In this document: piece after piece, positions 1-64,000 of the stretch | Layout: the number at the start of each line of letters is the position of its first letter | How positions within the stretch are numbered: position 1 is the stretch's first letter | From: Neptunicoccus sediminis | GTDB taxonomy: Bacteria; Pseudomonadota; Alphaproteobacteria; Rhodobacterales; Rhodobacteraceae | Length of the DNA stretch: 64,000 nucleotides | Direction: 5' to 3' | Assembly: GCF_001719615.1 (NCBI RefSeq) | Contig: NZ_MDVX01000001.1 | Span: 310,001-374,000 of the forward strand | Translations under genes and position numbers: made by a program | Notes under the pieces: generated by a model | What the model saw: only the letters and a program-made list of their open reading frames with translations | What the model was told of the DNA's origin: nothing | The model's database searches: none

Positions 1-116
1 TTCGGACGGATGCCGCCGTTGGACACCACAAAGACCTTTACCTTATGCCGGTCCGCCACGCGCAGGGTTTCCTCTTTGACCGGACAGGCATCCGCATCAA
101 TGAAAATGCAGGTCAC
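1..116 (-). CDS. UPF0178 (YaiI/DUF188) family protein, C-terminus outside window
   Basis: This partial gene gives 38 residues from a GTG start at 116-114 before running off the left edge. The N-terminus reads [16 protein letters not shown], followed by [11 protein letters not shown]. That is the typical opening of the YaiI/UPF0178 family (IDADACPVK then VVSN), a PIN-like fold of unknown physiological role with conserved acidic residues. The GTG overlaps the TGA stop of the transhydrogenase gene (sequence GTGA), so the two are probably translated together as the end of the fghA-sthA transcription unit. Family assignment rests on only the first third of the protein. Confidence 0.8.
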
Positions 117-1570
117 TTGGACTCCTTCGTCTTGGCCTTTGTTTCGGTTTTCTTTTTCTCCGGCGCCACCTTGTATTTCTCGGGGATGGGCATGCGGTTG
201 AACGCATCCAGACCGGCGATTTTATAGGCTTCGGCAAGGGTGGGATAGTTAAAGGTGTTCTCGATAAAGTAATCCACCGTGCCTTTCAGGTTCAGCACCG
301 CCTGTGCGATGTGGATCAGTTCGGTTGCACCTTCGCCCATGATCTGCACACCCAACAGGCGGCGGGTTTTCAAGGACACCAGCATTTTCAACATGCCGTT
401 TTCGATCCCCATAATATGCCCGCGTGAGGTTTCGGAAAACCGCGCCAGTCCGATTTCGTAGGGGATGCCCCGCTCCTGTACTTCCTCCTCGGACATGCCG
501 CAGGTGGACATTTCAGGCACCGAATAAATCCCATAAGGGAACCACGGCGATTGCGGCAGGGTCGGTGTATCGAGCGCATGGCAGGCTGCAACACGCCCCT
601 GTTGCAACGATGTAGAGGCAAGCGAGGGGAAGCCGATCACATCGCCCGCAGCATAGATATGGGGCACCTCGGACTGATATGTGTCGCGGTTCACCGTGAT
701 GCGCCCGCGATGGTCTGTTTCCAACCCGACCGCGTCCAGATTGAGCGCATCCGTTGCGCCCATCCGACCCGCTGCGAACAACAGCATTTCAGCGCGGACA
801 TGACGGCCGTTTTCCATGGAAATTTCGACGAAATCGCCCTTTTGCTCCACCAGTTCCACCTTGGAGCCCAGACGCAGGTCGATGCCCATTTCGCGGATTT
901 GCTGGGTAAACTCCGCGATCAATGTGTCATCAATGAAATCCAGAAAACTGTCGCGGGGTTCGACCAACGTGACCTGCACATCGAGCGAACAAAGGATCGT
1001 GGCGTATTCCACCCCGATCACACCGGCGCCAACCACAATCAGACTGCGCGGGATGTTGGGCAGCGTCAGAATCTCGTCACTGTCGAAAATCGTGGTGCCG
1101 TTAAAGGGGATGTAATCGGGCCGGAACGGGCGGGTGCCGGTGCAAATGACAAAGCTGTCCGCCGTGATCTCGGTGGTTTCTCCGTCCTGGCTTTTGACTT
1201 CGATCACATTGTCGGAAACAAAGCGGGCCTCACCCTCCAGCGTTTCCACACGATTGCGGGTGAACTGGTGTTCCAGCACATCTACTTCGTAATCGAGGGT
1301 CTTGTGAAGACGGGCCTGAAGGTCTTGGGATTCGATACGTTCCCGCGCACGGTAGGACCGCCCGTAAAAGCTGCGCTCGCGCCAGCCCGAAAGGTTCAGC
1401 GCGGTTTCCCGCAGGGTTTTGGACGGGATGGTGCCGGTGTGAACAGACACACCGCCCACACGGGCGTTGCGTTCCACCACCAGCACCTTGCGGTGCAGTT
1501 TCGCCGCCTGGATTGCAGCGGATTTTCCGGCAGGTCCGCTGCCAATAACAACCAGATCGTAGCGGCTCAT
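113..1570 (-). CDS. sthA: Soluble pyridine nucleotide (Si-specific NAD(P)+) transhydrogenase
   Basis: The 485-residue flavoprotein transfers hydride between NADPH and NAD+ in the cytoplasm. It has an N-terminal FAD motif GSGPAG (about residues 11-16), a central NAD(P) motif [10 protein letters not shown] near 180, and a C-terminal dimerisation domain with AAGDV near 315. The active-site segment reads [13 protein letters not shown]. It lacks the CxxxxC redox disulfide of lipoamide dehydrogenase and glutathione reductase, which is the diagnostic difference of SthA. The C-terminus carries a Lys/Glu/Thr-rich tail of about 20 residues beyond the usual family end. It starts with ATG 3 bases after fghA ends, so it is probably co-transcribed with the formaldehyde gene. 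Confidence 0.93.
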
Positions 1571-1573
1571 ATA

Positions 1574-2407
1574 TTATACTCCGTAAAGGGCATCGGCGTG
1601 AAAGGCGACATGGTCTTCCATAAAGGTTGAGACAAAGAAATAGCTGTGGTCATAGCCTTCCTGCATCCGGAATGTGCCGGGCTGACGGCGAGCAGCCATC
1701 GCTTCGGACAGGGCTTCGGGTTTGAGAAGGTCCAGAAAGTTGTCGGCGCTGCCCTGATCTATCAAAATGTGCGACGGATGGCCGGTTTCGCGCATCAACA
1801 GGGTTGCGTCATGGGCGGCCCAAGCGGCCTCATCATCGCCCAGATAGGCGGAAAGCTGTTTGCGCCCCCAATCCGAAGCGGTCGGGTTGGTGATCGGGGC
1901 AAAGGCGGAAACCGATGTGTACTGATCCGGCCGCGCCATTGCCAGCGTCAGCGCACCATGCCCGCCCATAGAATGTCCGGTGATGCCCTGTGCCTCTTCC
2001 AGCAAGGGAAATTCGTTGAACACCAGCGCGGGCAGTTCCTCTGTGATGTAGTCATACATTTTGTAATGGGGCGCCCAAGGGTCCTCAGTGGCGTTCACAT
2101 AGAACCCTGCGCCCTTGCCCAGGTCATAGGCATCATCGTCGGCCACATCTTCGCCGCGGGGCGAAGTATCGGGGAACACCACGGCTATTCCGTTTTCCGC
2201 CGCCCAACGCTGTGCGCCTGCTTTGGTCATGGCGTTTTCATGGGTGCAGGTCAGGCCGGACAGATACCACAGCACCGGAACCTCGTGCAGTTTGGCCTGT
2301 GGCGGCACGAACAGGCCGAACGTCATGTCACAGGCGCAGCTGTCCGAGTGGTGGGAATAGACCCCCTGTACCCCGTCGAAGCATTTGTTTTCCGATAGCA
2401 TTTCCAT
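1574..2407 (-). CDS. fghA: S-formylglutathione hydrolase
   Basis: This 277-residue esterase-D-family enzyme hydrolyses S-formylglutathione to formate and glutathione. It is the second step of glutathione-dependent formaldehyde oxidation, after AdhC (4944-6056). The nucleophile elbow GHSMGG puts Ser at about residue 146. A conserved Asp follows in the LIDQGSADNF segment, and the catalytic His is in YDHSYFF near the C-terminus. The ATG at 2407 was chosen because GGAG lies 7 bases upstream and the length then equals that of characterised homologues. A longer in-frame extension to 2461 has no such support. It leads a unit with sthA and the UPF0178 gene. Confidence 0.94.
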   Translation of the reverse strand: MEMLSENKCFDGVQGVYSHHSDSCACDMTFGLFVPPQAKLHEVPVLWYLSGLTCTHENAMTKAGAQRWAAENGIAVVFPDTSPRGEDVADDDAYDLGKGAGFYVNATEDPWAPHYKMYDYITEELPALVFNEFPLLEEAQGITGHSMGGHGALTLAMARPDQYTSVSAFAPITNPTASDWGRKQLSAYLGDDEAAWAAHDATLLMRETGHPSHILIDQGSADNFLDLLKPEALSEAMAARRQPGTFRMQEGYDHSYFFVSTFMEDHVAFHADALYGV

Positions 2408-2540
2408 AGCGGCTCTCCGTGTTTTTCCATCAGGCCTAGCCGAGAATCCGGCCCGCCTCAACAGATCAATCGTTTTGAGGGCAGTTTCGTGCTATGCACG
2501 GCCCTTTGTTCCCAAGCGCATAAGCAGAAGGAAACCGCCG

Positions 2541-2606
2541 GTGGCCAATATTCCCGAAGCTGTTAAAACTGTGATTGAAGAGGAAAAGGGCAAGGCTGGT
2601 GTCTAA
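2541..2606 (+). CDS. Possible 21-residue small protein
   Basis: A GTG codon at 2541 is preceded at 8 bases by a strong AGAAGGAA ribosome-binding site and opens a frame reading V/MANIPEAVKTVIEEEKGKA followed by GV and TAA. It lies in the 195-base gap between fghA (leftward) and the AEC transporter gene (also leftward). It runs in the opposite direction and overlaps the transporter's stop by 4 bases. The peptide is charged and looks helical, with no signal or membrane segment. I do not recognise it. It could be a real small protein, the tail of a decayed gene (the frame is open back to 2385), or chance. Confidence 0.35.
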   Translation: MANIPEAVKTVIEEEKGKAGV

Positions 2607-3541
2607 GTCGGCCCGCTGCCGATCACCCAGCCAAGCACGACAGACAGAGTGGCAACACTGGCCACGGTGGACATCAGGATTGTTGACGACACCCGCGCCG
2701 GGGCAACACCGTAATGTTGCGCCAGTATGTAGATGTTGCCCGCGGTCGGCATGGCAGCGGTTGCAATCATGATACCGGCGGCGAAAGGGTCTACGTCAAA
2801 CACCCAAAGCGCAAAAAACGCGACAGCGGCGGGCTGGATCACCAGCGTCCCAAAGCTGAGCCAGATCGCAATCGCAGGCCGTTCCGCCGACTGCCCCACC
2901 AGCGATGCGCCAATGGCAAACAGCGCACAGGGCGTCGCCGCAGAGCCGAGAATCCGCAGGAAATCATCCGCTGGCTGTGGCACCGGAAACTCCAGCGCCG
3001 ACCAGACCAGCCCCAGCGACATGGACATCACCATCGGGTTCTTCAGCAGGCCGACACCGATGCGGCGCAGCGACCCAAGGGAAACGGAACCCTCTCGTGA
3101 TGCAGTGATCACGATCACGACGAGCGACCCGAACACGATCAGATCAATCGCCAGCACAAACAGAACCGGCGCCGCAGCCGCATCCCCCAGCAGGGCCACC
3201 AGCATGGGCAGGGCCAGAAAGCCGGCGTTTCCGATCACAGCGCATTGTGCCTCAATCGCGGCAATGGCCCATCCGGTACGCCGCAACAGCGCGATGCCCA
3301 TGAACAGGGCGTAGACCACCAGACAGCCCGCAAGATAGGCCATGCCAAATTCAAGATCGAAAATCTCGTTAATCGGAAGCGAACTGGAAAACCGCAAGAG
3401 CATCGCGCTCAGCGCGAAATAAAATACGAATTTGGTTAGATAGGTCGTGGCTTCGGGGCCGAAAAACCGCGTTACAGCGGCGAGATATCCGATCGCAATT
3501 AGGGCGAAAAACGGCAACGTTTGCAGGAATATCTCTAGCAT
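2603..3541 (-). CDS. AEC (auxin efflux carrier) family transporter
   Basis: The 312-residue integral membrane protein has about ten hydrophobic segments in two halves, the topology of bacterial AEC permeases (BART superfamily). Known bacterial members move dicarboxylates such as malate or malonate. The central GNAGFLALP and the C-terminal ATAAMPTAGNIYILAQ helix are typical family motifs. The substrate is not evident. It begins with ATG 9 bases after the deiodinase-like gene ends and is the last gene of the run that starts with adhC, so it may export or import a product handled by that group, which is inference only. Confidence 0.85.
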   Translation of the reverse strand: MLEIFLQTLPFFALIAIGYLAAVTRFFGPEATTYLTKFVFYFALSAMLLRFSSSLPINEIFDLEFGMAYLAGCLVVYALFMGIALLRRTGWAIAAIEAQCAVIGNAGFLALPMLVALLGDAAAAPVLFVLAIDLIVFGSLVVIVITASREGSVSLGSLRRIGVGLLKNPMVMSMSLGLVWSALEFPVPQPADDFLRILGSAATPCALFAIGASLVGQSAERPAIAIWLSFGTLVIQPAAVAFFALWVFDVDPFAAGIMIATAAMPTAGNIYILAQHYGVAPARVSSTILMSTVASVATLSVVLGWVIGSGPT

Positions 3542-3550
3542 TTAAATGTC

Positions 3551-4234
3551 TTATAAAACGGTCATAATCTGTGACAGCGGCTTTTTGTGTTTTGCAATTT
3601 CAGGAACTGTTGCGGTATCGCTTGGATGGCCCGTGGCGATAATCATCGTCGGTTTCTCCGATACGGGACGACCGCACATATCATTGAGAAACTTCATCGG
3701 ATTGGGTGTGTGGGTCAGGCTGGACAGCCCTGCATGGTGCAAGGCCGTCAGCAGAAAGCCGGTGGCGATCCCGACACTTTCGGGCACGTAGTAATTCTTG
3801 AAACTGCTCCCGTCCTCCCGCAGACCATAGCGTTGGGCAAAGACCACGATCAACCACGGCGCGTCCGTCAGATGGGGTTTGTTCTTGTCAGTTCCGATAG
3901 GTTCCAGTGCGGCCAGCCACTCGGCTCCGGCACCGCCATCATAAAATACGTCCTCTTCGGATTCCGCAGCCGCGCGGATGCGGGCCTTGCGGTCGGGGTT
4001 GCGGATGGCCACAAAATGCCACGGCTGGTGGTTCGCGCCACTGGGCGCGGTTCCGGCGGCGGCGATGCAATCCTCAATCACCCCCTGATCCACCTCCCGA
4101 TCCGAAAAATCCCGCACGGTATGCCGTTTGCGCATGAAATTCATGAAGGACAGCGCGTGAAACCGTGTCTCGTCGTCGGTGTAGTCGAACCGGTCGGGCA
4201 AGGGGATCGGGTTGTATGTCGGAGGAGTGGTCAC
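3551..4234 (-). CDS. Nitroreductase-superfamily flavoprotein, iodotyrosine-deiodinase-like
   Basis: The 227-residue FMN enzyme has the nitroreductase fold. Residues 35-41 (RKRHTVR) and 62-75 (TAPSGANHQPWHFV) form the FMN site. Compared with human iodotyrosine deiodinase (IYD), the lid residues that hold the halotyrosine zwitterion are all present: Glu94 and Tyr98 (E-x3-Y) and Lys119 (KPHLTDAP against KEYLDTAP). The C-terminus KKPLSQIM also matches KRKPLDQIM of IYD. A reductive dehalogenase of halotyrosines is therefore more likely than a general nitroreductase. The GTG start overlaps the preceding gene's TGA (GTGA), so translation is coupled to the NYN gene. Substrate remains inferred. Confidence 0.8.
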   Translation of the reverse strand: MTTPPTYNPIPLPDRFDYTDDETRFHALSFMNFMRKRHTVRDFSDREVDQGVIEDCIAAAGTAPSGANHQPWHFVAIRNPDRKARIRAAAESEEDVFYDGGAGAEWLAALEPIGTDKNKPHLTDAPWLIVVFAQRYGLREDGSSFKNYYVPESVGIATGFLLTALHHAGLSSLTHTPNPMKFLNDMCGRPVSEKPTMIIATGHPSDTATVPEIAKHKKPLSQIMTVL

Positions 4235-4947
4235 TTTTGTTTGACCTTTTCCTGAACGAATACGACGTTACCCTGCTTTGTAACCTTGAATTTGCTGATT
4301 TCTTCTATGAGATCCAACAGCCGTTTCTTACCAAATGAACGGGGATCAAAATCGGGATAGCGCTTGTTCAACTCTTGCACGACCTGACTGAGATGGACCT
4401 CTCCGTTGCCATCATTAACCGCGCGAAGGGCGGTTCGGATGCGGTTGTAAGCAAAGTTCAGGTCTGCTTTTTCCACCGTCGGACCTGTCTTGGCATCTTC
4501 GGCCTTGGGCAGCAGGTTTTCGATATAAATGAACCGTTTGCAGGCCATTCTGAAGGCTTCGGGGGTTTTACGTTCCCCGATACCATAGACATGGACACCC
4601 TCTTCGCGGATGCGGTGGGCCAGACGGGTGTAATCCCCGTCTGACGAGACGATAAAGAAACCGTCGTAAAGCCCCGAGTGAAGCTGGTCGATCGCGTCGA
4701 TCACCAGCGCAATATCGCTTGCGTTCTTGCCGGTTGTGGTGCTTGGCACGTGTTGGGCCACGATGCCGAACTGCACCTGATTGTCCGACCAGCGGTTCAT
4801 CCGCGAGCTGGAAAAATCCCCGTAAATGCGGCGCAGGCTGATTTCACCAAAACTGGCAATTTCCTCAAGGATCACCTCGGCATAGGCCGCACTGACGTTG
4901 TCGCCGTCTATAAAGACGGCGAGTCTGGGGATATTGGCGTCGATCAA
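4231..4947 (-). CDS. NYN-domain (LabA-like PIN) protein with C-terminal OST-HTH/LOTUS domain
   Basis: The 238-residue protein begins with a NYN nuclease-like domain: [13 protein letters not shown] at 7-19, [14 protein letters not shown] near 75-88 and [12 protein letters not shown] near 98-109. The spaced Asp residues are those expected to bind metal. Residues from about 165 form an OST-HTH/LOTUS module ending [13 protein letters not shown] then GNVVFVQ, a fold linked to RNA or G-quadruplex binding. Such proteins are candidate RNases or RNA-binding regulators. The start is TTG at 4947. No ATG fits, and TTGA overlaps the adhC stop, giving coupled translation from adhC. Confidence 0.85.
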
Positions 4948-6056
4948 AATTCCACCACGGCGCGAATAGATTTGCCTTCATGCATCAGATCGAAACCGTG
5001 GTTGATTTCGTCCAGTGTCAGCTTGTGGGTGATCATCGGGTCGATCTCAATCTTGCCGTCCATGTACCAGTCTACGATTTTCGGCACATCGGTGCGCCCC
5101 GAAGCGCCACCAAAGGCCGTGCCGCGCCAGCTGCGACCGGTGACAAGCTGGAACGGACGGGTAGAGATTTCGGCACCGGCAGGGGCAACGCCGATGATGA
5201 TGCTTTCACCCCAACCCTTATGGGCCGCTTCCAGTGCTGTGCGCATCACGTTTACATTGCCGGTGGCATCAAAGGTATAATCCGCACCGCCCTTTGTCAG
5301 TTCGACCAGATGGGCAACCAGATCGCCGTCCACCTTTGAAGGGTTCACGAAATCGGTCATGCCAAAGTGTTCGGCCATTTCCCGTTTGCCGTCGTTCAGA
5401 TCAACGCCAACAATCTGGTCGGCACCCGCAAGGCGCAAGCCTTGGATCACGTTCAGCCCGATGCCGCCCAGACCGAATACGATTCCGCGAGAACCGATTT
5501 CAACCTTGGCCGTGTTGATCACGGCACCAATTCCAGTCGTCACGCCGCAGCCGATGTAACAAATCTTGTCGAAAGGCGCATCCTTGCGCACTTTGGCCAG
5601 CGCGATCTCCGGCACAACCGTGTGGTTGGCAAAGGTGGAACAGCCCATGTAGTGATGGATCGGCGTGCCATCCAGCATGGAAAAGCGGGTGGAGCCATCC
5701 GGCAGCAGACCCTGACCTTGGGTGGCGCGTACCTTCTGGCAGAGGTTTGTTTTCGGGTTGAGACAGTATTCGCATTCCCGACATTCCGGCGTATAGAGCG
5801 GAATCACGTGATCGCCCACTTCCAGACTGGTGACGCCTTCGCCCACTTCCACCACAACACCAGCCCCTTCATGACCGAGAATTGCAGGGAAGATGCCTTC
5901 GGGGTCATCACCGGAGCGGGTGAATTCATCCGTATGGCACAATCCGGTCGCCTTGATCTCGACCAGCACCTCTCCGGCCTTCGGGCCTTCAAGGTTTACT
6001 TCCATGATTTCAAGCGGTTTTCCTGCTTCTACAGCAACGGCGGCGCGGGTTCTCAT
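4944..6056 (-). CDS. adhC: S-(hydroxymethyl)glutathione dehydrogenase / class III alcohol dehydrogenase
   Basis: This 370-residue zinc alcohol dehydrogenase oxidises the formaldehyde-glutathione adduct to S-formylglutathione with NAD+, and can also reduce S-nitrosoglutathione. Visible landmarks are the catalytic zinc ligands in GLCHTDEF (near 38-45) and GHEGAG, the four structural-zinc cysteines in [15 protein letters not shown], and the Rossmann motif [12 protein letters not shown] near 195. Length matches the family. The ATG at 6056 has GGAGAG 6-8 bases upstream. It heads the overlapped run adhC, NYN, IYD-like, AEC, with fghA about 2.5 kb further downstream on the same strand. Confidence 0.95.
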
Positions 6057-6171
6057 TCACTCTCTCCGTATATGAACTTTCGGGGCTACCCTGCAAAATC
6101 TGGCGCTGTTTGACAATTCAAATCCCCTGATTGCTAGGAGTTTATTAACCAATATTTTGCAAGCTGGGGGA

Positions 6172-6996
6172 ATGTGCCGCTGTTTTTTCCTGACGATTAT
6201 CGCCGTTATGCTTGGGACCTCCCCCGCTCTGGCAGAGCCTTTTCGCCTGTTCAACCGCAGCTTCGACTATTCGGTAGAGGTGTACGGTTCCTTCAATGCA
6301 CCCTCCGATCTGGCGGAAATCTATCAAAATAACGCAAAGTTTGAACTCTATGTAAAACCCTCGCTAACGCTTTTCAAACTTTCAAAGAATACCACATTCG
6401 TGAGCTATGCGACATTTGCCTTGATCAAAGACAGCTACGGGTTCGACTATAACAATAAATACACATTTGCCTTGGGCAGTGAGATTCGCATCAGGCCAAA
6501 CGACACAGTGAAGCTGGCGTTCGGGGGCAAGTGGAAGATGGAGCAGGAGTTTGCGACCGGTATGATGCGCAGCGCGTTTGTCTGGACGGCCGATGCCTCG
6601 CTTTACAAAACGTGGCAACCCCGCTGGCTTCCCGGTCAAAGCAACAGCGAACTGGTGCTGAGCGGTTGGGCCAATCTGCGGCATCCCGGCTCTCTTCATC
6701 TGAGCGAGCGTAAGAACGGCCAGTTACAAGCCTTTGCAAAGCTGGCTGTCGCCATGCCTTTTCGCGCGACCCGCTTGAAAATCGCGCCGTTTCTGTCCCT
6801 TCTGGCCAAGATCGACCAGAAAGGCAGGGACTTTAACAACAGGCTGGAACCGGCTTTGGGGGTGGAGCTGGAAATTCCGGTTATCGGGGACGGTAGTGTC
6901 GCGATCGGGGCGAAAACCGCACGTCAAAACCGCTTTGCCACCCGCACCAGCTCTGGCGGGACGTCTGTTTATGTCAAATGGTACAAAAGGTTCTGA
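6172..6996 (+). CDS. Secreted protein, probable outer-membrane beta-barrel, unknown function
   Basis: A protein of about 274 residues has a clear signal peptide (FFLTIIAVMLGTSPALA, cleavage before EPF). The rest alternates polar and hydrophobic residues in strand-like blocks with no further hydrophobic helix. It ends VYVKWYKRF, with a terminal Phe as in the beta-signal recognised by the Bam complex. I do not recognise the family. An ATG at 6172 gives the best signal peptide although GGGGG sits unusually close to it. A TTG at 6157 with AGGAG further upstream is the alternative. It is divergent from adhC and not obviously in an operon. Confidence 0.6.
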   Translation: MCRCFFLTIIAVMLGTSPALAEPFRLFNRSFDYSVEVYGSFNAPSDLAEIYQNNAKFELYVKPSLTLFKLSKNTTFVSYATFALIKDSYGFDYNNKYTFALGSEIRIRPNDTVKLAFGGKWKMEQEFATGMMRSAFVWTADASLYKTWQPRWLPGQSNSELVLSGWANLRHPGSLHLSERKNGQLQAFAKLAVAMPFRATRLKIAPFLSLLAKIDQKGRDFNNRLEPALGVELEIPVIGDGSVAIGAKTARQNRFATRTSSGGTSVYVKWYKRF

Positions 6997-7108
6997 ACCT
7001 TTGTTCCCGACCGCACTGCCGCGACGCCCGATTTAACTGTTGTAACTTGTCAGTCGTGACCTATTTTTAACCAACAGACTCTCCGTTTATCAGATTTTGA
7101 GGTTTTTC

Positions 7109-8092
7109 ATGGGGCTTGCACGGCTGATTCCGGCAATTTCGGCACTGTTTTTTTGTATGACGCCGGCGATAGCGCAGGTGAATGTTCCCGTTGAAAATGA
7201 CAATCTGCAACTTCCGGTGGATGAGGTTGAAGACAGCACCAACCGGACCAATGTGTTGGGCGCTTATGTGTCTGAACGGGGTGTTCTGGATCTGCGCAAT
7301 GTGCAAGCGGATGATTTTTCCGAACTGGCTGGCGTAGATGATGTGCGCGACCTGTTGCTGGACGGGTCTTCCATCACCGACCTGACACCGCTGGCCGAAA
7401 TGCGCGGGGTCGAAATGATCAGCATGTCCGAAACCCAAGTGACGGACCTGTCGCCGCTGACTTCTCTGAAATCCTTGCGTCATCTGTATATGAATGGCTC
7501 GGCGGTCACGGATCTCTCGCCGCTGGCGAACATGCCGTGGATCGAGGACATCGGCGCGGATGATACGTTGGTTGAAGACCTCTCGCCGCTTCAGCGTCTG
7601 ACCAATTTGCGCCGGCTGAGCATTCGCGGGACGCTGGTGTCCGACCTGTCGCCGCTGCGCAATCACAAGAAACTGACATGGCTCAATCTGGCGGATTGTC
7701 TGGTGACTGATATTTCCGTTCTGCGCGGATTTGAGGTGATGCACGAACTTTCCCTTGGCGGCACGATGATAGAAGATATTTCGCCCCTGTCAGAGCTGTT
7801 CTTGATTAAAATCCTAAAGCTCGACGGGACATTTGTGCGCGACATCACCCCGCTGAGCAAACTGGACCTGCTGGTGGAACTGAACCTCGGGCTGACAGCG
7901 GTTGAGGATATTTCACCCCTGTCCAAACTGGAAAACCTCCGGTTTCTGGATCTGAGCGCCACAGCCGTTCAGGATGTCACGCCGCTGGCAGGGCTGGAAA
8001 AACTGCGAGAGGTCCGCTTGCAAGGCTCTGCTGTCAATGATTTCACCCCATTGGCAGAGCGGGAAAACCGCGGTCTCAAGATCGGCCGTTAA
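7109..8092 (+). CDS. Secreted leucine-rich-repeat protein, internalin-type repeats
   Basis: The 327-residue product has a signal peptide (MGLARLIPAISALFFCMTPAIA) and then about eleven tandem repeats of 22 residues. Each starts (T/E/S/R)D(L/I)(S/T)PL followed by LxxLxxLxLxGTxV, as in TDLSPLTSLKSLRHLYMNG. This is the internalin/TpLRR class of LRR, forming a curved solenoid used for protein binding. There is no lipobox, anchor or cap domain beyond a short tail, so it is probably periplasmic or released. The ATG was chosen for its signal peptide and TGAGG 6 bases upstream. Its stop overlaps the stop of dnaE2 by 4 bases, tail to tail. The partner is unknown. Confidence 0.8.
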   Translation: MGLARLIPAISALFFCMTPAIAQVNVPVENDNLQLPVDEVEDSTNRTNVLGAYVSERGVLDLRNVQADDFSELAGVDDVRDLLLDGSSITDLTPLAEMRGVEMISMSETQVTDLSPLTSLKSLRHLYMNGSAVTDLSPLANMPWIEDIGADDTLVEDLSPLQRLTNLRRLSIRGTLVSDLSPLRNHKKLTWLNLADCLVTDISVLRGFEVMHELSLGGTMIEDISPLSELFLIKILKLDGTFVRDITPLSKLDLLVELNLGLTAVEDISPLSKLENLRFLDLSATAVQDVTPLAGLEKLREVRLQGSAVNDFTPLAERENRGLKIGR

Positions 8093-10953
8093 CGCCCGCC
8101 CCCCTGTTTCTGCGGCTTCCCGCTCGCAGGGGTTTCCGGCGTTAAAAGGGGCCGCAATAGGGCCATCGGGTGGGCCCGCAGGGTCAGGCGCATGGACACA
8201 TAGTCTTCCACCACGTTTTCGCCCTCGCTCATCTCTGGCAGGGTGACGGGCGGTTCCTCCAGACCCTCTCCGTCCAGTTCCTGCGCAAACAGCGGCAGGG
8301 GCGCTGCGCCTTTGACCGCTTTGGCATGCCACAAAGCCTCGCGGCGGGTGTCGCCCAATGTGGCAAAGGCATCCGCTTCGGCCAGAATCTCCAACACATG
8401 GGGCGGGGTTCCGGCACGACGCCAGACATCTTCTACTTGGGTATAACCGTTGCCCCGCGCCGAACAGATCCACGTGGCTTCTTCCTCGCTCATTTTTCGG
8501 ATCTGGCGAAACCCGAGCCGCAAAGCCAGCCCGCCGCGCCCGTCCGGTTCCATCACATTGTCCCAGTAGCTGGCGTTGATACAGACGGGGCGAACTGTCA
8601 CTCCGTGTTCGCGGGCATCCCGCACGATCTGGGCCGGAGCGTAAAACCCCATCGGCTGGCTGTTCAGCAATGCGCAGGCAAAAATTCCGGGGTGATGGCA
8701 TTTCAGCCATGCACTGGCATAGACCAGCAGCGCAAAACTGGCCGCATGGCTTTCGGGAAACCCGTAAGATCCGAAACCTTCGATCTGGCCGAAACAGCGG
8801 GCCGCGAAGTCTTCGTCATAGCCGTTTTTCGCCATGCCCGAGAGAAAAAGTTCACGGAATTCAGACACATTGCCGTGTTTCTTGAAGGTGGCGAGTGATC
8901 GGCGCAAACGGTCCGCCTGTTCCGGCGTGAACCCCGCGCCAATGATCGCAATCTGCATCGCCTGTTCCTGAAACAGCGGCACGCCAAGGGTCTTGCCCAG
9001 CACCTCTCCCAAAGCATCAGAGGGAAAAGACACCTCTTCCAACCCCTGACGGCGGCGGATGAAAGGGTGCACCATATCCCCTTGGATCGGGCCGGGCCGG
9101 ATGATTGCCACCTCAATCACCAAATCATAAAATGTGCGCGGCCGCATCCGTGGCAAAAAGTTCATCTGCGCGCGGCTTTCCACCTGAAACACCCCCAGAC
9201 TGTCCGCCTCGCACAGCATGTCGTAAACTTTGGGGTCTTCGGGTGGCAGACTGGCGAGTGTGTATTCCGTGCCGTGGTGGTTTTCGATCAGATCAAACGC
9301 CTTGCGGATGCAGGTCAGCATGCCCAGCGACAGCACGTCCACCTTCAGAATACCCAGTGCGTCGATGTCATCCTTGTCCCAGCAAATGACCGTGCGCCCT
9401 TCCATCGCGGCATTTTCGATCGGAACCAGCGCGTCCAGCGCGCCTTCGGTAATGACGAAACCGCCCACATGTTGGGACAGGTGACGGGGAAAGCCGACGA
9501 TCTGATCCACCAGATCAAGGGTCTGTTTCAGGCGCGGCTCGTTCGGGTTCAACCCCAGTTCGCGCAACTGCTCTTCGGGCATTCCGCCGCTGCCCCACCC
9601 CCAAAGCTGCGAGGACAGGGCCGAGATCGTATCCCCGGACAGACCCATCGCGCGGCCCACCTCGCGGATCGCCCTTTTGCCACGGTAATGCACCACCGTG
9701 GCGCAAAGCCCCGCGCGGTGGCGGCCATAGCGTTCATAGATATACTGGATCACCTCTTCGCGACGTTCATGTTCAAAGTCCACGTCAATATCGGGGGGCT
9801 CGTCCCGCGCCTCTGAAACAAATCTCTCAAACACCATCGTCCCCACCTCCGGCGAAACAGAGGTCACGCCGAGGGCAAAACAGGCCACGGAATTGGCCGC
9901 CGAGCCGCGCCCCTGACACAGGATGCCACGGGAGCGGGCGAAATCCACCAGATCATGCACGGTCAGGAAATAGGGCGCATAGCCGAGCTTGCCGATCAGG
10001 GTCAGTTCATGGGTTAACATCCGCGCCACCCGATCCGGCACGCCTTCGGGGTAGCGCCATTTCAGACCCTCTCGCGACAACCGTTCAAGCCGGGCCTGCG
10101 GCGCTTCCCCCACCGAAATTTCCGAAGGGTATTCGTATTTCAACTCATCCAGAGAAAACCGGCAGCGCTGTGCAATTTGACCGCTGCGATGGACCGCGTC
10201 CTCATGTCCCTCAAACAGCCGCAACATCGCCGCCTCATCGCGCATATGTCGTTCCGCATTGGACAGCGCCTTATGGCCGATGTCGTCAATGCGCAGGCTT
10301 TCGCGGATGCAGGTCAGAACATCGCTCAGCCTGCGGCGCGATCCGCGGTGCATCACCGGCGTGGCAGAAGCAACGGTCTGCATCCCCAACCTTCGCGCCT
10401 GCTCTGCCACAGCATCAAACCGTGCGCTATCCTGCCCGTCATAACAGGGCGCCATCAACACAGAAACCGCGCTACCAAAGCGGCGGACCAGCTGTTGTGC
10501 GCGATCCTGCCAGCCCGCTGCCCCCCGAGGATAGATCGGGCTGGGGGGCAGCAATATCAGCTCCATCGCTGTTGCCTGTTCCAGAATATCCTCAAACCGC
10601 AACAGACAGTCCCCCTTGCCCGCCTGCTGTTTTGCCCGTGTCAGCATCTGGCACAAACCGCCCCAGCCGGTCCTGTCCTGCGGCAGCGCCACCACCGAGA
10701 ATCCGTCCACGGTTTCCAGTCGCGTTGCAGCTAACAGGCGGGGCACGACAGCCTCTTCCCCTGTTTCGCGCAGCTTGCGGGCAATTTCGCGCAGTTCCAC
10801 ATGGGCGCGCACAATCCCCGCCACAGAGTTCACATCTGCAATGGCAAGGGCTGGCATGGCAAACTCGAACGCTTGACGTGCGTATTCCTCGGCATGAGAG
10901 CCGCCGCCCAGAAAGGTGAAATTTGAAGTGTTGCAGAGTTCGACGAATGCCAT
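8089..10953 (-). CDS. dnaE2: Error-prone DNA polymerase DnaE2, C-terminal domain missing
   Basis: This 954-residue family-C polymerase is of the DnaE2 (ImuC) type used in SOS mutagenesis. The N-terminus FVELCNTSNFTFLGGGSHAEE is the PHP-domain opening. The catalytic Asp pair is in PDIDVDFEHERREE, and a third Asp in ILKVDVLSLGMLT. The segment QPMGFYAPAQIVRDAREHG is typical of the family. Characterised relatives are near 1,050-1,100 residues and continue after the segment equivalent to SMRLTLRAHPMALLRP into an OB-fold. Here the protein stops about 25 residues later, against the convergent LRR gene. No imuA or imuB lies next to it. The catalytic core looks intact. Confidence 0.9.
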   Translation of the reverse strand: MAFVELCNTSNFTFLGGGSHAEEYARQAFEFAMPALAIADVNSVAGIVRAHVELREIARKLRETGEEAVVPRLLAATRLETVDGFSVVALPQDRTGWGGLCQMLTRAKQQAGKGDCLLRFEDILEQATAMELILLPPSPIYPRGAAGWQDRAQQLVRRFGSAVSVLMAPCYDGQDSARFDAVAEQARRLGMQTVASATPVMHRGSRRRLSDVLTCIRESLRIDDIGHKALSNAERHMRDEAAMLRLFEGHEDAVHRSGQIAQRCRFSLDELKYEYPSEISVGEAPQARLERLSREGLKWRYPEGVPDRVARMLTHELTLIGKLGYAPYFLTVHDLVDFARSRGILCQGRGSAANSVACFALGVTSVSPEVGTMVFERFVSEARDEPPDIDVDFEHERREEVIQYIYERYGRHRAGLCATVVHYRGKRAIREVGRAMGLSGDTISALSSQLWGWGSGGMPEEQLRELGLNPNEPRLKQTLDLVDQIVGFPRHLSQHVGGFVITEGALDALVPIENAAMEGRTVICWDKDDIDALGILKVDVLSLGMLTCIRKAFDLIENHHGTEYTLASLPPEDPKVYDMLCEADSLGVFQVESRAQMNFLPRMRPRTFYDLVIEVAIIRPGPIQGDMVHPFIRRRQGLEEVSFPSDALGEVLGKTLGVPLFQEQAMQIAIIGAGFTPEQADRLRRSLATFKKHGNVSEFRELFLSGMAKNGYDEDFAARCFGQIEGFGSYGFPESHAASFALLVYASAWLKCHHPGIFACALLNSQPMGFYAPAQIVRDAREHGVTVRPVCINASYWDNVMEPDGRGGLALRLGFRQIRKMSEEEATWICSARGNGYTQVEDVWRRAGTPPHVLEILAEADAFATLGDTRREALWHAKAVKGAAPLPLFAQELDGEGLEEPPVTLPEMSEGENVVEDYVSMRLTLRAHPMALLRPLLTPETPASGKPQKQGGGR

Positions 10954-10959
10954 TGCACA

Positions 10960-10979
10960 ATTATATTCACGTTTTGTTC
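10960..10979 (-). promoter_or_regulatory. Putative LexA box and -10 element of dnaE2
   Basis: Read on the minus strand, GAAC-N7-GAAT spans 10979-10965. It differs by one base from GAAC-N7-GAAC, the LexA operator of many alphaproteobacteria. A perfect TATAAT (10965-10960) overlaps its end and lies only 6 bases before the dnaE2 ATG, so the transcript would be nearly or fully leaderless. The -35 region is poor. SOS control of dnaE2 is known in relatives, and the site here is inferred by eye. Confidence 0.55.
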
Positions 10980-11127
10980 TTTTTGCGAGTCCCCCTAGAC
11001 CTCAAAGCGCAGCATTTCCGGCAACGACGGGATTGGATATTTTAACCAAAAAGAGGCTCTTTAAGATTTCTTAACCAATAGGTGTCAAACTGGTCTTGCG
11101 GTACAGCCTGGGAAGGCGATGGCCGTC

Positions 11128-11165
11128 CAAAAAGAAGGCGCCCTGCACGGTTCTATCGGGGCGCC
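11128..11165 (-). terminator. Rho-independent terminator after the 11206-11706 gene
   Basis: On the minus strand GGCGCCC (11165-11159) pairs perfectly with GGGCGCC (11143-11137) across a 15-base loop, followed by TTCTTTTT. It lies about 40 bases beyond the stop of the small secreted protein gene and would end the rsfS-to-11206 run before dnaE2. Confidence 0.7.
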
Positions 11166-11205
11166 TGATTTCTCTTTTTGGATCAAATATCCAAAACCCG
11201 CGCTG

Positions 11206-11706
11206 TCAGCGGTCTTCCATCTTTTGCAGGTCGGACTCTGTGCATTTGCCCCGTGTCAGGCAGGATTGCAGCAGGTCAATACGGTCTTCGCTGGGCAATG
11301 ACAGGGTGCCATCGGGACAGGCCTGCATGTCAAGGACCAGTCCGGCGTCCGTGCGGCGCAGGAACATCAGGTGATCCTCGTTGGGGGTGGCGGGCAGACC
11401 GCCGCACCAGTGGGCAAGGCAATGAGTCTGGATGGTCAACTCGCGGGTAAAATCTGCGCCAAAGCCGTCCAAGCCCATAAACCGCCCTGTCAGCTTTGCC
11501 GGGATCGTGCGGGGTTTGCCTTCGGTATAGGGCGGTTCCGTTCCGGTTGGTCGGATCTTGCCCAAAGCAATTATATAAGTGTCTTCAGAGTCTTGGAACC
11601 TGTTGAACGCCTCTGCAAGATTGGGGCGCAAACAGCTGAGCGCACGGGCTTCCGCCGCGAAGAGCAGGCCCGCAATCATCAAAGAAAACAGCCCCGCAAG
11701 TTTCAT
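11206..11706 (-). CDS. Small secreted cysteine-containing protein, unknown function
   Basis: The 166-residue protein has a signal peptide ([21 protein letters not shown]) and six cysteines in the mature part ([22 protein letters not shown]), suggesting disulfides in the periplasm. I do not recognise a family. Its ATG overlaps the stop of rppH (ATGA), so it is the last gene of the envelope/RNA-processing run ctp-rppH. A terminator follows. A role linked to the upstream protease would be speculation. Confidence 0.7.
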
Positions 11707-12188
11707 TTTGTTTTGTCCCGAAACTCCCGGATCACCCGCTCATAGGTGTCCCGTTTGAAAGGAACGATCTTTTCCAGCAGGTCTTCGGGTTTCAACCAGC
11801 ACCATTCGCGGAATTCCGGTTCTTTGGTCGCGATGTTGACCACGGAATCCTCTCCGGTGAAGCGCAGCAGGAACCATTTCTGTTTCTGGCCGCGAAACCG
11901 CCCTTTCCAAAGCTTTGGCACCAGAGTGTGGGGCAGGTCGTAGGGAATCCAGTCTTCGGTTTCCGCTACAACCTCTACCGCGCTGGCGGGGATGCCGGTT
12001 TCTTCTTCCAGTTCCCGCAGGGCGGCGGTGCGGGGGGATTCGTCCTGCTCCACCCCGCCCTGTGGCATCTGCCAGGCGTCTTTGAAATTGTCGAGCCGCT
12101 GTCCGGCAAAGACGTGACCGTCCTTGTTGATGACCATCAGCCCGACACAGGGACGATAGGGTAGCTCTGCGATGGCTTCAGGGGTCAT
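11703..12188 (-). CDS. rppH: RNA pyrophosphohydrolase (Nudix)
   Basis: This 161-residue Nudix enzyme removes pyrophosphate from 5'-triphosphate RNA to start RNase E-dependent decay. The Nudix box is [20 protein letters not shown] followed by TGI. The family start [11 protein letters not shown], the motif WQMPQGG, and the aromatic segment [10 protein letters not shown] are typical of the alphaproteobacterial RppH/IalA group, as is the end REFRDK. The ATG overlaps the stop of the preceding S41 protease gene (ATGA), indicating translational coupling. Confidence 0.92.
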
Positions 12189-13516
12189 TCGGCATCATTC
12201 TCCAGAACGGACAGGCCCTTGAGCACGTCCAGAGCGTAAGCCAGTTGTGAATCATTGTTGCGCAACTCTGCGGCTTTCTCTGCTTGAAGCCGTTCCTCTT
12301 CCAACTGGTTTTGTTGGTCTTCGGTCAGGCTGTCATTGCTTAAAGAGCCGCGCAGGTCGGCTTCAAACCGTTGCTGGCGGGCGTCTTCTTCGGCGGCGAC
12401 TTCAATCTGGGGGCGTTGTTCGACGATGATGTCCGGAGACACACCCAGTGCCTGAATGGACCGGCCCGAAGGCGTGTAATACCGCGCCGTGGTCAGGCGC
12501 ATCGCGCCATCGCCTTGCAGGGGCATAATCGTCTGCACAGAGCCTTTCCCGAAGGAGCGCGTTCCGATCACCACAGCGCGGTGATGGTCTTGCAGCGCAC
12601 CCGCAACAATTTCCGAGGCAGAGGCAGAGCCGCCGTTGATCAGCACAACGATAGGTTTGCCCTGCGCCAGATCGCCCGGCTGCGCATTGATCCGGTCGCT
12701 ATCCTGCGGGTTGCGGCCACGGGTAGAGACGATTTCGCCTTTTTCAAGGAAAGCATCGCTGACCAGAATTGCCTGATTGAGCAAACCGCCCGGATTGTTG
12801 CGCAGGTCGATGACAAAGCCGCTTACATTGTCGATCCCGCCAAGTTCCGCGACCTTTTCATTCAGGCCGGCTTCAAGATTGGCATAGGTCTGATCGGAGA
12901 AGGTCGTGATCCGCAGAACAACGCTGTCCCCTTCGATCCGCGCGCGGGAGGCTTTGACCTTGATGGTGTCGCGCACGATTGTGACGTCGAAAGGTTCTTC
13001 GCTGCCTTCGCGCACGATGGTGATGACGATCTCGCTGCCGATTGGACCGCGCATCAGCTCTACCGCGTCGTCAAGGGTCATGCCGAGCGTGCTTTCGCCG
13101 TCCACCTGCGTGATGAAATCGCCCGCTTGCACACCGGCCGCATCTGCAGGGGTGTCGTCAATCGGGCTGACCACTTTGACAAAGCCGTTTTCCTGTGTGA
13201 CCTCGATGCCAAGACCGCCAAATTCACCCCGTGTCTGCACCTGCATAGAGTCGAAATCTTCGGGAGGCAGATAGGAAGAGTGGGGATCAAGCGAGGTCAG
13301 CATCCCGTTAATGGCAGAGCGGATCAGTTCCTGTTCGTCCACCTCTTCCACATAGGCAGAGCGGATACGTTCGAAAATATCACCGAACAGGTCGAGTTGT
13401 TCGTAGGTGGATTTCGTGCGCGCGGCCTCTTGTGCGATCAGGGGGCCTGTCAGTTGCGCCGTCAAGACAATCCCTGCCAGAGTTCCGCCAACTGCGGCCA
13501 GTGCGAGTTTCTTCAT
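12185..13516 (-). CDS. ctpA: C-terminal processing peptidase, S41 family
   Basis: The 443-residue periplasmic protease has a signal or anchor peptide ([20 protein letters not shown]). A PDZ domain at about 90-170 includes FGGLGIEV and [14 protein letters not shown]. The catalytic core carries Ser in [16 protein letters not shown] and Lys in [11 protein letters not shown], which form the Ser/Lys dyad of Ctp enzymes. The C-terminus has a Gln/Glu-rich coiled segment. In many proteobacteria a ctpA gene follows an envC-like gene and the protease trims cell-wall hydrolases or their partners. The same order is seen here with a 9-base gap. Confidence 0.93.
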
Positions 13517-13525
13517 AAATCCATC

Positions 13526-14668
13526 CTACCTGTCGTTGATGGCAAACCAGATCCCGGGGTCCACGGGTTTGCCGTTATGTCTTAGCTCCATATAGAGCGT
13601 TTCTTGCGCGGTTGCACCACTGCCATCAGAGGCTTCCACCAGAAATTCCTGCGTGGCAGCCTGACTGCCACCCAACAACCCCACCGGAGCGCCCTGATCG
13701 ACGATTTGTCCGGTTTCACCGTAAACCTGTTCCATCCCGGCGATCACCAGTAGATATCCCGCCTGAGGCTCCAGAATGATCACGTTTCCGTAATCCAAAA
13801 GTGCGCCGGAATAGCGAATCGTTGCGGCGACCGGTGCAGTCACCAGCGCGAGGGGGCGTGCCGCGATCACCAGACCCGGACGTTTCAATCCGGCGGCATC
13901 CACCTCGTTAAAGCCGCGCAGTTGGGTGCCTTCCACCGGCAGGCGCAGGGTGCCGCGCATCCGGTCAAAGGGGATCGTTGCGGCGGCATCGGTATCAGGG
14001 GGGAGGACGCCGATGCTTTGTGCAAACAGCTCCAGCGAGGTGGCGCTATCCGCGAGGATCTGGGTCTTGATCGGATCGTCGGACATGCGGGTGGGCAAGT
14101 CTGTGCGATCCGAAATCGCCTGACTGAGCGCGACACGGGCCTCTTGCACGCCGGCCAGCCCCAGCCGCAGTTTCTCTTCGGCGCTGGTTTGAAGCGCTTG
14201 TAATTCCTGAAGTTCTTCCAGTTGGCTACGCAACTCTTCGGCCTGCCTTTGCAGCGCGGGCGTGACTTCGGACATCATCATACCGGATCGTGCCGTTCCG
14301 ACAGGGCCGGTCGGGTGGATCAACAGCATTGGCGTGCTCGCCCGTTCCAGCGTTTGCAGGATTCCCAACAGACGACTAAGCTGGTCGCGGCGGTTTTCAA
14401 ACTCCAGCCGGATCACCCTTTCGCGGATTGTGGCGCCGCGCAGACCGTCCCGCATGGCGCTTAGACCGGCTTCATAGGCCCGTACGGTTTCGCTGAGCGC
14501 TTTGACACGGTCCTTGGCGCTTTGGGCGTCGGCCAGATCTCGGGTTGCAGCGCTAAGCGCATCGGCGGCGAGTTGCGCCTTCATCACAGGATCACCCTGC
14601 GCCAGTGCCGCGCCACAGGCGAGCGTGGCAGATAAAACTGCCGCGAAAATTCCGCGCCCTGCTCTCAT
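13526..14668 (-). CDS. EnvC-like murein hydrolase activator with degenerate LytM domain
   Basis: The 380-residue protein has a signal peptide ending ALAQ, a long coiled-coil (about 35-190, rich in Glu, Gln, Leu and Arg) and a C-terminal M23/LytM-like domain with ALLDYGNVIILEPQAGYLLV and GAPVGLLGGS. The zinc ligands of active M23 peptidases (H-x-D and HxH) are not visible. The usual HaGxD stretch reads PGLVIAAR and the HxH position is VIAGME. It is therefore probably non-catalytic and activates an amidase at the division site, as EnvC does. The ATG overlaps the gpmI stop (ATGA). Confidence 0.85.
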   Translation of the reverse strand: MRAGRGIFAAVLSATLACGAALAQGDPVMKAQLAADALSAATRDLADAQSAKDRVKALSETVRAYEAGLSAMRDGLRGATIRERVIRLEFENRRDQLSRLLGILQTLERASTPMLLIHPTGPVGTARSGMMMSEVTPALQRQAEELRSQLEELQELQALQTSAEEKLRLGLAGVQEARVALSQAISDRTDLPTRMSDDPIKTQILADSATSLELFAQSIGVLPPDTDAAATIPFDRMRGTLRLPVEGTQLRGFNEVDAAGLKRPGLVIAARPLALVTAPVAATIRYSGALLDYGNVIILEPQAGYLLVIAGMEQVYGETGQIVDQGAPVGLLGGSQAATQEFLVEASDGSGATAQETLYMELRHNGKPVDPGIWFAINDR

Positions 14669-16182
14669 GCGTTTAGCAAACTCTTACCTGTCATTTCAGG
14701 CGGCTGATCCAGACCCATCAACGCCAGCAGCGTCGGGGCAAGATCGGCCAACCGACCGTTCGCGCGCAGCTTTGCGCTTTTCGGGCCGCCGATCAAGGCC
14801 ACTGGCACGGGATTTGTCGTGTGGGCGGTATGTGGCCCGCCGGTGACAGGATCAATCATGGTTTCGCAGTTGCCGTGATCCGCACAAAGCAGCATCGCAC
14901 CACCTGCATTTTCAAGCGCAATCAGAACCTGACCCAACCCCGCATCCACCGCAGCACAGGCGGTGGTTGCAGCCGCGATGCTGCCGGTGTGACCGACCAT
15001 ATCGGGGTTGGCGTAATTAACCACGATCAAGTGATATTTGCCGGAGTTGATCGCCTCCACCAGATGCTCTGTCACCTCGGCAGAGGACATTTCGGGTTGC
15101 AAATCATAGGTCGCGACCTTCGGACTAGCGGCAAGATAGCGGTCCTCGCCGTCCTCGGGGATTTCAACACCGCCGTTCAGGAAAAAGGTCACATGGGGGT
15201 ATTTTTCGGTTTCCGCGATGCGGAATTGCTGCAAACCCTTTTTTGCAACCCATGCGCCGAGTGTGTTTACGATGTCTTCTTCGGGAAAGATGCAGTCTAC
15301 ATAGGTGCTGTGGGCTTTGGAGTATTCGGTGAAGCCGCTGACCAGCGCCAGTTCGGGGCGGGGGCCTGTGTCAAATCCGTCAAAACCGGGCTGCGCAATC
15401 GAGGCGAGGATCTCGCGGGCGCGGTCGGCGCGGAAATTCAGGCAGACCAGTGAATCACCGTCCTTCATGCCATCATAAGCACCAATAACCGCCGGTTTGA
15501 AAAATTCATCCATGACGTCATTCGCGTAATTTTCGTCGATCACGGCTTGGGCGCTGGCAAATGCTGCGCCCGTACCGTTCACCATCGCCTGATAGGCCAG
15601 TTCCACGCGATCCCAGCGGTTGTCGCGATCAAGGGCGTAATACCGGCCCGAAACAGTGGCAATCGTTGCACTTTCAGGAAGGGCAGTTTGCAGGGAGGCC
15701 AGATACCTGTCGGCAGATTGCGGGGCCACGTCGCGCCCGTCAGTGAACAGGTGCAGGGCGGTCTTGCGTCCTGCCTTGTCCATAATGTCTGCCATAGCGA
15801 TCATATGGTCGATATGGCTGTGCACACCACCGTCCGACAGAACACCGCAGAGATGCACAACACCGTTGCCGGTGGTCATGATGCGTTCCACCGCAGGCTG
15901 CTGTGCCAGTTCGCCCCGTGTGATGATGCCGTTGATCTTGGCCAGATCCATTTCCACCACGCGCCCTGCGCCGATGTTCATATGGCCCACTTCGGAATTA
16001 CCCATCTGACCTTCTGGCAGGCCGACATCCGGCCCGAAAGTTGTCAGTGTGTTGTTTGGGCAGTCCCGCAGGATACGGTCGAAGTTCGGTGTGTCCGCCA
16101 GCGCGACCGCGTTGCCTTCGGTTTCGGGGCGCAATCCCCAGCCGTCCAGAATACACAATACAACGGGTTTGATCGGGGACAT
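14665..16182 (-). CDS. gpmI: 2,3-bisphosphoglycerate-independent phosphoglycerate mutase
   Basis: The 505-residue glycolytic/gluconeogenic enzyme interconverts 3- and 2-phosphoglycerate with Mn2+. Recognisable segments are the metal-binding LCILDGWG at the N-terminus, the Ser nucleophile in QMGNSEVGHMNIGAG, LFTDGRDVAP, NFRADRAREI, and the late metal site CADHGNCE. The start at 16182 gives the family-normal MSPIKPVVL, with GAGGT 6 bases upstream. Longer frames to 16359 lack both. It heads the gpmI, envC-like, ctpA, rppH, small-protein run. Confidence 0.96.
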   Translation of the reverse strand: MSPIKPVVLCILDGWGLRPETEGNAVALADTPNFDRILRDCPNNTLTTFGPDVGLPEGQMGNSEVGHMNIGAGRVVEMDLAKINGIITRGELAQQPAVERIMTTGNGVVHLCGVLSDGGVHSHIDHMIAMADIMDKAGRKTALHLFTDGRDVAPQSADRYLASLQTALPESATIATVSGRYYALDRDNRWDRVELAYQAMVNGTGAAFASAQAVIDENYANDVMDEFFKPAVIGAYDGMKDGDSLVCLNFRADRAREILASIAQPGFDGFDTGPRPELALVSGFTEYSKAHSTYVDCIFPEEDIVNTLGAWVAKKGLQQFRIAETEKYPHVTFFLNGGVEIPEDGEDRYLAASPKVATYDLQPEMSSAEVTEHLVEAINSGKYHLIVVNYANPDMVGHTGSIAAATTACAAVDAGLGQVLIALENAGGAMLLCADHGNCETMIDPVTGGPHTAHTTNPVPVALIGGPKSAKLRANGRLADLAPTLLALMGLDQPPEMTGKSLLNA

Positions 16183-16268
16183 CTGCTTACCTCTGGTCGG
16201 TTGTTGCCTTGCTGTGCAGATAGCGGCGATCGTTCTGAATGGCAAGTTTGCCCGCGGGATTCGGCGGA

Positions 16269-16739
16269 TCAGGCCCGATGGTAGGGCGCATTCCCCAGGA
16301 TCGAGGCTGCGCGGTAAAGTTGTTCGCTTAACATGACGCGCACCAGCATATGAGGCCAAACCATTTTTCCGAACGACAGCGCAAAATCAGCATCGGCCCG
16401 CAAATCCGGCGCCAGCCCGTCCGCCCCGCCAATCAGGATCGCCAGATCCTGCGTTCCGGTGTCGCGCCACTGGCCGAGCTTGTCCGAAAAATCCACCGAG
16501 CTGAGCAATTTGCCCCGCTCGTCCATGATCATGGTTAATGCGCCTTTGGGGATGGCCTTTCGCAACAGATCTGCTTCGGCGGCCATGCCTGCGTTCTTTT
16601 TATCCTCAACCTCAATCACGTTTACAGGACCGAGCCCCAAAGCGCGGCCCGATTTGTTAAAACGGTCAAGGTAATCGGAAATCAACGCCAGTTCGGGCCC
16701 CTTACGCAAGCGCCCGACAGCAATGATATGCAGCCGCAT
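16269..16739 (-). CDS. rlmH: 23S rRNA pseudouridine(1915) N3-methyltransferase RlmH
   Basis: This 156-residue SPOUT methyltransferase (formerly ybeA) modifies helix 69 of 23S rRNA. Typical stretches are MRLHIIAVGRLR at the start, LMIMDERGK-like TMIMDERGK, ILIGGADGL, SFGKMVWPHMLVRVML and the C-terminal EQLYRAASILGNAPYHR. The ATG at 16739 agrees with the family. It begins 7 bases after rsfS ends, the common rsfS-rlmH arrangement. Confidence 0.95.
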   Translation of the reverse strand: MRLHIIAVGRLRKGPELALISDYLDRFNKSGRALGLGPVNVIEVEDKKNAGMAAEADLLRKAIPKGALTMIMDERGKLLSSVDFSDKLGQWRDTGTQDLAILIGGADGLAPDLRADADFALSFGKMVWPHMLVRVMLSEQLYRAASILGNAPYHRA

Positions 16740-16746
16740 CAAAGGC

Positions 16747-17076
16747 TTATTCCGCGTCTTCCGCTACGGGCTGCCACATTTTTTCCAGCTGGTAGAACTC
16801 ACGCACTTCGGGGCGGAACAGATGAACGATCACGTCCCCCGCGTCGATCAGAACCCAGTCTCCCGCAGCTTTGCCTTCGATCCGCGGATTAACGCCTTTA
16901 TTTTGCTTCAGGCGCTCTGACAGCTTTTCAGCCATAGAGACAACTTGACGGGTTGAGCGGCCTGAAGCCACAACCATGTGATCGGCAACGGAAGATTTTC
17001 CGGCCAGATCCAGTGTCACGATGTCTTCGGCCTTGTCGCCTTGCAGCGAGTTCAGAACCAGATCCAGCATCGACAT
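16747..17076 (-). CDS. rsfS: Ribosomal silencing factor RsfS
   Basis: RsfS binds L14 and blocks subunit joining when nutrients are low. The core LDLVLNSLQGDKAEDIVTLD, then ADHMVVASGRSTRQV, GDWVLIDAGDVIVHLF and REFYQLEKMW is diagnostic. I give the first good ATG (17076, 109 residues). The frame is open further up. A GGAGG at 17143-17139 stands 8 bases before an in-frame CTG at 17130, so a start about 18 codons earlier on a non-ATG codon is quite possible. It is followed closely by rlmH. Confidence 0.9.
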   Translation of the reverse strand: MSMLDLVLNSLQGDKAEDIVTLDLAGKSSVADHMVVASGRSTRQVVSMAEKLSERLKQNKGVNPRIEGKAAGDWVLIDAGDVIVHLFRPEVREFYQLEKMWQPVAEDAE

Positions 17077-17232
17077 TGCTGGAATGTTTTCTTCTTTTTC
17101 GGCCGCTTGGGGCCCAACACGTTCAACCAGAACGATGTCCTCCGAATATACGCCACTCTTCCTCGGGCGCTGAGATACGATAAGGGTATCAGAGCGACCG
17201 AGTAGTCTCAAGCGAGAACAGGTAGGGCTAAA

Positions 17233-18102
17233 TCAGCTGCGGACCAGTTTTTCGTATTCTTCCGAAATACTGCGAGTCAGTTCGCCTACTTCAAATGTGT
17301 GTTCACCGATCTGGCCAACAGGTGTGACCTCTGCGGCGGTGCCGGTCAGCCAGCATTGCTCGAACCCGTCGAGCTCTTCTGCCATGATGTGACGCTCTAC
17401 CACCTCAACGCCGCGATCCTTCAGCATACCGATGACGGTCTGACGGGTCAGGCCATTCAGGAAACAGTCGGGTTTCGGGGTGTGAACCACGCCGTCTTTC
17501 ACAAAGAAGATGTTCGCGCCTGTTGCCTCGGCCACATAGCCGCGGTGGTCGAACATCATCGCATCCGAACAGCCTTTGGCCTCGGCTTCGTGTTTTGCCA
17601 TTGTGCAGATCATATAAAGACCGGCGGCTTTGGCAAAGCAGGGGATGGTTTCAGGGGACGGACGCTTCCAGCGGGAAATATCCAGCTTGGCGCCAACCAT
17701 TTTGGCATCGCCGTAATAGGCGCCCCATTCCCAAACCGCGATGGCCATCCGGACAGGGTTTTTGGCAGAGGCGACGCCCATGTCATCCCCTGAACCGCGC
17801 CAGCAGACAGCCCGCACATAGGCGTCTTTCAGGCCGCTGGCTTCCAGCGTTTCATATTTGGCCGCTTCGATTTCATCGACGGTGTAGGGGATCGGGATGT
17901 CCAGTTCCTTGCCGGAAAACAGCAGCCGCTCGGAATGTTCGCGGCTTTTGAAGATCTTGCCATTATAGGCCCGCTCGCCTTCAAAAACAGAGGAAGCATA
18001 GTGCAAGGCGTGGGTCAGAATGTGGACATTTGCCTCCCGCCAGGGGACAAGTTTTCCGTCCAGCCAAATAGAACCATCACGATCATCGTAAGCGCCGGCC
18101 AT
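17233..18102 (-). CDS. ilvE: Branched-chain amino-acid aminotransferase
   Basis: The 289-residue fold-type IV PLP enzyme transfers the amino group for Leu, Ile and Val synthesis. Features are GSIWLDGKLVPW and HALHYASSVFEGERAY at the N-terminus, the PLP lysine in CFAKAAGLYM, GYVAEATGANIFFV, and LTRQTVIGMLKDRG. The length is normal for the alphaproteobacterial short IlvE. It is monocistronic by appearance and divergent from petP across a 175-base AT-rich gap. Confidence 0.93.
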   Translation of the reverse strand: MAGAYDDRDGSIWLDGKLVPWREANVHILTHALHYASSVFEGERAYNGKIFKSREHSERLLFSGKELDIPIPYTVDEIEAAKYETLEASGLKDAYVRAVCWRGSGDDMGVASAKNPVRMAIAVWEWGAYYGDAKMVGAKLDISRWKRPSPETIPCFAKAAGLYMICTMAKHEAEAKGCSDAMMFDHRGYVAEATGANIFFVKDGVVHTPKPDCFLNGLTRQTVIGMLKDRGVEVVERHIMAEELDGFEQCWLTGTAAEVTPVGQIGEHTFEVGELTRSISEEYEKLVRS

Positions 18103-18189
18103 TGTATTTCCTCCACCAGAAGCTGTGTATTTTGCATTAATTGCGTGTTGACGTAGAAATAAGACATAAAATTACGCCAAAGTCGAAAT

Positions 18190-18218
18190 TTGCTATCATT
18201 TGATTCTTGGAAAGTCAA
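18190..18218 (-). promoter_or_regulatory. Putative promoter of ilvE
   Basis: On the minus strand TTGACT (18218-18213) is followed after exactly 17 bases by TAGCAA (18195-18190), a fair -35 and a weak -10. It lies about 90 bases before the ilvE ATG in an AT-rich divergent gap that must also hold the petP promoter. Assigned by eye only. Confidence 0.35.
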
Positions 18219-18277
18219 CAAGACTGACATAAATTGGCGGGTAGCGGTAAAATTTGTGATCGGATGAAATATCAACC

Positions 18278-18775
18278 ATGCAGGATCGTTTGCAACCCGG
18301 CGGGGAAAACCTGCTTTTTCTGACCGATGACCAGCTTTTGCAGGGCATTGAACTGCTGTTCTTTGCCTATCGCAATTTCACGTCCGATCCGGACCGTATC
18401 CTTGAAAACTATACTTACGGGCGCGCCCATCATCGTGCGATCCATTTTATTCACCGGCGCCCCGGCACAACCGTGAATGCGTTGTTGGATATTCTGGGCG
18501 TTACAAAACAGTCTCTGAACCGCGTATTGCGTCAGTTGATTGATGACGGTCTGGTGGAAAGCAAGGTCGGCGTGCGCGACCGGCGGGAGCGGCATCTATA
18601 CCTGACCGCTGCGGGGCAGGCGCTGGAATCGGATCTGTCTTCGACCCAGCGGAAACGCCTGCGTGCGGCCTATAAAGAGGCCGGACCGGATGCGGTGCAC
18701 GGTTTTCGGAAAGTTCTCGAAAATATTATGGACCCGTCCATGCGCCAGCATGTTAAGAAGTTGGTAAAGGACTGA
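18278..18775 (+). CDS. petP: MarR-family transcriptional regulator, PetP-like
   Basis: The 165-residue winged-helix protein carries the MarR core: RAHHRAIHFIHRRPGTTV, LDILGVTKQSLNRVLRQL (recognition helix) and the wing DRRERHLYLTAAG. It stands 6 bases before an OmpR-type response-regulator gene. The MarR plus OmpR pair matches petP-petR of Rhodobacter capsulatus, where it lies upstream of the cytochrome bc1 genes. Here petABC is not adjacent. The target regulon is not visible. The symbol rests on family and order. Confidence 0.8.
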   Translation: MQDRLQPGGENLLFLTDDQLLQGIELLFFAYRNFTSDPDRILENYTYGRAHHRAIHFIHRRPGTTVNALLDILGVTKQSLNRVLRQLIDDGLVESKVGVRDRRERHLYLTAAGQALESDLSSTQRKRLRAAYKEAGPDAVHGFRKVLENIMDPSMRQHVKKLVKD

Positions 18776-18781
18776 TCTTGC

Positions 18782-19489
18782 ATGAATGAACCCCTGTCAG
18801 ACGCTCATATTCTTATCGTTGATGATGACGAGCGTATCCGCACGCTGTTGCAAAAATTTCTGTCCCGTAACGGCTATTGGGTGACAGCAGCACGGGATGC
18901 CGCCCATGCCCGCCGCTTGCTTGCCGGACTGGATTTCGATCTGATCGTGCTGGATGTGATGATGCCGGGCGAGGACGGTCTGACCCTGACCCGCAGCCTG
19001 CGCGAAACCCTGACAACGCCGATCCTGTTGCTGACGGCCAAAGGAGAATCGAGCGAGCGGATCATGGGGTTAGAGGCGGGTGCGGATGATTATCTGACCA
19101 AACCGTTTGAGCCCAAAGAACTGGTCCTGCGGATCAATGCGATCCTGCGCCGCGTGCCGGTGGAACAGGCTGTTGTAGAAGCGCCGAAAACCCTGCAACT
19201 CGGGCCGGTGCGTTACGATGTGATCCGCGGCGAGTTGTGGGAAGGCGATACGCTGATCCGGCTAACCGCCACCGAAAGCACGCTGATGCGGATTTTCTCC
19301 GCCAACCCCCATTCCCCTATCAGTCGCAGCAAGCTGGTAGAGGATCTGGGCCGCGACAGCGATCATGCGCAGGAACGGGCCGTGGATGTGCAGATCACCC
19401 GCCTGCGCCGCAAGATAGAGGCAGACCCGAAGTCGCCACGCTATCTGCAAACCGTGCGTGGTGCGGGGTACATGCTGGCCCCCGATTAA
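18782..19489 (+). CDS. petR: OmpR-type response regulator, PetR-like
   Basis: The 235-residue protein has a receiver domain (HILIVDDDERIR acidic pocket, phospho-Asp in LIVLDVMMPGEDG, Lys in YLTKPFEPKEL) and a C-terminal winged helix (RLTATESTLMRIF, AVDVQITRLRRKIE, LQTVRGAGYML). No sensor kinase gene is next to it, as in the known PetR orphan. It is probably co-transcribed with petP. Start ATG is 6 bases after petP ends. Confidence 0.88.
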   Translation: MNEPLSDAHILIVDDDERIRTLLQKFLSRNGYWVTAARDAAHARRLLAGLDFDLIVLDVMMPGEDGLTLTRSLRETLTTPILLLTAKGESSERIMGLEAGADDYLTKPFEPKELVLRINAILRRVPVEQAVVEAPKTLQLGPVRYDVIRGELWEGDTLIRLTATESTLMRIFSANPHSPISRSKLVEDLGRDSDHAQERAVDVQITRLRRKIEADPKSPRYLQTVRGAGYMLAPD

Positions 19490-19522
19490 AATATCTGCCC
19501 CGACGGACCGGAGGAGGGTTCA

Positions 19523-20455
19523 ATGACCACCGCTTTTCTGACCCACAGCGATTGCCTGTCGCACCACAACCCCAAAGGGCACCCTGAATCCGTGGCCCGG
19601 TTAGAGGCCATTCACCAACGTATCTCCGCGCCGGAATTTGATGGCCTGATGCGGATTGAAGCGCCGCTTTGCACCGATGAGGACATATTGCTGGCCCATC
19701 CTGCGGCCCATCTGTCCGCGATTAAGGCGGCCTCACCTGAAAGCGGCTTTCAGTTTATTGACGGCGATACATCCTTGTCACCGGGCAGTTTGCAAGCAGC
19801 CTTTCGTGCGGTCGGGGCGAATGTACAAGCCGTGGATATGGTTCTGTCGGGGCAGGTGCAAAACGCCTTTTGCGCCACACGACCGCCCGGCCATCACGCA
19901 GAACAGCAGCAGGCTATGGGGTTCTGTTTTTTCGGGAATGTGGTGATCGGCGCAAAACACGCGTTGGAACGGCATGGTTTGTCCCGTGTGGCGATCGTGG
20001 ATTTCGATGTGCATCACGGCAATGGCACACAGGATCTGGTCTGGGATGATCCGCGTATCCTGTTCGCCTCTACCCATCAGATGCCGCTTTACCCCGGCAC
20101 GGGTGCGGCGTCCGAAACCGGCGCTTCGGGTAATGTGGTGAATGTGCCTCTGGCCCCTCACGCTGACGGGTCGGATCTGCGCGACGCTTTCGCGCAGGAA
20201 ATCCTGCCGGCGCTTCATCAGCACCAGCCGGAGATGATCTTTATCTCCGCCGGATTTGACGCCCATGCCCGTGATCCGCTGGCCAATTTGAACTTTACCG
20301 AAGAAGATTTCGCTTGGGCCACCCGCGCCTTGTGTGATTTCGCCCGACAAAGCTGTCAGGGACGTGTGGTCTCGACTTTGGAGGGTGGATATGATTTGCA
20401 GGCGCTGGCTGCATCCGTTGCAGCCCATGTTGGCGTTTTGATGGAGCAGACCTAA
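19523..20455 (+). CDS. Histone-deacetylase-superfamily (arginase/deacetylase fold) protein
   Basis: This 310-residue zinc hydrolase belongs to the bacterial class II HDAC/acetylpolyamine amidohydrolase group. The catalytic His pair is in RPPGHHAE, the zinc site in VDFDVHHGNGTQD, and further ligand and Tyr-loop regions are ISAGFDAHARDPL and LEGGYDL. The substrate may be acetylated polyamines, small molecules or proteins and cannot be told from the sequence. A strong GGAGGAGGG precedes the ATG. Its TAA overlaps the xseB start (TAATG), so it leads a unit with xseB, ispA and dxs. Confidence 0.88.
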   Translation: MTTAFLTHSDCLSHHNPKGHPESVARLEAIHQRISAPEFDGLMRIEAPLCTDEDILLAHPAAHLSAIKAASPESGFQFIDGDTSLSPGSLQAAFRAVGANVQAVDMVLSGQVQNAFCATRPPGHHAEQQQAMGFCFFGNVVIGAKHALERHGLSRVAIVDFDVHHGNGTQDLVWDDPRILFASTHQMPLYPGTGAASETGASGNVVNVPLAPHADGSDLRDAFAQEILPALHQHQPEMIFISAGFDAHARDPLANLNFTEEDFAWATRALCDFARQSCQGRVVSTLEGGYDLQALAASVAAHVGVLMEQT

Positions 20456-20694
20456 TGGCGGATACACCGATTTCCGAAATGAGTTTTGAAACCGCAATGG
20501 CGGAGCTGGAAAAGGTCGTTGGACAGTTGGAAAGCAGTCAGGTTGCGCTGGAAGAAAGCATCAAGCTTTATGATCGCGGTGCAGAGCTGAAAAAGCATTG
20601 CGCGGTGAAGCTGAAAGAAGCGGAAGAGAAAATCGCCCAGATTACCCTAGGTGCGGATGGCAGTCCTGCTGGTCTGAAGCCTTTCGAGGGTTAG
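20455..20694 (+). CDS. xseB: Exodeoxyribonuclease VII small subunit
   Basis: The 79-residue helical protein has the family pattern SFETAMAELEKVVGQLESSQ, then ALEESIKLYDRGAELKKHC and LKEAEEKI. It binds the large subunit XseA (not in the window) to degrade single-stranded DNA. It sits between the deacetylase gene and ispA, the usual xseB-ispA-dxs order of proteobacteria. Confidence 0.93.
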   Translation: MADTPISEMSFETAMAELEKVVGQLESSQVALEESIKLYDRGAELKKHCAVKLKEAEEKIAQITLGADGSPAGLKPFEG

Positions 20695-20700
20695 ATTTCC

Positions 20701-21570
20701 GTGGAACGTTTTGAACACAGGCTGGCCCGCATTGCGGCGGCCACGGAACAGGCGCTGCGCGATCTGCTGCCGCCGGTTGCCACCAATCCGATTGCCGCGC
20801 CGATGCATCACGCCGCCCTGAACGGGGGCAAGCGGCTGCGGGCCTATCTTGCGGTGGAATCTGCCGCCTTGTTCGGGCTGGATGTGGTGAATACAGCAGC
20901 GGCGATAGAGGCCATGCACGCTTATTCACTGGTGCATGACGATCTGCCCTGCATGGATGACGACGACCTGCGCCGTGGCAAGCCAACCGTCCACGTTCAA
21001 TGGGACGAAGCCACCGCAGTTCTGGCCGGAGATGCCCTGCAAACGCTGGCTTTTGAAATTCTGGCCGATCCGCTGACCTCGGCCAATGCCTCGGTGCGGA
21101 TCAAACTGGTGGCTGATCTGGCGCGGGCCTCCGGCGCAAATGGTATGGTTCTGGGGCAGGTGCAGGATATTGCCGCCGAGAGCGCGGATACGCCTTTAAC
21201 ACTGGATCAGATCACCGAATTGCAGGCCAATAAAACCGGTGCGTTGATCGAATGGTCGGCCTGTTCCGGCGCGACACTGGCGCAGGAAGATGCAGGCCCG
21301 CTGGCCGCATATTCCGCCGCGCTCGGCCGTGCCTTTCAGATACAGGATGATGTGCTGGATGTGATCGGGGATGCCAAGCTCGCCGGAAAACGTCTGCAAA
21401 AGGATGCCGAAGCGGGCAAAGCCACTTTTGTTTCCATCCTCGGACTTGAAGCCGCGCAACAGCAGGCCAGATCATTGGTAGATCAGGCCTGTGATGCCCT
21501 TTCCGTCTATGAATCCCGTGCCGAACCGTTGCGACAAGTGGCGCAATTCGTCATAAGCCGCAATTCGTGA
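20701..21570 (+). CDS. ispA: Farnesyl (polyprenyl) diphosphate synthase
   Basis: The 289-residue prenyltransferase condenses isopentenyl diphosphate with allylic diphosphates. The first Asp-rich motif is in [14 protein letters not shown] and the second in [25 protein letters not shown] is the early Lys/Arg site and [10 protein letters not shown] the late conserved segment. The start is GTG, 6 bases after xseB. It supplies the chain for ubiquinone and, where present, carotenoids, with Dxs encoded immediately downstream. Confidence 0.93.
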
Positions 21571-21596
21571 TAAAACGGCCCCAGAAGGAACCCCTT

Positions 21597-23525
21597 GTGA
21601 GCGACAGACCCAACACACCCCTGCTGGATCAGGTAAATGCCCCCGAAGACCTGAAACGTTTTTCTGATAAAGAATTGCGTCAGGTGGCGGACGAATTGCG
21701 TGCGGAAACCATTTCTGCCGTATCCGAAACCGGCGGGCATCTTGGCGCGGGGTTGGGCGTCGTAGAGCTGACCACAGCGATTCACGCGGTGTTTGACACG
21801 CCAAAGGACCGTCTGATCTGGGATGTCAGCCACCAGTGCTACCCCCATAAAATCCTGACAGGACGGCGGGATCGTATCCGCACGCTGCGGCAGGAAAACG
21901 GCCTGTCCGGTTTCACCAAACGCAGCGAAAGCGCCTTTGATCCCTTTGGCGCGGCCCACAGTTCCACCTCTATTTCTGCCGCGCTGGGCTTTGCCGTAGC
22001 GCGTGATCTGGGCGGCGCACCGGAACACGGGTTGGGCGATGCAATTGCCGTGATCGGGGACGGTGCCATGTCCGCTGGCATGGCTTACGAGGCGATGAAC
22101 AACGCGGGCCATCTGAAAAAGCGTCTGATTGTCATTCTGAACGACAATGAAATGTCCATCGCACCGCCAGTGGGCGCGATGTCGTCCTATTTGTCGAAAC
22201 TCTATGCCGGTGAACCGTTTCAGGAATTCAAATCCGCCGCCAAAAGCGCGATTTCCCTGCTGCCCGAACCATTTCAGGACGGGGCGAAACGGGCCAAGGA
22301 TATGGTCAAACACATGACCGTTGGCGGCACCCTGTTCGAACAGCTCGGCTTTTCCTACGTGGGGCCGATTGACGGACACGATATGGAACAGCTTCTGGCC
22401 GTTTTGCGAACCGTAAAACAGCGGGCCACCGGGCCGATGCTGATCCATGTGCTGACGCAAAAAGGCAAGGGGTATGCACCGGCGGAAGAGTCTTCGGACA
22501 AATACCACGGGGTTGCAAAATTCGATGTTATTTCGGGCAAACAGAAGAAAACGCCTTCAAATGCACCCAGTTACACCTCGGTCTTCGCGCAGAGCCTGAT
22601 TGCAGAGGCAGAGAAAGACAGTAAGGTTGTCGCCGTCACAGCTGCCATGCCGGATGGGACAGGGCTGGATAAATTCGCCGCCCGTTTCGGATCGCGCTGC
22701 TTTGATGTGGGCATTGCCGAACAACACGCTGTTACCTTTTGTGCAGGCATGGCGGCGGGCGGGCTAAAACCGTTCTGCGCGCTCTATTCCACCTTTTTGC
22801 AACGGGGCTACGATCAGGTGGTCCACGATGTGGCAATCCAGCGTCTGCCGGTCCGTTTTGCCATCGACCGCGCCGGACTGGTCGGTGCGGACGGGGCGAC
22901 CCATGCGGGCAGCTTTGACATCGGGTTTCTTGCCAATCTGCCGGATTTTGTCGTGATGGCCGCCGCAGATGAGGCCGAGCTCGTCCATATGGTCGCCACG
23001 GCTGCCAGCATCAATGACCGCCCCAGCGCGTTCCGTTTCCCGCGGGGCGAAGGGGTCGGCGTTGACCTGCCAGAGGTTGGCGTTCCGCTGGAAATCGGCA
23101 AAGGTCGCATCATTCAGGACGGCAGCCGCGTTGCATTTCTGTCCTTTGGCACCCGTTTGCAGGAATGCGAACAGGCAGCGATCTCGCTGGCGCGCAAGGG
23201 GATCACCCCGACCATCGCAGATGCCCGTTTTGCCAAACCGCTGGATGAGGATTTGATCCGTGATCTTGCCGCCAACCACGAAGCCCTGATCACTATTGAA
23301 GAAGGCGCAGTAGGGGGTTTTGGCTCTCATGTGGCGCAGTTCTTGGCCGAGAGTGGCGTCTTTGATACGGGGCTGAAGTTCCGCTCTATGGTGCTGCCCG
23401 ATACCTTCATCGACCAGAGCAGCCCCGCCCGCATGTATGAAACAGCCGGAATGAACGCGCCCCAGATTGAGGCGAAAGTACTGGATGTTTTGGGGATTTC
23501 ACAGATCAGCAAAGCCCGCGCCTGA
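21597..23525 (+). CDS. dxs: 1-deoxy-D-xylulose-5-phosphate synthase
   Basis: This 642-residue thiamine-diphosphate enzyme makes DXP from pyruvate and glyceraldehyde-3-phosphate, the first step of the MEP pathway. The N-terminal ThDP/Mg region shows [46 protein letters not shown] and [15 protein letters not shown]. The pyrimidine-binding domain has [15 protein letters not shown] and the C-terminal domain [12 protein letters not shown] chose GTG at 21597 because AGAAGGAA stands about 7 bases upstream. An earlier in-frame GTG at 21567 would overlap ispA. Confidence 0.95.
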
Positions 23526-23543
23526 CGCGGGCTGCGCCTTGGG

Positions 23544-24350
23544 TTATTTTTCCAGCCGCGCCAGTCTTGCGCTGATCTCGTCCAGTCGGGCCACCACGTC
23601 ATCACGATAGGCGCCCGTCGCCTCGGCATCTTCGGCAAGGTGGGCGTCCTGCATGGAGTTCACGATCAGACCCACCAGCAGGTTCACTACAGCAAAGGTT
23701 GTCACCATGATGAAGGGAACGAAAAACGCCCAAGCGTAAGGGTAAACCTGCATCACAGGGCGCACGATCCCCATCGACCAGCTTTCCAGCGTCATGATCT
23801 GGAACAAAGAATAGGCAGAGCGCCCCAGCGTGCCAAACCAGTCAGGAAACGTAGCGCCGAACAGCTTGGTGGCCATCACCGAGCCGATATAAAAAATGAT
23901 GGTCATCAGCAAGAAAACCGAGGCCATCCCCGGCAGGGCAGAGACAAAGCCTTCGACCACACGACGCAGGCTGGGGGCAAAGGAAATGACCCGCAACACC
24001 CGCAGAATACGCAAGGCCCGCAGCACAGAAAGCCCGCCGCTGCCCGGTGCAAGCGATACGCCAACCACCAGAAAATCAAAGATATTCCACGGTTTGAGAA
24101 AAAAGCGCCACCCATAAGCGACCAGCTTTACCAGCAGCTCTACCACGAAAATGGCCAGACAAATGCCGTCAATCACAGCTAACAGACCGCCCGACATCTG
24201 TTTGACCGTTTCAGACGTTTCCAGACCCAGAACGATCGCGTTCACCATGATCACGGCCAGTACGAAATACCGTACCTGCGGGGATTCCACCCATTGTGTC
24301 AGTCTGGCGCGAAAATCGCCTTTGGCATGTGGCTGCGTAGAAATATTCAT
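23544..24350 (-). CDS. Bacterial voltage-gated sodium channel (BacNav, NaChBac/NavAb family)
   Basis: The 268-residue single-domain six-helix channel would form a tetramer. S4 carries Arg at every third position (111, 114, 117, 120 in LRALRILRVLR). The pore loop holds TLESWSM (187-193), the same selectivity-filter sequence as NavAb and close to TLESWAS of NaChBac, with the ring Glu189 that sets sodium selectivity. S6 is MVTTFAVVNLLVGLIVNSM. The C-terminus ends in a short coiled-coil (DDVVARLDEISARLARLEK). I use the ATG at 24350. An upstream extension would run into the rlmD-like gene. It is convergent with dxs. Confidence 0.92.
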   Translation of the reverse strand: MNISTQPHAKGDFRARLTQWVESPQVRYFVLAVIMVNAIVLGLETSETVKQMSGGLLAVIDGICLAIFVVELLVKLVAYGWRFFLKPWNIFDFLVVGVSLAPGSGGLSVLRALRILRVLRVISFAPSLRRVVEGFVSALPGMASVFLLMTIIFYIGSVMATKLFGATFPDWFGTLGRSAYSLFQIMTLESWSMGIVRPVMQVYPYAWAFFVPFIMVTTFAVVNLLVGLIVNSMQDAHLAEDAEATGAYRDDVVARLDEISARLARLEK

Positions 24351-24388
24351 AGCGGATTTATAGGGGCTCTGAACTGGGGAAACCAGTG

Positions 24389-25615
24389 TTAACGGCGTGT
24401 GAAATGCGCGACCAATTCGCAGTGTCCGGACCACAAAAACTGGTCCACAACCTGCACCCACTCCAGCGTGAAGCCGCCGTCCAGCAGCGTGCGGGCATCG
24501 CGGGCGAATGTTGCAGGGTTGCAGGACACAAAGGCCAGTTTACCCACACCGCTGTCAGCGATGTGTCGGGTCTGTTCTTTCGCGCCAGCGCGGGGCGGGT
24601 CCATGACAACGGCGTCATAGGCTTTGAACTCATCCGAAAGCAGCGGGTTGCGGAACAGATCCCGCTGGACCGTGCGCAGCTTTTTCAGGCCGGTTGCATG
24701 ACGCCACCCCCGATCCATCGCATCCAGCATCGGTTGGCTTGATTCAATCGCAACCACCTCGGCTTTGCGGGCCAGTGGCAGGGAAAACGTGCCACAACCG
24801 GCAAACAGGTCGAGCACGGATTTGCTCTTGCCGGTGATTTCATCCACCGCATCCCAAAGCGCGGCCTCTCCGTGGGCCGTGGCTTGTAGAAAGGCGCCAT
24901 TGGGCGGGGTGACAAGCGCACCGCCAAAGTCCTGCTGGGCCGGCTGGCGTTCCAGCACAATATCACCGTTCCAGAACACGCGGGCAAACCCGTTGTCATG
25001 GGCGATTTTTACCACATCCTGCAGGGTGGAGGTGTCCATCGGTTTCGCCTCTGTCAGATCCACATCCAACCCGCCAAGGCTGGTGGATACAGACAGGCGC
25101 ACCGCGCCCTTGCGGGTGGCAGCCAGTTGCACCAGAGCCTTTAACCCGTCAAAACCGTTCATGATTTCAGGTTCAAGCAGCGTACAGGTTTCAATCGCCA
25201 CCAATTGATCAGAGCTTCGGGCATGAAAGCCGAGCATCGCACCCGATTTGGTTCGTTTGCCGGTAAACACCGCACGCCGCCGCGAATTGGGCGGACTGGT
25301 CACAGTCTCGCGAAAGCTGGCTTCTATCCCTTGACGTTTCAGTGCCGTATCAACGATCCCCCGTTTCCATTCTGCTAGGAAATCACCGCGAATGTGCTGG
25401 GTCGCGCAGCCGCCGCAGGTTTTGAAGTGACGGCAGGGGGCTTTGATGCGGATGGGGGCCGGTTCCAGAATGCGCAGGTTCTCCAGACGGTCGCCCGCCA
25501 GATCACCACTGACCCTTTCGCCGGGGGCAGTGTAGGCGGCAAAAATCTCGGTCCCGTCCAGCGTTCCAACACCGTCGCCCTGGCTGCCCAATGTATCAAT
25601 CGTAAGTTCTGTCAT
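24389..25615 (-). CDS. 23S rRNA (uracil-5-)-methyltransferase, RlmD/RumA type
   Basis: The 408-residue AdoMet enzyme has an N-terminal TRAM-like domain (LTIDTLGSQGDGVG), a 4Fe-4S site in CRHFKTCGGC plus a later Cys, the methyltransferase core LDLFAGCGTFSLPLA, and MDPPRAGAKEQ. The catalytic Cys is in FVSCNPATFARDA. These features place it in the TrmA/RlmC/RlmD family. RlmD is most likely (m5U1939), but a tRNA m5U54 role cannot be excluded. It lies 55 bases downstream of the CCA transferase gene on the same strand. Confidence 0.9.
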   Translation of the reverse strand: MTELTIDTLGSQGDGVGTLDGTEIFAAYTAPGERVSGDLAGDRLENLRILEPAPIRIKAPCRHFKTCGGCATQHIRGDFLAEWKRGIVDTALKRQGIEASFRETVTSPPNSRRRAVFTGKRTKSGAMLGFHARSSDQLVAIETCTLLEPEIMNGFDGLKALVQLAATRKGAVRLSVSTSLGGLDVDLTEAKPMDTSTLQDVVKIAHDNGFARVFWNGDIVLERQPAQQDFGGALVTPPNGAFLQATAHGEAALWDAVDEITGKSKSVLDLFAGCGTFSLPLARKAEVVAIESSQPMLDAMDRGWRHATGLKKLRTVQRDLFRNPLLSDEFKAYDAVVMDPPRAGAKEQTRHIADSGVGKLAFVSCNPATFARDARTLLDGGFTLEWVQVVDQFLWSGHCELVAHFTRR

Positions 25616-25670
25616 GCCGTTGCCTTATAGAAAAACACTGCCCGCCGAAAGGGATCTGTCGGCTGCGGCG

Positions 25671-26825
25671 TCAGGGTCGCCCGCTCAATAAATCAGCTTT
25701 GGAGCGGGTGAAACCGGATTCGATCCACGCACTTTCCAATTCGCGCAGTTTATCGCCGAGCGCCTTACCTTCAAAACCTTGCAAGTCTTTGGCGGCCACA
25801 GGAAATAGGGCCTGCGCCCCCTCATCGACCTGCGCAACAATCGCCGGATCGACAGACACGCCAAGACTCGCCGCCTGCACCAGTGCCAGATCAAGACCGG
25901 TGTCCCGCCCGAACCGATAGGCGGCGACCTTCGGGGATAGCGCCTGATCATTAGCCTGACGAAATTGCCTGACCCGCGCCGCATCTGCATTGCTCAGCCG
26001 CAGCGCAGCTTTCAGACCGTCGCCGCCCAATACCAGCAGACGGCGCAACCAGTCGGCAGGCAGGTCAAGTTGTTGTTCCAGATGCACCAGCGGCGCAAAA
26101 CTGCGCGTGGTCGCGCCGGGCAGAATACGCCCCAATACGCCGGTTTGCTCCATCGCGCAGAGCGCCATTTCCGGCGTTTCGGCCAGCAACAGCTTGCGCA
26201 TCTCCGCGCCAATCCGCTCTTTGGACAAAGTGTCCAGACCGTCCAGATTATCGCTGATCGCAGCCAGAGCCTCGGGGTCGAGGCCGGCAGTTTGATCGCC
26301 GTACCACGCAAAAAACCGGAAATACCGCAGGATGCGCAGGTAGTCTTCCTTGATGCGGCGATCTGCATCCTCAATAAACCGCAAGCGTTGCGCCATAAGG
26401 TCGGGCAACCCGTTGAGTGGATCAACAATGCGCCCGTCCGCCCCTGCATAAAGCGCGTTCATGGTGAAATCCCGCCGCCGCGCATCATCCTTAATATCGG
26501 TTGAAAAGGCGACGACAGCTCGGCGCCCGAAGGTTTCCACATCCTTGCGAAAACTGGTGACTTCAAAGCCGTGATCACCGATCAATACCGTGACCGTGCC
26601 GTGATCTATCCCTGTCGGAACGCTGCGGAAGCCTTTGGTTTCCATAATTTTTTGCACGTCTTCAGGCAGGGCAGAGGTGGCGACATCAAGATCGGACACC
26701 GGCGCATGTAACAGGGCGTTGCGCACGCATCCCCCGACGAAATAGGCTTGGAAGCCCCGTTCCGTCAGCGCGCCCAGCAAGGCTTGGGATGCGCTGTCGC
26801 GCAACCAGTCAGCCGTGATCTGCAT
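25671..26825 (-). CDS. CCA tRNA nucleotidyltransferase / poly(A) polymerase family
   Basis: The 384-residue class II nucleotidyltransferase adds or repairs the CCA end of tRNAs. The head domain shows FVGGCVRNALL, then VSDLDVATSALPEDV (the DxD metal site), RKDVETFGRRAVVAF, and RRRDFTMNALY. The neck has ADRRIKEDYLRILRYFRFFA. The ATG at 26825 has AGGA 5 bases upstream and gives the normal N-terminus. An extension to 27074 is not credible because it would read through the upstream Nudix gene. The two genes overlap by 17 bases. Confidence 0.93.
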   Translation of the reverse strand: MQITADWLRDSASQALLGALTERGFQAYFVGGCVRNALLHAPVSDLDVATSALPEDVQKIMETKGFRSVPTGIDHGTVTVLIGDHGFEVTSFRKDVETFGRRAVVAFSTDIKDDARRRDFTMNALYAGADGRIVDPLNGLPDLMAQRLRFIEDADRRIKEDYLRILRYFRFFAWYGDQTAGLDPEALAAISDNLDGLDTLSKERIGAEMRKLLLAETPEMALCAMEQTGVLGRILPGATTRSFAPLVHLEQQLDLPADWLRRLLVLGGDGLKAALRLSNADAARVRQFRQANDQALSPKVAAYRFGRDTGLDLALVQAASLGVSVDPAIVAQVDEGAQALFPVAAKDLQGFEGKALGDKLRELESAWIESGFTRSKADLLSGRP

Positions 26826-27456
26826 GGCCATCCTGCCCGACAGTTTCGGCCAGCAAACGCAACATCCGCGCGGTCGCGCCCCAGATGTAATACGGGCCAT
26901 AAGGCACCACGTAATAATGTCGTGGCTTGCCCATCCAGATGCGGCCTTCGATGAAATAATTTGCAGGATTGAGAACATGATCCAGCGGCACCTGAAACAC
27001 TTCTTCAACCTCGCCGGGGTCGGATAGGGATGCAAAATCGGTGGAAATTTCCGCGACCACCGGATGCACCTCAAAGCCGGTCACAGTCTTGTGGCAGGGC
27101 AACCGCCCGATCAACCGCGCGTGTTTGCGGCTGAGTCCGATTTCTTCAAAAGCTTCCCGCAGGGCGGCGTCCTCAACCGAATTATCGCTGGTTTCGACCT
27201 TGCCACCGGGAAAAGAGACCTGCCCCGGATGGTGTTTCAAATGGGCCGCGCGCTTGGTCAGAACCAGTTTCGGACCCTCGGGCGCCGGTATGATCGGCAC
27301 CAGCACCGCAGCGGGGCGGAAGTTCCACGACGCATCTGCCCCGTCGTTGTTCAGGTCAAAATCCGACGACCCGTCCCGTGTAGAGGCGGTTGCCAGCGCG
27401 GTTGAAATCCGCGCCAGCACATCACTGTGATTCCGTTGATCGCCTTCAAGGGGCAT
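26809..27456 (-). CDS. Nudix hydrolase, CoA pyrophosphatase (NUDT7/NudL) type
   Basis: The 215-residue protein has the CoA-pyrophosphatase signature LTKRAAHLKHHPGQVSFPGG overlapping a Nudix box with ALREAFEEIGL. These enzymes cut CoA and its esters to 4'-phosphopantetheine and 3',5'-ADP. The C-terminal YYIWGATARMLRLLAE is typical. It sits between hslO (11-base overlap upstream) and the CCA gene (17-base overlap downstream), so the three appear to be one transcript. Confidence 0.88.
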   Translation of the reverse strand: MPLEGDQRNHSDVLARISTALATASTRDGSSDFDLNNDGADASWNFRPAAVLVPIIPAPEGPKLVLTKRAAHLKHHPGQVSFPGGKVETSDNSVEDAALREAFEEIGLSRKHARLIGRLPCHKTVTGFEVHPVVAEISTDFASLSDPGEVEEVFQVPLDHVLNPANYFIEGRIWMGKPRHYYVVPYGPYYIWGATARMLRLLAETVGQDGHADHG

Positions 27457-28438
27457 CCGGCGCGTCTTTCCCCAGTGTCTCGGGTGGCAGCTCGTAATGG
27501 GCGCCGCAGAACTGGCAATCCGCTGTGACCATGCCGTTTTCAGCGGTCATTTTCTGGATGTCCTTGGCCGAATAAATCGACATTGTTTGACGCACTTTGT
27601 CCTCTCCGCAGGTACAGCCGAATTCTACCGGCTGGGCAGGGAAAACCCGTGGCGTCTCTTCATGAAACAGCCGCCGCAAAAGCTGTTGCTGGCCGACATG
27701 GGGGCCGATCAATTCCATTTCTTCGACCGAATCCAGCAGAATCGACGCGCGGTTCCAGTTTTCGTCATCATCGTCATTTGCGTCGGCTGGCGGGGCCGGT
27801 TCGGCGTCGGTTGGCTCGTCACTCGCTTTCACAAAAGGCGAGGCTTTGGGCATATGTTGCAGCATAATGCCGCCTGCGCGCCACGCGGGGCCTTCGGTCT
27901 GACCGAGTTCCTGCGCCGCCGAGGTGACAAAACGGGTTGGCAGCTGTTCGGAGTGGGCAAAGTAGTTTTCCGCACAGGCCGCCAGAGAGCCGCCGGTCAG
28001 CGGGGTGATTCCCTGATAGGGTTGGGTGCCTTTGCCTTGATCTATCAGGATCGCAAACATGCCCTTGCCGAGCAGTTCAAACGGGGCGAGCGAGCTTGCC
28101 TCGATTGCATCGGCATCAAAGCTGGCATACGCGCGAATTCTGGCCGGTTCGGCCTCGCTCTTCGGGGCAAAATAGTCCGTCGCGATGATGCGCAATGGGC
28201 CGTCGCCGCGGATCTGGATGGAAAGTTTCCATCGCAAATCAATGGTCTGTCCAATCAGAGCCGTTAAAAGAGCAGCTTCCGCAACCTGGCCCGAAACCAC
28301 CGCCGGATAATCATGCTGGCGCAGGATCTGATCCAGAGTAGAGTCAAGCCGCGCGACACGGCCCCGCACATCGGCGCGGTCCAGTTGGAATGGCAGGATG
28401 ACGTCATCCCACCGTTTGGTGTCTTTTTCAGTGTGCAT
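27446..28438 (-). CDS. hslO: Redox-regulated chaperone Hsp33
   Basis: The 330-residue holdase is switched on by oxidation. The N-terminal domain contains GQTIDLRWKLSIQIRGDG and the C-terminal zinc switch has four Cys in CTC and CQFC (the CxC-x(n)-CxxC pattern). An acidic low-complexity insert (DANDDDDENW) separates the two parts and makes it longer than the E. coli protein. AAGGA stands 9 bases before the ATG. It heads the run hslO, CoA Nudix, CCA transferase. Confidence 0.94.
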   Translation of the reverse strand: MHTEKDTKRWDDVILPFQLDRADVRGRVARLDSTLDQILRQHDYPAVVSGQVAEAALLTALIGQTIDLRWKLSIQIRGDGPLRIIATDYFAPKSEAEPARIRAYASFDADAIEASSLAPFELLGKGMFAILIDQGKGTQPYQGITPLTGGSLAACAENYFAHSEQLPTRFVTSAAQELGQTEGPAWRAGGIMLQHMPKASPFVKASDEPTDAEPAPPADANDDDDENWNRASILLDSVEEMELIGPHVGQQQLLRRLFHEETPRVFPAQPVEFGCTCGEDKVRQTMSIYSAKDIQKMTAENGMVTADCQFCGAHYELPPETLGKDAPDAP

Positions 28439-28535
28439 GGTTCTTATCCTTGTTACTGCGTGGAAATAGTGTTGTTTTCGGATAAGTGCAAATGCAGCGC
28501 CCCTGCGGGCCGGTAAATTCTTTGAGGGAACAGAT

Positions 28536-28973
28536 ATGAGACGCTTCGGAGAGCCGAAACGGAACGGGGTGTCTTATACCCAGCGGGCGGGTGCTTATGG
28601 TATCATCGCGGACGGAAGCGACCTGATGTTGACCCTGCAAAACGCAGAATTTCCCGAGATTCAATTGCCGGGTGGCGGCATCGATCCGGGCGAAACGCCC
28701 CTGCAAGCCTTGCACCGCGAGGTTTATGAGGAAACAGGCTTTCACATCACCAACCCCCGTCGCATAGGGGCGTACCAGCGGTATACCTATATGCCGGAAT
28801 ACAGGATTTGGGCGCGCAAGGTCTGTCACATCTATACCTGCACTGCGGCGCTGCGCATCGGTCCGCCAACGGAACCGGAGCACGAAGTCCTCTGGATGAG
28901 CCCACGAGAGGCAATAGACATGCTCAGCAATAGCGGGGACCGGGCTTTTGTCCGGCGTGTCTGTCGGGTCTAA
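28536..28973 (+). CDS. Nudix hydrolase
   Basis: The 145-residue protein carries a Nudix box in GGGIDPGETPLQALHREVYE followed by ETG. The surrounding sequence (QRAGAYGIIADG at the N-terminus, YMPEYRIWARKVCHIYTC in the middle) resembles small MutT-like hydrolases whose substrates are diverse nucleotides or nucleotide sugars. I cannot narrow it further. It is divergent from hslO and its stop overlaps that of the phosphatase gene by 4 bases. Confidence 0.82.
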   Translation: MRRFGEPKRNGVSYTQRAGAYGIIADGSDLMLTLQNAEFPEIQLPGGGIDPGETPLQALHREVYEETGFHITNPRRIGAYQRYTYMPEYRIWARKVCHIYTCTAALRIGPPTEPEHEVLWMSPREAIDMLSNSGDRAFVRRVCRV

Positions 28974-30313
28974 CCGTCGAGTGTTTTATGGGTCTGAATA
29001 TGTCTCCTTTCGTTGGTCATTGGGACATCCGCTGCGCCGTAATTGGTAAATTCAAACATGATTGCGGATAAATCATCTGCGAACGGTCTGCCCTGCGCAA
29101 ACTGCGTCAGTTCCCACGTCAGATCGGACAGAAATTCCGCACCCGTGCTTGATGCGTGGGCCTCGATGATGTGCAAAAGGTTTGCATCATCCAACAAGTC
29201 CCCGTTAAAATTCTGACACTCCGTAAGTCCATCGGAATACAATAATAATCGGTCCCCGGGACACATCGTGAACACAAGTGTCTCATACGCCATATCCGGT
29301 AACAGCCCGATCGGAGGTCCGCCTTGACCCAGAAAGCGGGCACCCTGCACGTTTTTGCAAAGGATTGGGTGGGGATGGCCCGCCTGAACCATTTCGACCT
29401 TGCCGGTGGCCAGATCCAGATCGGCAAAAACCATCGTAAAATAAAGCTCTGTCGTCATTTCTTCGATCATGAGCTGGTTGAGAGATGCGGCAATATCGGC
29501 CGGCGACCGTTGTCGGTATTGTCCGTCCCCGATGTGCTCAAACGCAACATTCTGATCGCGATTGTGCGCACTGAGGTATCCAGCCAGTCGCGCCGTAAGC
29601 AGGGCGGAAGACACCCCGTGTCCCGAAACGTCGATCGAATAGAGTCCTAACCGCGTATCAGTGAAATTGAAAAACCCGACTAGATCGCCGCCCACGTGAC
29701 TGCTGGGCTCAAACAGAACCGCCATCTCGCCATAGTTTCCCTTTCTGTAGGGAGGCGGAATCAGGGATTTCTGCAGTTTTTCCGCTTCCATCAGGTCTTT
29801 GTTGATGCCTTCGTAAAGGATCTGGAGTTCATCAAGAGTATTCGCAAGAGCGGCATTCTGTGCGATAAGTGTTTGCTCGATATTCAATACACGCTCCCCC
29901 GCGCGGATACGTGCCTTTAGTTCAGCGGTGTTCACGGGCTTGGAGAGGAAATCATCCGCTCCGATGTCCAGCCCCTTCGCGACATCATTCTTTTCGTTCT
30001 TGGACGTAAGAAGGATGAAATAACCGTAGCTTTCCCTCTCTAAACGACGGAATTCCCTACAGAATTCCAGTCCGTCCATTTCCGGCATCATCCAATCGCT
30101 CAACACCAAATCGATCGGCTGGCTTTTGCAGATCTCCAAAGCCTCAACCCCGCTAGACGCCTCTTGTACGATATACCCCCATTTCTGCAGGCTAAGCGCA
30201 ACAATCCTCCGTTGCAGATGACTGTCGTCCACGACGAGAATGCGCAGCGGTTCTTCCCCAATCCGATGCATGAGCTTTGACGGCATGTCCTGTTTAGGTT
30301 TCGCATTTTTCAC
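28970..30313 (-). CDS. Response regulator fused to PP2C/SpoIIE-type serine phosphatase (RsbU-like)
   Basis: The 447-residue cytoplasmic protein starts with a receiver domain (LRILVVDDSHLQRR, phospho-Asp in VLSDWMMPEMDGLEF, Lys in FLSKPVNTAELK). A helical linker of about 60 residues follows, then a PPM/SpoIIE phosphatase with SSHVGGDLVGFF, YSIDVSGHGVSSALLTA, VMVFADLDL-like TMVFADLDLATG and LLLYSDGLTE. Such proteins dephosphorylate an anti-sigma antagonist. The start is GTG (30313) with AAAGG upstream. Divergent to it is an Hpt protein, a likely phospho-donor. Confidence 0.9.
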   Translation of the reverse strand: MKNAKPKQDMPSKLMHRIGEEPLRILVVDDSHLQRRIVALSLQKWGYIVQEASSGVEALEICKSQPIDLVLSDWMMPEMDGLEFCREFRRLERESYGYFILLTSKNEKNDVAKGLDIGADDFLSKPVNTAELKARIRAGERVLNIEQTLIAQNAALANTLDELQILYEGINKDLMEAEKLQKSLIPPPYRKGNYGEMAVLFEPSSHVGGDLVGFFNFTDTRLGLYSIDVSGHGVSSALLTARLAGYLSAHNRDQNVAFEHIGDGQYRQRSPADIAASLNQLMIEEMTTELYFTMVFADLDLATGKVEMVQAGHPHPILCKNVQGARFLGQGGPPIGLLPDMAYETLVFTMCPGDRLLLYSDGLTECQNFNGDLLDDANLLHIIEAHASSTGAEFLSDLTWELTQFAQGRPFADDLSAIMFEFTNYGAADVPMTNERRHIQTHKTLDG

Positions 30314-30468
30314 GTTTGGACCTTTGACTGATCAAGACCAGATTCGTGGGAAACCTTTAAGAAATCGTCTACACGTCCCGATTTTTTTCATGGCAGTATT
30401 TAACGGAAAATTCAGATTTTCTGGCTGTTATTGGGTCAGAGATTCGGTTTCGCGAAAGGTAACAATGG

Positions 30469-30813
30469 ATGATCAATTGGGCGCAGGTCAGGCAGTTGGA
30501 GCAGGACGTGGGCCCGGAAGATATCGGCGCAGTCATTGCCTTGTTCCTTGCCGAAGTCGAGGAGGCGATAAAGGATTTGCAGGCGATGCCGCCCGACGAC
30601 ACCGAAAAAATTGGTGCGATGCTCCACTTTCTTAAGGGCTGCGCGTCCAACGTAGGGTTTGAAGCTTTTGCAGAAAATTGTGCACAGGGGGAGTTGAAGG
30701 CGCAGAACGGTCAAATTTCTGATGTATCAACCGCAGCTGTGGCAAAAATTTATGAAGGGTCCAAGCAGTTGTTTCTGGCAGAATTTTCGGCACATTCCAC
30801 GGCGCAATTGTGA
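30469..30813 (+). CDS. Hpt-domain phosphotransfer protein
   Basis: The 114-residue helical protein has the Hpt signature MLHFLKGCASNVGFEAFAENC, where the His of LHFLKG is the phospho-accepting residue (usual form HTLKGSSAN). No kinase or receiver part is fused to it. It lies back to back with the response-regulator phosphatase gene across 155 bases, so it probably hands a phosphoryl group to that receiver. The ATG at 30469 keeps AAAGG 9 bases upstream, and an out-of-frame ATG at 30465 is ignored. Confidence 0.85.
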   Translation: MINWAQVRQLEQDVGPEDIGAVIALFLAEVEEAIKDLQAMPPDDTEKIGAMLHFLKGCASNVGFEAFAENCAQGELKAQNGQISDVSTAAVAKIYEGSKQLFLAEFSAHSTAQL

Positions 30814-30860
30814 TGTGCCAGGACGGTCGCTTATGTTTTTAATCTGGTTCCTGATTTCCT

Positions 30861-31622
30861 TCAGGATAGGAAATCTTTCACAATGGTCAGAAACTCTTTC
30901 GGCTTTTCCGCATGTAGCCAGTGTCCGGCTTGCGGAATTGTTGAAAGAGTCAGTTGGGGAAATTTTTTCTCCAGTTCAGACTGCCCGTTTGCATCAACGT
31001 AATCCGAAGCACCACCCCGAATGGCAAGGGTCGGCCTTTCAAAGCAGAAATCAATATCCGGAAATCCTACAATATCTGCCATGTGGGCGGCCAAAGCTTC
31101 ATGGTTCAAGAGCCAGCGTGCCTGCCCGTCTTGGAACTCCAGGCTTTGGGAAAAGAACGCCGCCAGCGAGGGATCCTCCGTTCTTTGTTGAAGCCAGGTC
31201 TGGGCTTCTGACCGTCGGGTAAACTCACTCAGCGGCAATTCTTGCATGATCGCAATGTTGTCTGACTGATCGTGGGTATATGTCACAGGCGCAATGTCAG
31301 CTACGATAAGGCGCTCGATCTTTTCAGGCGCGGTTGCGGCGAGCGTCATGGCGGTCTTGCCACCCATTGAATGCCCCAAAACCGTCGCTTTTCCGCCAAG
31401 CGCGTCAATGGTTTCGCCAAGATCTGCCGCCAAATCGTAATAGCTGTTCGAATCACTCCAACCGCTTTTGCCATGATTACGCAGATCCACCGAAACGACC
31501 CAATGATCTCTTGCTAAATTACGCGCCAGACTGTGCCAGTTTCGTGCCGATCCGAACAGGCCGTGAACAATGACAAGGGGGATGCCGGTCTCATCACCGA
31601 AACTGTAAGAATTTAGTATCAT
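30861..31622 (-). CDS. Alpha/beta hydrolase, YbfF-like esterase
   Basis: The 253-residue protein shows the oxyanion segment VIVHGLFGSARNW, VDLRNHGKS, and the nucleophile elbow VLGHSMGGKTAM. The Asp and His follow in a late position (QAGHWLHAEKP). This pattern fits the YbfF/abhydrolase-11 group of acyl-ester hydrolases. The natural ester is unknown. It is divergent from argG. Confidence 0.85.
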   Translation of the reverse strand: MILNSYSFGDETGIPLVIVHGLFGSARNWHSLARNLARDHWVVSVDLRNHGKSGWSDSNSYYDLAADLGETIDALGGKATVLGHSMGGKTAMTLAATAPEKIERLIVADIAPVTYTHDQSDNIAIMQELPLSEFTRRSEAQTWLQQRTEDPSLAAFFSQSLEFQDGQARWLLNHEALAAHMADIVGFPDIDFCFERPTLAIRGGASDYVDANGQSELEKKFPQLTLSTIPQAGHWLHAEKPKEFLTIVKDFLS

Positions 31623-31755
31623 CGCTATGAATTTCCGGTGTTTTATGGGGTTGTAGAGCGTACAGCCCCCATGGTGCGGACACTATGTCCCCTTGTCGAG
31701 AGCAAAAAAACCAAATAGATGCGAGAAAAATTCACGTTATTTAGGAGACGGCTCG

Positions 31756-32973
31756 ATGGCGGCACCGAAAAAAGTAGTTCTGGCGTATTCTGGCGGGCTG
31801 GATACTTCGATCATTTTGAAATGGTTGCAGACAGAGTACGACTGCGAAGTAGTGACTTTCACTGCGGATTTGGGACAGGGTGAAGAGCTTGACCCCGCCC
31901 GCAAGAAAGCCGAGCTGCTGGGAATCAAGCCGGAAAATATCTTCATTGAAGATGTCCGCGAAGAATTCGTCCGCGATTTCGTCTTCCCCATGTTCCGCGC
32001 AAATGCGGTCTATGAAGGTCTGTACCTGCTTGGCACGTCCATCGCCCGCCCTCTGATTTCCAAACGACTTGTTGAAATCGCTAAGGAAACCGGCGCGGAT
32101 GCCGTGGCCCACGGGGCGACGGGTAAAGGTAACGATCAGGTGCGTTTCGAACTTTCTGCCTACGCGCTGAACCCTGACATCAAGGTGATCGCACCATGGC
32201 GGGAATGGGACCTGTCCAGCCGGACCAAACTGCTGGCATTTGCCGAAGAAAACCAGATTCCGATCGCCAAAGACAAGCGCGGGGAAGCGCCTTTCTCTGT
32301 GGATGCGAACCTGCTGCACACCTCTTCGGAAGGAAAGGTTCTAGAAGATCCTGCACAGGAAGCACCAGACTATGTCTACCAGCGCACGGTTAACCCCGAA
32401 GATGCGCCGGACACGCCGGAATTTGTGGAGATTACCTATAAAAAAGGTGATCCGGTTGCGTTGAACGGCGAAGAGAAATCGCCTGCTGAAATGCTGACTG
32501 CTTTGAACGAATTGGGTGGCAAGCACGGTGTCGGCCGGCTTGATCTTGTGGAAGGCCGGTATGTCGGGATGAAATCCCGCGGCGTTTATGAAACACCGGG
32601 TGGGACCATCATGCTGGAAGCGCACCGCGGGATTGAATCGATCACGCTCGACCGGGGTGCAGCCCATCTTAAGGATGAGTTGATGCCAAAGTACGCGGAG
32701 CTGATCTACAACGGGTACTGGTTCAGCCCTGAACGGGAAATGTTGCAGGCGCTGATCGATCAGAGCCAGACTTTCGTGAATGGCGTTGTGCGGGTGAAAC
32801 TGTTCAAAGGATCCGTCAATACAGTGGCGCGGTGGTCCAACGACAGCCTGTATTCCGAACAGCACGTGACCTTCGAAGATGATGCGGGTGCCTATGATCA
32901 GGCGGATGCGGCCGGCTTTATCAAGATTAATGCACTGCGTCTGAAGTTGCTTGCAGCGCGGAACAACCGCTAA
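31756..32973 (+). CDS. argG: Argininosuccinate synthase
   Basis: The 405-residue enzyme joins citrulline and aspartate with ATP in arginine synthesis. The N-type ATP pyrophosphatase loop is [11 protein letters not shown]. Further family segments are [46 protein letters not shown], and [16 protein letters not shown]. The ATG at 31756 has AGGAG 8 bases upstream. The frame is open 21 codons further, but that part lacks family similarity. A strong terminator follows. Confidence 0.96.
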
Positions 32974-32987
32974 AAACTAATAGTATT

Positions 32988-33019
32988 AATGCCGGGGCTC
33001 CATGCTCCGGCATTTTTTT
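32988..33019 (+). terminator. Rho-independent terminator of argG
   Basis: AATGCCGG (32988-32995) pairs with CCGGCATT (33007-33014) around an 11-base loop and runs into seven T. It starts 15 bases after the argG stop. Confidence 0.92.
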
Positions 33020-33029
33020 CAGCACAATT

Positions 33030-33782
33030 TCAAGAGTTCAGTTTCAACGGAGCGATCCGTTCATAGATCGCAAGCGCCTGTTTCAAAACCGGCTTCAGAT
33101 TGTCAGAAACCTCCGGCAACGGGCCTTCTGCGCCGGCAAAGCCTGTGCTGTTCCAGACCGCGCCGTACCAGTGCGGCGCCCAGACCCCGTCCTGCGGATT
33201 GCCACCTTTTGCCCATGACAACATTGCCGGTTCAAACGGTATCCCGAGACGCTGGCAAAGCAGCCGGAGCATTTTGTCGGGGTTTTCGCGAATGTCCGCG
33301 CTGTCGATCACGATCGGCGGGGCGCTGCCGTCTGCATTGACCAGATCAATCAGTTCTGCCTGTTGGCGAAAGCCGATGTCGTCCAGCGTCGGATTGCCCC
33401 GCTTTTTGTCATAAGAGGCTAACACCCGCGCGGGATGACGGATCAGAAACACATTGGTCATTTCCTTGATCCAACTGCGATCCACCCCTTGGATCATATG
33501 CTGGGTCATATGCTTTTGATAGAACACCGGCTTTCCTTGGGGGCCGGCTCTTGTGCAGGCTTCGATCACCGCATTGGCATCTTGTTCACCGGCAGCCAGA
33601 ATCTCGGCGCCCATTGGATGATCAAGGCCCGTTGCCTTTAGATAGGCAGCGTAAAAGGGTTCGTCCCAAACCTCTGTGTCTGGGCGCTGGGCAAAGGCGT
33701 ACATCATCGCAGTGGACAGGTTTCGCGGGCCGGACCACATGGCGATCTTCAACGGTTTGTCTTTAGAAGTCACATTTATCAC
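33030..33782 (-). CDS. Sulfotransferase-family protein
   Basis: The 250-residue protein begins with a nucleotide-sulfate binding loop, IAMWSGPRNLSTAMMYAFAQ, and has VFLIRHPARVLASYDKKRG, which resembles the 3'-phosphate site of PAPS-dependent sulfotransferases. The same family appears as stand-alone proteins or fused to aminotransferases, with unknown acceptors. The GTG at 33782 is one possible start and another in-frame GTG is at 33773. It is convergent with argG. Confidence 0.78.
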   Translation of the reverse strand: MINVTSKDKPLKIAMWSGPRNLSTAMMYAFAQRPDTEVWDEPFYAAYLKATGLDHPMGAEILAAGEQDANAVIEACTRAGPQGKPVFYQKHMTQHMIQGVDRSWIKEMTNVFLIRHPARVLASYDKKRGNPTLDDIGFRQQAELIDLVNADGSAPPIVIDSADIRENPDKMLRLLCQRLGIPFEPAMLSWAKGGNPQDGVWAPHWYGAVWNSTGFAGAEGPLPEVSDNLKPVLKQALAIYERIAPLKLNS

Positions 33783-33857
33783 CGAGTTGTTAATTGTAAG
33801 TGAACGTGTGAATGCGCAGTAACAATAAAACCCTTAAAGCGAAAGAACTGTTGTTCC

Positions 33858-34508
33858 ATGGTCCATGCCACGCAATTTTTGCGCCTGATCGCGCTGACTT
33901 TTCTTGCAGGAATTCTGCCGGTTAAGGCGGCTCTGGCAGAGGATGCGATTTTTGCGGGGGGATGTTTCTGGTGCGTGGAATCCGATTTTGAATCGCTTCC
34001 CGGCGTGTTTGACGCCCGAACCGGATACATCGGTGGGCCTGCGGATAAGGCGGATTACAAAACTGTGTCCAAAGGGGGAACCGGCCATTACGAAGCTGTG
34101 CTGATCCGGTTTGACCCTGCCAAAATCAGCTATGCCAGTCTGCTGCATAAATTCTGGCGCTCCGTCGATCCGACGGATGCGGGGGGGCAGTTTTGTGATC
34201 GGGGCGACAGTTATCGCACCGCAATATTCCCAGTCAGCGCCGCGCAAGAAAAGACTGCGCGCACATCAAAGGCCAGAGCTGAAGCTGCACTGGGTCAACG
34301 TATCGTCACGCCCATTTTGAAAGCCCCGGCGTTTTACCCCGCTGAAGACTATCATCAGGACTATTACAAAAGTTCCAAGAAAGTCTTAACGCGGTTCGGA
34401 TTGATCACGCGCAAGGATGCTTACAAAAGATACCGCGATGCCTGCGGGCGGGACCAGCGCATCCGCGCCCTGTGGGGCGCAGAGGCGCACAGCCTGCCGA
34501 GCAATTAA
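33858..34508 (+). CDS. msrA: Peptide methionine-S-sulfoxide reductase, exported form
   Basis: The 216-residue MsrA has the active-site motif AIFAGGCFWCVESDFE, then GVFDARTGYIGG, GGTGHYEAVLI, and DRGDSYRTAIF. An N-terminal signal peptide (LIALTFLAGILPVKAALA) precedes the catalytic domain, so it probably repairs oxidised methionines in periplasmic proteins. A C-terminal extension of about 35 residues after AEDYHQDYY contains one Cys (DACGRD), a possible resolving residue. Divergent from the sulfotransferase gene. Confidence 0.92.
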   Translation: MVHATQFLRLIALTFLAGILPVKAALAEDAIFAGGCFWCVESDFESLPGVFDARTGYIGGPADKADYKTVSKGGTGHYEAVLIRFDPAKISYASLLHKFWRSVDPTDAGGQFCDRGDSYRTAIFPVSAAQEKTARTSKARAEAALGQRIVTPILKAPAFYPAEDYHQDYYKSSKKVLTRFGLITRKDAYKRYRDACGRDQRIRALWGAEAHSLPSN

Positions 34509-34514
34509 AGCAAA

Positions 34515-34796
34515 TCAGTAGATCATGTTCTGCGTGATAATGATCCGCAGCACGACAATGCCCAAAAACACAATGATCGGAGAGAAATCCAGACCTCCGG
34601 TTGGTGGCAGAAAGCGGCGGATTGGTTCGTAGATCGGTTCCAATATGCGATTCAGGCCAAAGTAGATCTGTGCGACAATCGGTTGACGCATGTTCAGAAC
34701 CTGAAAGTTCACCAGCCAGCCGATCACGATATGCGCGATCAAAATCCACCATGCAACGTTCAGAATGGCGAGAAGGATAAGTCCGAGAGTGGTCAT
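34515..34796 (-). CDS. YggT family membrane protein
   Basis: The 93-residue protein has two hydrophobic helices separated by the conserved cytoplasmic-face segment ILEPIYEPIRRFLPPTGGLD, the mark of the YggT/CcmB3 family. Homologues are linked to thylakoid haem assembly in plants and to osmotic stress or division in bacteria, without a firm function. The ATG at 34796 has GGGA 6 bases upstream. It is convergent with msrA. Confidence 0.9.
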   Translation of the reverse strand: MTTLGLILLAILNVAWWILIAHIVIGWLVNFQVLNMRQPIVAQIYFGLNRILEPIYEPIRRFLPPTGGLDFSPIIVFLGIVVLRIIITQNMIY

Positions 34797-34974
34797 CTGT
34801 ATTCCCATTTTGCTTTCTAAGAGACCTAGTGTCTGCAAGGCTCCAACGCAAGATGGTGCAGCGGGGTTACGACGGCGTTACCGCGAAGTCGGCCTGAAAC
34901 GGCGTTAGTCCTTGCACGGCTTTGCGGAAACGGGTTCTACTCTGGCAAAGACCAATTCATTAAGGAACCACCCA

Positions 34975-36306
34975 ATGGCCACCGTACCCTCAAAAAAATC
35001 TGTCTGGGGCTGGTTCTTTTATGATTGGGCAGCACAGCCTTATCACACTTTGCTGATCACATTCTTTTTTGCGCCGTATTTCACCGATTTCGTCGCGATC
35101 GACAAAGAGACAGGCACCGCCTATTGGAGCCTGATGCTTACCGTGACAGGTATAATCATTGCCATCGCAGCACCAATTTTAGGCGCAATTTCCGATACCA
35201 CCGGCCCGCGCAAGCCGTGGATTCTATTATTTTCAGTGTTTTACATCGTCGGGGCATCGGGGCTGTGGTTCGCCGTGCCCCAGATGGAGACGGTATTCTG
35301 GGTTCTGATCTCCTTTGCGATCGGGCTTATCGGGGTTGAGTTATCGCAGATATTTGTAAACGGAATCTTACCGACTTTAGGGGATAAGGATGATCTGGGC
35401 CGCATTTCGGGCAGCGGCTGGGCCTTTGGCTATCTTGGCGGTTTCTTCGCGCTGATCCTTGTGATCCTGTTTGTTGTCGTCTTGTCAGAAGGTAAAACCA
35501 TCACCGGCATGGAGCCGATCCTCGGGCTTGACCCGAATATGGGAGAGGACAAACGTGCGCTCGGCCCTTTAACCGCGCTCTGGTATTTTATTTTTATCTT
35601 GCCGTTTTTCTTTTGGGTGCCAGATGTTACGCGGCGCAAACGGGCGGTTGGCGCTGTCGGGCAAGCGTTGCGCGGGTTGTGGAACACCATTCGCAGCCTG
35701 CCCCAGCGTGGCAGCTTTGCCATGTATCTGGGGTCTTCCATGTTTTATCGTGACGCGTTGAACGGTCTGTATTCCTTCGGGGGAATCTACGCCACGGGGG
35801 TGCTTGGCTGGGAGATCGGCCAGCTTGGGGTTTACGGGATCGTCTCAATCGCAGCGGGCGCGTTGTTCAGCTGGCTTGGCGGGTATCTTGACAAATGGAT
35901 GGGGCCGAAATTCGTTGTAGTCCTTTCGATTTCCATCCTGATCGGCGTCTGTGTCCTGATTGCAGGAACCGGACGCACGGCGGTGTTTGGCGTGGAACTG
36001 GCGGCGGGCAGCAGCCTGCCCGACATCCTGTTCATGATCTGCGGTGCCTCTATCGGCGCGGCGGGTGGCACCATTCAGGCGGCCTCCCGGACGTTGCTGG
36101 TGCATCAGGTTAAGGACGACCGGCTGACCGAGGCATTTGGCCTTTATGCCCTGTCCGGTCGCGCCACAACCTTCATCGCGCCGATGCTGATCGGCATTTG
36201 TGTGCTTGCCACAGGTAGCCAGCGGTTTGGAATTTCACTACCAATTATACTATTGTTCGGCATCGGACTGATCATGTTGAAGTGGGTTAAGACATCAAAG
36301 GAGTAG
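34975..36306 (+). CDS. UMF1/Atg22-type MFS transporter
   Basis: The 443-residue membrane protein has about 12 hydrophobic segments. The N-terminus WGWFFYDWAAQPYHTLLITF is the hallmark of the UMF1 (Atg22-like) branch of the major facilitator superfamily, whose yeast relative exports amino acids from the vacuole. GAISDTTGPRKPW is the loop 2-3 motif. The start has AAGGAA 7 bases upstream. It ends 4 bases before mepA, with a strong ribosome-binding site at the junction, so the two may be co-transcribed. Confidence 0.88.
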   Translation: MATVPSKKSVWGWFFYDWAAQPYHTLLITFFFAPYFTDFVAIDKETGTAYWSLMLTVTGIIIAIAAPILGAISDTTGPRKPWILLFSVFYIVGASGLWFAVPQMETVFWVLISFAIGLIGVELSQIFVNGILPTLGDKDDLGRISGSGWAFGYLGGFFALILVILFVVVLSEGKTITGMEPILGLDPNMGEDKRALGPLTALWYFIFILPFFFWVPDVTRRKRAVGAVGQALRGLWNTIRSLPQRGSFAMYLGSSMFYRDALNGLYSFGGIYATGVLGWEIGQLGVYGIVSIAAGALFSWLGGYLDKWMGPKFVVVLSISILIGVCVLIAGTGRTAVFGVELAAGSSLPDILFMICGASIGAAGGTIQAASRTLLVHQVKDDRLTEAFGLYALSGRATTFIAPMLIGICVLATGSQRFGISLPIILLFGIGLIMLKWVKTSKE

Positions 36307-36310
36307 ACGA

Positions 36311-37297
36311 ATGCGATTTTCTGTCGTGGGGGGTGTTGCTGTGCTGGCCTGTGCCTTGGGCTTTCCGGTACTGGCGCAGACAGGGAAAACAGTGCGGGAC
36401 GGGGTTGGTATAGCGCCTGTTGCCGAAACGCAGATCATTCGCAAATCGACCTCCGGCACCAAGGCGAACCAGCTTTTCGGATCGAAGGGGGGGCCTTCCC
36501 GCCATAAACCCGCCGCCATTGGCACCTATGCCAAAGGGTGTCTGGCCGGCGGCGTGAAATTGCCCGAAACCGGCCCGACATGGCAGGCCATGCGGCTTAG
36601 CAGGAACCGGCATTGGGGCCATCCCGAGACGATCCAGTTTCTCAAAGATCTGAGCGCATATGCAGCTACCCAACCGGGGTGGTCGGGGCTGTATTTCGGG
36701 GATATTTCACAGGCGCGGGGCGGTCCGATGCTGTCAGGGCACCAGTCCCACCAACTGGGGCTGGATGCGGATATCTGGCTTTATCGCGCGGTGCGTCTGA
36801 ACCTCAGCCGGTCCGAACGGGAGCGTCTGTCCTCAACCAATGTGCGCTCTGGCGACCAGCGCAGCGTCAACAGCAACTGGACCCAGCAACACGCCAATAT
36901 TATCAAACGGGCTGCCGAAGACCCCCGTGTGGACCGTATTTTCATCACCGCTCCGGCGAAAATCTGGATGTGTAACAATACCCGAGGCAACCGGAAGTGG
37001 TTGCAAAAGGTTCGTCCGCTTTATGGCCATAACACCCATTTCCACGTGCGTCTGAAATGCCCGCGCGGTCAGGCTGGCTGTATCAACCAGACCCCCACGG
37101 TCAAAGCGCTGTCCAAGGGCGGTGACGGGTGTGATGCAACGCTGAACTGGTGGGTGACGGATTATCTCAATCCGCCAAAGAAAGTGACGCAGAAAAAGAA
37201 GAAGTCTGCGAAAAAGACGCCGCGCAAACGGGGGGCGCGGGATTACACAATGGCTGATTTGCCCAAGCAGTGCATGACGGTCCTGCAAAGCAATTGA
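36311..37297 (+). CDS. mepA: Penicillin-insensitive murein endopeptidase
   Basis: The 328-residue periplasmic zinc LAS peptidase cleaves D-Ala-meso-DAP cross-links of peptidoglycan. It has a signal peptide (VVGGVAVLACALGFPVLAQ), the metal motifs SGHQSHQLGLDADIW (H, D) and GHNTHFHVRLKCP (HxH), and cysteines at CNNTRGN, CPRGQAGC and CDATLNW likely paired. A Lys-rich stretch (TQKKKKSAKKTPRKRG) before the C-terminus is an unusual basic insert that may bind wall polymers. AAGGAG lies 7 bases upstream. Confidence 0.93.
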   Translation: MRFSVVGGVAVLACALGFPVLAQTGKTVRDGVGIAPVAETQIIRKSTSGTKANQLFGSKGGPSRHKPAAIGTYAKGCLAGGVKLPETGPTWQAMRLSRNRHWGHPETIQFLKDLSAYAATQPGWSGLYFGDISQARGGPMLSGHQSHQLGLDADIWLYRAVRLNLSRSERERLSSTNVRSGDQRSVNSNWTQQHANIIKRAAEDPRVDRIFITAPAKIWMCNNTRGNRKWLQKVRPLYGHNTHFHVRLKCPRGQAGCINQTPTVKALSKGGDGCDATLNWWVTDYLNPPKKVTQKKKKSAKKTPRKRGARDYTMADLPKQCMTVLQSN

Positions 37298-37319
37298 CAG
37301 CGATCCGTTTCGCACCACG

Positions 37320-37348
37320 GGGGCGCAATTTTAGATTGCGCCCCTTTT
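37320..37348 (+). terminator. Rho-independent terminator of mepA
   Basis: GGGGCGCAAT (37320-37329) pairs over ten bases with ATTGCGCCCC (37335-37344) around the loop TTTAG, followed by TTTTATTTTA. It sits in the convergent gap with the LOG-family gene. Confidence 0.92.
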
Positions 37349-37366
37349 ATTTTATCCGCGCGAGCG

Positions 37367-38236
37367 TTAGCTGACGGATTGTTCCGGTAAAGTTGAATCA
37401 ATCAGCGGTTCGTCCAGAGGCTCGACGATGTCCTTGAAATCCTCAATGATCTGAACAGCCTGTGCGGCGGTTTCCACAAAATGGAACAGTTTTATATCCT
37501 CTGCCGAGATCGTGCCCGCATCTGCCAGCGCCTCCCAGTTGATGATCTTGCGCCAGAAATCCTCACCGAATAGCAGAACCGGCATCCGACCCATGCGTCC
37601 GGTCTGGATCAGTGTCAGGGTCTCGAACAACTCGTCCAGCGTTCCAAAACCGCCCGGAAACACCGTGATCGCCTTGGCGCGCATCAAGAAATGTATCTTG
37701 CGGGTGGCGAAATAGTGGAAGTTGAAACAAAGGTCCGGCGTGCAATATTCGTTCGGTGCCTGTTCATGGGGCAGCACGATGTTCAGCGACATAGAGGCAC
37801 CGCCCGCATCCGCCGCACCGCGGTTGCCTGCTTCCATTACACCCGGTCCGCCGCCGGTCACGATCACATCTTCACGCCCGTAGCTTTCCATTGATTTGAT
37901 CGTCATCAAACGGGCAAACTCGCGGGCTTGGTCGTAGTATTTTGACAGTTCGGCCAGCGTTTCGGTGCGGGCTTCATCCTTGCGGGACGGTTCGGGAATG
38001 CGTGCGCCGCCAAACATTACAACGGTGCTTTCGATCCCTTTCTCTGCAAGGATCAGTTCGGGTTTAAGCATTTCAAGCTGGATGCGCGTTGCCCGCAATT
38101 CATCGCGGCACAGAAAATCATCGTCGGCAAACGCCAGTCGATAGGCGGGAGAACGGGTTTGTGGCGTGTCGGGAACACCGGCTGCTCTGGTAATGTCGTC
38201 TTCGGCGTTTGGAAATGTATTCTGTTTTCGTGCCAT
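37367..38236 (-). CDS. LOG-family (TIGR00730) nucleotide-5'-monophosphate nucleosidase-like protein
   Basis: The 289-residue protein carries the LOG/lysine-decarboxylase-like motifs VMFGGARIPEPS, VTGGGPGVMEAGNRGA, and PGGFGTLDELFETLTLIQTG. Members release the base from cytokinin or purine/pyrimidine nucleotides (the PpnN and LOG families). The N-terminal 65 residues exceed the shortest LOG proteins and resemble the longer alphaproteobacterial form. Exact substrate unknown. Confidence 0.85.
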   Translation of the reverse strand: MARKQNTFPNAEDDITRAAGVPDTPQTRSPAYRLAFADDDFLCRDELRATRIQLEMLKPELILAEKGIESTVVMFGGARIPEPSRKDEARTETLAELSKYYDQAREFARLMTIKSMESYGREDVIVTGGGPGVMEAGNRGAADAGGASMSLNIVLPHEQAPNEYCTPDLCFNFHYFATRKIHFLMRAKAITVFPGGFGTLDELFETLTLIQTGRMGRMPVLLFGEDFWRKIINWEALADAGTISAEDIKLFHFVETAAQAVQIIEDFKDIVEPLDEPLIDSTLPEQSVS

Positions 38237-38333
38237 TGATAAAGCCTCTTGGTTCTGTGTTGCACCAGCATTGCCTCTCGTCTAGCCTTTTGCAATCTCC
38301 GTGTCAGGTCAAGAAATCGGGAAGACTGGACTT

Positions 38334-39254
38334 ATGAATTGGAAAACAGAAATAACCGCAGCCTATCAGCGGGTTGCTCCTCATGTGCTGCGCACGCCGG
38401 TGCTGGAAATAGACGGCTTCGGGCTTGGCTATCCGGTCTCGCTGAAACTGGAGCAAGTGCAACATACCGGCAGCTTCAAGGCGCGGGGCGCGTTTAACAC
38501 GCTGCTGTCGCTGGATGTGCCGGCAGCGGGGCTGGTGGCAGCATCGGGGGGCAACCACGGCGCGGCTGTGGCCTATGCTGCGCAGAAACTGGGCCACCGC
38601 GCAAAGATTTTTGTGCCGGAACTGGCAGGCCCCGCGAAAATCGGCCTGATCGAACGCTGCGGTGCGGATCTGGAAGTGGTCGGCGGCGTATATGCCAACG
38701 CGCTGACTGCGGCGCAGGCTTACGAGGCTGAAACCGGCGCGATGCAGGTGCACGCCTATGATGCCGGTCCGACTGTGGCAGGGCAGGGGACCGTGGCGCT
38801 GGAGTGGGAAGAACAGGGGTTGGATGCAGACACGGTGCTGATCGCTGTCGGCGGCGGCGGTCTGATTGGCGGGGCGATGGCATGGCTTGGCGAGCGGCGG
38901 AAAATCGTAGCCGTGGAACCTGTGCTTGCCCCGACACTGAATGCCGCGTTGACTGCCGGAGAACCGACGCAGGTGGAGGTGAGCGGTGTTGCAGCCAATG
39001 CGCTGGGCGCGGGAAAAATCGGCCAGATCTGTTTTGATCTGGCACAGGAAACGCAGGTTGAATCTGTGCTCGTACCTGATGATGCAATCCTGAAAGCACA
39101 GAGGGCGATTTGGCAGGAAACCCGCCAGTTGGTCGAACCTGCTGGCGCGACGGCCCTGTCAGCGTTGATGTGCGGCGCCTATAAGCCCGCACCGGGAGAG
39201 AAGGTAGCTGTGCTGTTGTGCGGCAGCAACTTGTCCGAAGACCCCTTCGGGTGA
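38334..39254 (+). CDS. Threonine/serine dehydratase-like PLP enzyme
   Basis: The 306-residue fold-type II PLP protein has RTPVLEIDG, the PLP lysine in HTGSFKARGAFN, ASGGNHGAAVAYAA, and the phosphate-binding glycine loop AVGGGGLIGG. This places it with biodegradative threonine dehydratase, serine racemase and hydroxyectoine utilisation EutB-like enzymes. The preferred substrate is not determined by sequence. The ATG at 38334 is used. A GTG 11 codons earlier is less likely. Confidence 0.82.
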   Translation: MNWKTEITAAYQRVAPHVLRTPVLEIDGFGLGYPVSLKLEQVQHTGSFKARGAFNTLLSLDVPAAGLVAASGGNHGAAVAYAAQKLGHRAKIFVPELAGPAKIGLIERCGADLEVVGGVYANALTAAQAYEAETGAMQVHAYDAGPTVAGQGTVALEWEEQGLDADTVLIAVGGGGLIGGAMAWLGERRKIVAVEPVLAPTLNAALTAGEPTQVEVSGVAANALGAGKIGQICFDLAQETQVESVLVPDDAILKAQRAIWQETRQLVEPAGATALSALMCGAYKPAPGEKVAVLLCGSNLSEDPFG

Positions 39255-39320
39255 TTGCGCGACGGGCGCTTTAGGGCTATAGCGCCTTGGAACTTCAGAC
39301 CATCAGAACGGAAAACCGAT

Positions 39321-40148
39321 ATGTCTAATGCACAGCTTGAATCCGCCATCGAAGCCGCTTGGGAAGATCGTGACGCGATCACACCGGCCACCACGGGCGA
39401 AACCCGCGATGCGATCGAGTCAACGCTGAACGCGCTGGACAGCGGCAAGCTGCGGGTTGCAGAGCGTCAGGACAGCGGTGACTGGCATGTAAACCAATGG
39501 GCAAAAAAGGCTGTTCTGCTGGGCTTTCGCCTGAAGGACATGGAACAGCAGTCCGGCGGGCCGCAAGGCGCTGGCTGGTGGGACAAAGTGGACAGCAAGT
39601 TCAAAGGCTGGGACGATGCACAGTGGAAGGAAGCCGGCTTTCGCGCGGTGCCCAACTGTATCGTTCGTAAATCCGCTTATGTGGCACCGGGCGTGGTGCT
39701 GATGCCCTCTTTTGTGAACCTCGGCGCGTATGTGGATAGCGGCACGATGGTTGACACTTGGGCCACTGTGGGAAGCTGCGCGCAGATCGGTAAAAACGTC
39801 CACCTGTCGGGTGGTGTCGGCATCGGTGGTGTTTTGGAACCCATGCAGGCCGGCCCGACCATCATCGAAGACAACTGCTTTATCGGGGCCCGCTCCGAAG
39901 TGGTCGAAGGCTGTATCGTGCGCGAAGGTTCGGTTCTGGGCATGGGCGTGTTTATCGGCCAGTCCACCAAGATCGTGGACCGCGAAACCGGCGAAGTGAT
40001 GTACGGCGAGGTGCCCTCCGGTTCGGTTGTGGTGTCCGGTTCCATGCCATCGAAAAACGGTGTGAACCTCTACTGTGCCGTGATCGTGAAACGGGTGGAT
40101 GCGCAAACGCGCTCCAAAACCTCGATCAACGAGTTGCTGCGCGACTAA
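39321..40148 (+). CDS. dapD: 2,3,4,5-tetrahydropyridine-2,6-dicarboxylate N-succinyltransferase
   Basis: The 275-residue hexapeptide-repeat acyltransferase succinylates the cyclic intermediate of lysine and DAP synthesis. The N-terminus has [15 protein letters not shown], and the left-handed helix contains [53 protein letters not shown] and [20 protein letters not shown]. The start agrees with the family. The larger upstream frame does not. Confidence 0.96.
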
Positions 40149-40210
40149 GCGACCGGCACCACTAAAACGGCGCACTGCCCCTGTGTGGTGCGCCAGCAAA
40201 GGCATTCCCT

Positions 40211-40534
40211 GTGGCAAAACCTGACTCCAAACAACAAGTCTTCACGCTCTTGGTCGAAGTCGGCCGCAGCGATGGCGATGGCCTGCCAAAGAACGCAACC
40301 GGCGCAGCGCTGATGTGTTTTGCCAGCGGGATCGACGAAGCCGAAGCGGTGCGCGAAACCGTGGCGATTCTGAAACAGGCGGATATGGCGCCTTTGGATG
40401 TGTCGGGCTATGGCACGCTGGCGGAACGCCGCGCAGAGGGCCATGACATCAGCGAAGACGAAGAAGGCTTGATGCAACGGGCGCTCGATGAAAATTCGGT
40501 TGTTGTTGCGCAAGTCACCCCGTTTTACGACTGA
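40211..40534 (+). CDS. Conserved-looking small cytoplasmic protein, unknown function
   Basis: The 107-residue acidic protein has no signal or membrane segment. It has a beta-alpha-beta-like pattern (QQVFTLLVEVGRSDGDG, ASGIDEAEAVRETVAILKQA, then ENSVVVAQVTPFYD). I do not recognise a named domain. It lies 62 bases after dapD on the same strand, behind a GC-rich inverted repeat (40169-40194). GTG at 40211 follows AAAGG at a reasonable distance. Confidence 0.65.
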   Translation: MAKPDSKQQVFTLLVEVGRSDGDGLPKNATGAALMCFASGIDEAEAVRETVAILKQADMAPLDVSGYGTLAERRAEGHDISEDEEGLMQRALDENSVVVAQVTPFYD

Positions 40535-40651
40535 TCCGGCGGCACACCCATGCGCCGCACGCGGGGTCTTTGACGCATGTCTGCGGTATAGGCTGGCAAT
40601 TCGCGGTGAATTTACCGATAACAGCGGCGACAGGACCAGCAGCGGGTTATC

Positions 40652-41314
40652 ATGCTTACACTCTTCTTCGACCTCGACGGGACACTGATTGACCCTAAAG
40701 AGGGCATCACCCAAGCCATACAGCACGCGCTTGGCGAAATGGGGATGGAAGACATTCCCCACGCCAACGATCTGACATGGTGTATCGGGCCGCCCCTGTG
40801 GAACAGCTTTGACGTCTTGCTCGGCCCCGGAGCGGATCTGGATCAGGCGGTAGATTTCTACCGCGCGTTTTATACCGATGAGGCCATGTATCTGGCGGAT
40901 GTCTATGACGGAGTCGGGGAAATGTTCGACGCTTTGCATCAGGTGGATGCGAAAATGTTCATCACCACCAGCAAGCCCCATGTCTACGCGCAGGAAATCA
41001 TCGAACATTTTGGCATCCACGCCCATGTCGAACAGCTGTTCGGCTCCGAGTTGGACGGGACTAATTCTGACAAAACCGACCTGCTGAAACATGCGCTGGA
41101 TGAAACCGGTGCTGATCCGGCAAAAACCGTCATGATCGGGGACCGCCGTTTCGACATTTTCGGGGCGCGCAACAATGACATCCCGAGTGTCGGGGCGCTG
41201 TGGGGCTATGGCGAGCCGGACGAGTTGCGCCAGTCCGAAGCAGATGCGCTGGCCGGAGCCCCTGAAGAGGTGCCGGAAATAGTCTTTGATCTTTTGGGGT
41301 TAGATGCTGACTGA
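40652..41314 (+). CDS. HAD-superfamily hydrolase, phosphoglycolate-phosphatase-like
   Basis: The 220-residue protein shows HAD motif I FFDLDGTLIDPKEG (catalytic Asp pair), motif II FITTSKP, motif III Lys in the SDKTDLLKHAL region and motif IV MIGDRRFDIFGARNN. The alpha-helical cap after motif I is of the Gph/PGMB type. The substrate is a small phosphate ester, not defined. Its stop overlaps the start of the FAD enzyme by 11 bases, so the two are probably translated together. Confidence 0.88.
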   Translation: MLTLFFDLDGTLIDPKEGITQAIQHALGEMGMEDIPHANDLTWCIGPPLWNSFDVLLGPGADLDQAVDFYRAFYTDEAMYLADVYDGVGEMFDALHQVDAKMFITTSKPHVYAQEIIEHFGIHAHVEQLFGSELDGTNSDKTDLLKHALDETGADPAKTVMIGDRRFDIFGARNNDIPSVGALWGYGEPDELRQSEADALAGAPEEVPEIVFDLLGLDAD

Positions 41315-42479
41315 CATCATAGCCTGTGACGTTCTGATCGTCGGTGGCGGGCCTGCGGGCCTGTCCGTTGCCTCCCATCTCGGGGATGAGGTGCACAGTA
41401 TCGTGGTGCATCAGGACGCAGAGATCGGCCTGCCGGTCCGCACCAGTGGCGGCACGTGGCAACGGGATATGCAGGCGCTGGACATCCCGTCGCAGATGTA
41501 CCGCGTGATCGACCAGCTCGACTTTTTTTCGGATAACGCTGAAGCCCGTTTTGCCGTGAAAGACGATAAAATGGCCGTGATGGACGTCACAGCTGTGTAT
41601 AAACACCTTGCCAGCCTGTCCGACGACAAACGCAGCGAATTGATGACCGGAGCCAAATTCCTAAGCTGTATCGAGCAGGAGGACGGGCAGTTCCTGTCGC
41701 AAATCCGCTCGCGGGAGCGGGGAAGTTTCAGCATCCTGTCGCGCATGGTGATCGACGCTTCCGGCTGGCAATGTGCCGTGTTGGAAAGTCTGGGACTGGG
41801 GCAGAAGCCGCAGCGGACCGGCGTGGGGATCGAATACGAATTTCCGCGCGGAGATTTTGCCCCGAACAGGGCGGTTCTGTTTGTCGGATCATCTGCGCTG
41901 ACGGGATATGGCTGGATCTTTCCGACGCCGAATGACCGGCTGCGACTGGGGATCGGAGTGATCAATCCCGACACCGATCTGACGCCAAGACAGGTCATGG
42001 AAGCCTTTGAAAGCACAGGGCAGGCGGCCCGCTACGGGATTGAAATTCCGCAAAACTATGAGGTGAATGCAGGAATTATCCCCTCAGAACCTTATGATCC
42101 CGAACTGGTATTTGGCAACGTTGTGCGCACGGGGGACGCTGCAAATTTTGCCACGCCGACAGTCGGTGAAGGCATCCGCATCGCGGTGGAATACGGCCGT
42201 TTGCTGGGGGCCGAAGTGACGGCCTACCTTAACGGAGATGACAAAGCCCTGCGCCGGTATGAAGTTGCGGCACGGCAAGAATTCCAGCGGGATTACACCT
42301 TTGGTTTCATGGTTAACAAACGCATTGCCGGATATTCACCGGAGCGCTGGGATAAATCCGTCGCGCGTTTGGGCCGGTTGTCAGAGCAGGAAATGACGGC
42401 GCTGGTGCGGTCCCGTTTTTCCTTGCGCACAATGGCGCGAACGATCTGGTTAACCTTTAAGGCCAAGATTTCCGGCTAA
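41304..42479 (+). CDS. FAD-dependent oxidoreductase, geranylgeranyl-reductase-like
   Basis: The 391-residue flavoprotein has the dinucleotide motif DVLIVGGGPAGLSVASHLG, an ATG/DG segment SRMVIDASGWQ, and the late FAD motif VVRTGDAANFATPTVGEGIR. Overall layout fits the GGR/PHBH-like group that reduces isoprenoids or hydroxylates lipids. There is no membrane anchor, but the C-terminal end RSLRTMARTIWLTF-like helix is amphipathic and basic, suggesting membrane association. The substrate is unknown. Confidence 0.8.
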   Translation: MLTDIIACDVLIVGGGPAGLSVASHLGDEVHSIVVHQDAEIGLPVRTSGGTWQRDMQALDIPSQMYRVIDQLDFFSDNAEARFAVKDDKMAVMDVTAVYKHLASLSDDKRSELMTGAKFLSCIEQEDGQFLSQIRSRERGSFSILSRMVIDASGWQCAVLESLGLGQKPQRTGVGIEYEFPRGDFAPNRAVLFVGSSALTGYGWIFPTPNDRLRLGIGVINPDTDLTPRQVMEAFESTGQAARYGIEIPQNYEVNAGIIPSEPYDPELVFGNVVRTGDAANFATPTVGEGIRIAVEYGRLLGAEVTAYLNGDDKALRRYEVAARQEFQRDYTFGFMVNKRIAGYSPERWDKSVARLGRLSEQEMTALVRSRFSLRTMARTIWLTFKAKISG

Positions 42480-42523
42480 AGGTGGCGCCCGTAATCTGGC
42501 GGGAATCGTTTAAAACGCACGAA

Positions 42524-42555
42524 AACAATCAATTATTCAAGTGTCTGTGATTGTT
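42524..42555. repeat. Inverted repeat AACAATCA / TGATTGTT
   Basis: AACAATCA (42524-42531) is the exact complement of TGATTGTT (42548-42555), 16 bases apart, in the AT-rich gap after the FAD oxidoreductase gene. No T-run follows, so it is not a standard terminator. It may be a protein-binding site or an RNA 3' hairpin. Confidence 0.6.
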
Positions 42556-42585
42556 AGATAATCGGCTTCATCATACTGCATATAT

Positions 42586-42621
42586 GAAGCTTCATATAAG
42601 AAGCTTCTTAAATGAAGCTTC
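42586..42621. repeat. Three GAAGCTTC palindromes at exact 14-base phase
   Basis: GAAGCTTC occurs at 42586-42593, 42600-42607 and 42614-42621, each start 14 bases after the last. The first is embedded in the longer palindrome ATATGAAGCTTCATAT. The spacers are AT-rich (ATATAA, TTAAAT). The cluster lies in the non-coding convergent region between the FAD enzyme gene and ccrM. The regular spacing and self-complementary units suggest an array of dimeric protein sites. Confidence 0.75.
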
Positions 42622-42659
42622 GCAAATGCAGGGTCTTGATGCGGCTGCTGTCTGACGAC

Positions 42660-42687
42660 AAAAAAGGCCCTGCCACAAGGGCAGGGC
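42660..42687 (-). terminator. Rho-independent terminator of ccrM
   Basis: On the minus strand GCCCTGCC (from 42687) and GGCAGGGC (to 42667) form an 8-base stem with a short loop, followed by TTTTTT. It stands about 50 bases past the ccrM stop. Confidence 0.9.
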
Positions 42688-42701
42688 TAGTCAGGCTTCG
42701 C

Positions 42702-42721
42702 GCCCGGGGGCGGCCCCGGGC
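42702..42721. repeat. GC-only hairpin between ccrM stop and its terminator
   Basis: GCCCGGGG (42702-42709) and CCCCGGGC (42714-42721) form an 8-base all-GC stem with the loop GCGG, 15 bases after the ccrM stop. It would be a very stable hairpin at the transcript 3' end, ahead of the true terminator, and may protect the mRNA from exonucleases. Confidence 0.6.
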
Positions 42722-42736
42722 GTCGGCGGTAAACTC

Positions 42737-43933
<1,197 letters not shown>

Positions 43934-44566
43934 TTAGACGTTTTTGGGGCAGTCCTCAGACCACAACATGTTGTGGATCGGTTTGAAGGAGCGCCGATGA
44001 TGTTGTGTCACGCCCAAGGTCTCCAAACCTGCGATATGGGCTTTTGTGCCGTAACCCGCATTTGTTTCCCATCCGTAGCCGGGAAACTGTTGCGAAAGCG
44101 CCACCATCATCCGGTCCCGCGTCACTTTTGCCACAATGGACGCTGCTGCAATCGACAGACAGCGCCCGTCCCCTTTCACCAGCGTTTCAGACGGGCAGGC
44201 CAGTCCCTGCGGCACCTTGTTGCCATCAATCAGCGCAAAGTCCGTCGGCTGCGCCAGCCCTTCAATCGCACGTCGCATGGCCAGCAAAGAGGCTTGCAGA
44301 ATGTTGATCCGGTCAATTTCTTCCACATCCACGTGAAACACAGAGACATCCGCCTGCGCCATGATCTGATCAAACAGGATCTCCCGCCGTTTCGCCGTCA
44401 GCTTTTTCGAATCGTTCAACCCTTCGGGAATATGCCGCGGGTCGAGCACAACCGCACAGGCGGTGACGGGGCCAGCCCAGGGCCCGCGCCCCACCTCGTC
44501 AACACCAGCGATGCGGTTCACGCCAAGACTGCGGCGACGTTCGGGTTCTATGGTTATATCAATCAT
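43934..44566 (-). CDS. rnhB: Ribonuclease HII
   Basis: The 210-residue enzyme removes RNA from RNA-DNA hybrids and misinserted ribonucleotides. The metal-binding acidic residues are in IAGVDEVGRGPWAGPV (Asp and Glu) and later Asp positions in FALIDGNKVP and KVTRDRMM. SIAAASIVAKVTRD and GYGTKAHI are typical. The frame is open to 44767, but the ATG at 44566 gives the normal length. Its ribosome-binding site is unusually close (GGGGG adjoining the ATG), so a slightly earlier start is possible. Confidence 0.93.
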   Translation of the reverse strand: MIDITIEPERRRSLGVNRIAGVDEVGRGPWAGPVTACAVVLDPRHIPEGLNDSKKLTAKRREILFDQIMAQADVSVFHVDVEEIDRINILQASLLAMRRAIEGLAQPTDFALIDGNKVPQGLACPSETLVKGDGRCLSIAAASIVAKVTRDRMMVALSQQFPGYGWETNAGYGTKAHIAGLETLGVTQHHRRSFKPIHNMLWSEDCPKNV

Positions 44567-44613
44567 CCCCCGTAGGTGCCGTTTACGGGGCATTTTGGCA
44601 AGCCGAAGAACGC

Positions 44614-44640
44614 AAAACAGCGCCCGAAACGGGGCGCTGT
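44614..44640 (-). terminator. Rho-independent terminator after the His-rich protein gene
   Basis: On the minus strand ACAGCGCCC (44640-44632) pairs with GGGCGCTGT (44625-44617) over nine bases around a six-base loop, followed by TTTTGCG. It separates the 44662-45054 gene from rnhB. Confidence 0.8.
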
Positions 44641-44661
44641 CTGCACGGAATTGGTCTTGGG

Positions 44662-45054
44662 TTAGCGGCGGTGATAGCCGTGTCTGCCCGCGGGACGGTA
44701 TTTGTTTACACAGGCTTGATTGTAGAACTTTACCCACCCGTTTTGCGTCCATTTCTTGCGCAGGCAATTCGCTGGTGGGGTAAAGTGGCGTTTCACCGGC
44801 CGCTGCGCGTGGTAATATGTCTTTCCGTGGTAGTGAGGCTGGTAATGGGGGCGCGGCTGTGGCGTGGGGCGCACATAGATTGGCTGGTTGTTCGACTTAT
44901 TCGCTTCATTGGCGATTACGCTGATCACACCCAGCGCGGTCAGCCCCAGCAACAGACGGTCGATATTGTCTTTTGCCAAGGCTGCGGGGGCCGTGATCGG
45001 CGCTGCAACAAGGGCAAGGGCGAGAATTCCTGTCAGGGTCATTTTATGGAACAT
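44662..45054 (-). CDS. Secreted His/Tyr/Pro-rich small protein, unknown function
   Basis: The 130-residue protein has a signal peptide (LTGILALALVAAPITAPAALA). A mature part contains VRPTPQPRPHYQPHYHGKTY and further HAQRPVKRHF, then two cysteines (NCLRKKW, QACVNKYRP) and a basic His-containing end. The HxH/HxxH clusters could bind metal. The short segment NIDRLLLGLTALGVISVIANE is a second hydrophobic stretch and may anchor it. GAGGAAA stands upstream of the ATG. Function unknown. Confidence 0.72.
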   Translation of the reverse strand: MFHKMTLTGILALALVAAPITAPAALAKDNIDRLLLGLTALGVISVIANEANKSNNQPIYVRPTPQPRPHYQPHYHGKTYYHAQRPVKRHFTPPANCLRKKWTQNGWVKFYNQACVNKYRPAGRHGYHRR

Positions 45055-45220
45055 GGCTTTTTCCTCTTAAGGGCTCGGGCAATGCGAAATGCATCGCAAC
45101 ATGGTCCAACCCTGCCAAACCCCGCGCTGTCAGACAAAAACACCGCCGTGTTATGGGATAACATCGCTAAAAACGGGCTTTGTTATTGTATTACCCGCGC
45201 GTTTTGCGCAGGAATTTGGC

Positions 45221-45538
45221 ATGAGACACGTATTACATATATGGATACTGGGTGCGCTGCTGGCCGGATTGGTCGTGGCGCATCCGGTGAGCGCACAGCA
45301 AAACGGGTGTTTCGCGGATTACAAAGCGAAACGATCGGTGTCGGGCAGTCTGGAATTGCACTATGGTGTGATTGAGCTGGGCGCCCGCGCCTGCCAGTCG
45401 CCACGGCGGGCCGAACAGACCGTCAGCCGCCGGATTGCACCGGACGGTTGGACCCTGCTGCGCATCGTTTCCACATTCGGCCGCGCTGGCCTGCAACAGA
45501 GACAGGACAATGCCGGACCTTACTTCCTTAGATACTGA
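45221..45538 (+). CDS. Small secreted protein, unknown function
   Basis: The 105-residue product has a strong signal peptide (HIWILGALLAGLVVAHPVSA, then QQNGC) and a mature part with two cysteines (GCFADYKAKRS and ARACQSPRRAEQ). Its start has AGGA 8 bases upstream. The last 29 bases overlap the start of the membrane winged-helix gene, so the pair is probably translated together and may act as ligand or cofactor with sensor, which is inference. I do not recognise a family. Confidence 0.65.
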   Translation: MRHVLHIWILGALLAGLVVAHPVSAQQNGCFADYKAKRSVSGSLELHYGVIELGARACQSPRRAEQTVSRRIAPDGWTLLRIVSTFGRAGLQQRQDNAGPYFLRY

Positions 45539-46235
45539 TGACGCACCGAAAAGCCTGCTGAACCGCTTGAAACCCCGCAACGTGGTGGTGTCCGGTTCGG
45601 TGCTGGTCCTGTTACTAATCCTCGTGACGGCGGTGGTGCTGTTCATGGCCTTGCCCGATGCCAATGCATTCAATGACCGTGTGGCGCAGATTTTTGCACA
45701 GAACGACGCGCTGACCACCGCAGAGCAGATCAAGCTGCTGGAGATCCTCGCCCAGTCCGGCACGGCGTTTGCCGATGTACTGCAAAGCTACAGGGTAATT
45801 ATTTTTATCCTGCTGTTACTGGCCTCGGCGCTGTTGCTCTCGGCGCTTTACTTTTTGTTCACCAATTACGGTTTGTCCCGCAGACTGGACGAGATCGAAC
45901 AGTTCGGCATTCATATCACCAGTCTGATCGTCAGTCGGGACGAGCGGGTCGTCTATATCAACAACATGGAGTTTGAGCTGACCGAGAGCATCTGCGAGAC
46001 CCTTTCGGTTCTCTGCGAGGCGCGTCTCGATGACGAGGTCATCACTGGCGCAGAGCTGGAGTCCATGATTTCCGGCAAGACGGCTGCCGATTGCGAAGAA
46101 GCCGCCGGTGCCACACGGATCAAACGGCTGCGCGACCAGCTTGGCAATCAGCTGGTTTCTCATCTTCTTGTCAAAAACATCAGTCGCAAAGGCTATACCC
46201 TGTCGATTGATCGGGATGTCATTCGTATGCTGTGA
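45510..46235 (+). CDS. Two-TM membrane protein with C-terminal OmpR-type winged helix
   Basis: The 241-residue protein has a short cytoplasmic N-terminus, TM1 (about 25-47), an acidic periplasmic loop (48-95), TM2 (96-118) and a cytoplasmic C-terminal domain. Residues 146-236 fit the Trans_reg_C winged helix: ELTESICETLSVLCEA (helix 1), TGAELESMI (helix 2), ATRIKRLRDQLGNQL (recognition helix) and LVKNISRKGYTLSI (wing). This is the ToxR idea with reversed domain order. The recognition helix has three basic residues. Targets are unknown. It overlaps the small secreted protein gene upstream. Confidence 0.7.
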   Translation: MPDLTSLDTDDAPKSLLNRLKPRNVVVSGSVLVLLLILVTAVVLFMALPDANAFNDRVAQIFAQNDALTTAEQIKLLEILAQSGTAFADVLQSYRVIIFILLLLASALLLSALYFLFTNYGLSRRLDEIEQFGIHITSLIVSRDERVVYINNMEFELTESICETLSVLCEARLDDEVITGAELESMISGKTAADCEEAAGATRIKRLRDQLGNQLVSHLLVKNISRKGYTLSIDRDVIRML

Positions 46236-46409
46236 CTGTCACAGCCGGTCAAACGATGTAAAATGGCACAGACTCATCCTTCCGGTCGGGGTAAATTGCA
46301 ACCGGTTCCGAACTATGAAAGACTAACACCCGTGCTCCATACAAAACCGTCCAGACCCCCGAACACCGGCGTGGCCCGCATCGTATTTCCACAAATTTCA
46401 GGAGGCTTC

Positions 46410-47852
46410 ATGTCCCTTTCAATCAAGCGTTTTTCTTCGGCCTTACTGCTTTCAACGGCGCTGGGTGCGCCCGTGTTTGCACAGGAACTGGCGCAGGAGG
46501 TCGTGGGCGAATACTTTGACGAACTTCGCGCAGGCGGCATGACCGTGTCACCCGGTGCGCAAAAGGTCAGTGGGTCTATTGTGGAATGGCGCGATATTAC
46601 GGTTGGTCTGCCCCAGGATGAAGGCCACTATACGCTGGACTTTATGCGGGCAGAGGAACTGGGCGGCGGGAAAGTGTCCCTGAGCTATCCGCCGGAGGTG
46701 AAAATCACCATCGACCCCAAGGGGGAGCAATCCCAAGCCGATATTGTCGTGCGCACTGAGGGGATCACCCATATCGTTTCCGGTGAAAAAGCCGCGCGGA
46801 ACCATGACATTACCGCCAGCCGGATCGCCGTTGCAATGACCAACATGGACCCCCCGTTTTCAATGGAACTGGCCGTCAATGATGTTGTGGTCCGTCAGGT
46901 CAGCTCCGGTGCGCAGACGCTCCACTACAAGGGCGATATGAAAGCGGCCAATCTGGAAACGCAGTACGATCTGTTTGACGGCCAGACAAATATTTCTTCA
47001 ACCGGAAGTTACGATAATCTGTCCGCCAGTTTTGACATGGATGCGGTGAACGAGGCGTCGCTGGACGAGTTGTTTGCCGGTACGCGCAACCTGTCGGTCA
47101 GTTACCAGATGGGCAAGATGATTGGCTCTACCGATATTGCTGCGCCGCAATCGGCTATGGTGGTGCAAACCAGCGCCCGCAGTGCCGATGGCAGTTTCTC
47201 GGTGCTGGATGGTATCTTTGACATGGGCGGAACAGCACAGGATGTGGCCTATGATGTCAAGCTGAAGGACATCCCCCTGCTGCCCTTTACCGCACAGATG
47301 AAGGCTTTGACCACGCAGATGAAACTGCCGTTGAAAAAGGTCGTCGATCCGCTTCCTGCGCGTCTTCAAATGGGGTTTGACGGGCTGGAATTGTCCGACA
47401 CGGTTTGGGGCATGTTCGATCCGACCGGGGCTCTGCCACGGGATGCGGCCAAGCTGAACATTGATCTGAGCGCACAAATCAAATGGCTGGTCGATGCACT
47501 GGGCGCACCGCAGGCCGAATCGTTTCCGGTTGAGGTGGATCACGTGAAAATAAACGACGTTACCCTGAACATCGCCGGTGCCGCCCTGAATGGCAGCGGC
47601 GAAGCCAAGCTGAACAACGCGACCTTCCCGCCGATGCCGGTGGGGGAGGTGAACATGGACCTTAAGGGCGGCGTTGGACTGCTGGACAAACTGGTTGCGC
47701 TGGGGTTGGTGCCGCAACAACAGGGACAAATGATCAAAATGATGTCGGGCATGTTCACTGTGCCGGGCGGCGATGGCACGGATCATCTGGTATCCAAGAT
47801 CAAAATGAACCCCGACGGCTCTATTCTGGCCAATGGTCAGCGGATCAAATAA
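46410..47852 (+). CDS. DUF2125-like periplasmic protein
   Basis: The 480-residue protein has a signal peptide (FSSALLLSTALGAPVFAQ) and a long body of beta-rich sequence with amphipathic strands and frequent NITGS-like turns, without membrane helices. The segment GEYFDELRAGGMTVS near the N-terminus and the overall length suggest the DUF2125 family of alphaproteobacteria, whose function is unknown. The ATG at 46410 has a strong AGGAGG. A good terminator follows, so it is monocistronic. The family call is tentative. Confidence 0.6.
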   Translation: MSLSIKRFSSALLLSTALGAPVFAQELAQEVVGEYFDELRAGGMTVSPGAQKVSGSIVEWRDITVGLPQDEGHYTLDFMRAEELGGGKVSLSYPPEVKITIDPKGEQSQADIVVRTEGITHIVSGEKAARNHDITASRIAVAMTNMDPPFSMELAVNDVVVRQVSSGAQTLHYKGDMKAANLETQYDLFDGQTNISSTGSYDNLSASFDMDAVNEASLDELFAGTRNLSVSYQMGKMIGSTDIAAPQSAMVVQTSARSADGSFSVLDGIFDMGGTAQDVAYDVKLKDIPLLPFTAQMKALTTQMKLPLKKVVDPLPARLQMGFDGLELSDTVWGMFDPTGALPRDAAKLNIDLSAQIKWLVDALGAPQAESFPVEVDHVKINDVTLNIAGAALNGSGEAKLNNATFPPMPVGEVNMDLKGGVGLLDKLVALGLVPQQQGQMIKMMSGMFTVPGGDGTDHLVSKIKMNPDGSILANGQRIK

Positions 47853-47876
47853 CCGCTGCGGTTCAGGTTAAAACGG

Positions 47877-47905
47877 AACGGCAGGGTTTTGCAGCCCTGC
47901 CGTTT
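47877..47905 (+). terminator. Rho-independent terminator after the DUF2125-like gene
   Basis: AACGGCAGGG (47877-47886) pairs with CCCTGCCGTT (47895-47904) over ten bases around TTTTGCAG, then TTGTTCT follows. It lies 25 bases past the stop. Confidence 0.88.
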
Positions 47906-47945
47906 GTTCTAGGTGTCTATGACAGATAAAAAAGGCGGAACAGGC

Positions 47946-49292
47946 ATGACAGGCAGATTGTCGGATTTGGCGCAACGGGTATTGGACGCCGCGAAACGCG
48001 CAGGGGCGGATAGCGCGGATACGCTGGTGATGGACGGGACCTCCATTTCAATCGAGGTGCGGTCAGGCGCTTTGGAACATGCGGAACGCTCTGAGGGGGT
48101 GGATCTGGGGTTGCGGGTGATTTGCGGTGCGAAACAGGCGTGTGTGTCCATTTCCGATGACAGCGCAGCCAGCATCGCCACGATGGCGGAACGGGCCGTG
48201 GCTATGGCCCGTGAAGCCCCCGACGATCCCACCTGCGGACTGGCAAGACCGGACCAACTGGCCAGCGGTTGGGATGTGGCCGCGCTGGAGCTTTATGACG
48301 ATCGTGCCGCGCCAAACCCAGCGGATCTGGAACAACTCGCACTTGAGGCAGAAGCCGCCGCGCTGGAGGTCTCCGGCGTGGATCAGGTGCAGGGTGCCAG
48401 CTCCGGCTATAGCGAAACCTCTTTGCATCTGGCCGCCAGCAACGGATTTTCCGGCGGCTATCGCCGTGGCGCCTATTCCACCTCTTGTGTGGCGATTTCC
48501 GGTCAGGGCCTGTCGATGGAGCGAGACTACAACGGAGAGGCCCGCAGCCATTACGCCGATTTGCCGGACCCGCGCAGCATTGGCCGGATTGCCGGAGAGC
48601 GGGCCGCCGCCCGCGCCGGTTCGACCCGCCCGCCAACCGGCGCCTATCCGGTTTTGTTTGACGAACGGATCGCGGCCTCTTTGATCGGGCATCTGGTCGG
48701 CGCGATTAATGGCGCGGCCATCGTGCGCGGGGCCAGCTTTCTTAAGGATGCACTGGGCGAACAGGTTCTGCCTGCCAGCCTGTCCCTGATCGAAAACCCC
48801 CACCGTCCCCGCGTGGCGGGCAGCCGCCCGTTTGACGGCGAGGGTCTGCCGGTACAGGAACGCGCACTGGTCAAGGACGGTATCCTGCAAGGCTGGACGC
48901 TGGATCTTGCCACAGCGCGCAAACTCGGCATGGAGAGCACGGGCAACGCCAGTCGTGGCGTTTCAACCCCGCCCTCGCCCTCTTTGGGAAATCTGGCGCT
49001 GACACCGGGCACAAACAGCCGCGAAGACCTGATTGCGCAGATGGGAACGGGGTTGATAATTACCTCGATGATCGGGTCTACCATTAATCCGAATACAGGG
49101 GATTATTCGCGCGGGGCTTCGGGTTTCTGGGTGGAAAACGGGGAAATCACCGGCCCTGTCAATGAATGCACTGTGGCAGGTAACTTGCGGGAAATGCTGA
49201 TGAATATCACGCCGGCCAATGACGGACGTGCCCATCTCAGCCGTGTTGTCCCAAGCCTTCTGGTTGAGGGGCTGACCATTGCCGGTGCGTGA
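47946..49292 (+). CDS. pmbA: TldE/PmbA-type subunit of the TldD-TldE protease
   Basis: The 448-residue protein fits the TldD/PmbA family: SVEVRNG-like SIEVRSGALEHAERSEGVDLGL near the start, GYSETSLHLAASNG in the middle, and GTGLIITSMIGSTINPNTGDY plus SRGASGFWVENGEIT at the end. It lacks the HExxxH zinc motif of TldD and so is the PmbA/TldE partner. TldD is not in the window. The pair processes peptides such as microcins and CcdA. The ATG at 47946 has AAGGCGGAA upstream. Confidence 0.88.
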   Translation: MTGRLSDLAQRVLDAAKRAGADSADTLVMDGTSISIEVRSGALEHAERSEGVDLGLRVICGAKQACVSISDDSAASIATMAERAVAMAREAPDDPTCGLARPDQLASGWDVAALELYDDRAAPNPADLEQLALEAEAAALEVSGVDQVQGASSGYSETSLHLAASNGFSGGYRRGAYSTSCVAISGQGLSMERDYNGEARSHYADLPDPRSIGRIAGERAAARAGSTRPPTGAYPVLFDERIAASLIGHLVGAINGAAIVRGASFLKDALGEQVLPASLSLIENPHRPRVAGSRPFDGEGLPVQERALVKDGILQGWTLDLATARKLGMESTGNASRGVSTPPSPSLGNLALTPGTNSREDLIAQMGTGLIITSMIGSTINPNTGDYSRGASGFWVENGEITGPVNECTVAGNLREMLMNITPANDGRAHLSRVVPSLLVEGLTIAGA

Positions 49293-50055
49293 TCTCGACC
49301 TGCTTCTGGACGTGGCTGAAGAGGCAGGCGACATTGCCCTCAAACATTTTCAGCAAGACCCAGAACACTGGGACAAGCCCGGTGAGCAAGGGCCGGTTTC
49401 TGTGGCCGATCTGGAGGTAAACCGCATGCTCGAGTACCGTCTTCAGGCCGCGCGGCCCGATTACGGCTGGCTGTCCGAGGAAAGCCCCGACGATCCCGAA
49501 AGGCTGGACTGCGAGCGCACGTTTATCATCGACCCGATCGACGGCACCCGCAGCTTTATCGCGGGCCATGAGAATTTCGCCCATTCCCTTGCAATCGCTA
49601 AAAACGGTGTGGTGACAGCGGCCGTAGTGCATATGCCCGCCAAAACCCTGACGTTCGCTGCCGCGCTTGGCTGCGGCGCGACCTTAAACGGTGAACCGAT
49701 TGCGCCGAGCCGCGTTGCGACACTCGATCAGGCTGAGGCTCTGGTGGCCAAGCCGATGATGGAGCCGTCCTACTGGCCGGGCGGGGTGCCGCCGCTGCGC
49801 CGGAATTTCCGCTCTTCGCTGGCATATCGTTTGTCGCTGGTGGCCAATGGCCGGTTCGATGCGATGATCACGTTTCGCCCAGCATGGGAATGGGATGTGG
49901 CCGCCGGCGATCTGATCTGCACCGAAGCCGGCGCAAGTGTTTTTGACACCAAAGGGCAGGTGCCGGTGTATAACTCCCGCGGGGCCAAAACTGCCGGAAT
50001 GATTGCCTGCGCCCCGCGCATCAGGGACAGCCTGCTGGCCCATGTGACCGGATAG
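49279..50055 (+). CDS. Inositol-monophosphatase-family phosphatase
   Basis: The 258-residue Mg2+/Li+-sensitive phosphatase has the metal sites LSEESPDD, IIDPIDGTRSFIAG and the late WEWDVAAGDLICTEAGA. The family includes inositol monophosphatase, SuhB, fructose-1,6-bisphosphatase IV and CysQ, and the substrate is not clear. TTG at 49279 keeps GAGGGG 7 bases upstream and overlaps the pmbA end. A GTG at 49285 is the alternative. The order pmbA, phosphatase, kdtA, lpxK suggests one long transcript. Confidence 0.88.
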   Translation: MPVRDLDLLLDVAEEAGDIALKHFQQDPEHWDKPGEQGPVSVADLEVNRMLEYRLQAARPDYGWLSEESPDDPERLDCERTFIIDPIDGTRSFIAGHENFAHSLAIAKNGVVTAAVVHMPAKTLTFAAALGCGATLNGEPIAPSRVATLDQAEALVAKPMMEPSYWPGGVPPLRRNFRSSLAYRLSLVANGRFDAMITFRPAWEWDVAAGDLICTEAGASVFDTKGQVPVYNSRGAKTAGMIACAPRIRDSLLAHVTG

Positions 50056-50185
50056 CACAGCCGCATGGATGGCACAGGGTGATTGCAAGCGCCGCTGCCA
50101 GCCCTTAAATTCAGACCAGACCTGCACCCGTTCTTTCGTCTGCGCCTCTGGCACAGCGTTATTCAAATTTCCGGCGGAGCCGCTT

Positions 50186-51469
50186 ATGTCCAGCAAGAGC
50201 CTTGGTGAGACCCTGATCCGAAGTGCCGCGCGCATCACCGAACCGCTGATGCAGCACGAACTGGCCCGCCGCGTTGCCCGGGGCCACGAAGATGCCAGCC
50301 GCGCCCATGAACGGCAGGGTAAAACCGATCTCGTCCGTCCAGACGGCGTGCTGATCTGGTGTCACACCCATGATATGCAAGGCGCGTTAAACCTGATCGG
50401 GGTGATCGGCCAGATCCATGCGCAAATGCCCGAGATCACCTTTCTGGTGACAACACAGATGCGGATTCAGGATTATGTGTTCGCCATGCGGATGCCTGCC
50501 CGCACCCTGCACCAATACGCGCCTCTGGATAAGCTGGCGGCGGTGGAACGGTTTCTGGATCACTGGCAACCGGACCTGTGCCTTTGGACGGATGACCTGC
50601 TGATGCCTGTCCTGAACACGGCCAGCACCAGACGGGGTATCCCTTCGGTACTGGCGGATTTGGGGAATGTCGGGGGCAGCGGTCCGCAGTTTCGCTGGAT
50701 GTCACGGGTTTCCCGATCCGCATTGCACAGTTTTGAAACCATCTTGACCGCTGACGAAGCCACTGCCAAAGCGGTGCGCGGGTTCGGCGCAGAGGCCAGC
50801 GTCATGGGCCGCTTGTGTGAAGAAACGCTCGCATTGCCGCACGACGAAGCCCGCCGTGCGCGGCTGTCGCGGCAATTGGACGGCCGCCCTGTCTGGCTGG
50901 CGGCGAAAGTGGCGCAGGCAGAGATCAGTCAGGTGCTCGAAGCGCATAGTCAGGCGATGCGGATGACCCACCGCCTGCTGCTGATCATAGTGCCGGCCAG
51001 TCCGGACGATGTGCCTGCCGTTCAATCTGCTTGTGACACGTCCGGCATTGTCTGGCGCTGCAGCGACGATCTTGACGATCTGCCCCCCCGCACCGATGTG
51101 ATCATCGCGCGGGGGCTGGACGGGCTGGGCCTGTGGTACCAACTGGCTGCCGTGTGTTTTCTGGGTGGCTCACTGGTAGAGCGGGGCGGCCATACACCGC
51201 TAGAGGCCGCAGGGTTGGGTTCTGCCATCATCCACGGGCCCCATGTGGACAATTACGCCGATATTTACCTGCGATTGCAACAGGCTGGTGCCGCGATCGA
51301 GGTCAACTCTGTTCCGTCCCTCGCAGAGGCCGTAAGCGAGTTAATCGTACCGGACCGTGCTGCTGAAATGGCCCATGCAGGCTGGCATGTCTGTTCGGAA
51401 GGGGCCGATGCGACGGATGAACTGGTTGAGGTTCTTTGGGATATGATCCCGATGGGGGCGCCCCTATGA
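50186..51469 (+). CDS. KDO transferase (WaaA/KdtA) homologue with altered N-terminal motif
   Basis: The 427-residue protein belongs to GT-B family 30. The C-terminal half is typical: FLGGSLVERGGHTPLEAAGL, then SAIIHGPHVDNYADIYLRLQ. ADLGNVGGSGPQFRWM and SRVSRSALHSFETILTADEA fit the central region. The N-terminal motif WxHAxSxGE, whose Glu is the catalytic base, reads WCHTHDMQG (58-66) with Gly in place of Glu. It is directly upstream of lpxK with an ATGA overlap, as expected for lipid A-KDO genes. The role in KDO transfer is therefore plausible, but activity is uncertain. Confidence 0.8.
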   Translation: MSSKSLGETLIRSAARITEPLMQHELARRVARGHEDASRAHERQGKTDLVRPDGVLIWCHTHDMQGALNLIGVIGQIHAQMPEITFLVTTQMRIQDYVFAMRMPARTLHQYAPLDKLAAVERFLDHWQPDLCLWTDDLLMPVLNTASTRRGIPSVLADLGNVGGSGPQFRWMSRVSRSALHSFETILTADEATAKAVRGFGAEASVMGRLCEETLALPHDEARRARLSRQLDGRPVWLAAKVAQAEISQVLEAHSQAMRMTHRLLLIIVPASPDDVPAVQSACDTSGIVWRCSDDLDDLPPRTDVIIARGLDGLGLWYQLAAVCFLGGSLVERGGHTPLEAAGLGSAIIHGPHVDNYADIYLRLQQAGAAIEVNSVPSLAEAVSELIVPDRAAEMAHAGWHVCSEGADATDELVEVLWDMIPMGAPL

Positions 51470-52464
51470 AGCCGCCCGCCTTCTGGACTGCGCCACAGTC
51501 CGCACCCGGATTTTGGCCATATGTGCTGGCACCGCTTTCTGCGCTCTGGCGGTTTGGCGCTGCGCGGCGTCACGCCAAGGGGCGCCACCTGCGGGTGCCG
51601 GTGCCGGTGATTTGCGTTGGAAATATCAACATTGGCGGCACAGGTAAAACCCCGACTGTGATTGCCCTGATGGGCTTGCTGGCCGAGATGGGGATGCGCC
51701 CCCATGTGGTCTCTAAAGGTTACGGCGGGCAGGCGGTCGGGCCGCTGCGGGTGGATGAGGTGAATCATACCGCCAGCGATGTGGGCGACGAGCCCCTGTT
51801 GCTGGCCGCATTCGGTCCGTGCTGGGTCGCCAAGGACCGCGCAGAGGGTGCGAATGCTGCTGTTGCCGCAGGGGCGGATGTGATCATTCTGGATGACGGG
51901 ATGCAAAATCCCGATCTGGTCAAGGATTTCACCATCACGGTTGTGGATGCTGCCGTGGGCTTTGGCAACGGGCGGGTGCTGCCCGCCGGACCCTTGCGCC
52001 AGACCCTTGAAAGCGGGTTGGCACAGGCGGATATGGTCCTGTCCATCGGCCCGCCAGAGGCACAGAAGGCCTTTGCAACAGCATGGCCCGATCTTCGCGG
52101 CGTGCCTCTGTTGCGGGCCGAGTTGAAGCCGCTTGAAACCGGAATGCTCTGGCAGGATCTGCGGGCCTTTGCCTTTGCCGGAATTGGCCGGCCTGAGAAA
52201 TTCTTTGAAACCTTGCGGGCAAGCGGTGCCACAGTTGTGGCAACACGGTCGTTCGGGGATCACGAGACCCTGTCGGATACGCTGCTCAAGCGGATGGAGA
52301 GCGAGGCCGAGAGTCTGGGTGCGCAAATGGTGACAACCGAAAAAGACGCTGTGCGTCTGCCCCGCACCTTTCGCCATAAGGTTGTCACCCTCCCCGTGCG
52401 TCTGTCAGTTGAGGAACCGGAGCGTCTGGGCGCGATGCTGGAACCTGTTGTGGCGCGCAACTAG
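51466..52464 (+). CDS. lpxK: Tetraacyldisaccharide 4'-kinase
   Basis: The 332-residue inner-membrane kinase phosphorylates the lipid A disaccharide. The N-terminal hydrophobic stretch FWPYVLAPLSALW anchors it. VPVICVGNINIGGTGKTP contains the Walker A loop, then VSKGYGGQAVGPLRVD, VGDEPLLLA, IILDDGMQNPDLVKD and VTTEKDAVRLP. The ATG overlaps the kdtA-like stop (ATGA). The ATG at 51466 is 10 codons inside a longer open frame. Confidence 0.95.
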   Translation: MKPPAFWTAPQSAPGFWPYVLAPLSALWRFGAARRHAKGRHLRVPVPVICVGNINIGGTGKTPTVIALMGLLAEMGMRPHVVSKGYGGQAVGPLRVDEVNHTASDVGDEPLLLAAFGPCWVAKDRAEGANAAVAAGADVIILDDGMQNPDLVKDFTITVVDAAVGFGNGRVLPAGPLRQTLESGLAQADMVLSIGPPEAQKAFATAWPDLRGVPLLRAELKPLETGMLWQDLRAFAFAGIGRPEKFFETLRASGATVVATRSFGDHETLSDTLLKRMESEAESLGAQMVTTEKDAVRLPRTFRHKVVTLPVRLSVEEPERLGAMLEPVVARN

Positions 52465-52633
52465 GCCGTTTCGCGGTGTCGGAGGGCGTGGAAAATGGAT
52501 ATTTCTAGCCAGAAGAAGCCGGCGTGTTCGGGCTTGGATCGCTGGCGCGGTGAAAACCTGTTATAAGGGGTGCGGAGCGTGGTTTGGCACCATAATCGGC
52601 TTGCGCTTTGATCTGCGCTGCGTAGCCTACGGC

Positions 52634-52647
52634 GCAAACCTGTTTGC
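52634..52647. promoter_or_regulatory. Operator-like palindrome before the aminotransferase gene
   Basis: GCAAAC (52634-52639) and GTTTGC (52642-52647) form a perfect six-base inverted repeat with a two-base spacer. It ends 3 bases before the AGGA ribosome-binding site of the 52662 gene. The position and the centre are typical of a LacI- or GntR-type operator. No regulator gene lies beside it. Confidence 0.4.
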
Positions 52648-52661
52648 AAAAGGATGACGTG

Positions 52662-53780
52662 ATGAACAGTGCAGTTGACCCGGATGGTTTGATGGAATTT
52701 TCGGTGGTGTTCACCGATAGGTCTCTTAACCATATGAGCAAGGCGTTCCAGCAGGTTATGCTGGATATTTCCGGTATGTTGAAAGAGGTCTACAAGGCGG
52801 ACGGTGTCGCCATTGTTCCGGGGGGCGGCACCTACGGGATGGAGGCTGTAGCCCGCCAGTTCGCTGCCGGTAAAAAGGCGTTGGTGATCCGTAACGGCTG
52901 GTTCTCCTACCGTTGGACCCAAATCTTTGAGGCAGGCGGCATTCCGGCCAGCGAAACTGTGATGAAGGCCAGTCCGGTGGCCAATGAAACCGCATCGCCC
53001 TTTGCCCCGGCACCAATCAGCGAAGTGGTGGCGAAAATTGCCGAGGATCAGCCCGATGTGGTTTTTGCCCCTCATGTGGAAACCTCCAGCGGGATGATTC
53101 TGCCGGATGACTATATCACCGCGGTGGCCGAGGCGGTTCACGCCTATGGCGGGTTGTTTGTTCTGGATTGCATTGCATCGGGCTGTGTCTGGGTGGATAT
53201 GCAGAAAACCGGCGTCGATATTCTGATCTCCGCCCCGCAAAAGGGCTGGTCTGCATCGCCCTCCGCCGGTCTGGTCATGATGAGCGAACGGGCGCTGGCC
53301 AAAATTGGCGAGACGCAAAGCAGTTCTTTTGCCTGTGATCTGGGCAAGTGGTATTCCATCATGCAAGCCTATGAAAACGGCGGGCATGCCTATCACGCCA
53401 CCATGCCCACCGATGCGCTGCGGTCGTTTCGCGATACCATGCTGGAAACCAAAAACTACGGGTTTGACAAGGTCTGCGCCGAGCAATTGGAACTTGGTGC
53501 AGCGGTGCGGAAACTGCTGGCGGAAAAGGGCTTTACCAGTGTGGCGGCGGACGGGTTCGGAGCGCCGGGTGTGGTGGTCAGCTACACCGATGATCCCGAC
53601 ATCCAGAATGGCAGCAAGTTTGCGGCCCAAGGGATGCAGATCGCAGCCGGTGTGCCGTTGATGTGTGACGAGCCTGCGGATTACAAATCCTTCCGTTTGG
53701 GGTTGTTTGGTCTGGATAAACTGCACGATGTGGACGGCGCGGTCGCAAAGCTGCGAACGGCGCTGGATGCGGTGGTCTAG
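52662..53780 (+). CDS. Class V aminotransferase (alanine-glyoxylate / serine type)
   Basis: The 372-residue fold-type I PLP enzyme has IVPGGGTYGMEAVARQFAAG near the N-terminus, FVLDCIASGCVWVDMQ, the PLP lysine in ISAPQKGWSASPSAGLVMMS, and GGHAYHATMPTDALRSF. This fits the alanine-glyoxylate/serine-pyruvate aminotransferase group. The amino acceptor is not known. The ATG at 52662 has AAGGA 7 bases upstream. A TTG at 52644 is a poorer start. It is 48 bases from the bifunctional acyl-CoA enzyme gene and probably shares its transcript. Confidence 0.83.
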   Translation: MNSAVDPDGLMEFSVVFTDRSLNHMSKAFQQVMLDISGMLKEVYKADGVAIVPGGGTYGMEAVARQFAAGKKALVIRNGWFSYRWTQIFEAGGIPASETVMKASPVANETASPFAPAPISEVVAKIAEDQPDVVFAPHVETSSGMILPDDYITAVAEAVHAYGGLFVLDCIASGCVWVDMQKTGVDILISAPQKGWSASPSAGLVMMSERALAKIGETQSSSFACDLGKWYSIMQAYENGGHAYHATMPTDALRSFRDTMLETKNYGFDKVCAEQLELGAAVRKLLAEKGFTSVAADGFGAPGVVVSYTDDPDIQNGSKFAAQGMQIAAGVPLMCDEPADYKSFRLGLFGLDKLHDVDGAVAKLRTALDAVV

Positions 53781-53828
53781 GCCGGGACCGGCTGACGGAT
53801 TGACGAAATAAGCTGAGGAAACAAGACG

Positions 53829-55805
53829 ATGACGGCAGTAACAATGGAAACGACCGACGGTATTGCCGTCATCACGGTAGACAATCCTCCGGTGAATGCT
53901 TTGGACCACGGGGTCCGTCAGGGGCTGGCGGACGCGGTGGCGCAGACCGATGCAGATGATGCGGTGCAGGCGGTGGTTCTGATTGCGGCTGGTCGAACCT
54001 TTATGGCCGGGGCCGAGATCAAGGAATTTGGCAAGCCGATGCAGGACCCGAACCTGCCCGATGTTGTTCTGGCGATTGAAGCCGCCCGCAAACCCTGGGT
54101 CGCAGCGATTCACGGCACAGCGCTTGGCGGTGGTCTCGAAGTAGCGCTGGGCTGTCATTACCGGATCGTGGATGCCCGCGCGAAACTGGGTCTTCCCGAG
54201 GTGCATCTGGGCCTTATTCCGGGGGCGGGCGGGACTGTACGTCTGCCCCGCGTGGTGCCGGTCGCCCGCGCGGCGGAAATGGTGGCAACGGGGCGTCCGG
54301 TTCGCGCACAGGATGCGGTGCAAATCGGGCTGGCCGACCGGAAATCCGACGGAGATCTGCGTGCTGATGCTATCGCCTTTGCCCGTGAAATCGCCAGCGA
54401 TCCCTTGCCCGAAGCCCTCGTGAACCGTGCGCCGGTGGATACACCGGATGAGGAAAGCTGGCGTGACATAGCGGGCAAGCTGGTTTCCAAGGCACGGGGG
54501 CAGAATTCTGTGATCCGCGCCGTGGATGCTATCGGAGAATCCGTGCGTCTGGACGGAACAGCGGCGCTGGCGGTGGAGCGGCAGGTATTTTCAGACCTGA
54601 TGGCTGACCCGCAATCGGCGGCCTTGCGTCATGTGTTCTTTGCGGAACGCTCCGTTGGCAAGCTGCCGGAACTGCGCGGCGTTGCGCCCCGTTCGCTGTC
54701 CCATGTGGGGGTGATTGGCGGTGGCACGATGGGGGCAGGTATTGCCGTGGCGCTGCTGCTGTCCGGCCTGCACGTCACAATGATCGAGCGGGATGCTGAC
54801 GCGCTGTCTATCGGTCAGAACCGCGTTGCCGATACGCTGATGGCCAGTGTGCAGCGGGGGCTGATTTCACCGGACAAGCGGGATAGTTTGCTCAAAGGGT
54901 TCATCGGTTCGGTTGAATACGACTCTCTGGCGCAGGCCGATCTGGTGATCGAAGCGGTGTTTGAGGATATGGAGGTCAAGAAACAGGTGTTTGCCGCACT
55001 GGATGCAGCCACACGGCCTGAAGCGGTGCTGGCCACCAATACCTCTTATCTGGATGTGAACGAGATCGCCGCCAGCGTGACCGATCCCTCCCGCGTGTTG
55101 GGGCTGCATTTCTTCTCTCCCGCCCATGTGATGAAACTGCTGGAAATCGTGCGCCCTGATCAGGTCGCGGATGATGTGCTGGCAACAGGTTTCGCGCTGG
55201 GGCAACAGTTGGGCAAGATCTCTGTGCCTGCGGGGGTTTGTGACGGGTTTATCGGCAATCGCATCCTGTCAGCCTACCGGCGGGAGTGTGACTATATGGT
55301 TGAGGATGGCGCCACACCGCAGGAAGTGGACAGCGCGATGAAAGCCTATGGTTTCCCGATGGGCATTTTCGCGATGCAGGATATGGCAGGGCTGGACATC
55401 GGCTGGGCCGCCCGCAAACGCCGCGCCCCGACCCGCGATCCTAAGGAGAGATACGTGTCCATCGCAGATCGTCTGTGCGAGTTGGGCCGTTTCGGGCAGA
55501 AAACCGGTGCGGGCTGGTTCAATTATCCCGAAGGCAGCCGCAGGGGGGAAGCTGATCCGCTGGTTGCAGAGATCATTGCCGAAGAAGCGGCGAAAAACGG
55601 GGTTGAGCAGCGCGACTTTACCGCAGAGGAAATCATGGACCGCATCCTTGGTGCGATGGTGTCCGAAGGTAAGGCGATTCTGGACGAGGGCATTGCCGCC
55701 AGCCCCGAGGCTATCGACGTGGTGATGATCAACGGCTACGGCTTCCCGCGCTGGCGGGGCGGTCCGATGTTTGCTGCACGGGCGGCGGAACAGGGCAATG
55801 GCTGA
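53829..55805 (+). CDS. Bifunctional enoyl-CoA hydratase / 3-hydroxyacyl-CoA dehydrogenase (FadB/FadJ-like)
   Basis: The 658-residue protein joins a crotonase domain (about 1-200: GRTFMAGAEIKEFG, HGTALGGGLEVALGC, PEVHLGLIPGAGGTVRLPR with the catalytic Glu residues) to an NAD-dependent dehydrogenase (HVGVIGGGTMGAGIAVALL near 295, catalytic His in LHFFSPAHVMKLLEIV, FIGNRILSAYRRE). It is shorter than FadB at about 720, like single-chain bacterial forms for short or unusual chains. GAGGAAAC lies before the ATG. The thioesterase gene starts inside its last codons. Confidence 0.92.
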   Translation: MTAVTMETTDGIAVITVDNPPVNALDHGVRQGLADAVAQTDADDAVQAVVLIAAGRTFMAGAEIKEFGKPMQDPNLPDVVLAIEAARKPWVAAIHGTALGGGLEVALGCHYRIVDARAKLGLPEVHLGLIPGAGGTVRLPRVVPVARAAEMVATGRPVRAQDAVQIGLADRKSDGDLRADAIAFAREIASDPLPEALVNRAPVDTPDEESWRDIAGKLVSKARGQNSVIRAVDAIGESVRLDGTAALAVERQVFSDLMADPQSAALRHVFFAERSVGKLPELRGVAPRSLSHVGVIGGGTMGAGIAVALLLSGLHVTMIERDADALSIGQNRVADTLMASVQRGLISPDKRDSLLKGFIGSVEYDSLAQADLVIEAVFEDMEVKKQVFAALDAATRPEAVLATNTSYLDVNEIAASVTDPSRVLGLHFFSPAHVMKLLEIVRPDQVADDVLATGFALGQQLGKISVPAGVCDGFIGNRILSAYRRECDYMVEDGATPQEVDSAMKAYGFPMGIFAMQDMAGLDIGWAARKRRAPTRDPKERYVSIADRLCELGRFGQKTGAGWFNYPEGSRRGEADPLVAEIIAEEAAKNGVEQRDFTAEEIMDRILGAMVSEGKAILDEGIAASPEAIDVVMINGYGFPRWRGGPMFAARAAEQGNG

Positions 55806-56217
55806 TCCGGTTCATACCACCACGCAAGTGGTCCGGTTCCAGCATTGCGATCCGGCGGGGATTGTCTTTTATCCCCGCTATTTCGAGATGTTGAACCTGA
55901 CGGTAGAGGAATTTTTTGAACAGACCGCAGGCTGGTCGTTCCACCGGATGCACGAAGATTTGAAAACCTCGGTGCCGACGGTGCATATTGAAACCGACTT
56001 TACCGATGTGTCGCGGCTGGAGGACCGTCTGGATTTCCAACTGCGTGTTGCACGGCTCGGACGGCGCAGTCTTGACCTGACGATAGAGGCGCTGTGCGGG
56101 GCCGAACAGCGTCTGAGTGCGCGGATTACCCTTGTCTGTGTGGATTTCATCAAGAAACATGCGGTGCCTTGGCCCGAACCGCTGCGCGCTGTGTTAGAGC
56201 CGTTATCAGAGGGATGA
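55798..56217 (+). CDS. Acyl-CoA thioesterase, YbgC/4-hydroxybenzoyl-CoA type
   Basis: The 139-residue hot-dog-fold protein shows FQHCDPAGIVFYPRYFEMLN, in which the Asp of CDPAG is the catalytic residue of 4HBT-type thioesterases. The rest (VEEFFEQTAGWSFHRMHEDL, then ITLVCVDF) fits the family. Its ATG overlaps the dehydrogenase gene end by 8 bases, so it acts with that enzyme, probably releasing a free acid from a CoA ester. The chain length is not known. Confidence 0.88.
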   Translation: MADPVHTTTQVVRFQHCDPAGIVFYPRYFEMLNLTVEEFFEQTAGWSFHRMHEDLKTSVPTVHIETDFTDVSRLEDRLDFQLRVARLGRRSLDLTIEALCGAEQRLSARITLVCVDFIKKHAVPWPEPLRAVLEPLSEG

Positions 56218-56218
56218 T

Positions 56219-57226
56219 ATGGACCTGACACGGCGGCAGATGATGGCACTCACAGGCGCTGGGCTTGTCTGCCCTGCTACCGGACGGGCCGAGGTTCTGC
56301 CTGCTTTCATCCCGACCGCCGTGATTGACGCCGCTTTTGACATGACACGGCGCAAGGGAATGATGGAAATGCTGGTGGCGCGCAAGGTGCGCACTGTGTT
56401 CCGCTATTACGCCTATAAAGACCAGCCCGAACGCAACCTGCCCCATAAGGTTCTGCGCCGTCACGAAGCCGAGGCGCTATGGGATGCAGGCATCAACATC
56501 GGCGCGGTCTTTCAGTACAACAACGACAAGCTGGAAAGCATCACGCCAGAGCGCGGGCAGGCGGATGCGGAACATGCGCTCGATTACGCACAGAACACGA
56601 TCGGCCAACCCGCAGGCTCTGCCATCTATTTCGGCGTAGACGGAAGTTGGAACGGCGCTGCGCAACTGGCCGGTGTTATGGCCTATTTCGAATCCGTGCG
56701 CCGCGTGTTCCAGCAAAACGGCAACCGCTACCGTGTGGGGGCTTATGGCTCGGGGTTGGTGCTCGGGCGGTTGCTCGATACGGGGCTGACGGATCTGACA
56801 TGGCTTGCCCTGTCGCGGGGCTGGCCCGGCACACGGCAGTTCTACAATCAGGAGCGGTGGAACCTGTTCCAGTTTTCCCACCATCTTTGGTTCGGAAAAA
56901 ATCAGGTGGACGGGAATGTGATCAATCCGGTCGCACCGGATTTCGGAGACTTCTCCCGCACGTCTGTCGGGAAACCTGCGGATTTCGGAACGGCGTTTTT
57001 GTTAAAGGACCAGTTCTATTTTTCAAGCCGCCGTAAGGCAGCGGTCTATGAAAAACCCGATGAAACCGCGAAAGTCGTGCAATCTCTGACGCTGGCCTAT
57101 AACCCGATTGTATTAAAATCCATCAAGGACTGGCACGCGGTGTCGTTGGACGGGACGGACCGGATCGCAGGTTATGTCCGCGCCGAAGTTTTGACCTCCT
57201 CGGCGCAGATGCCTGCCTATAAATAG
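56219..57226 (+). CDS. DUF1906 (Rv2525c-like) glycoside-hydrolase-fold protein with SH3-like tail
   Basis: The 335-residue protein begins with a twin-arginine signal (LTRRQMMALTGAGLV), so it is probably exported folded. The body from residue 33 (VIDAAFDMTRRKGMMEML, VRTVFRYYAYKD, GINIGAVFQYNND, AIYFGVDGSWN, RVGAYGSGLVLG) is a DUF1906 domain, a TIM-barrel related to GH25 lysozymes, with candidate acidic residues in FGVDGSW. The last 80 residues resemble an SH3-like module. It starts 2 bases after the thioesterase gene. Its wall or polysaccharide substrate is unknown. Confidence 0.72.
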   Translation: MDLTRRQMMALTGAGLVCPATGRAEVLPAFIPTAVIDAAFDMTRRKGMMEMLVARKVRTVFRYYAYKDQPERNLPHKVLRRHEAEALWDAGINIGAVFQYNNDKLESITPERGQADAEHALDYAQNTIGQPAGSAIYFGVDGSWNGAAQLAGVMAYFESVRRVFQQNGNRYRVGAYGSGLVLGRLLDTGLTDLTWLALSRGWPGTRQFYNQERWNLFQFSHHLWFGKNQVDGNVINPVAPDFGDFSRTSVGKPADFGTAFLLKDQFYFSSRRKAAVYEKPDETAKVVQSLTLAYNPIVLKSIKDWHAVSLDGTDRIAGYVRAEVLTSSAQMPAYK

Positions 57227-57230
57227 GCGT

Positions 57231-58373
57231 TCAGGCCGGTTTTTTTCCGAGCAGTTCTTCCGTATGCGCGCCAAGCTTGGGGGCCGCATCCTTGGTGGCC
57301 AGATCAGAACCCGAGAACCGCATCGGAGAGCGTACACCGGGCAGCCCGTCCAGTTCGATCTTCATGCCACGCGCCTGCACATGGGGGTCCTCAAACAGCT
57401 CTTTCATGTCGTTGATCGGGCCAGCCGGAACCGTATTGGCATCACAGGCGGCCAGCAACGCGGCTTTGGTATGTTTGCGGGTTTCCTCTTGCAGAATGGG
57501 CACCAAAACGTCGCGGTGTTTCACCCGCAGCGGATTGGTGATGTAATCGGCATGGCTCGCCAGATCGGGACGGTTGAGAATATCGCAAAAGCGGCGGTAC
57601 TGGCCGTCGTTGCCACAGGCAATAATCACATGCCCGTCGGATGTGGGCAGCACCTGATAGGGTACAATATTCGGATGGGCGTTGCCCGATAATCCCGGCG
57701 GATTTCCGGTGGCCAGATAGTTCCACGCCTGATTTGCCGTCACTGCCGCGGCCACGTCCAGCAGGGACATATCAATATGCTGCCCTTTGCCGGTTCTTTC
57801 ACGGTGGGCCAGTGCGGCCTGAATGGCGATCACGGAATAAAGCCCTGTGAACAGGTCGGTAATCGCCACACCGCATTTCTGCGGTTCGCCACCGGGTTCG
57901 CCGGTAATGGACATCAGGCCCGACATGCCCTGCATCAGAAAGTCATAACCGGCGCGGGGGGCATAGGGTCCGGTCTGCCCGAAGCCTGTGACCGAACAAT
58001 AGACCAGACGGGGGTTGGCCTCTTTCAGACTGTCGTAGTCCAGCCCGTATTTCGCCAGCCCGCCAACCTTGAAGTTCTCGATCAACACATCGGCTTCAGA
58101 AATCAGGCCCAGCAGGTCCGCCTTGCCTTCGGGGGTGCGAAAATCCACCACAACCGATTTCTTGCCGCGATTGCAGGCGTGAAAATAACCGGCGGCCACA
58201 TCATCACCCCGATCAATAAAGGGCGGACCCCATTTGCGGGTGTCATCGCCGTCCGGCGCTTCGATTTTGACGACCTCCGCCCCCAGATCGGCAAGCGTCT
58301 GACCAGCCCAGGGACCGGCCAGAATACGGGCGAGTTCGACGACCCTCAGGCCGTGCAAAGGTGTATTTGTCAT
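57231..58373 (-). CDS. CaiB/BaiF family CoA transferase
   Basis: The 380-residue family III CoA transferase has LARILAGPWAGQTLADLGAE near the N-terminus, DVLIENFKVGGLAKYGLDYD, and the catalytic Asp in VAITDLFTGLYSVIAIQAAL. HRERTGKGQHIDMSLLD and GNAHPNIVPYQVLPTSDGHV are also typical. Formyl-, succinyl- and itaconyl-CoA are among the family's substrates. I cannot say which applies. It starts 3 bases after the DsbA gene and converges with the DUF1906 gene. Confidence 0.9.
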   Translation of the reverse strand: MTNTPLHGLRVVELARILAGPWAGQTLADLGAEVVKIEAPDGDDTRKWGPPFIDRGDDVAAGYFHACNRGKKSVVVDFRTPEGKADLLGLISEADVLIENFKVGGLAKYGLDYDSLKEANPRLVYCSVTGFGQTGPYAPRAGYDFLMQGMSGLMSITGEPGGEPQKCGVAITDLFTGLYSVIAIQAALAHRERTGKGQHIDMSLLDVAAAVTANQAWNYLATGNPPGLSGNAHPNIVPYQVLPTSDGHVIIACGNDGQYRRFCDILNRPDLASHADYITNPLRVKHRDVLVPILQEETRKHTKAALLAACDANTVPAGPINDMKELFEDPHVQARGMKIELDGLPGVRSPMRFSGSDLATKDAAPKLGAHTEELLGKKPA

Positions 58374-58376
58374 GAA

Positions 58377-58982
58377 TCAGCTGCCAAGCTCTGCGTCGAT
58401 GATCTCGGCCAGTTCGCTATAGGGCAGGTTGCCGTATTTGGTGCCGTTCACAAGCAGCGTCGGCGTGGAGTTCACTTCATCCGCTGTCGAGGTTTCCTGA
58501 AAGCGGGCGACCATGGCTTCGGCCATTTTCTGATCGTTCAGACATGCGTCCAGTTGTTCGTCAGACAGACCGGCAATTTTGCCGATCTTGCGCATTTCAC
58601 CAACGATTGCAGCAGGCTCGCCAGCGCGGGACCACTCGGCCTGACGTTTGTAGAGCATATCCGCGATGCCAAAGAATTTCGCCGGATCGCAGCGGGCAAT
58701 CATCGCACCCCATAGGCCGAAACGGTCAAAATAGACTTCGCGGTAGACGAAATTGATCTTATCCGTGTCGATGTAATTCGCTTTCAGCTGCGGATAAGTG
58801 TTGGCATGGAAACTGGCGCAATGGGGGCAGGTGAAAGAGGCGTATTCTGTCACCGTAACTTTGGCCAGCTCGTTGCCAAGGCGCATATCCGGAACGGTCA
58901 GGGTTTCTTCCTGTGCGAAGGTGAAACTGCCGGGCAGGGTGGTCGCGGCCAGAGTGGCCAGTGCTGTGCGGCGGGTAATCAT
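58377..58982 (-). CDS. DsbA-like thiol:disulfide interchange protein
   Basis: The 201-residue periplasmic oxidoreductase has a signal sequence with a possible twin-arginine start (MITRRTALATLAATTL), then the thioredoxin-fold active site YASFTCPHCASFH. A helical insert holds FGLWGAMIARCDPAKF, and the cis-Pro segment is STPTLLVNGT. The CPHC pair is that of strong oxidants. In related genomes a DsbA-like gene follows dciA and mutY is divergent, as seen here. Confidence 0.9.
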   Translation of the reverse strand: MITRRTALATLAATTLPGSFTFAQEETLTVPDMRLGNELAKVTVTEYASFTCPHCASFHANTYPQLKANYIDTDKINFVYREVYFDRFGLWGAMIARCDPAKFFGIADMLYKRQAEWSRAGEPAAIVGEMRKIGKIAGLSDEQLDACLNDQKMAEAMVARFQETSTADEVNSTPTLLVNGTKYGNLPYSELAEIIDAELGS

Positions 58983-58999
58983 AACGGGAACCTCTTGGA

Positions 59000-59539
59000 T
59001 TAGGATTTTTGTTTTTTCAGGATGTTTTCACCCAGCGCGGCAAGGGCCGCTTTTAACCCACCGTCTGACACGTCAGATACGGTCCGGGCAAGCACCTCTT
59101 TCTTTTCGGCGCTCAGGGGCGGTTTTTCGGGGCGGTCGTGGTGGAAATCCGCCTGTTTGTCGGCAAAGCCGGTCGGGGAGGTCTGGGTAATGTGGATGCG
59201 GCTGATCGCGGCATAGCCGTAGGTGGCGTTCACGCGATCCTTGATCTGGGGCAATTGCATCTGCACCATCGGCGCATTGGCACCGGTTGTCAGCAGGGTC
59301 AGGGTTGCCCCCATGCCCTGACGGGTATAGCCGACTTTCACAGGGCGGGCGATCCGCGCAACAGACTCTCCGGCGATTTCCGCCCAATGGGTCAGCAGAC
59401 GGGTCTCCGAGAACCCCCGCTTTTCCGAAGCCTTGCGGATTTGGGTGCCAAGGATACCGCCGGTTTGCAGAAAACCACGGGCCTTGCGCCGCGTAAACGC
59501 GGGCTTGGGCGGGGAATTCTTCGATTTCATGGCGGCCAT
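59000..59539 (-). CDS. DciA (DUF721) family protein, helicase-loading factor
   Basis: The 179-residue cytoplasmic protein has a DUF721 core: LLTHWAEIAGESVARIARPV and GATLTLLTTGANAPMVQMQL, with a KH-like fold. DciA is the ancestral loader of the replicative helicase DnaB in bacteria without DnaC. An N-terminal basic tail and a C-terminal tail rich in Glu/Lys flank the core, and the latter is typical of alphaproteobacteria. The start may be the first or the fourth codon (both ATG). It is divergent from mutY. Confidence 0.85.
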   Translation of the reverse strand: MAAMKSKNSPPKPAFTRRKARGFLQTGGILGTQIRKASEKRGFSETRLLTHWAEIAGESVARIARPVKVGYTRQGMGATLTLLTTGANAPMVQMQLPQIKDRVNATYGYAAISRIHITQTSPTGFADKQADFHHDRPEKPPLSAEKKEVLARTVSDVSDGGLKAALAALGENILKKQKS

Positions 59540-59622
59540 GGCTGTCTTAACCTTTGATTCACGTTATCTTACGCAGGCAAAGGGCGGATGCCAGCGAATT
59601 GGTGGTAAAGAGGTGATAAAAC

Positions 59623-60666
59623 TTGTGTGAGAAGTTGACACAGCAGGCGGCAGAATTGCTGGACTGGTACGATATTCATGCCCGCGAAATGCCGTGGCGT
59701 GTCGGCCCCGCTGCGCGGCAGGACGGCGTGCGGCCCGACCCCTATCACATCTGGTTGTCAGAGGTGATGTTGCAGCAGACAACCGTGGCTGCTGTGAAGG
59801 ATTATTTCCGCAAATTTGTCAGCCGCTGGCCGACGGTGGGTGATCTGGCAGGGGCTCAGGACGGTGATATTATGGCGGCTTGGGCGGGGCTGGGCTATTA
59901 TGCCCGCGCCCGCAACCTGCTGAAATGTGCCCGCGTGGTAGCGCAGGATTATGATGGCGTTTTTCCCAATACTTACGAGGAACTGTTAAAGCTGCCGGGT
60001 ATCGGCCCCTACACAGCCGCCGCCGTTTCAGCCATTGCCTTTGACCGCCGCGCGGTGGTCCTTGATGGAAATGTAGAGCGGGTTATGGCCCGTTATTACA
60101 GGGTTTTAGACCCTTTGCCTGCCTCCAAAGAGACTCTTCGCAGCCTTGCAGACGGTCTGACACCGGACCGCCGCTGTGGGGACTACGCGCAGGCGGTAAT
60201 GGATCTGGGGGCGACGATTTGTACGCCGCGCTCCCCGGCCTGCGGTATTTGCCCGTGGATGTCAGGCTGCGCTGCGCGTCTGGCGGGCGATGCGGCCAGC
60301 CTGCCGCGCAAGACACCGAAGGCCGCGAAACCGATCCGGCTCGGCATCGCCTATGTGGCAGAGCGCACAGATGGCGCAGTGCTGCTGGAACGCCGTCCCG
60401 ACAAGGGGCTACTGGGCGGAATGCTGGGCTGGCCCGGCAGCACGTGGCAAGAGGCACCCCATGACGCAGAGCCGCCCCTTGCTGCGGACTGGCAGGACAG
60501 GGGCGAGGTGCGCCACACCTTCACCCATTTCCACCTGCGCCTTCAGGTCCGCTTTGCCCAAGACGTCAGCGGCGATCCGGACAGTGGCAGTTTTCTGCCC
60601 CGTGACCGGTTTTCCCCTGCCGATCTGCCCACCGTCATGCGCAAGGCATGGGATCTCTGTCGCTAA
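59623..60666 (+). CDS. mutY: A/G-specific adenine glycosylase
   Basis: The 347-residue base-excision enzyme removes A opposite 8-oxoG. The helix-hairpin-helix region LPGIGPYTAAAVSAIAFDRR and VVLDGNVERVMARY (catalytic Asp), the N-terminal SEVMLQQTTVAAV (catalytic Glu) and the 4Fe-4S ligands C-x6-C-x2-C-x5-C in CTPRSPACGICPWMSGC are clear. The C-terminal Nudix-like domain that reads 8-oxoG is present (LERRPDKGLLGGMLGWPG, HTFTHFHL). The start is TTG at 59623, with AGAGG 9 bases before. Confidence 0.94.
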   Translation: MCEKLTQQAAELLDWYDIHAREMPWRVGPAARQDGVRPDPYHIWLSEVMLQQTTVAAVKDYFRKFVSRWPTVGDLAGAQDGDIMAAWAGLGYYARARNLLKCARVVAQDYDGVFPNTYEELLKLPGIGPYTAAAVSAIAFDRRAVVLDGNVERVMARYYRVLDPLPASKETLRSLADGLTPDRRCGDYAQAVMDLGATICTPRSPACGICPWMSGCAARLAGDAASLPRKTPKAAKPIRLGIAYVAERTDGAVLLERRPDKGLLGGMLGWPGSTWQEAPHDAEPPLAADWQDRGEVRHTFTHFHLRLQVRFAQDVSGDPDSGSFLPRDRFSPADLPTVMRKAWDLCR

Positions 60667-60680
60667 CCCCTTGCGGGACT

Positions 60681-61916
60681 TCAGCCTTTGCGGATCGTCC
60701 CGTCGGCCACCCATGCGTCAAAGATTTCCAACGCTTTATCGGCAAACGCCTGATCATTGATATGGGCATCCACCTCGGAATATGCGATCGGATCAGTCAT
60801 GACCTTGCGGGCTTCGTCGGTAAACGCGGCCAGCCCTTCGGGATCATGGGCCACATCGCCTTCCTTATCCCACTCCTCAACCCCTTGTAGAGGCATGATA
60901 AAATGGGTTGGCGCTTTGGCCTGCGCCAGACGCTTTGCCACCTCGCGGGCGGATTCGCGGCGTTCCTCGGCGTTGAAAGCGGATGATTTGATCAGGCGGT
61001 TATGCTCGTGGAAGGGGCGGTCGCGATAGTTTTCGGGGATGTCCTGCCAGCCTGCGAAATCCACCAGATCGAAACAGCCGGGGGCCACGATCTGCGGGAT
61101 GCCGCTGCGCCCTGCGTTCAACATCCGCTGGTTGCCGCTGCTGACCACAGATCCGGCGATGAGATTGCCGAGTTCCGACAAGCCAAAGTCCATGACACAG
61201 CAGAACCGCCCCTGCGCGGCAAGGGATTCAAAGGCCATGCCGCCCATGCCGGTGGCGTGGAAAATGGCAACCTCGTAGCCCCGTTGTTCCAAAGCGGGTT
61301 TCAGCAATTTCATGTATTTCAGACAGGACGACCCAAGCGAGGTCATCCCGACAATGGGTCGGTCCGTGGCGGATGGCTCTACCGCGCGTGCTGCGCCCAG
61401 CACGGCACCGGCAGCTTGTGACAGGGAGGCCTTGCAGACAGAGTTCAATCCGTAGAGGCCGCCCGCCCAAAGGATCATCTGGATGTCCGCAGACAGGCGT
61501 TCCGGCGGGATGATCGGGGAAAAAGAGACCGTGGACACAACATATTTCGGCACGCCCATTGGCAGGGCCTGACAAACATCGAGCGCCAGATCGGTGCCCA
61601 TGGTGCCGCCCAGAATAACCACACCGTCAAAGGCGCCGTCACGGTAAAGCTGCGCTGCAAGCTGCGAGGCGCCACGCGCCATAATCTGCATGGCAGTGTT
61701 TTCATCGCCAGAGTCAATCGCTGCCTTGATAGAGCTTCCAGCGGCTTCGGCCACGGCGTGTTTGGAGTGGTCGCAAGGCACTGACGGGTCGCCCAAAACG
61801 CTGACATCCATCGTCAGAACACCGCCTCCCATCGCGGTGATCCGTTCTGCCATATAGTTCAACTCGTCGTCTTTCGTGTCATAGGTGCCGACGATCAGAA
61901 TAGTCTTGTCAGACAT
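60681..61916 (-). CDS. UPF0261 / Tm-1-like ATP-binding protein
   Basis: The 411-residue protein fits the UPF0261 family: TILIVGTYDTKDDELNYMAE at the N-terminus, VVILGGTMGTDLALDVCQAL, MTSLGSSCLKYMKLLKPALE, IFHATGMGGMAFESLAAQGR and GSVVSSGNQRMLNAGRSGIP. The plant homologue Tm-1 binds ATP and a viral replicase. The bacterial role is unknown, although the fold suggests an acyl- or phosphate-binding metabolic enzyme. It overlaps the kinase gene by 8 bases. Confidence 0.9.
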   Translation of the reverse strand: MSDKTILIVGTYDTKDDELNYMAERITAMGGGVLTMDVSVLGDPSVPCDHSKHAVAEAAGSSIKAAIDSGDENTAMQIMARGASQLAAQLYRDGAFDGVVILGGTMGTDLALDVCQALPMGVPKYVVSTVSFSPIIPPERLSADIQMILWAGGLYGLNSVCKASLSQAAGAVLGAARAVEPSATDRPIVGMTSLGSSCLKYMKLLKPALEQRGYEVAIFHATGMGGMAFESLAAQGRFCCVMDFGLSELGNLIAGSVVSSGNQRMLNAGRSGIPQIVAPGCFDLVDFAGWQDIPENYRDRPFHEHNRLIKSSAFNAEERRESAREVAKRLAQAKAPTHFIMPLQGVEEWDKEGDVAHDPEGLAAFTDEARKVMTDPIAYSEVDAHINDQAFADKALEIFDAWVADGTIRKG

Positions 61917-62856
61917 GGGTGCCTCCCGAATTTAGCCAGTTTGCAACCACTTGGGTCGCCTTATTGATGTGCTGCCTGTTGCGTTCCTGTGCGTTTTGAA
62001 GCTCCATCCGCGTCACGATCCAGCCCACATAGGTACAGGCGCGCAACGCGATAAACAGGGGCAGATGGGTGATGTTGATAGCGCGTTCGGACTGGTAGCC
62101 ATCGATCAATGCCGCTTGCAATGTCTCCGCATTTCCTTCCTCGCGGATGCGGAAAATCGTTGTGGCCAGTTCAAACAGCCGGAAGCCGTGACCGCTATCG
62201 TCAAAGTCGATCAGATGCAGGTCGTTCCCGTCGATCAGGATATTCTCGCGCAGCAGGTCGGCGTGGATCAGACCGAAATCATGCTGCCCCTCCGCCAGTG
62301 CAGTTGCAGCCTTCGCGCGAAAGCGCTCAAGCAGCGCTTTTTGCTCTGCCGTCAGGGTCGGATTTTCCCAGAACCGCCCCCAGAGCGGCGTCTCACCGAT
62401 CAGACCTTCGGCATCCCAGGCCGGACGGGTGAACCCCTGTGGCGGTGTCCACGCATCAGAAGCCCCATGCATCCGCGCCATTGCCTGACCGAGCCTGTAA
62501 AACGTGCCCTCCGGATCATCCAGATCAAGCGGCGTTCCATAGGCGCCCATCTGATGGCCGGGCAACCATGTCAGCAGATCGAATTGCGCGCCCTCTAACA
62601 CTTGTAGATGGGCACCATCCGCGCCGGAAATCGGGCGGGACAGCGAAAGTCCGGCCCCGTCAAGGGCGTCCATCCACGCCAGTTCCGAGCGCAACTCCGC
62701 GTCTGTGCGATAGCCACCACGGTGATGGCGCAGCGCATAGACCGCATCCGGCGTCGTCACGCGGTAGACGCGGTTTTCTCTCTCGGCCACCAGTTCGACA
62801 GCGGTGGCATTTACATCCCAGCGGGCAATCGCCTGTTGCGCAAGCGTCTCTGTCAT
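61909..62856 (-). CDS. APH-family phosphotransferase (choline/hydroxylysine-kinase-like)
   Basis: The 315-residue protein has the aminoglycoside-phosphotransferase fold. The N-terminal nucleotide region shows VAERENRVYRVTTPDAVYAL, and the catalytic loop is LIHADLLRENILIDGND (His-x-Asp-x4-Asn) followed by the metal site HLIDFDDSGHG. In the same group are homoserine, choline and hydroxylysine kinases. The ATG at 62856 gives the usual length and overlaps the class III aminotransferase stop (ATGA). A longer upstream frame lacks support. The small-molecule target is inferred to be an amino alcohol. Confidence 0.85.
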   Translation of the reverse strand: MTETLAQQAIARWDVNATAVELVAERENRVYRVTTPDAVYALRHHRGGYRTDAELRSELAWMDALDGAGLSLSRPISGADGAHLQVLEGAQFDLLTWLPGHQMGAYGTPLDLDDPEGTFYRLGQAMARMHGASDAWTPPQGFTRPAWDAEGLIGETPLWGRFWENPTLTAEQKALLERFRAKAATALAEGQHDFGLIHADLLRENILIDGNDLHLIDFDDSGHGFRLFELATTIFRIREEGNAETLQAALIDGYQSERAINITHLPLFIALRACTYVGWIVTRMELQNAQERNRQHINKATQVVANWLNSGGTHV

Positions 62857-64000
62857 GGCTGCACATCCGTCAGCACCTGATCCAGCGTTTCCACCAGCAG
62901 ATCCGCATTCTCGCGGGTGAATTGCAGGTTCGGTCTGATCTTCAGCGTGTTGTAATGGATGCCGATTTTGTTCAGCAGCACACCGCACTTGCGCAGTTCC
63001 TCAATCACCCGCAACAGATACTCTGTCGCAGGCGCTTTGGTGGCGCGATCTGTCACCAGTTCCGCCCCAAAGAACATGCCCCGCCCCCGCACATCGCCAA
63101 TGACAGGGTGTTTGGCGGCAAGCTCTTGCAGCCTGGCTTTGGCATAGGCCCCCACGTCGGCCGCCTGTTGCATCAGGCCCTCTTGTTCGATCACGTCCAG
63201 CACAGCCATTGCAGTGGCGCAGGACACGGGATTGCCGCCAAAGGTGTTAAAATAGCGGAAGGCTGTGCGGAATTTGTGCATGATCGCAGATGTTGTCACG
63301 ACACCCGCCACCGGATGGCCGTTGCCCATTGGTTTGCCAAGGGTCACAACATCGGGCGTAATCCCCTGATACTGATGCCCCCACATATGGCTTCCGGTGC
63401 GTCCGAAACCGGGCTGGACCTCATCCGCGATCAGGAGTCCTCCGGCATCGTGGACAGCTTTCAGCGTCGCATCAAGGAAACCAACGGGCAGATCGGGAAA
63501 ACCTTCATTGGCAAAGAACGGGTCGATCAGCAGGGCGGCAAACCCGTGGCCGCTCTCTTCCAGTTCGACAATCCTTGCCTGCACCTGCTCGGCAAAATAC
63601 GCCGCCGGATCATCCGAGGGCGGACGATAGCTGTCAGGGGCCGGTACATGTCGGATGTGACCCGATTTGCCGAACTTCGACGGGTTGGTAGTGGATAGGG
63701 CCGAAACTGCCGTGGTGTTGCCGTGGTAGGTGTGATCGGTGACGATGATCCCCGTTTTTCCAGTGACGGCCTCTGCCATGCGCAGGGCAACATCGTTGGC
63801 CTCTGACCCCGTGCAACACAGCAGCGCAGTGTTCAGCGGATCGTCAAAGGTCGCTGTCAGCCTTTCCGCATAATCGACAATACCTTCGTGCAGATAGCGG
63901 GTGTGGGTATTCAGTGTCGCCGCCTGATCGCACATGGCTTTGACCACATGAGGGTGGCAATGGCCCACATGGGGGACATTGTTGTAACAGTCGAGGTATT
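62853..64000 (-). CDS. Class III aminotransferase family, phospho-lyase-like, start beyond window
   Basis: The gene enters from the right edge and gives about 382 residues of a fold-type I PLP protein. YLDCYNNVPHVGHCHPHVV opens the visible part, then CCTGSEANDVALRMAEAVTG, TDHTYHGNTTAVSALST, LIADEVQPGFGRTGSHMWG and the PLP lysine in VTLGKPMGNGHPVAGV. The end KIGIHYNTLKIRPNLQF resembles human ETNPPL and PHYKPL (AGXT2L1/2), phospho-lyases of phosphoethanolamine and phosphohydroxylysine. A kinase gene is coupled downstream, which supports a phospho-lyase over a plain transaminase, though that is inference. Confidence 0.85.
   Translation of the reverse strand, partial: YLDCYNNVPHVGHCHPHVVKAMCDQAATLNTHTRYLHEGIVDYAERLTATFDDPLNTALLCCTGSEANDVALRMAEAVTGKTGIIVTDHTYHGNTTAVSALSTTNPSKFGKSGHIRHVPAPDSYRPPSDDPAAYFAEQVQARIVELEESGHGFAALLIDPFFANEGFPDLPVGFLDATLKAVHDAGGLLIADEVQPGFGRTGSHMWGHQYQGITPDVVTLGKPMGNGHPVAGVVTTSAIMHKFRTAFRYFNTFGGNPVSCATAMAVLDVIEQEGLMQQAADVGAYAKARLQELAAKHPVIGDVRGRGMFFGAELVTDRATKAPATEYLLRVIEELRKCGVLLNKIGIHYNTLKIRPNLQFTRENADLLVETLDQVLTDVQP

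What the first reader, a model, noticed from the sequence alone, without database searches (positions are those of the whole stretch)
45510..46235. Membrane-anchored winged-helix protein with reversed ToxR order
Two TM helices frame a 48-residue periplasmic loop, and the OmpR-type winged helix is at the cytoplasmic C-terminus rather than the N-terminus as in ToxR/CadC. It could be a one-component sensor that acts at the membrane. The recognition helix ATRIKRLRDQLGNQL and the wing RKGYTLSI look intact.
Basis: partly seen in the sequence, partly recalled or inferred. Interest (0 to 1): 0.6.

Follow-up and report, generated by a model that had tools for sequence, protein, structure and literature searches.

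The report
Membrane-anchored regulator with a periplasmic partner
Most bacteria of the order Rhodobacterales carry an uncharacterised gene pair, a small secreted protein plus a membrane-anchored DNA-binding protein built in the reverse order to the cholera regulator ToxR, and comparative genomics predicts the DNA site it binds and a set of cell-envelope genes it controls, all of which can now be tested.

Summary
Window 45510-46235 encodes a 241-aa protein ("K"): two TM helices, a ~47-residue loop between them, and a C-terminal OmpR-type winged helix. K is single-copy in 348/395 Rhodobacterales genomes and absent from 284 other alphaproteobacterial genomes.

(1) A partner: K lies directly downstream of a small exported protein ("J", 45221-45538, two invariant Cys), usually with a 29-50 nt overlap. 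J occurs in 25/25 sampled K+ genomes and 0/25 K- genomes. (2) An operator: helically phased palindromic boxes (TGTTATYGRATAACA; 45149-45163 and 45181-45195) lie between J-K and a divergent exported protein "I". (3) A regulon: the box precedes DUF5333 inside the nuo operon in 27/32 K+ but 1/19 K- genomes (second, fresh genome set alone: 14/16 vs 1/11, p=8e-5). LolA (8/18 vs 0/12) is weaker; a YiaD lipoprotein (4/18 vs 0/12) is only suggestive.

Best reading: K and J form a phosphorelay-free membrane sensor-regulator of envelope genes. It works like ToxR/ToxS, but has reversed domain order, reversed gene order and a partner of unrelated predicted fold. DNA binding, topology, signal and J-K contact are inferred, not shown. 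New variant of a known kind.

The parts
45510..46235 (+). K: TM-anchored OmpR-type winged-helix protein, 241 aa (TM1 ~45579-45650, loop ~45651-45791, TM2 ~45792-45863, winged helix ~45912-46232)
46101..46151 (+). recognition helix of K (residues 198-214), the most conserved stretch of the family
45221..45538 (+). J: small exported protein (105 aa, predicted signal peptide, invariant Cys30 and Cys58), overlaps the start of K by 29 nt
45149..45163 (.). palindromic box B, TGTTATGGGATAACA, 22.3 bits
45181..45195 (.). palindromic box C, TGTTATTGTATTACC, 15.9 bits, 32 bp from box B
45128..45142 (.). possible degenerate third box about 21 bp upstream of box B (5.4 bits here, stronger in relatives)
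   Evidence: weak
44662..45054 (-). I: exported basic/His-rich Cys-containing protein, divergent from J; an ORF of the same type is found in the same place in nearly all loci read, so the boxes lie in a bidirectional promoter
43934..44767 (-). RNase HII (rnhB), conserved neighbour in most loci but not part of the system
42737..43897 (-). CcrM-type adenine methyltransferase, conserved neighbour in most loci but not part of the system

Best explanation
K is a membrane-anchored transcription regulator with N- and C-termini in the cytoplasm, a short conserved helical hairpin in the periplasm and an OmpR-type winged helix at the C-terminus. It works with J, a small disulfide-containing periplasmic protein made from the same operon. 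Dimers of K bind helically phased palindromes (TGTTATYGRATAACA) in the I/J-K promoter region (autoregulation) and at promoters of exported envelope proteins: DUF5333 inside the nuo operon in most genomes, LolA in about half, and a YiaD-type lipoprotein in some. J probably reports the state of the periplasm to K's loop, and the signal passes through TM2 and the coiled stalk to the winged helix without any phosphorelay. Shown by sequence comparison: architecture, J-K linkage, the boxes, their helical phasing, and the box/K co-occurrence. Inferred: that K is the protein that binds the boxes, the direction of regulation, J-K contact and the signal.
For: Architecture and recognition helix. The loop is as conserved as the winged helix (0.80 vs 0.79) and more so than TM1 (0.56), as expected of a working periplasmic part. 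J in 25/25 K+ and 0/25 K- genomes; J directly upstream of K in nearly all loci read. Boxes upstream of J: paired or tripled in 62 of 66 promoters, with spacings only 21-22, 31-33, 42-44 and 53 bp. Boxes stay with J-K where ccrM-rnhB is not adjacent (L078, L079, L085). Box upstream of DUF5333: 13/16 K+ vs 0/8 K-, then 14/16 vs 1/11 in a second, fresh genome set with matrix and threshold fixed (p=7.7e-5); genus-collapsed 24/28 vs 0/6, p=1.6e-4. LolA 8/18 vs 0/12. In genome G191 an insertion splits J from K: three boxes precede J and a 21-bit box now precedes K. G133, which lost K and J, keeps only weak sub-threshold matches (6.6-6.9 bits, p=0.045 and 0.08) before DUF5333 and LolA.
Against: No binding or expression data. 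Another regulator that co-occurs with J-K could own the boxes. OmpR-family regulators often bind direct repeats rather than palindromes (e.g. CenR, PMC9275681). LolA and YiaD sites are absent from the window's own genome, and after removing the discovery genomes the LolA contrast is marginal (p=0.047) and YiaD is not significant (p=0.49). Five K+ genomes lack the DUF5333 box. J-K contact is inferred only from gene overlap and co-occurrence. Related genomes are not independent. The winged-helix model is of moderate confidence with a poorly modelled wing.
Confidence: 0.66

Rival explanations
1. K is a true one-component regulator that senses through its own loop or membrane state; J is just a target gene or a chaperone in the same operon, not a signalling partner.
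For: K has a conserved loop of its own. J varies more than K (48% mean column identity against 68%) and is C-terminally truncated in some genomes (L084, L085, L088).
Against: J and K are gained and lost together without exception in 50 genomes and usually overlap in reading frame; J is retained even when an insertion separates the two.
Confidence: 0.2
2. Another transcription factor owns the palindromic boxes and J-K is one of its targets; K does something else at the membrane.
For: Palindromes are less usual for OmpR-type winged helices; nothing here shows K touching DNA.
Against: Boxes vanish from DUF5333 promoters in genomes that lost K, including within genus g1 and genus g51, so the other factor would have to be lost together with J-K each time. 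The recognition helix of K is the most conserved part of the family. The CenR site (TGA-N8-TGA, PMC9275681) does not match the box.
Confidence: 0.17
3. The C-terminal winged helix no longer binds DNA and serves as a protein-protein domain; the gene is a structural membrane protein.
For: Low Pfam score in this protein and a low-confidence wing in the model.
Against: The DNA-contacting helix is more conserved than any other part (0.94), which is unlikely for a decayed domain; the box co-occurrence is then unexplained.
Confidence: 0.05

Closest known systems
ToxR/ToxS, TcpP/TcpH and VtrA/VtrC co-component systems (PMC9214523)
   Same: Membrane-anchored OmpR-type winged helix plus a periplasmic partner from a two-gene, often overlapping cassette; phosphorelay-free signalling
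   Different: Known members have the HTH at the N-terminus, one TM helix, a large C-terminal periplasmic domain and a downstream lipocalin-like partner. Here the HTH is C-terminal, there are two TM helices with a 47-residue loop, the partner is upstream, and its predicted beta-beta-alpha-beta-alpha fold has no confident PDB match
CadC
   Same: Membrane-anchored OmpR-type winged-helix one-component regulator
   Different: CadC is N-terminal HTH, one TM, large periplasmic sensor with no partner gene (PMC9214523)
OmpR/PhoB-family response regulators, e.g. CenR of Rhodobacter sphaeroides (PMC9275681)
   Same: C-terminal winged helix of the same fold; an envelope regulon in the same bacterial order
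   Different: K has TM helices in place of a receiver domain; CenR binds a TGA-N8-TGA direct repeat and is found outside Rhodobacterales
Transmembrane transcription regulators as surveyed in PMC10269533
   Same: K fits the general definition (DNA-binding domain plus TM helices in one chain)
   Different: The passages read from that survey do not mention this layout; whether its supplement lists the family was not checked

Membership tests
OmpR/PhoB-type winged helix (Trans_reg_C, PF00486) | sequence match to the family profile | tested here: met
   43/43 homologues at E<=0.1, best 1.9e-6; the window protein itself is below the gathering cut-off (16 vs 26.2 bits)
OmpR/PhoB-type winged helix (Trans_reg_C, PF00486) | N-terminal beta-sheet, three helices, C-terminal hairpin | tested here: inconclusive
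   Beta strands 139-156 and three helices modelled, Foldseek prob 1.00 to OmpR-family domains but E>=0.018; hairpin region low-confidence
OmpR/PhoB-type winged helix (Trans_reg_C, PF00486) | DNA binding | not testable with these tools
   Indirect only: conserved recognition helix and box co-occurrence
ToxR/VtrA co-component superfamily | N-terminal HTH, one TM helix, C-terminal periplasmic domain | tested here: not met
   Order is TM-loop-TM-HTH; definition from PMC9214523
ToxR/VtrA co-component superfamily | downstream lipocalin-like periplasmic partner | tested here: not met
   The partner J is upstream; its model (pLDDT about 97 over the mature part) is beta-beta-alpha-beta-alpha, with no confident PDB match
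ToxR/VtrA co-component superfamily | two-gene cassette, often with overlapping reading frames | tested here: met
   29-62 nt overlap in most loci; exceptions L013, L050, L084 and the split locus L083; co-occurrence 25/25 vs 0/25
Two-component response regulator | receiver domain with phospho-acceptor Asp | tested here: not met
   No receiver domain in the Pfam scan; TM helices occupy the N-terminal half
Transmembrane transcription regulator (TTR) | DNA-binding domain and TM helix in one chain with the DNA-binding part in the cytoplasm | tested here: inconclusive
   TM helices and domain predicted; topology by the positive-inside rule only

The most novel reading that the evidence does not exclude
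A near-universal, order-specific envelope-homeostasis system of Rhodobacterales (proteins I, J and K) in which a periplasmic disulfide protein controls a membrane-bound winged-helix regulator of reversed order that directly drives outer-membrane lipoprotein carriage (LolA), lipoproteins and an exported protein embedded in the complex I operon: a phosphorelay-free counterpart of Cpx/Rcs/ChvGI.
Probability: 0.45. Interest if true: 0.78.

Novelty: new variant of a known kind. Interest (0 to 1): 0.63.

Why it matters
It would be an order-wide regulator of abundant marine and photosynthetic bacteria that is still called 'hypothetical protein' in the two annotated records seen here. It comes with a predicted partner, operator and targets, so simple experiments can test it. 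It shows that an OmpR-type winged helix can be tethered from its N-terminal side, and it gives function leads to three exported families (I, J, DUF5333); no paper in the searched library names DUF5333.

Tried and rejected
CcrM/CtrA/GcrA link: GANTC and CtrA-like sites upstream of J are not consistently present, and the boxes persist where ccrM-rnhB is not adjacent, so the methyltransferase is a neighbour rather than part of the system. CenR as owner of the boxes: its motif differs. Homologues outside the order: none in 284 other alphaproteobacterial genomes with the profile. Downstream DUF2125, PmbA and inositol phosphatase genes: conserved only in close relatives. A caspase-like exported gene near a box in G003 and G027: the box lies inside the upstream coding sequence in both, not pursued. 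Single sites near a cytochrome c gene and meaB in G035: not recurrent. GC content as cause of the K+/K- contrast: K- genomes span 40-69% GC. J by Pfam, NCBIfam, PDB sequence and fold: nothing convincing.

Full report
WHAT IS THERE. The window (contig C31 of a genome whose close relatives are Amylibacter and other Rhodobacteraceae) holds a 241-aa ORF at 45510-46235 on the + strand, called K here. It has two hydrophobic segments (about 24-47 and 95-118), a 47-residue acidic loop, positively charged flanks on both cytoplasmic sides, and a C-terminal domain of about 107 residues. Pfam Trans_reg_C matches weakly in this sequence (E=0.013, below the gathering cut-off), but all 43 aligned homologues match at E<=0.1, the best at 1.9e-6; the PDB profile search returns RstA and ToxR DNA-binding domains. 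The AF2 model (pLDDT 68, pTM 0.40) has the two TM helices, a long stalk after TM2, three strands and three helices, and Foldseek puts OmpR-family DNA-binding domains first (prob 1.00, E>=0.018). The wing is poorly modelled, so the fold rests on sequence and model together. The recognition helix is the most conserved part (0.94), and the loop is as conserved as the winged helix.

DISTRIBUTION. K is single-copy in 348 of 395 Rhodobacterales genomes (127 of 140 genera) and absent from 284 other alphaproteobacterial genomes searched with the profile. Absence in 26 genomes scored negative, many of one genus (g35), was confirmed with the profile.

THE PARTNER. In nearly all loci read, a small exported protein (J; window 45221-45538) lies directly upstream; its stop codon usually falls 26-62 nt inside K (29 nt in the window), with exceptions in L013, L050, L084 and the split locus L083. 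J has two invariant Cys and invariant Trp77. Its AF2 model is confident (about 97 over the mature part), beta-beta-alpha-beta-alpha, without a confident PDB match, and no Pfam or NCBIfam family covers it. J is present in 25 of 25 K+ genomes and 0 of 25 K- genomes. A divergent exported protein of one type (I; window 44662-45054) begins on the other side of the shared promoter region in nearly all loci. Beyond I lie rnhB and ccrM in most loci; where they are not adjacent (L078, L079, L085) J, K and the boxes remain.

THE BOXES. Upstream of J lie palindromic 15-mers, TGTTATYGRATAACA-like. In the window they are 45149-45163 (22.3 bits) and 45181-45195 (15.9 bits). In 62 of 66 promoters there are two or more; all 67 spacings are 21-22, 31-33, 42-44 or 53 bp, multiples of about 10.6. 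Four independent spacings would all fall so with probability about 0.003; because promoters share ancestry, this counts spacing classes rather than genomes. Such phasing is what cooperative binding to one face of DNA would select. The boxes are conserved even where K is only about 40% identical (L039, L040).

TEST OF OWNERSHIP. A search for the perfect palindrome found, besides J-K, a recurrent site upstream of DUF5333, an exported protein inside the nuo operon between nuoF and nuoG. A matrix was built from J-K promoters only. Upstream of DUF5333 a site of 12 bits or more occurs in 13/16 K+ and 0/8 K- genomes. With matrix and threshold fixed, 30 further genomes gave 14/16 against 1/11 (p=7.7e-5). 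Pooled: 27/32 against 1/19; collapsed to genera 24/28 against 0/6 (p=1.6e-4). Contrasts hold within genera: K- members of g1 lack the box, and the K- member of g51 (G133) has only weak sub-threshold matches (6.6 and 6.9 bits, p=0.045 and 0.08) before DUF5333 and LolA while three of four K+ members tested have full DUF5333 boxes. K- genomes span 40-69% GC, so base composition does not explain it. Mononucleotide shuffles suggest a chance rate of about 0.7% per promoter (18 hits in 851 kb).

OTHER TARGETS. A stricter pattern gave 43 sites in 17 K+ genomes against 2 for the reversed control, and 6 against 0 in 8 K- genomes. Recurrent genes were LolA (8/18 K+ against 0/12 K-, p=0.01, or p=0.047 without the three discovery genomes) and a YiaD-type OmpA lipoprotein (4/18 against 0/12, not significant). 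Neither carries a box in the window's own genome. The recurrent candidate targets (I, J, DUF5333, LolA, YiaD) all encode exported proteins, hence the envelope reading, which is an inference.

A NATURAL EXPERIMENT. In G191 (L083) an insertion of about 3.7 kb carrying a response regulator and a histidine kinase separates J from K. Three boxes precede J (19.6, 22.3 and 24.7 bits) and a 21.2-bit box now lies close upstream of K. Each half of the pair thus keeps or regains a box.

MECHANISM. Shown by comparison: architecture, linkage of J and K, boxes, phasing, co-occurrence. Inferred: K dimers bind the boxes; J, probably disulfide-bonded in the periplasm, is the input; the loop and TM2 stalk carry the signal; output is direct control of envelope genes with autoregulation. 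Activation or repression cannot be told.

COMPARISON. [quoted passage not shown] K-J fails two of their defining features: domain order, and a lipocalin-like partner encoded downstream. It therefore works like, but is not a member of, that family. CenR (PMC9275681) regulates the envelope in the same order but binds TGA-N8-TGA. The passages read from the survey of transmembrane regulators (PMC10269533) do not mention this layout; its supplement was not read. Searches for DUF5333 and for Rhodobacter with ccrM and rnhB returned no papers, which shows only that the held library is silent.

LIMITS. Many genomes are related; the K- set is rich in one genus. No experiment was run.

Noticed in passing
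L083 (G191), about 3.7 kb between J and K: A segment with a 468-aa ORF, a response regulator and a histidine kinase is inserted between J and K, and K has a box of its own just upstream.
   Followed up: partly
L271 (NZ_CP033223.1, plasmid pW43D of Parasedimentitalea marina): The whole ccrM-rnhB-I-J-K block, with both boxes, sits on a plasmid; I, J and K are all annotated as hypothetical proteins.
   Followed up: partly
L090 (G000:C59:213000-219500): DUF5333, an exported protein of unknown function, is embedded between nuoF and nuoG with its own box-bearing upstream region.
   Followed up: yes
L084, L085, L088: J lacks its C-terminal helix in these genomes although K is intact, so that part may be dispensable.
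   Followed up: no
window 44662-45054: Protein I (signal peptide, hydrophobic glycine-rich stretch, basic/His-rich linker, Cys-containing C-terminus) is of one type across the order at this locus, yet has no Pfam family.
   Followed up: partly
window 2386-2400: A lone box-like match (TGTTTTCCGATAGCA, 15.3 bits); shuffled windows reach similar scores, so it may be chance.
   Followed up: no
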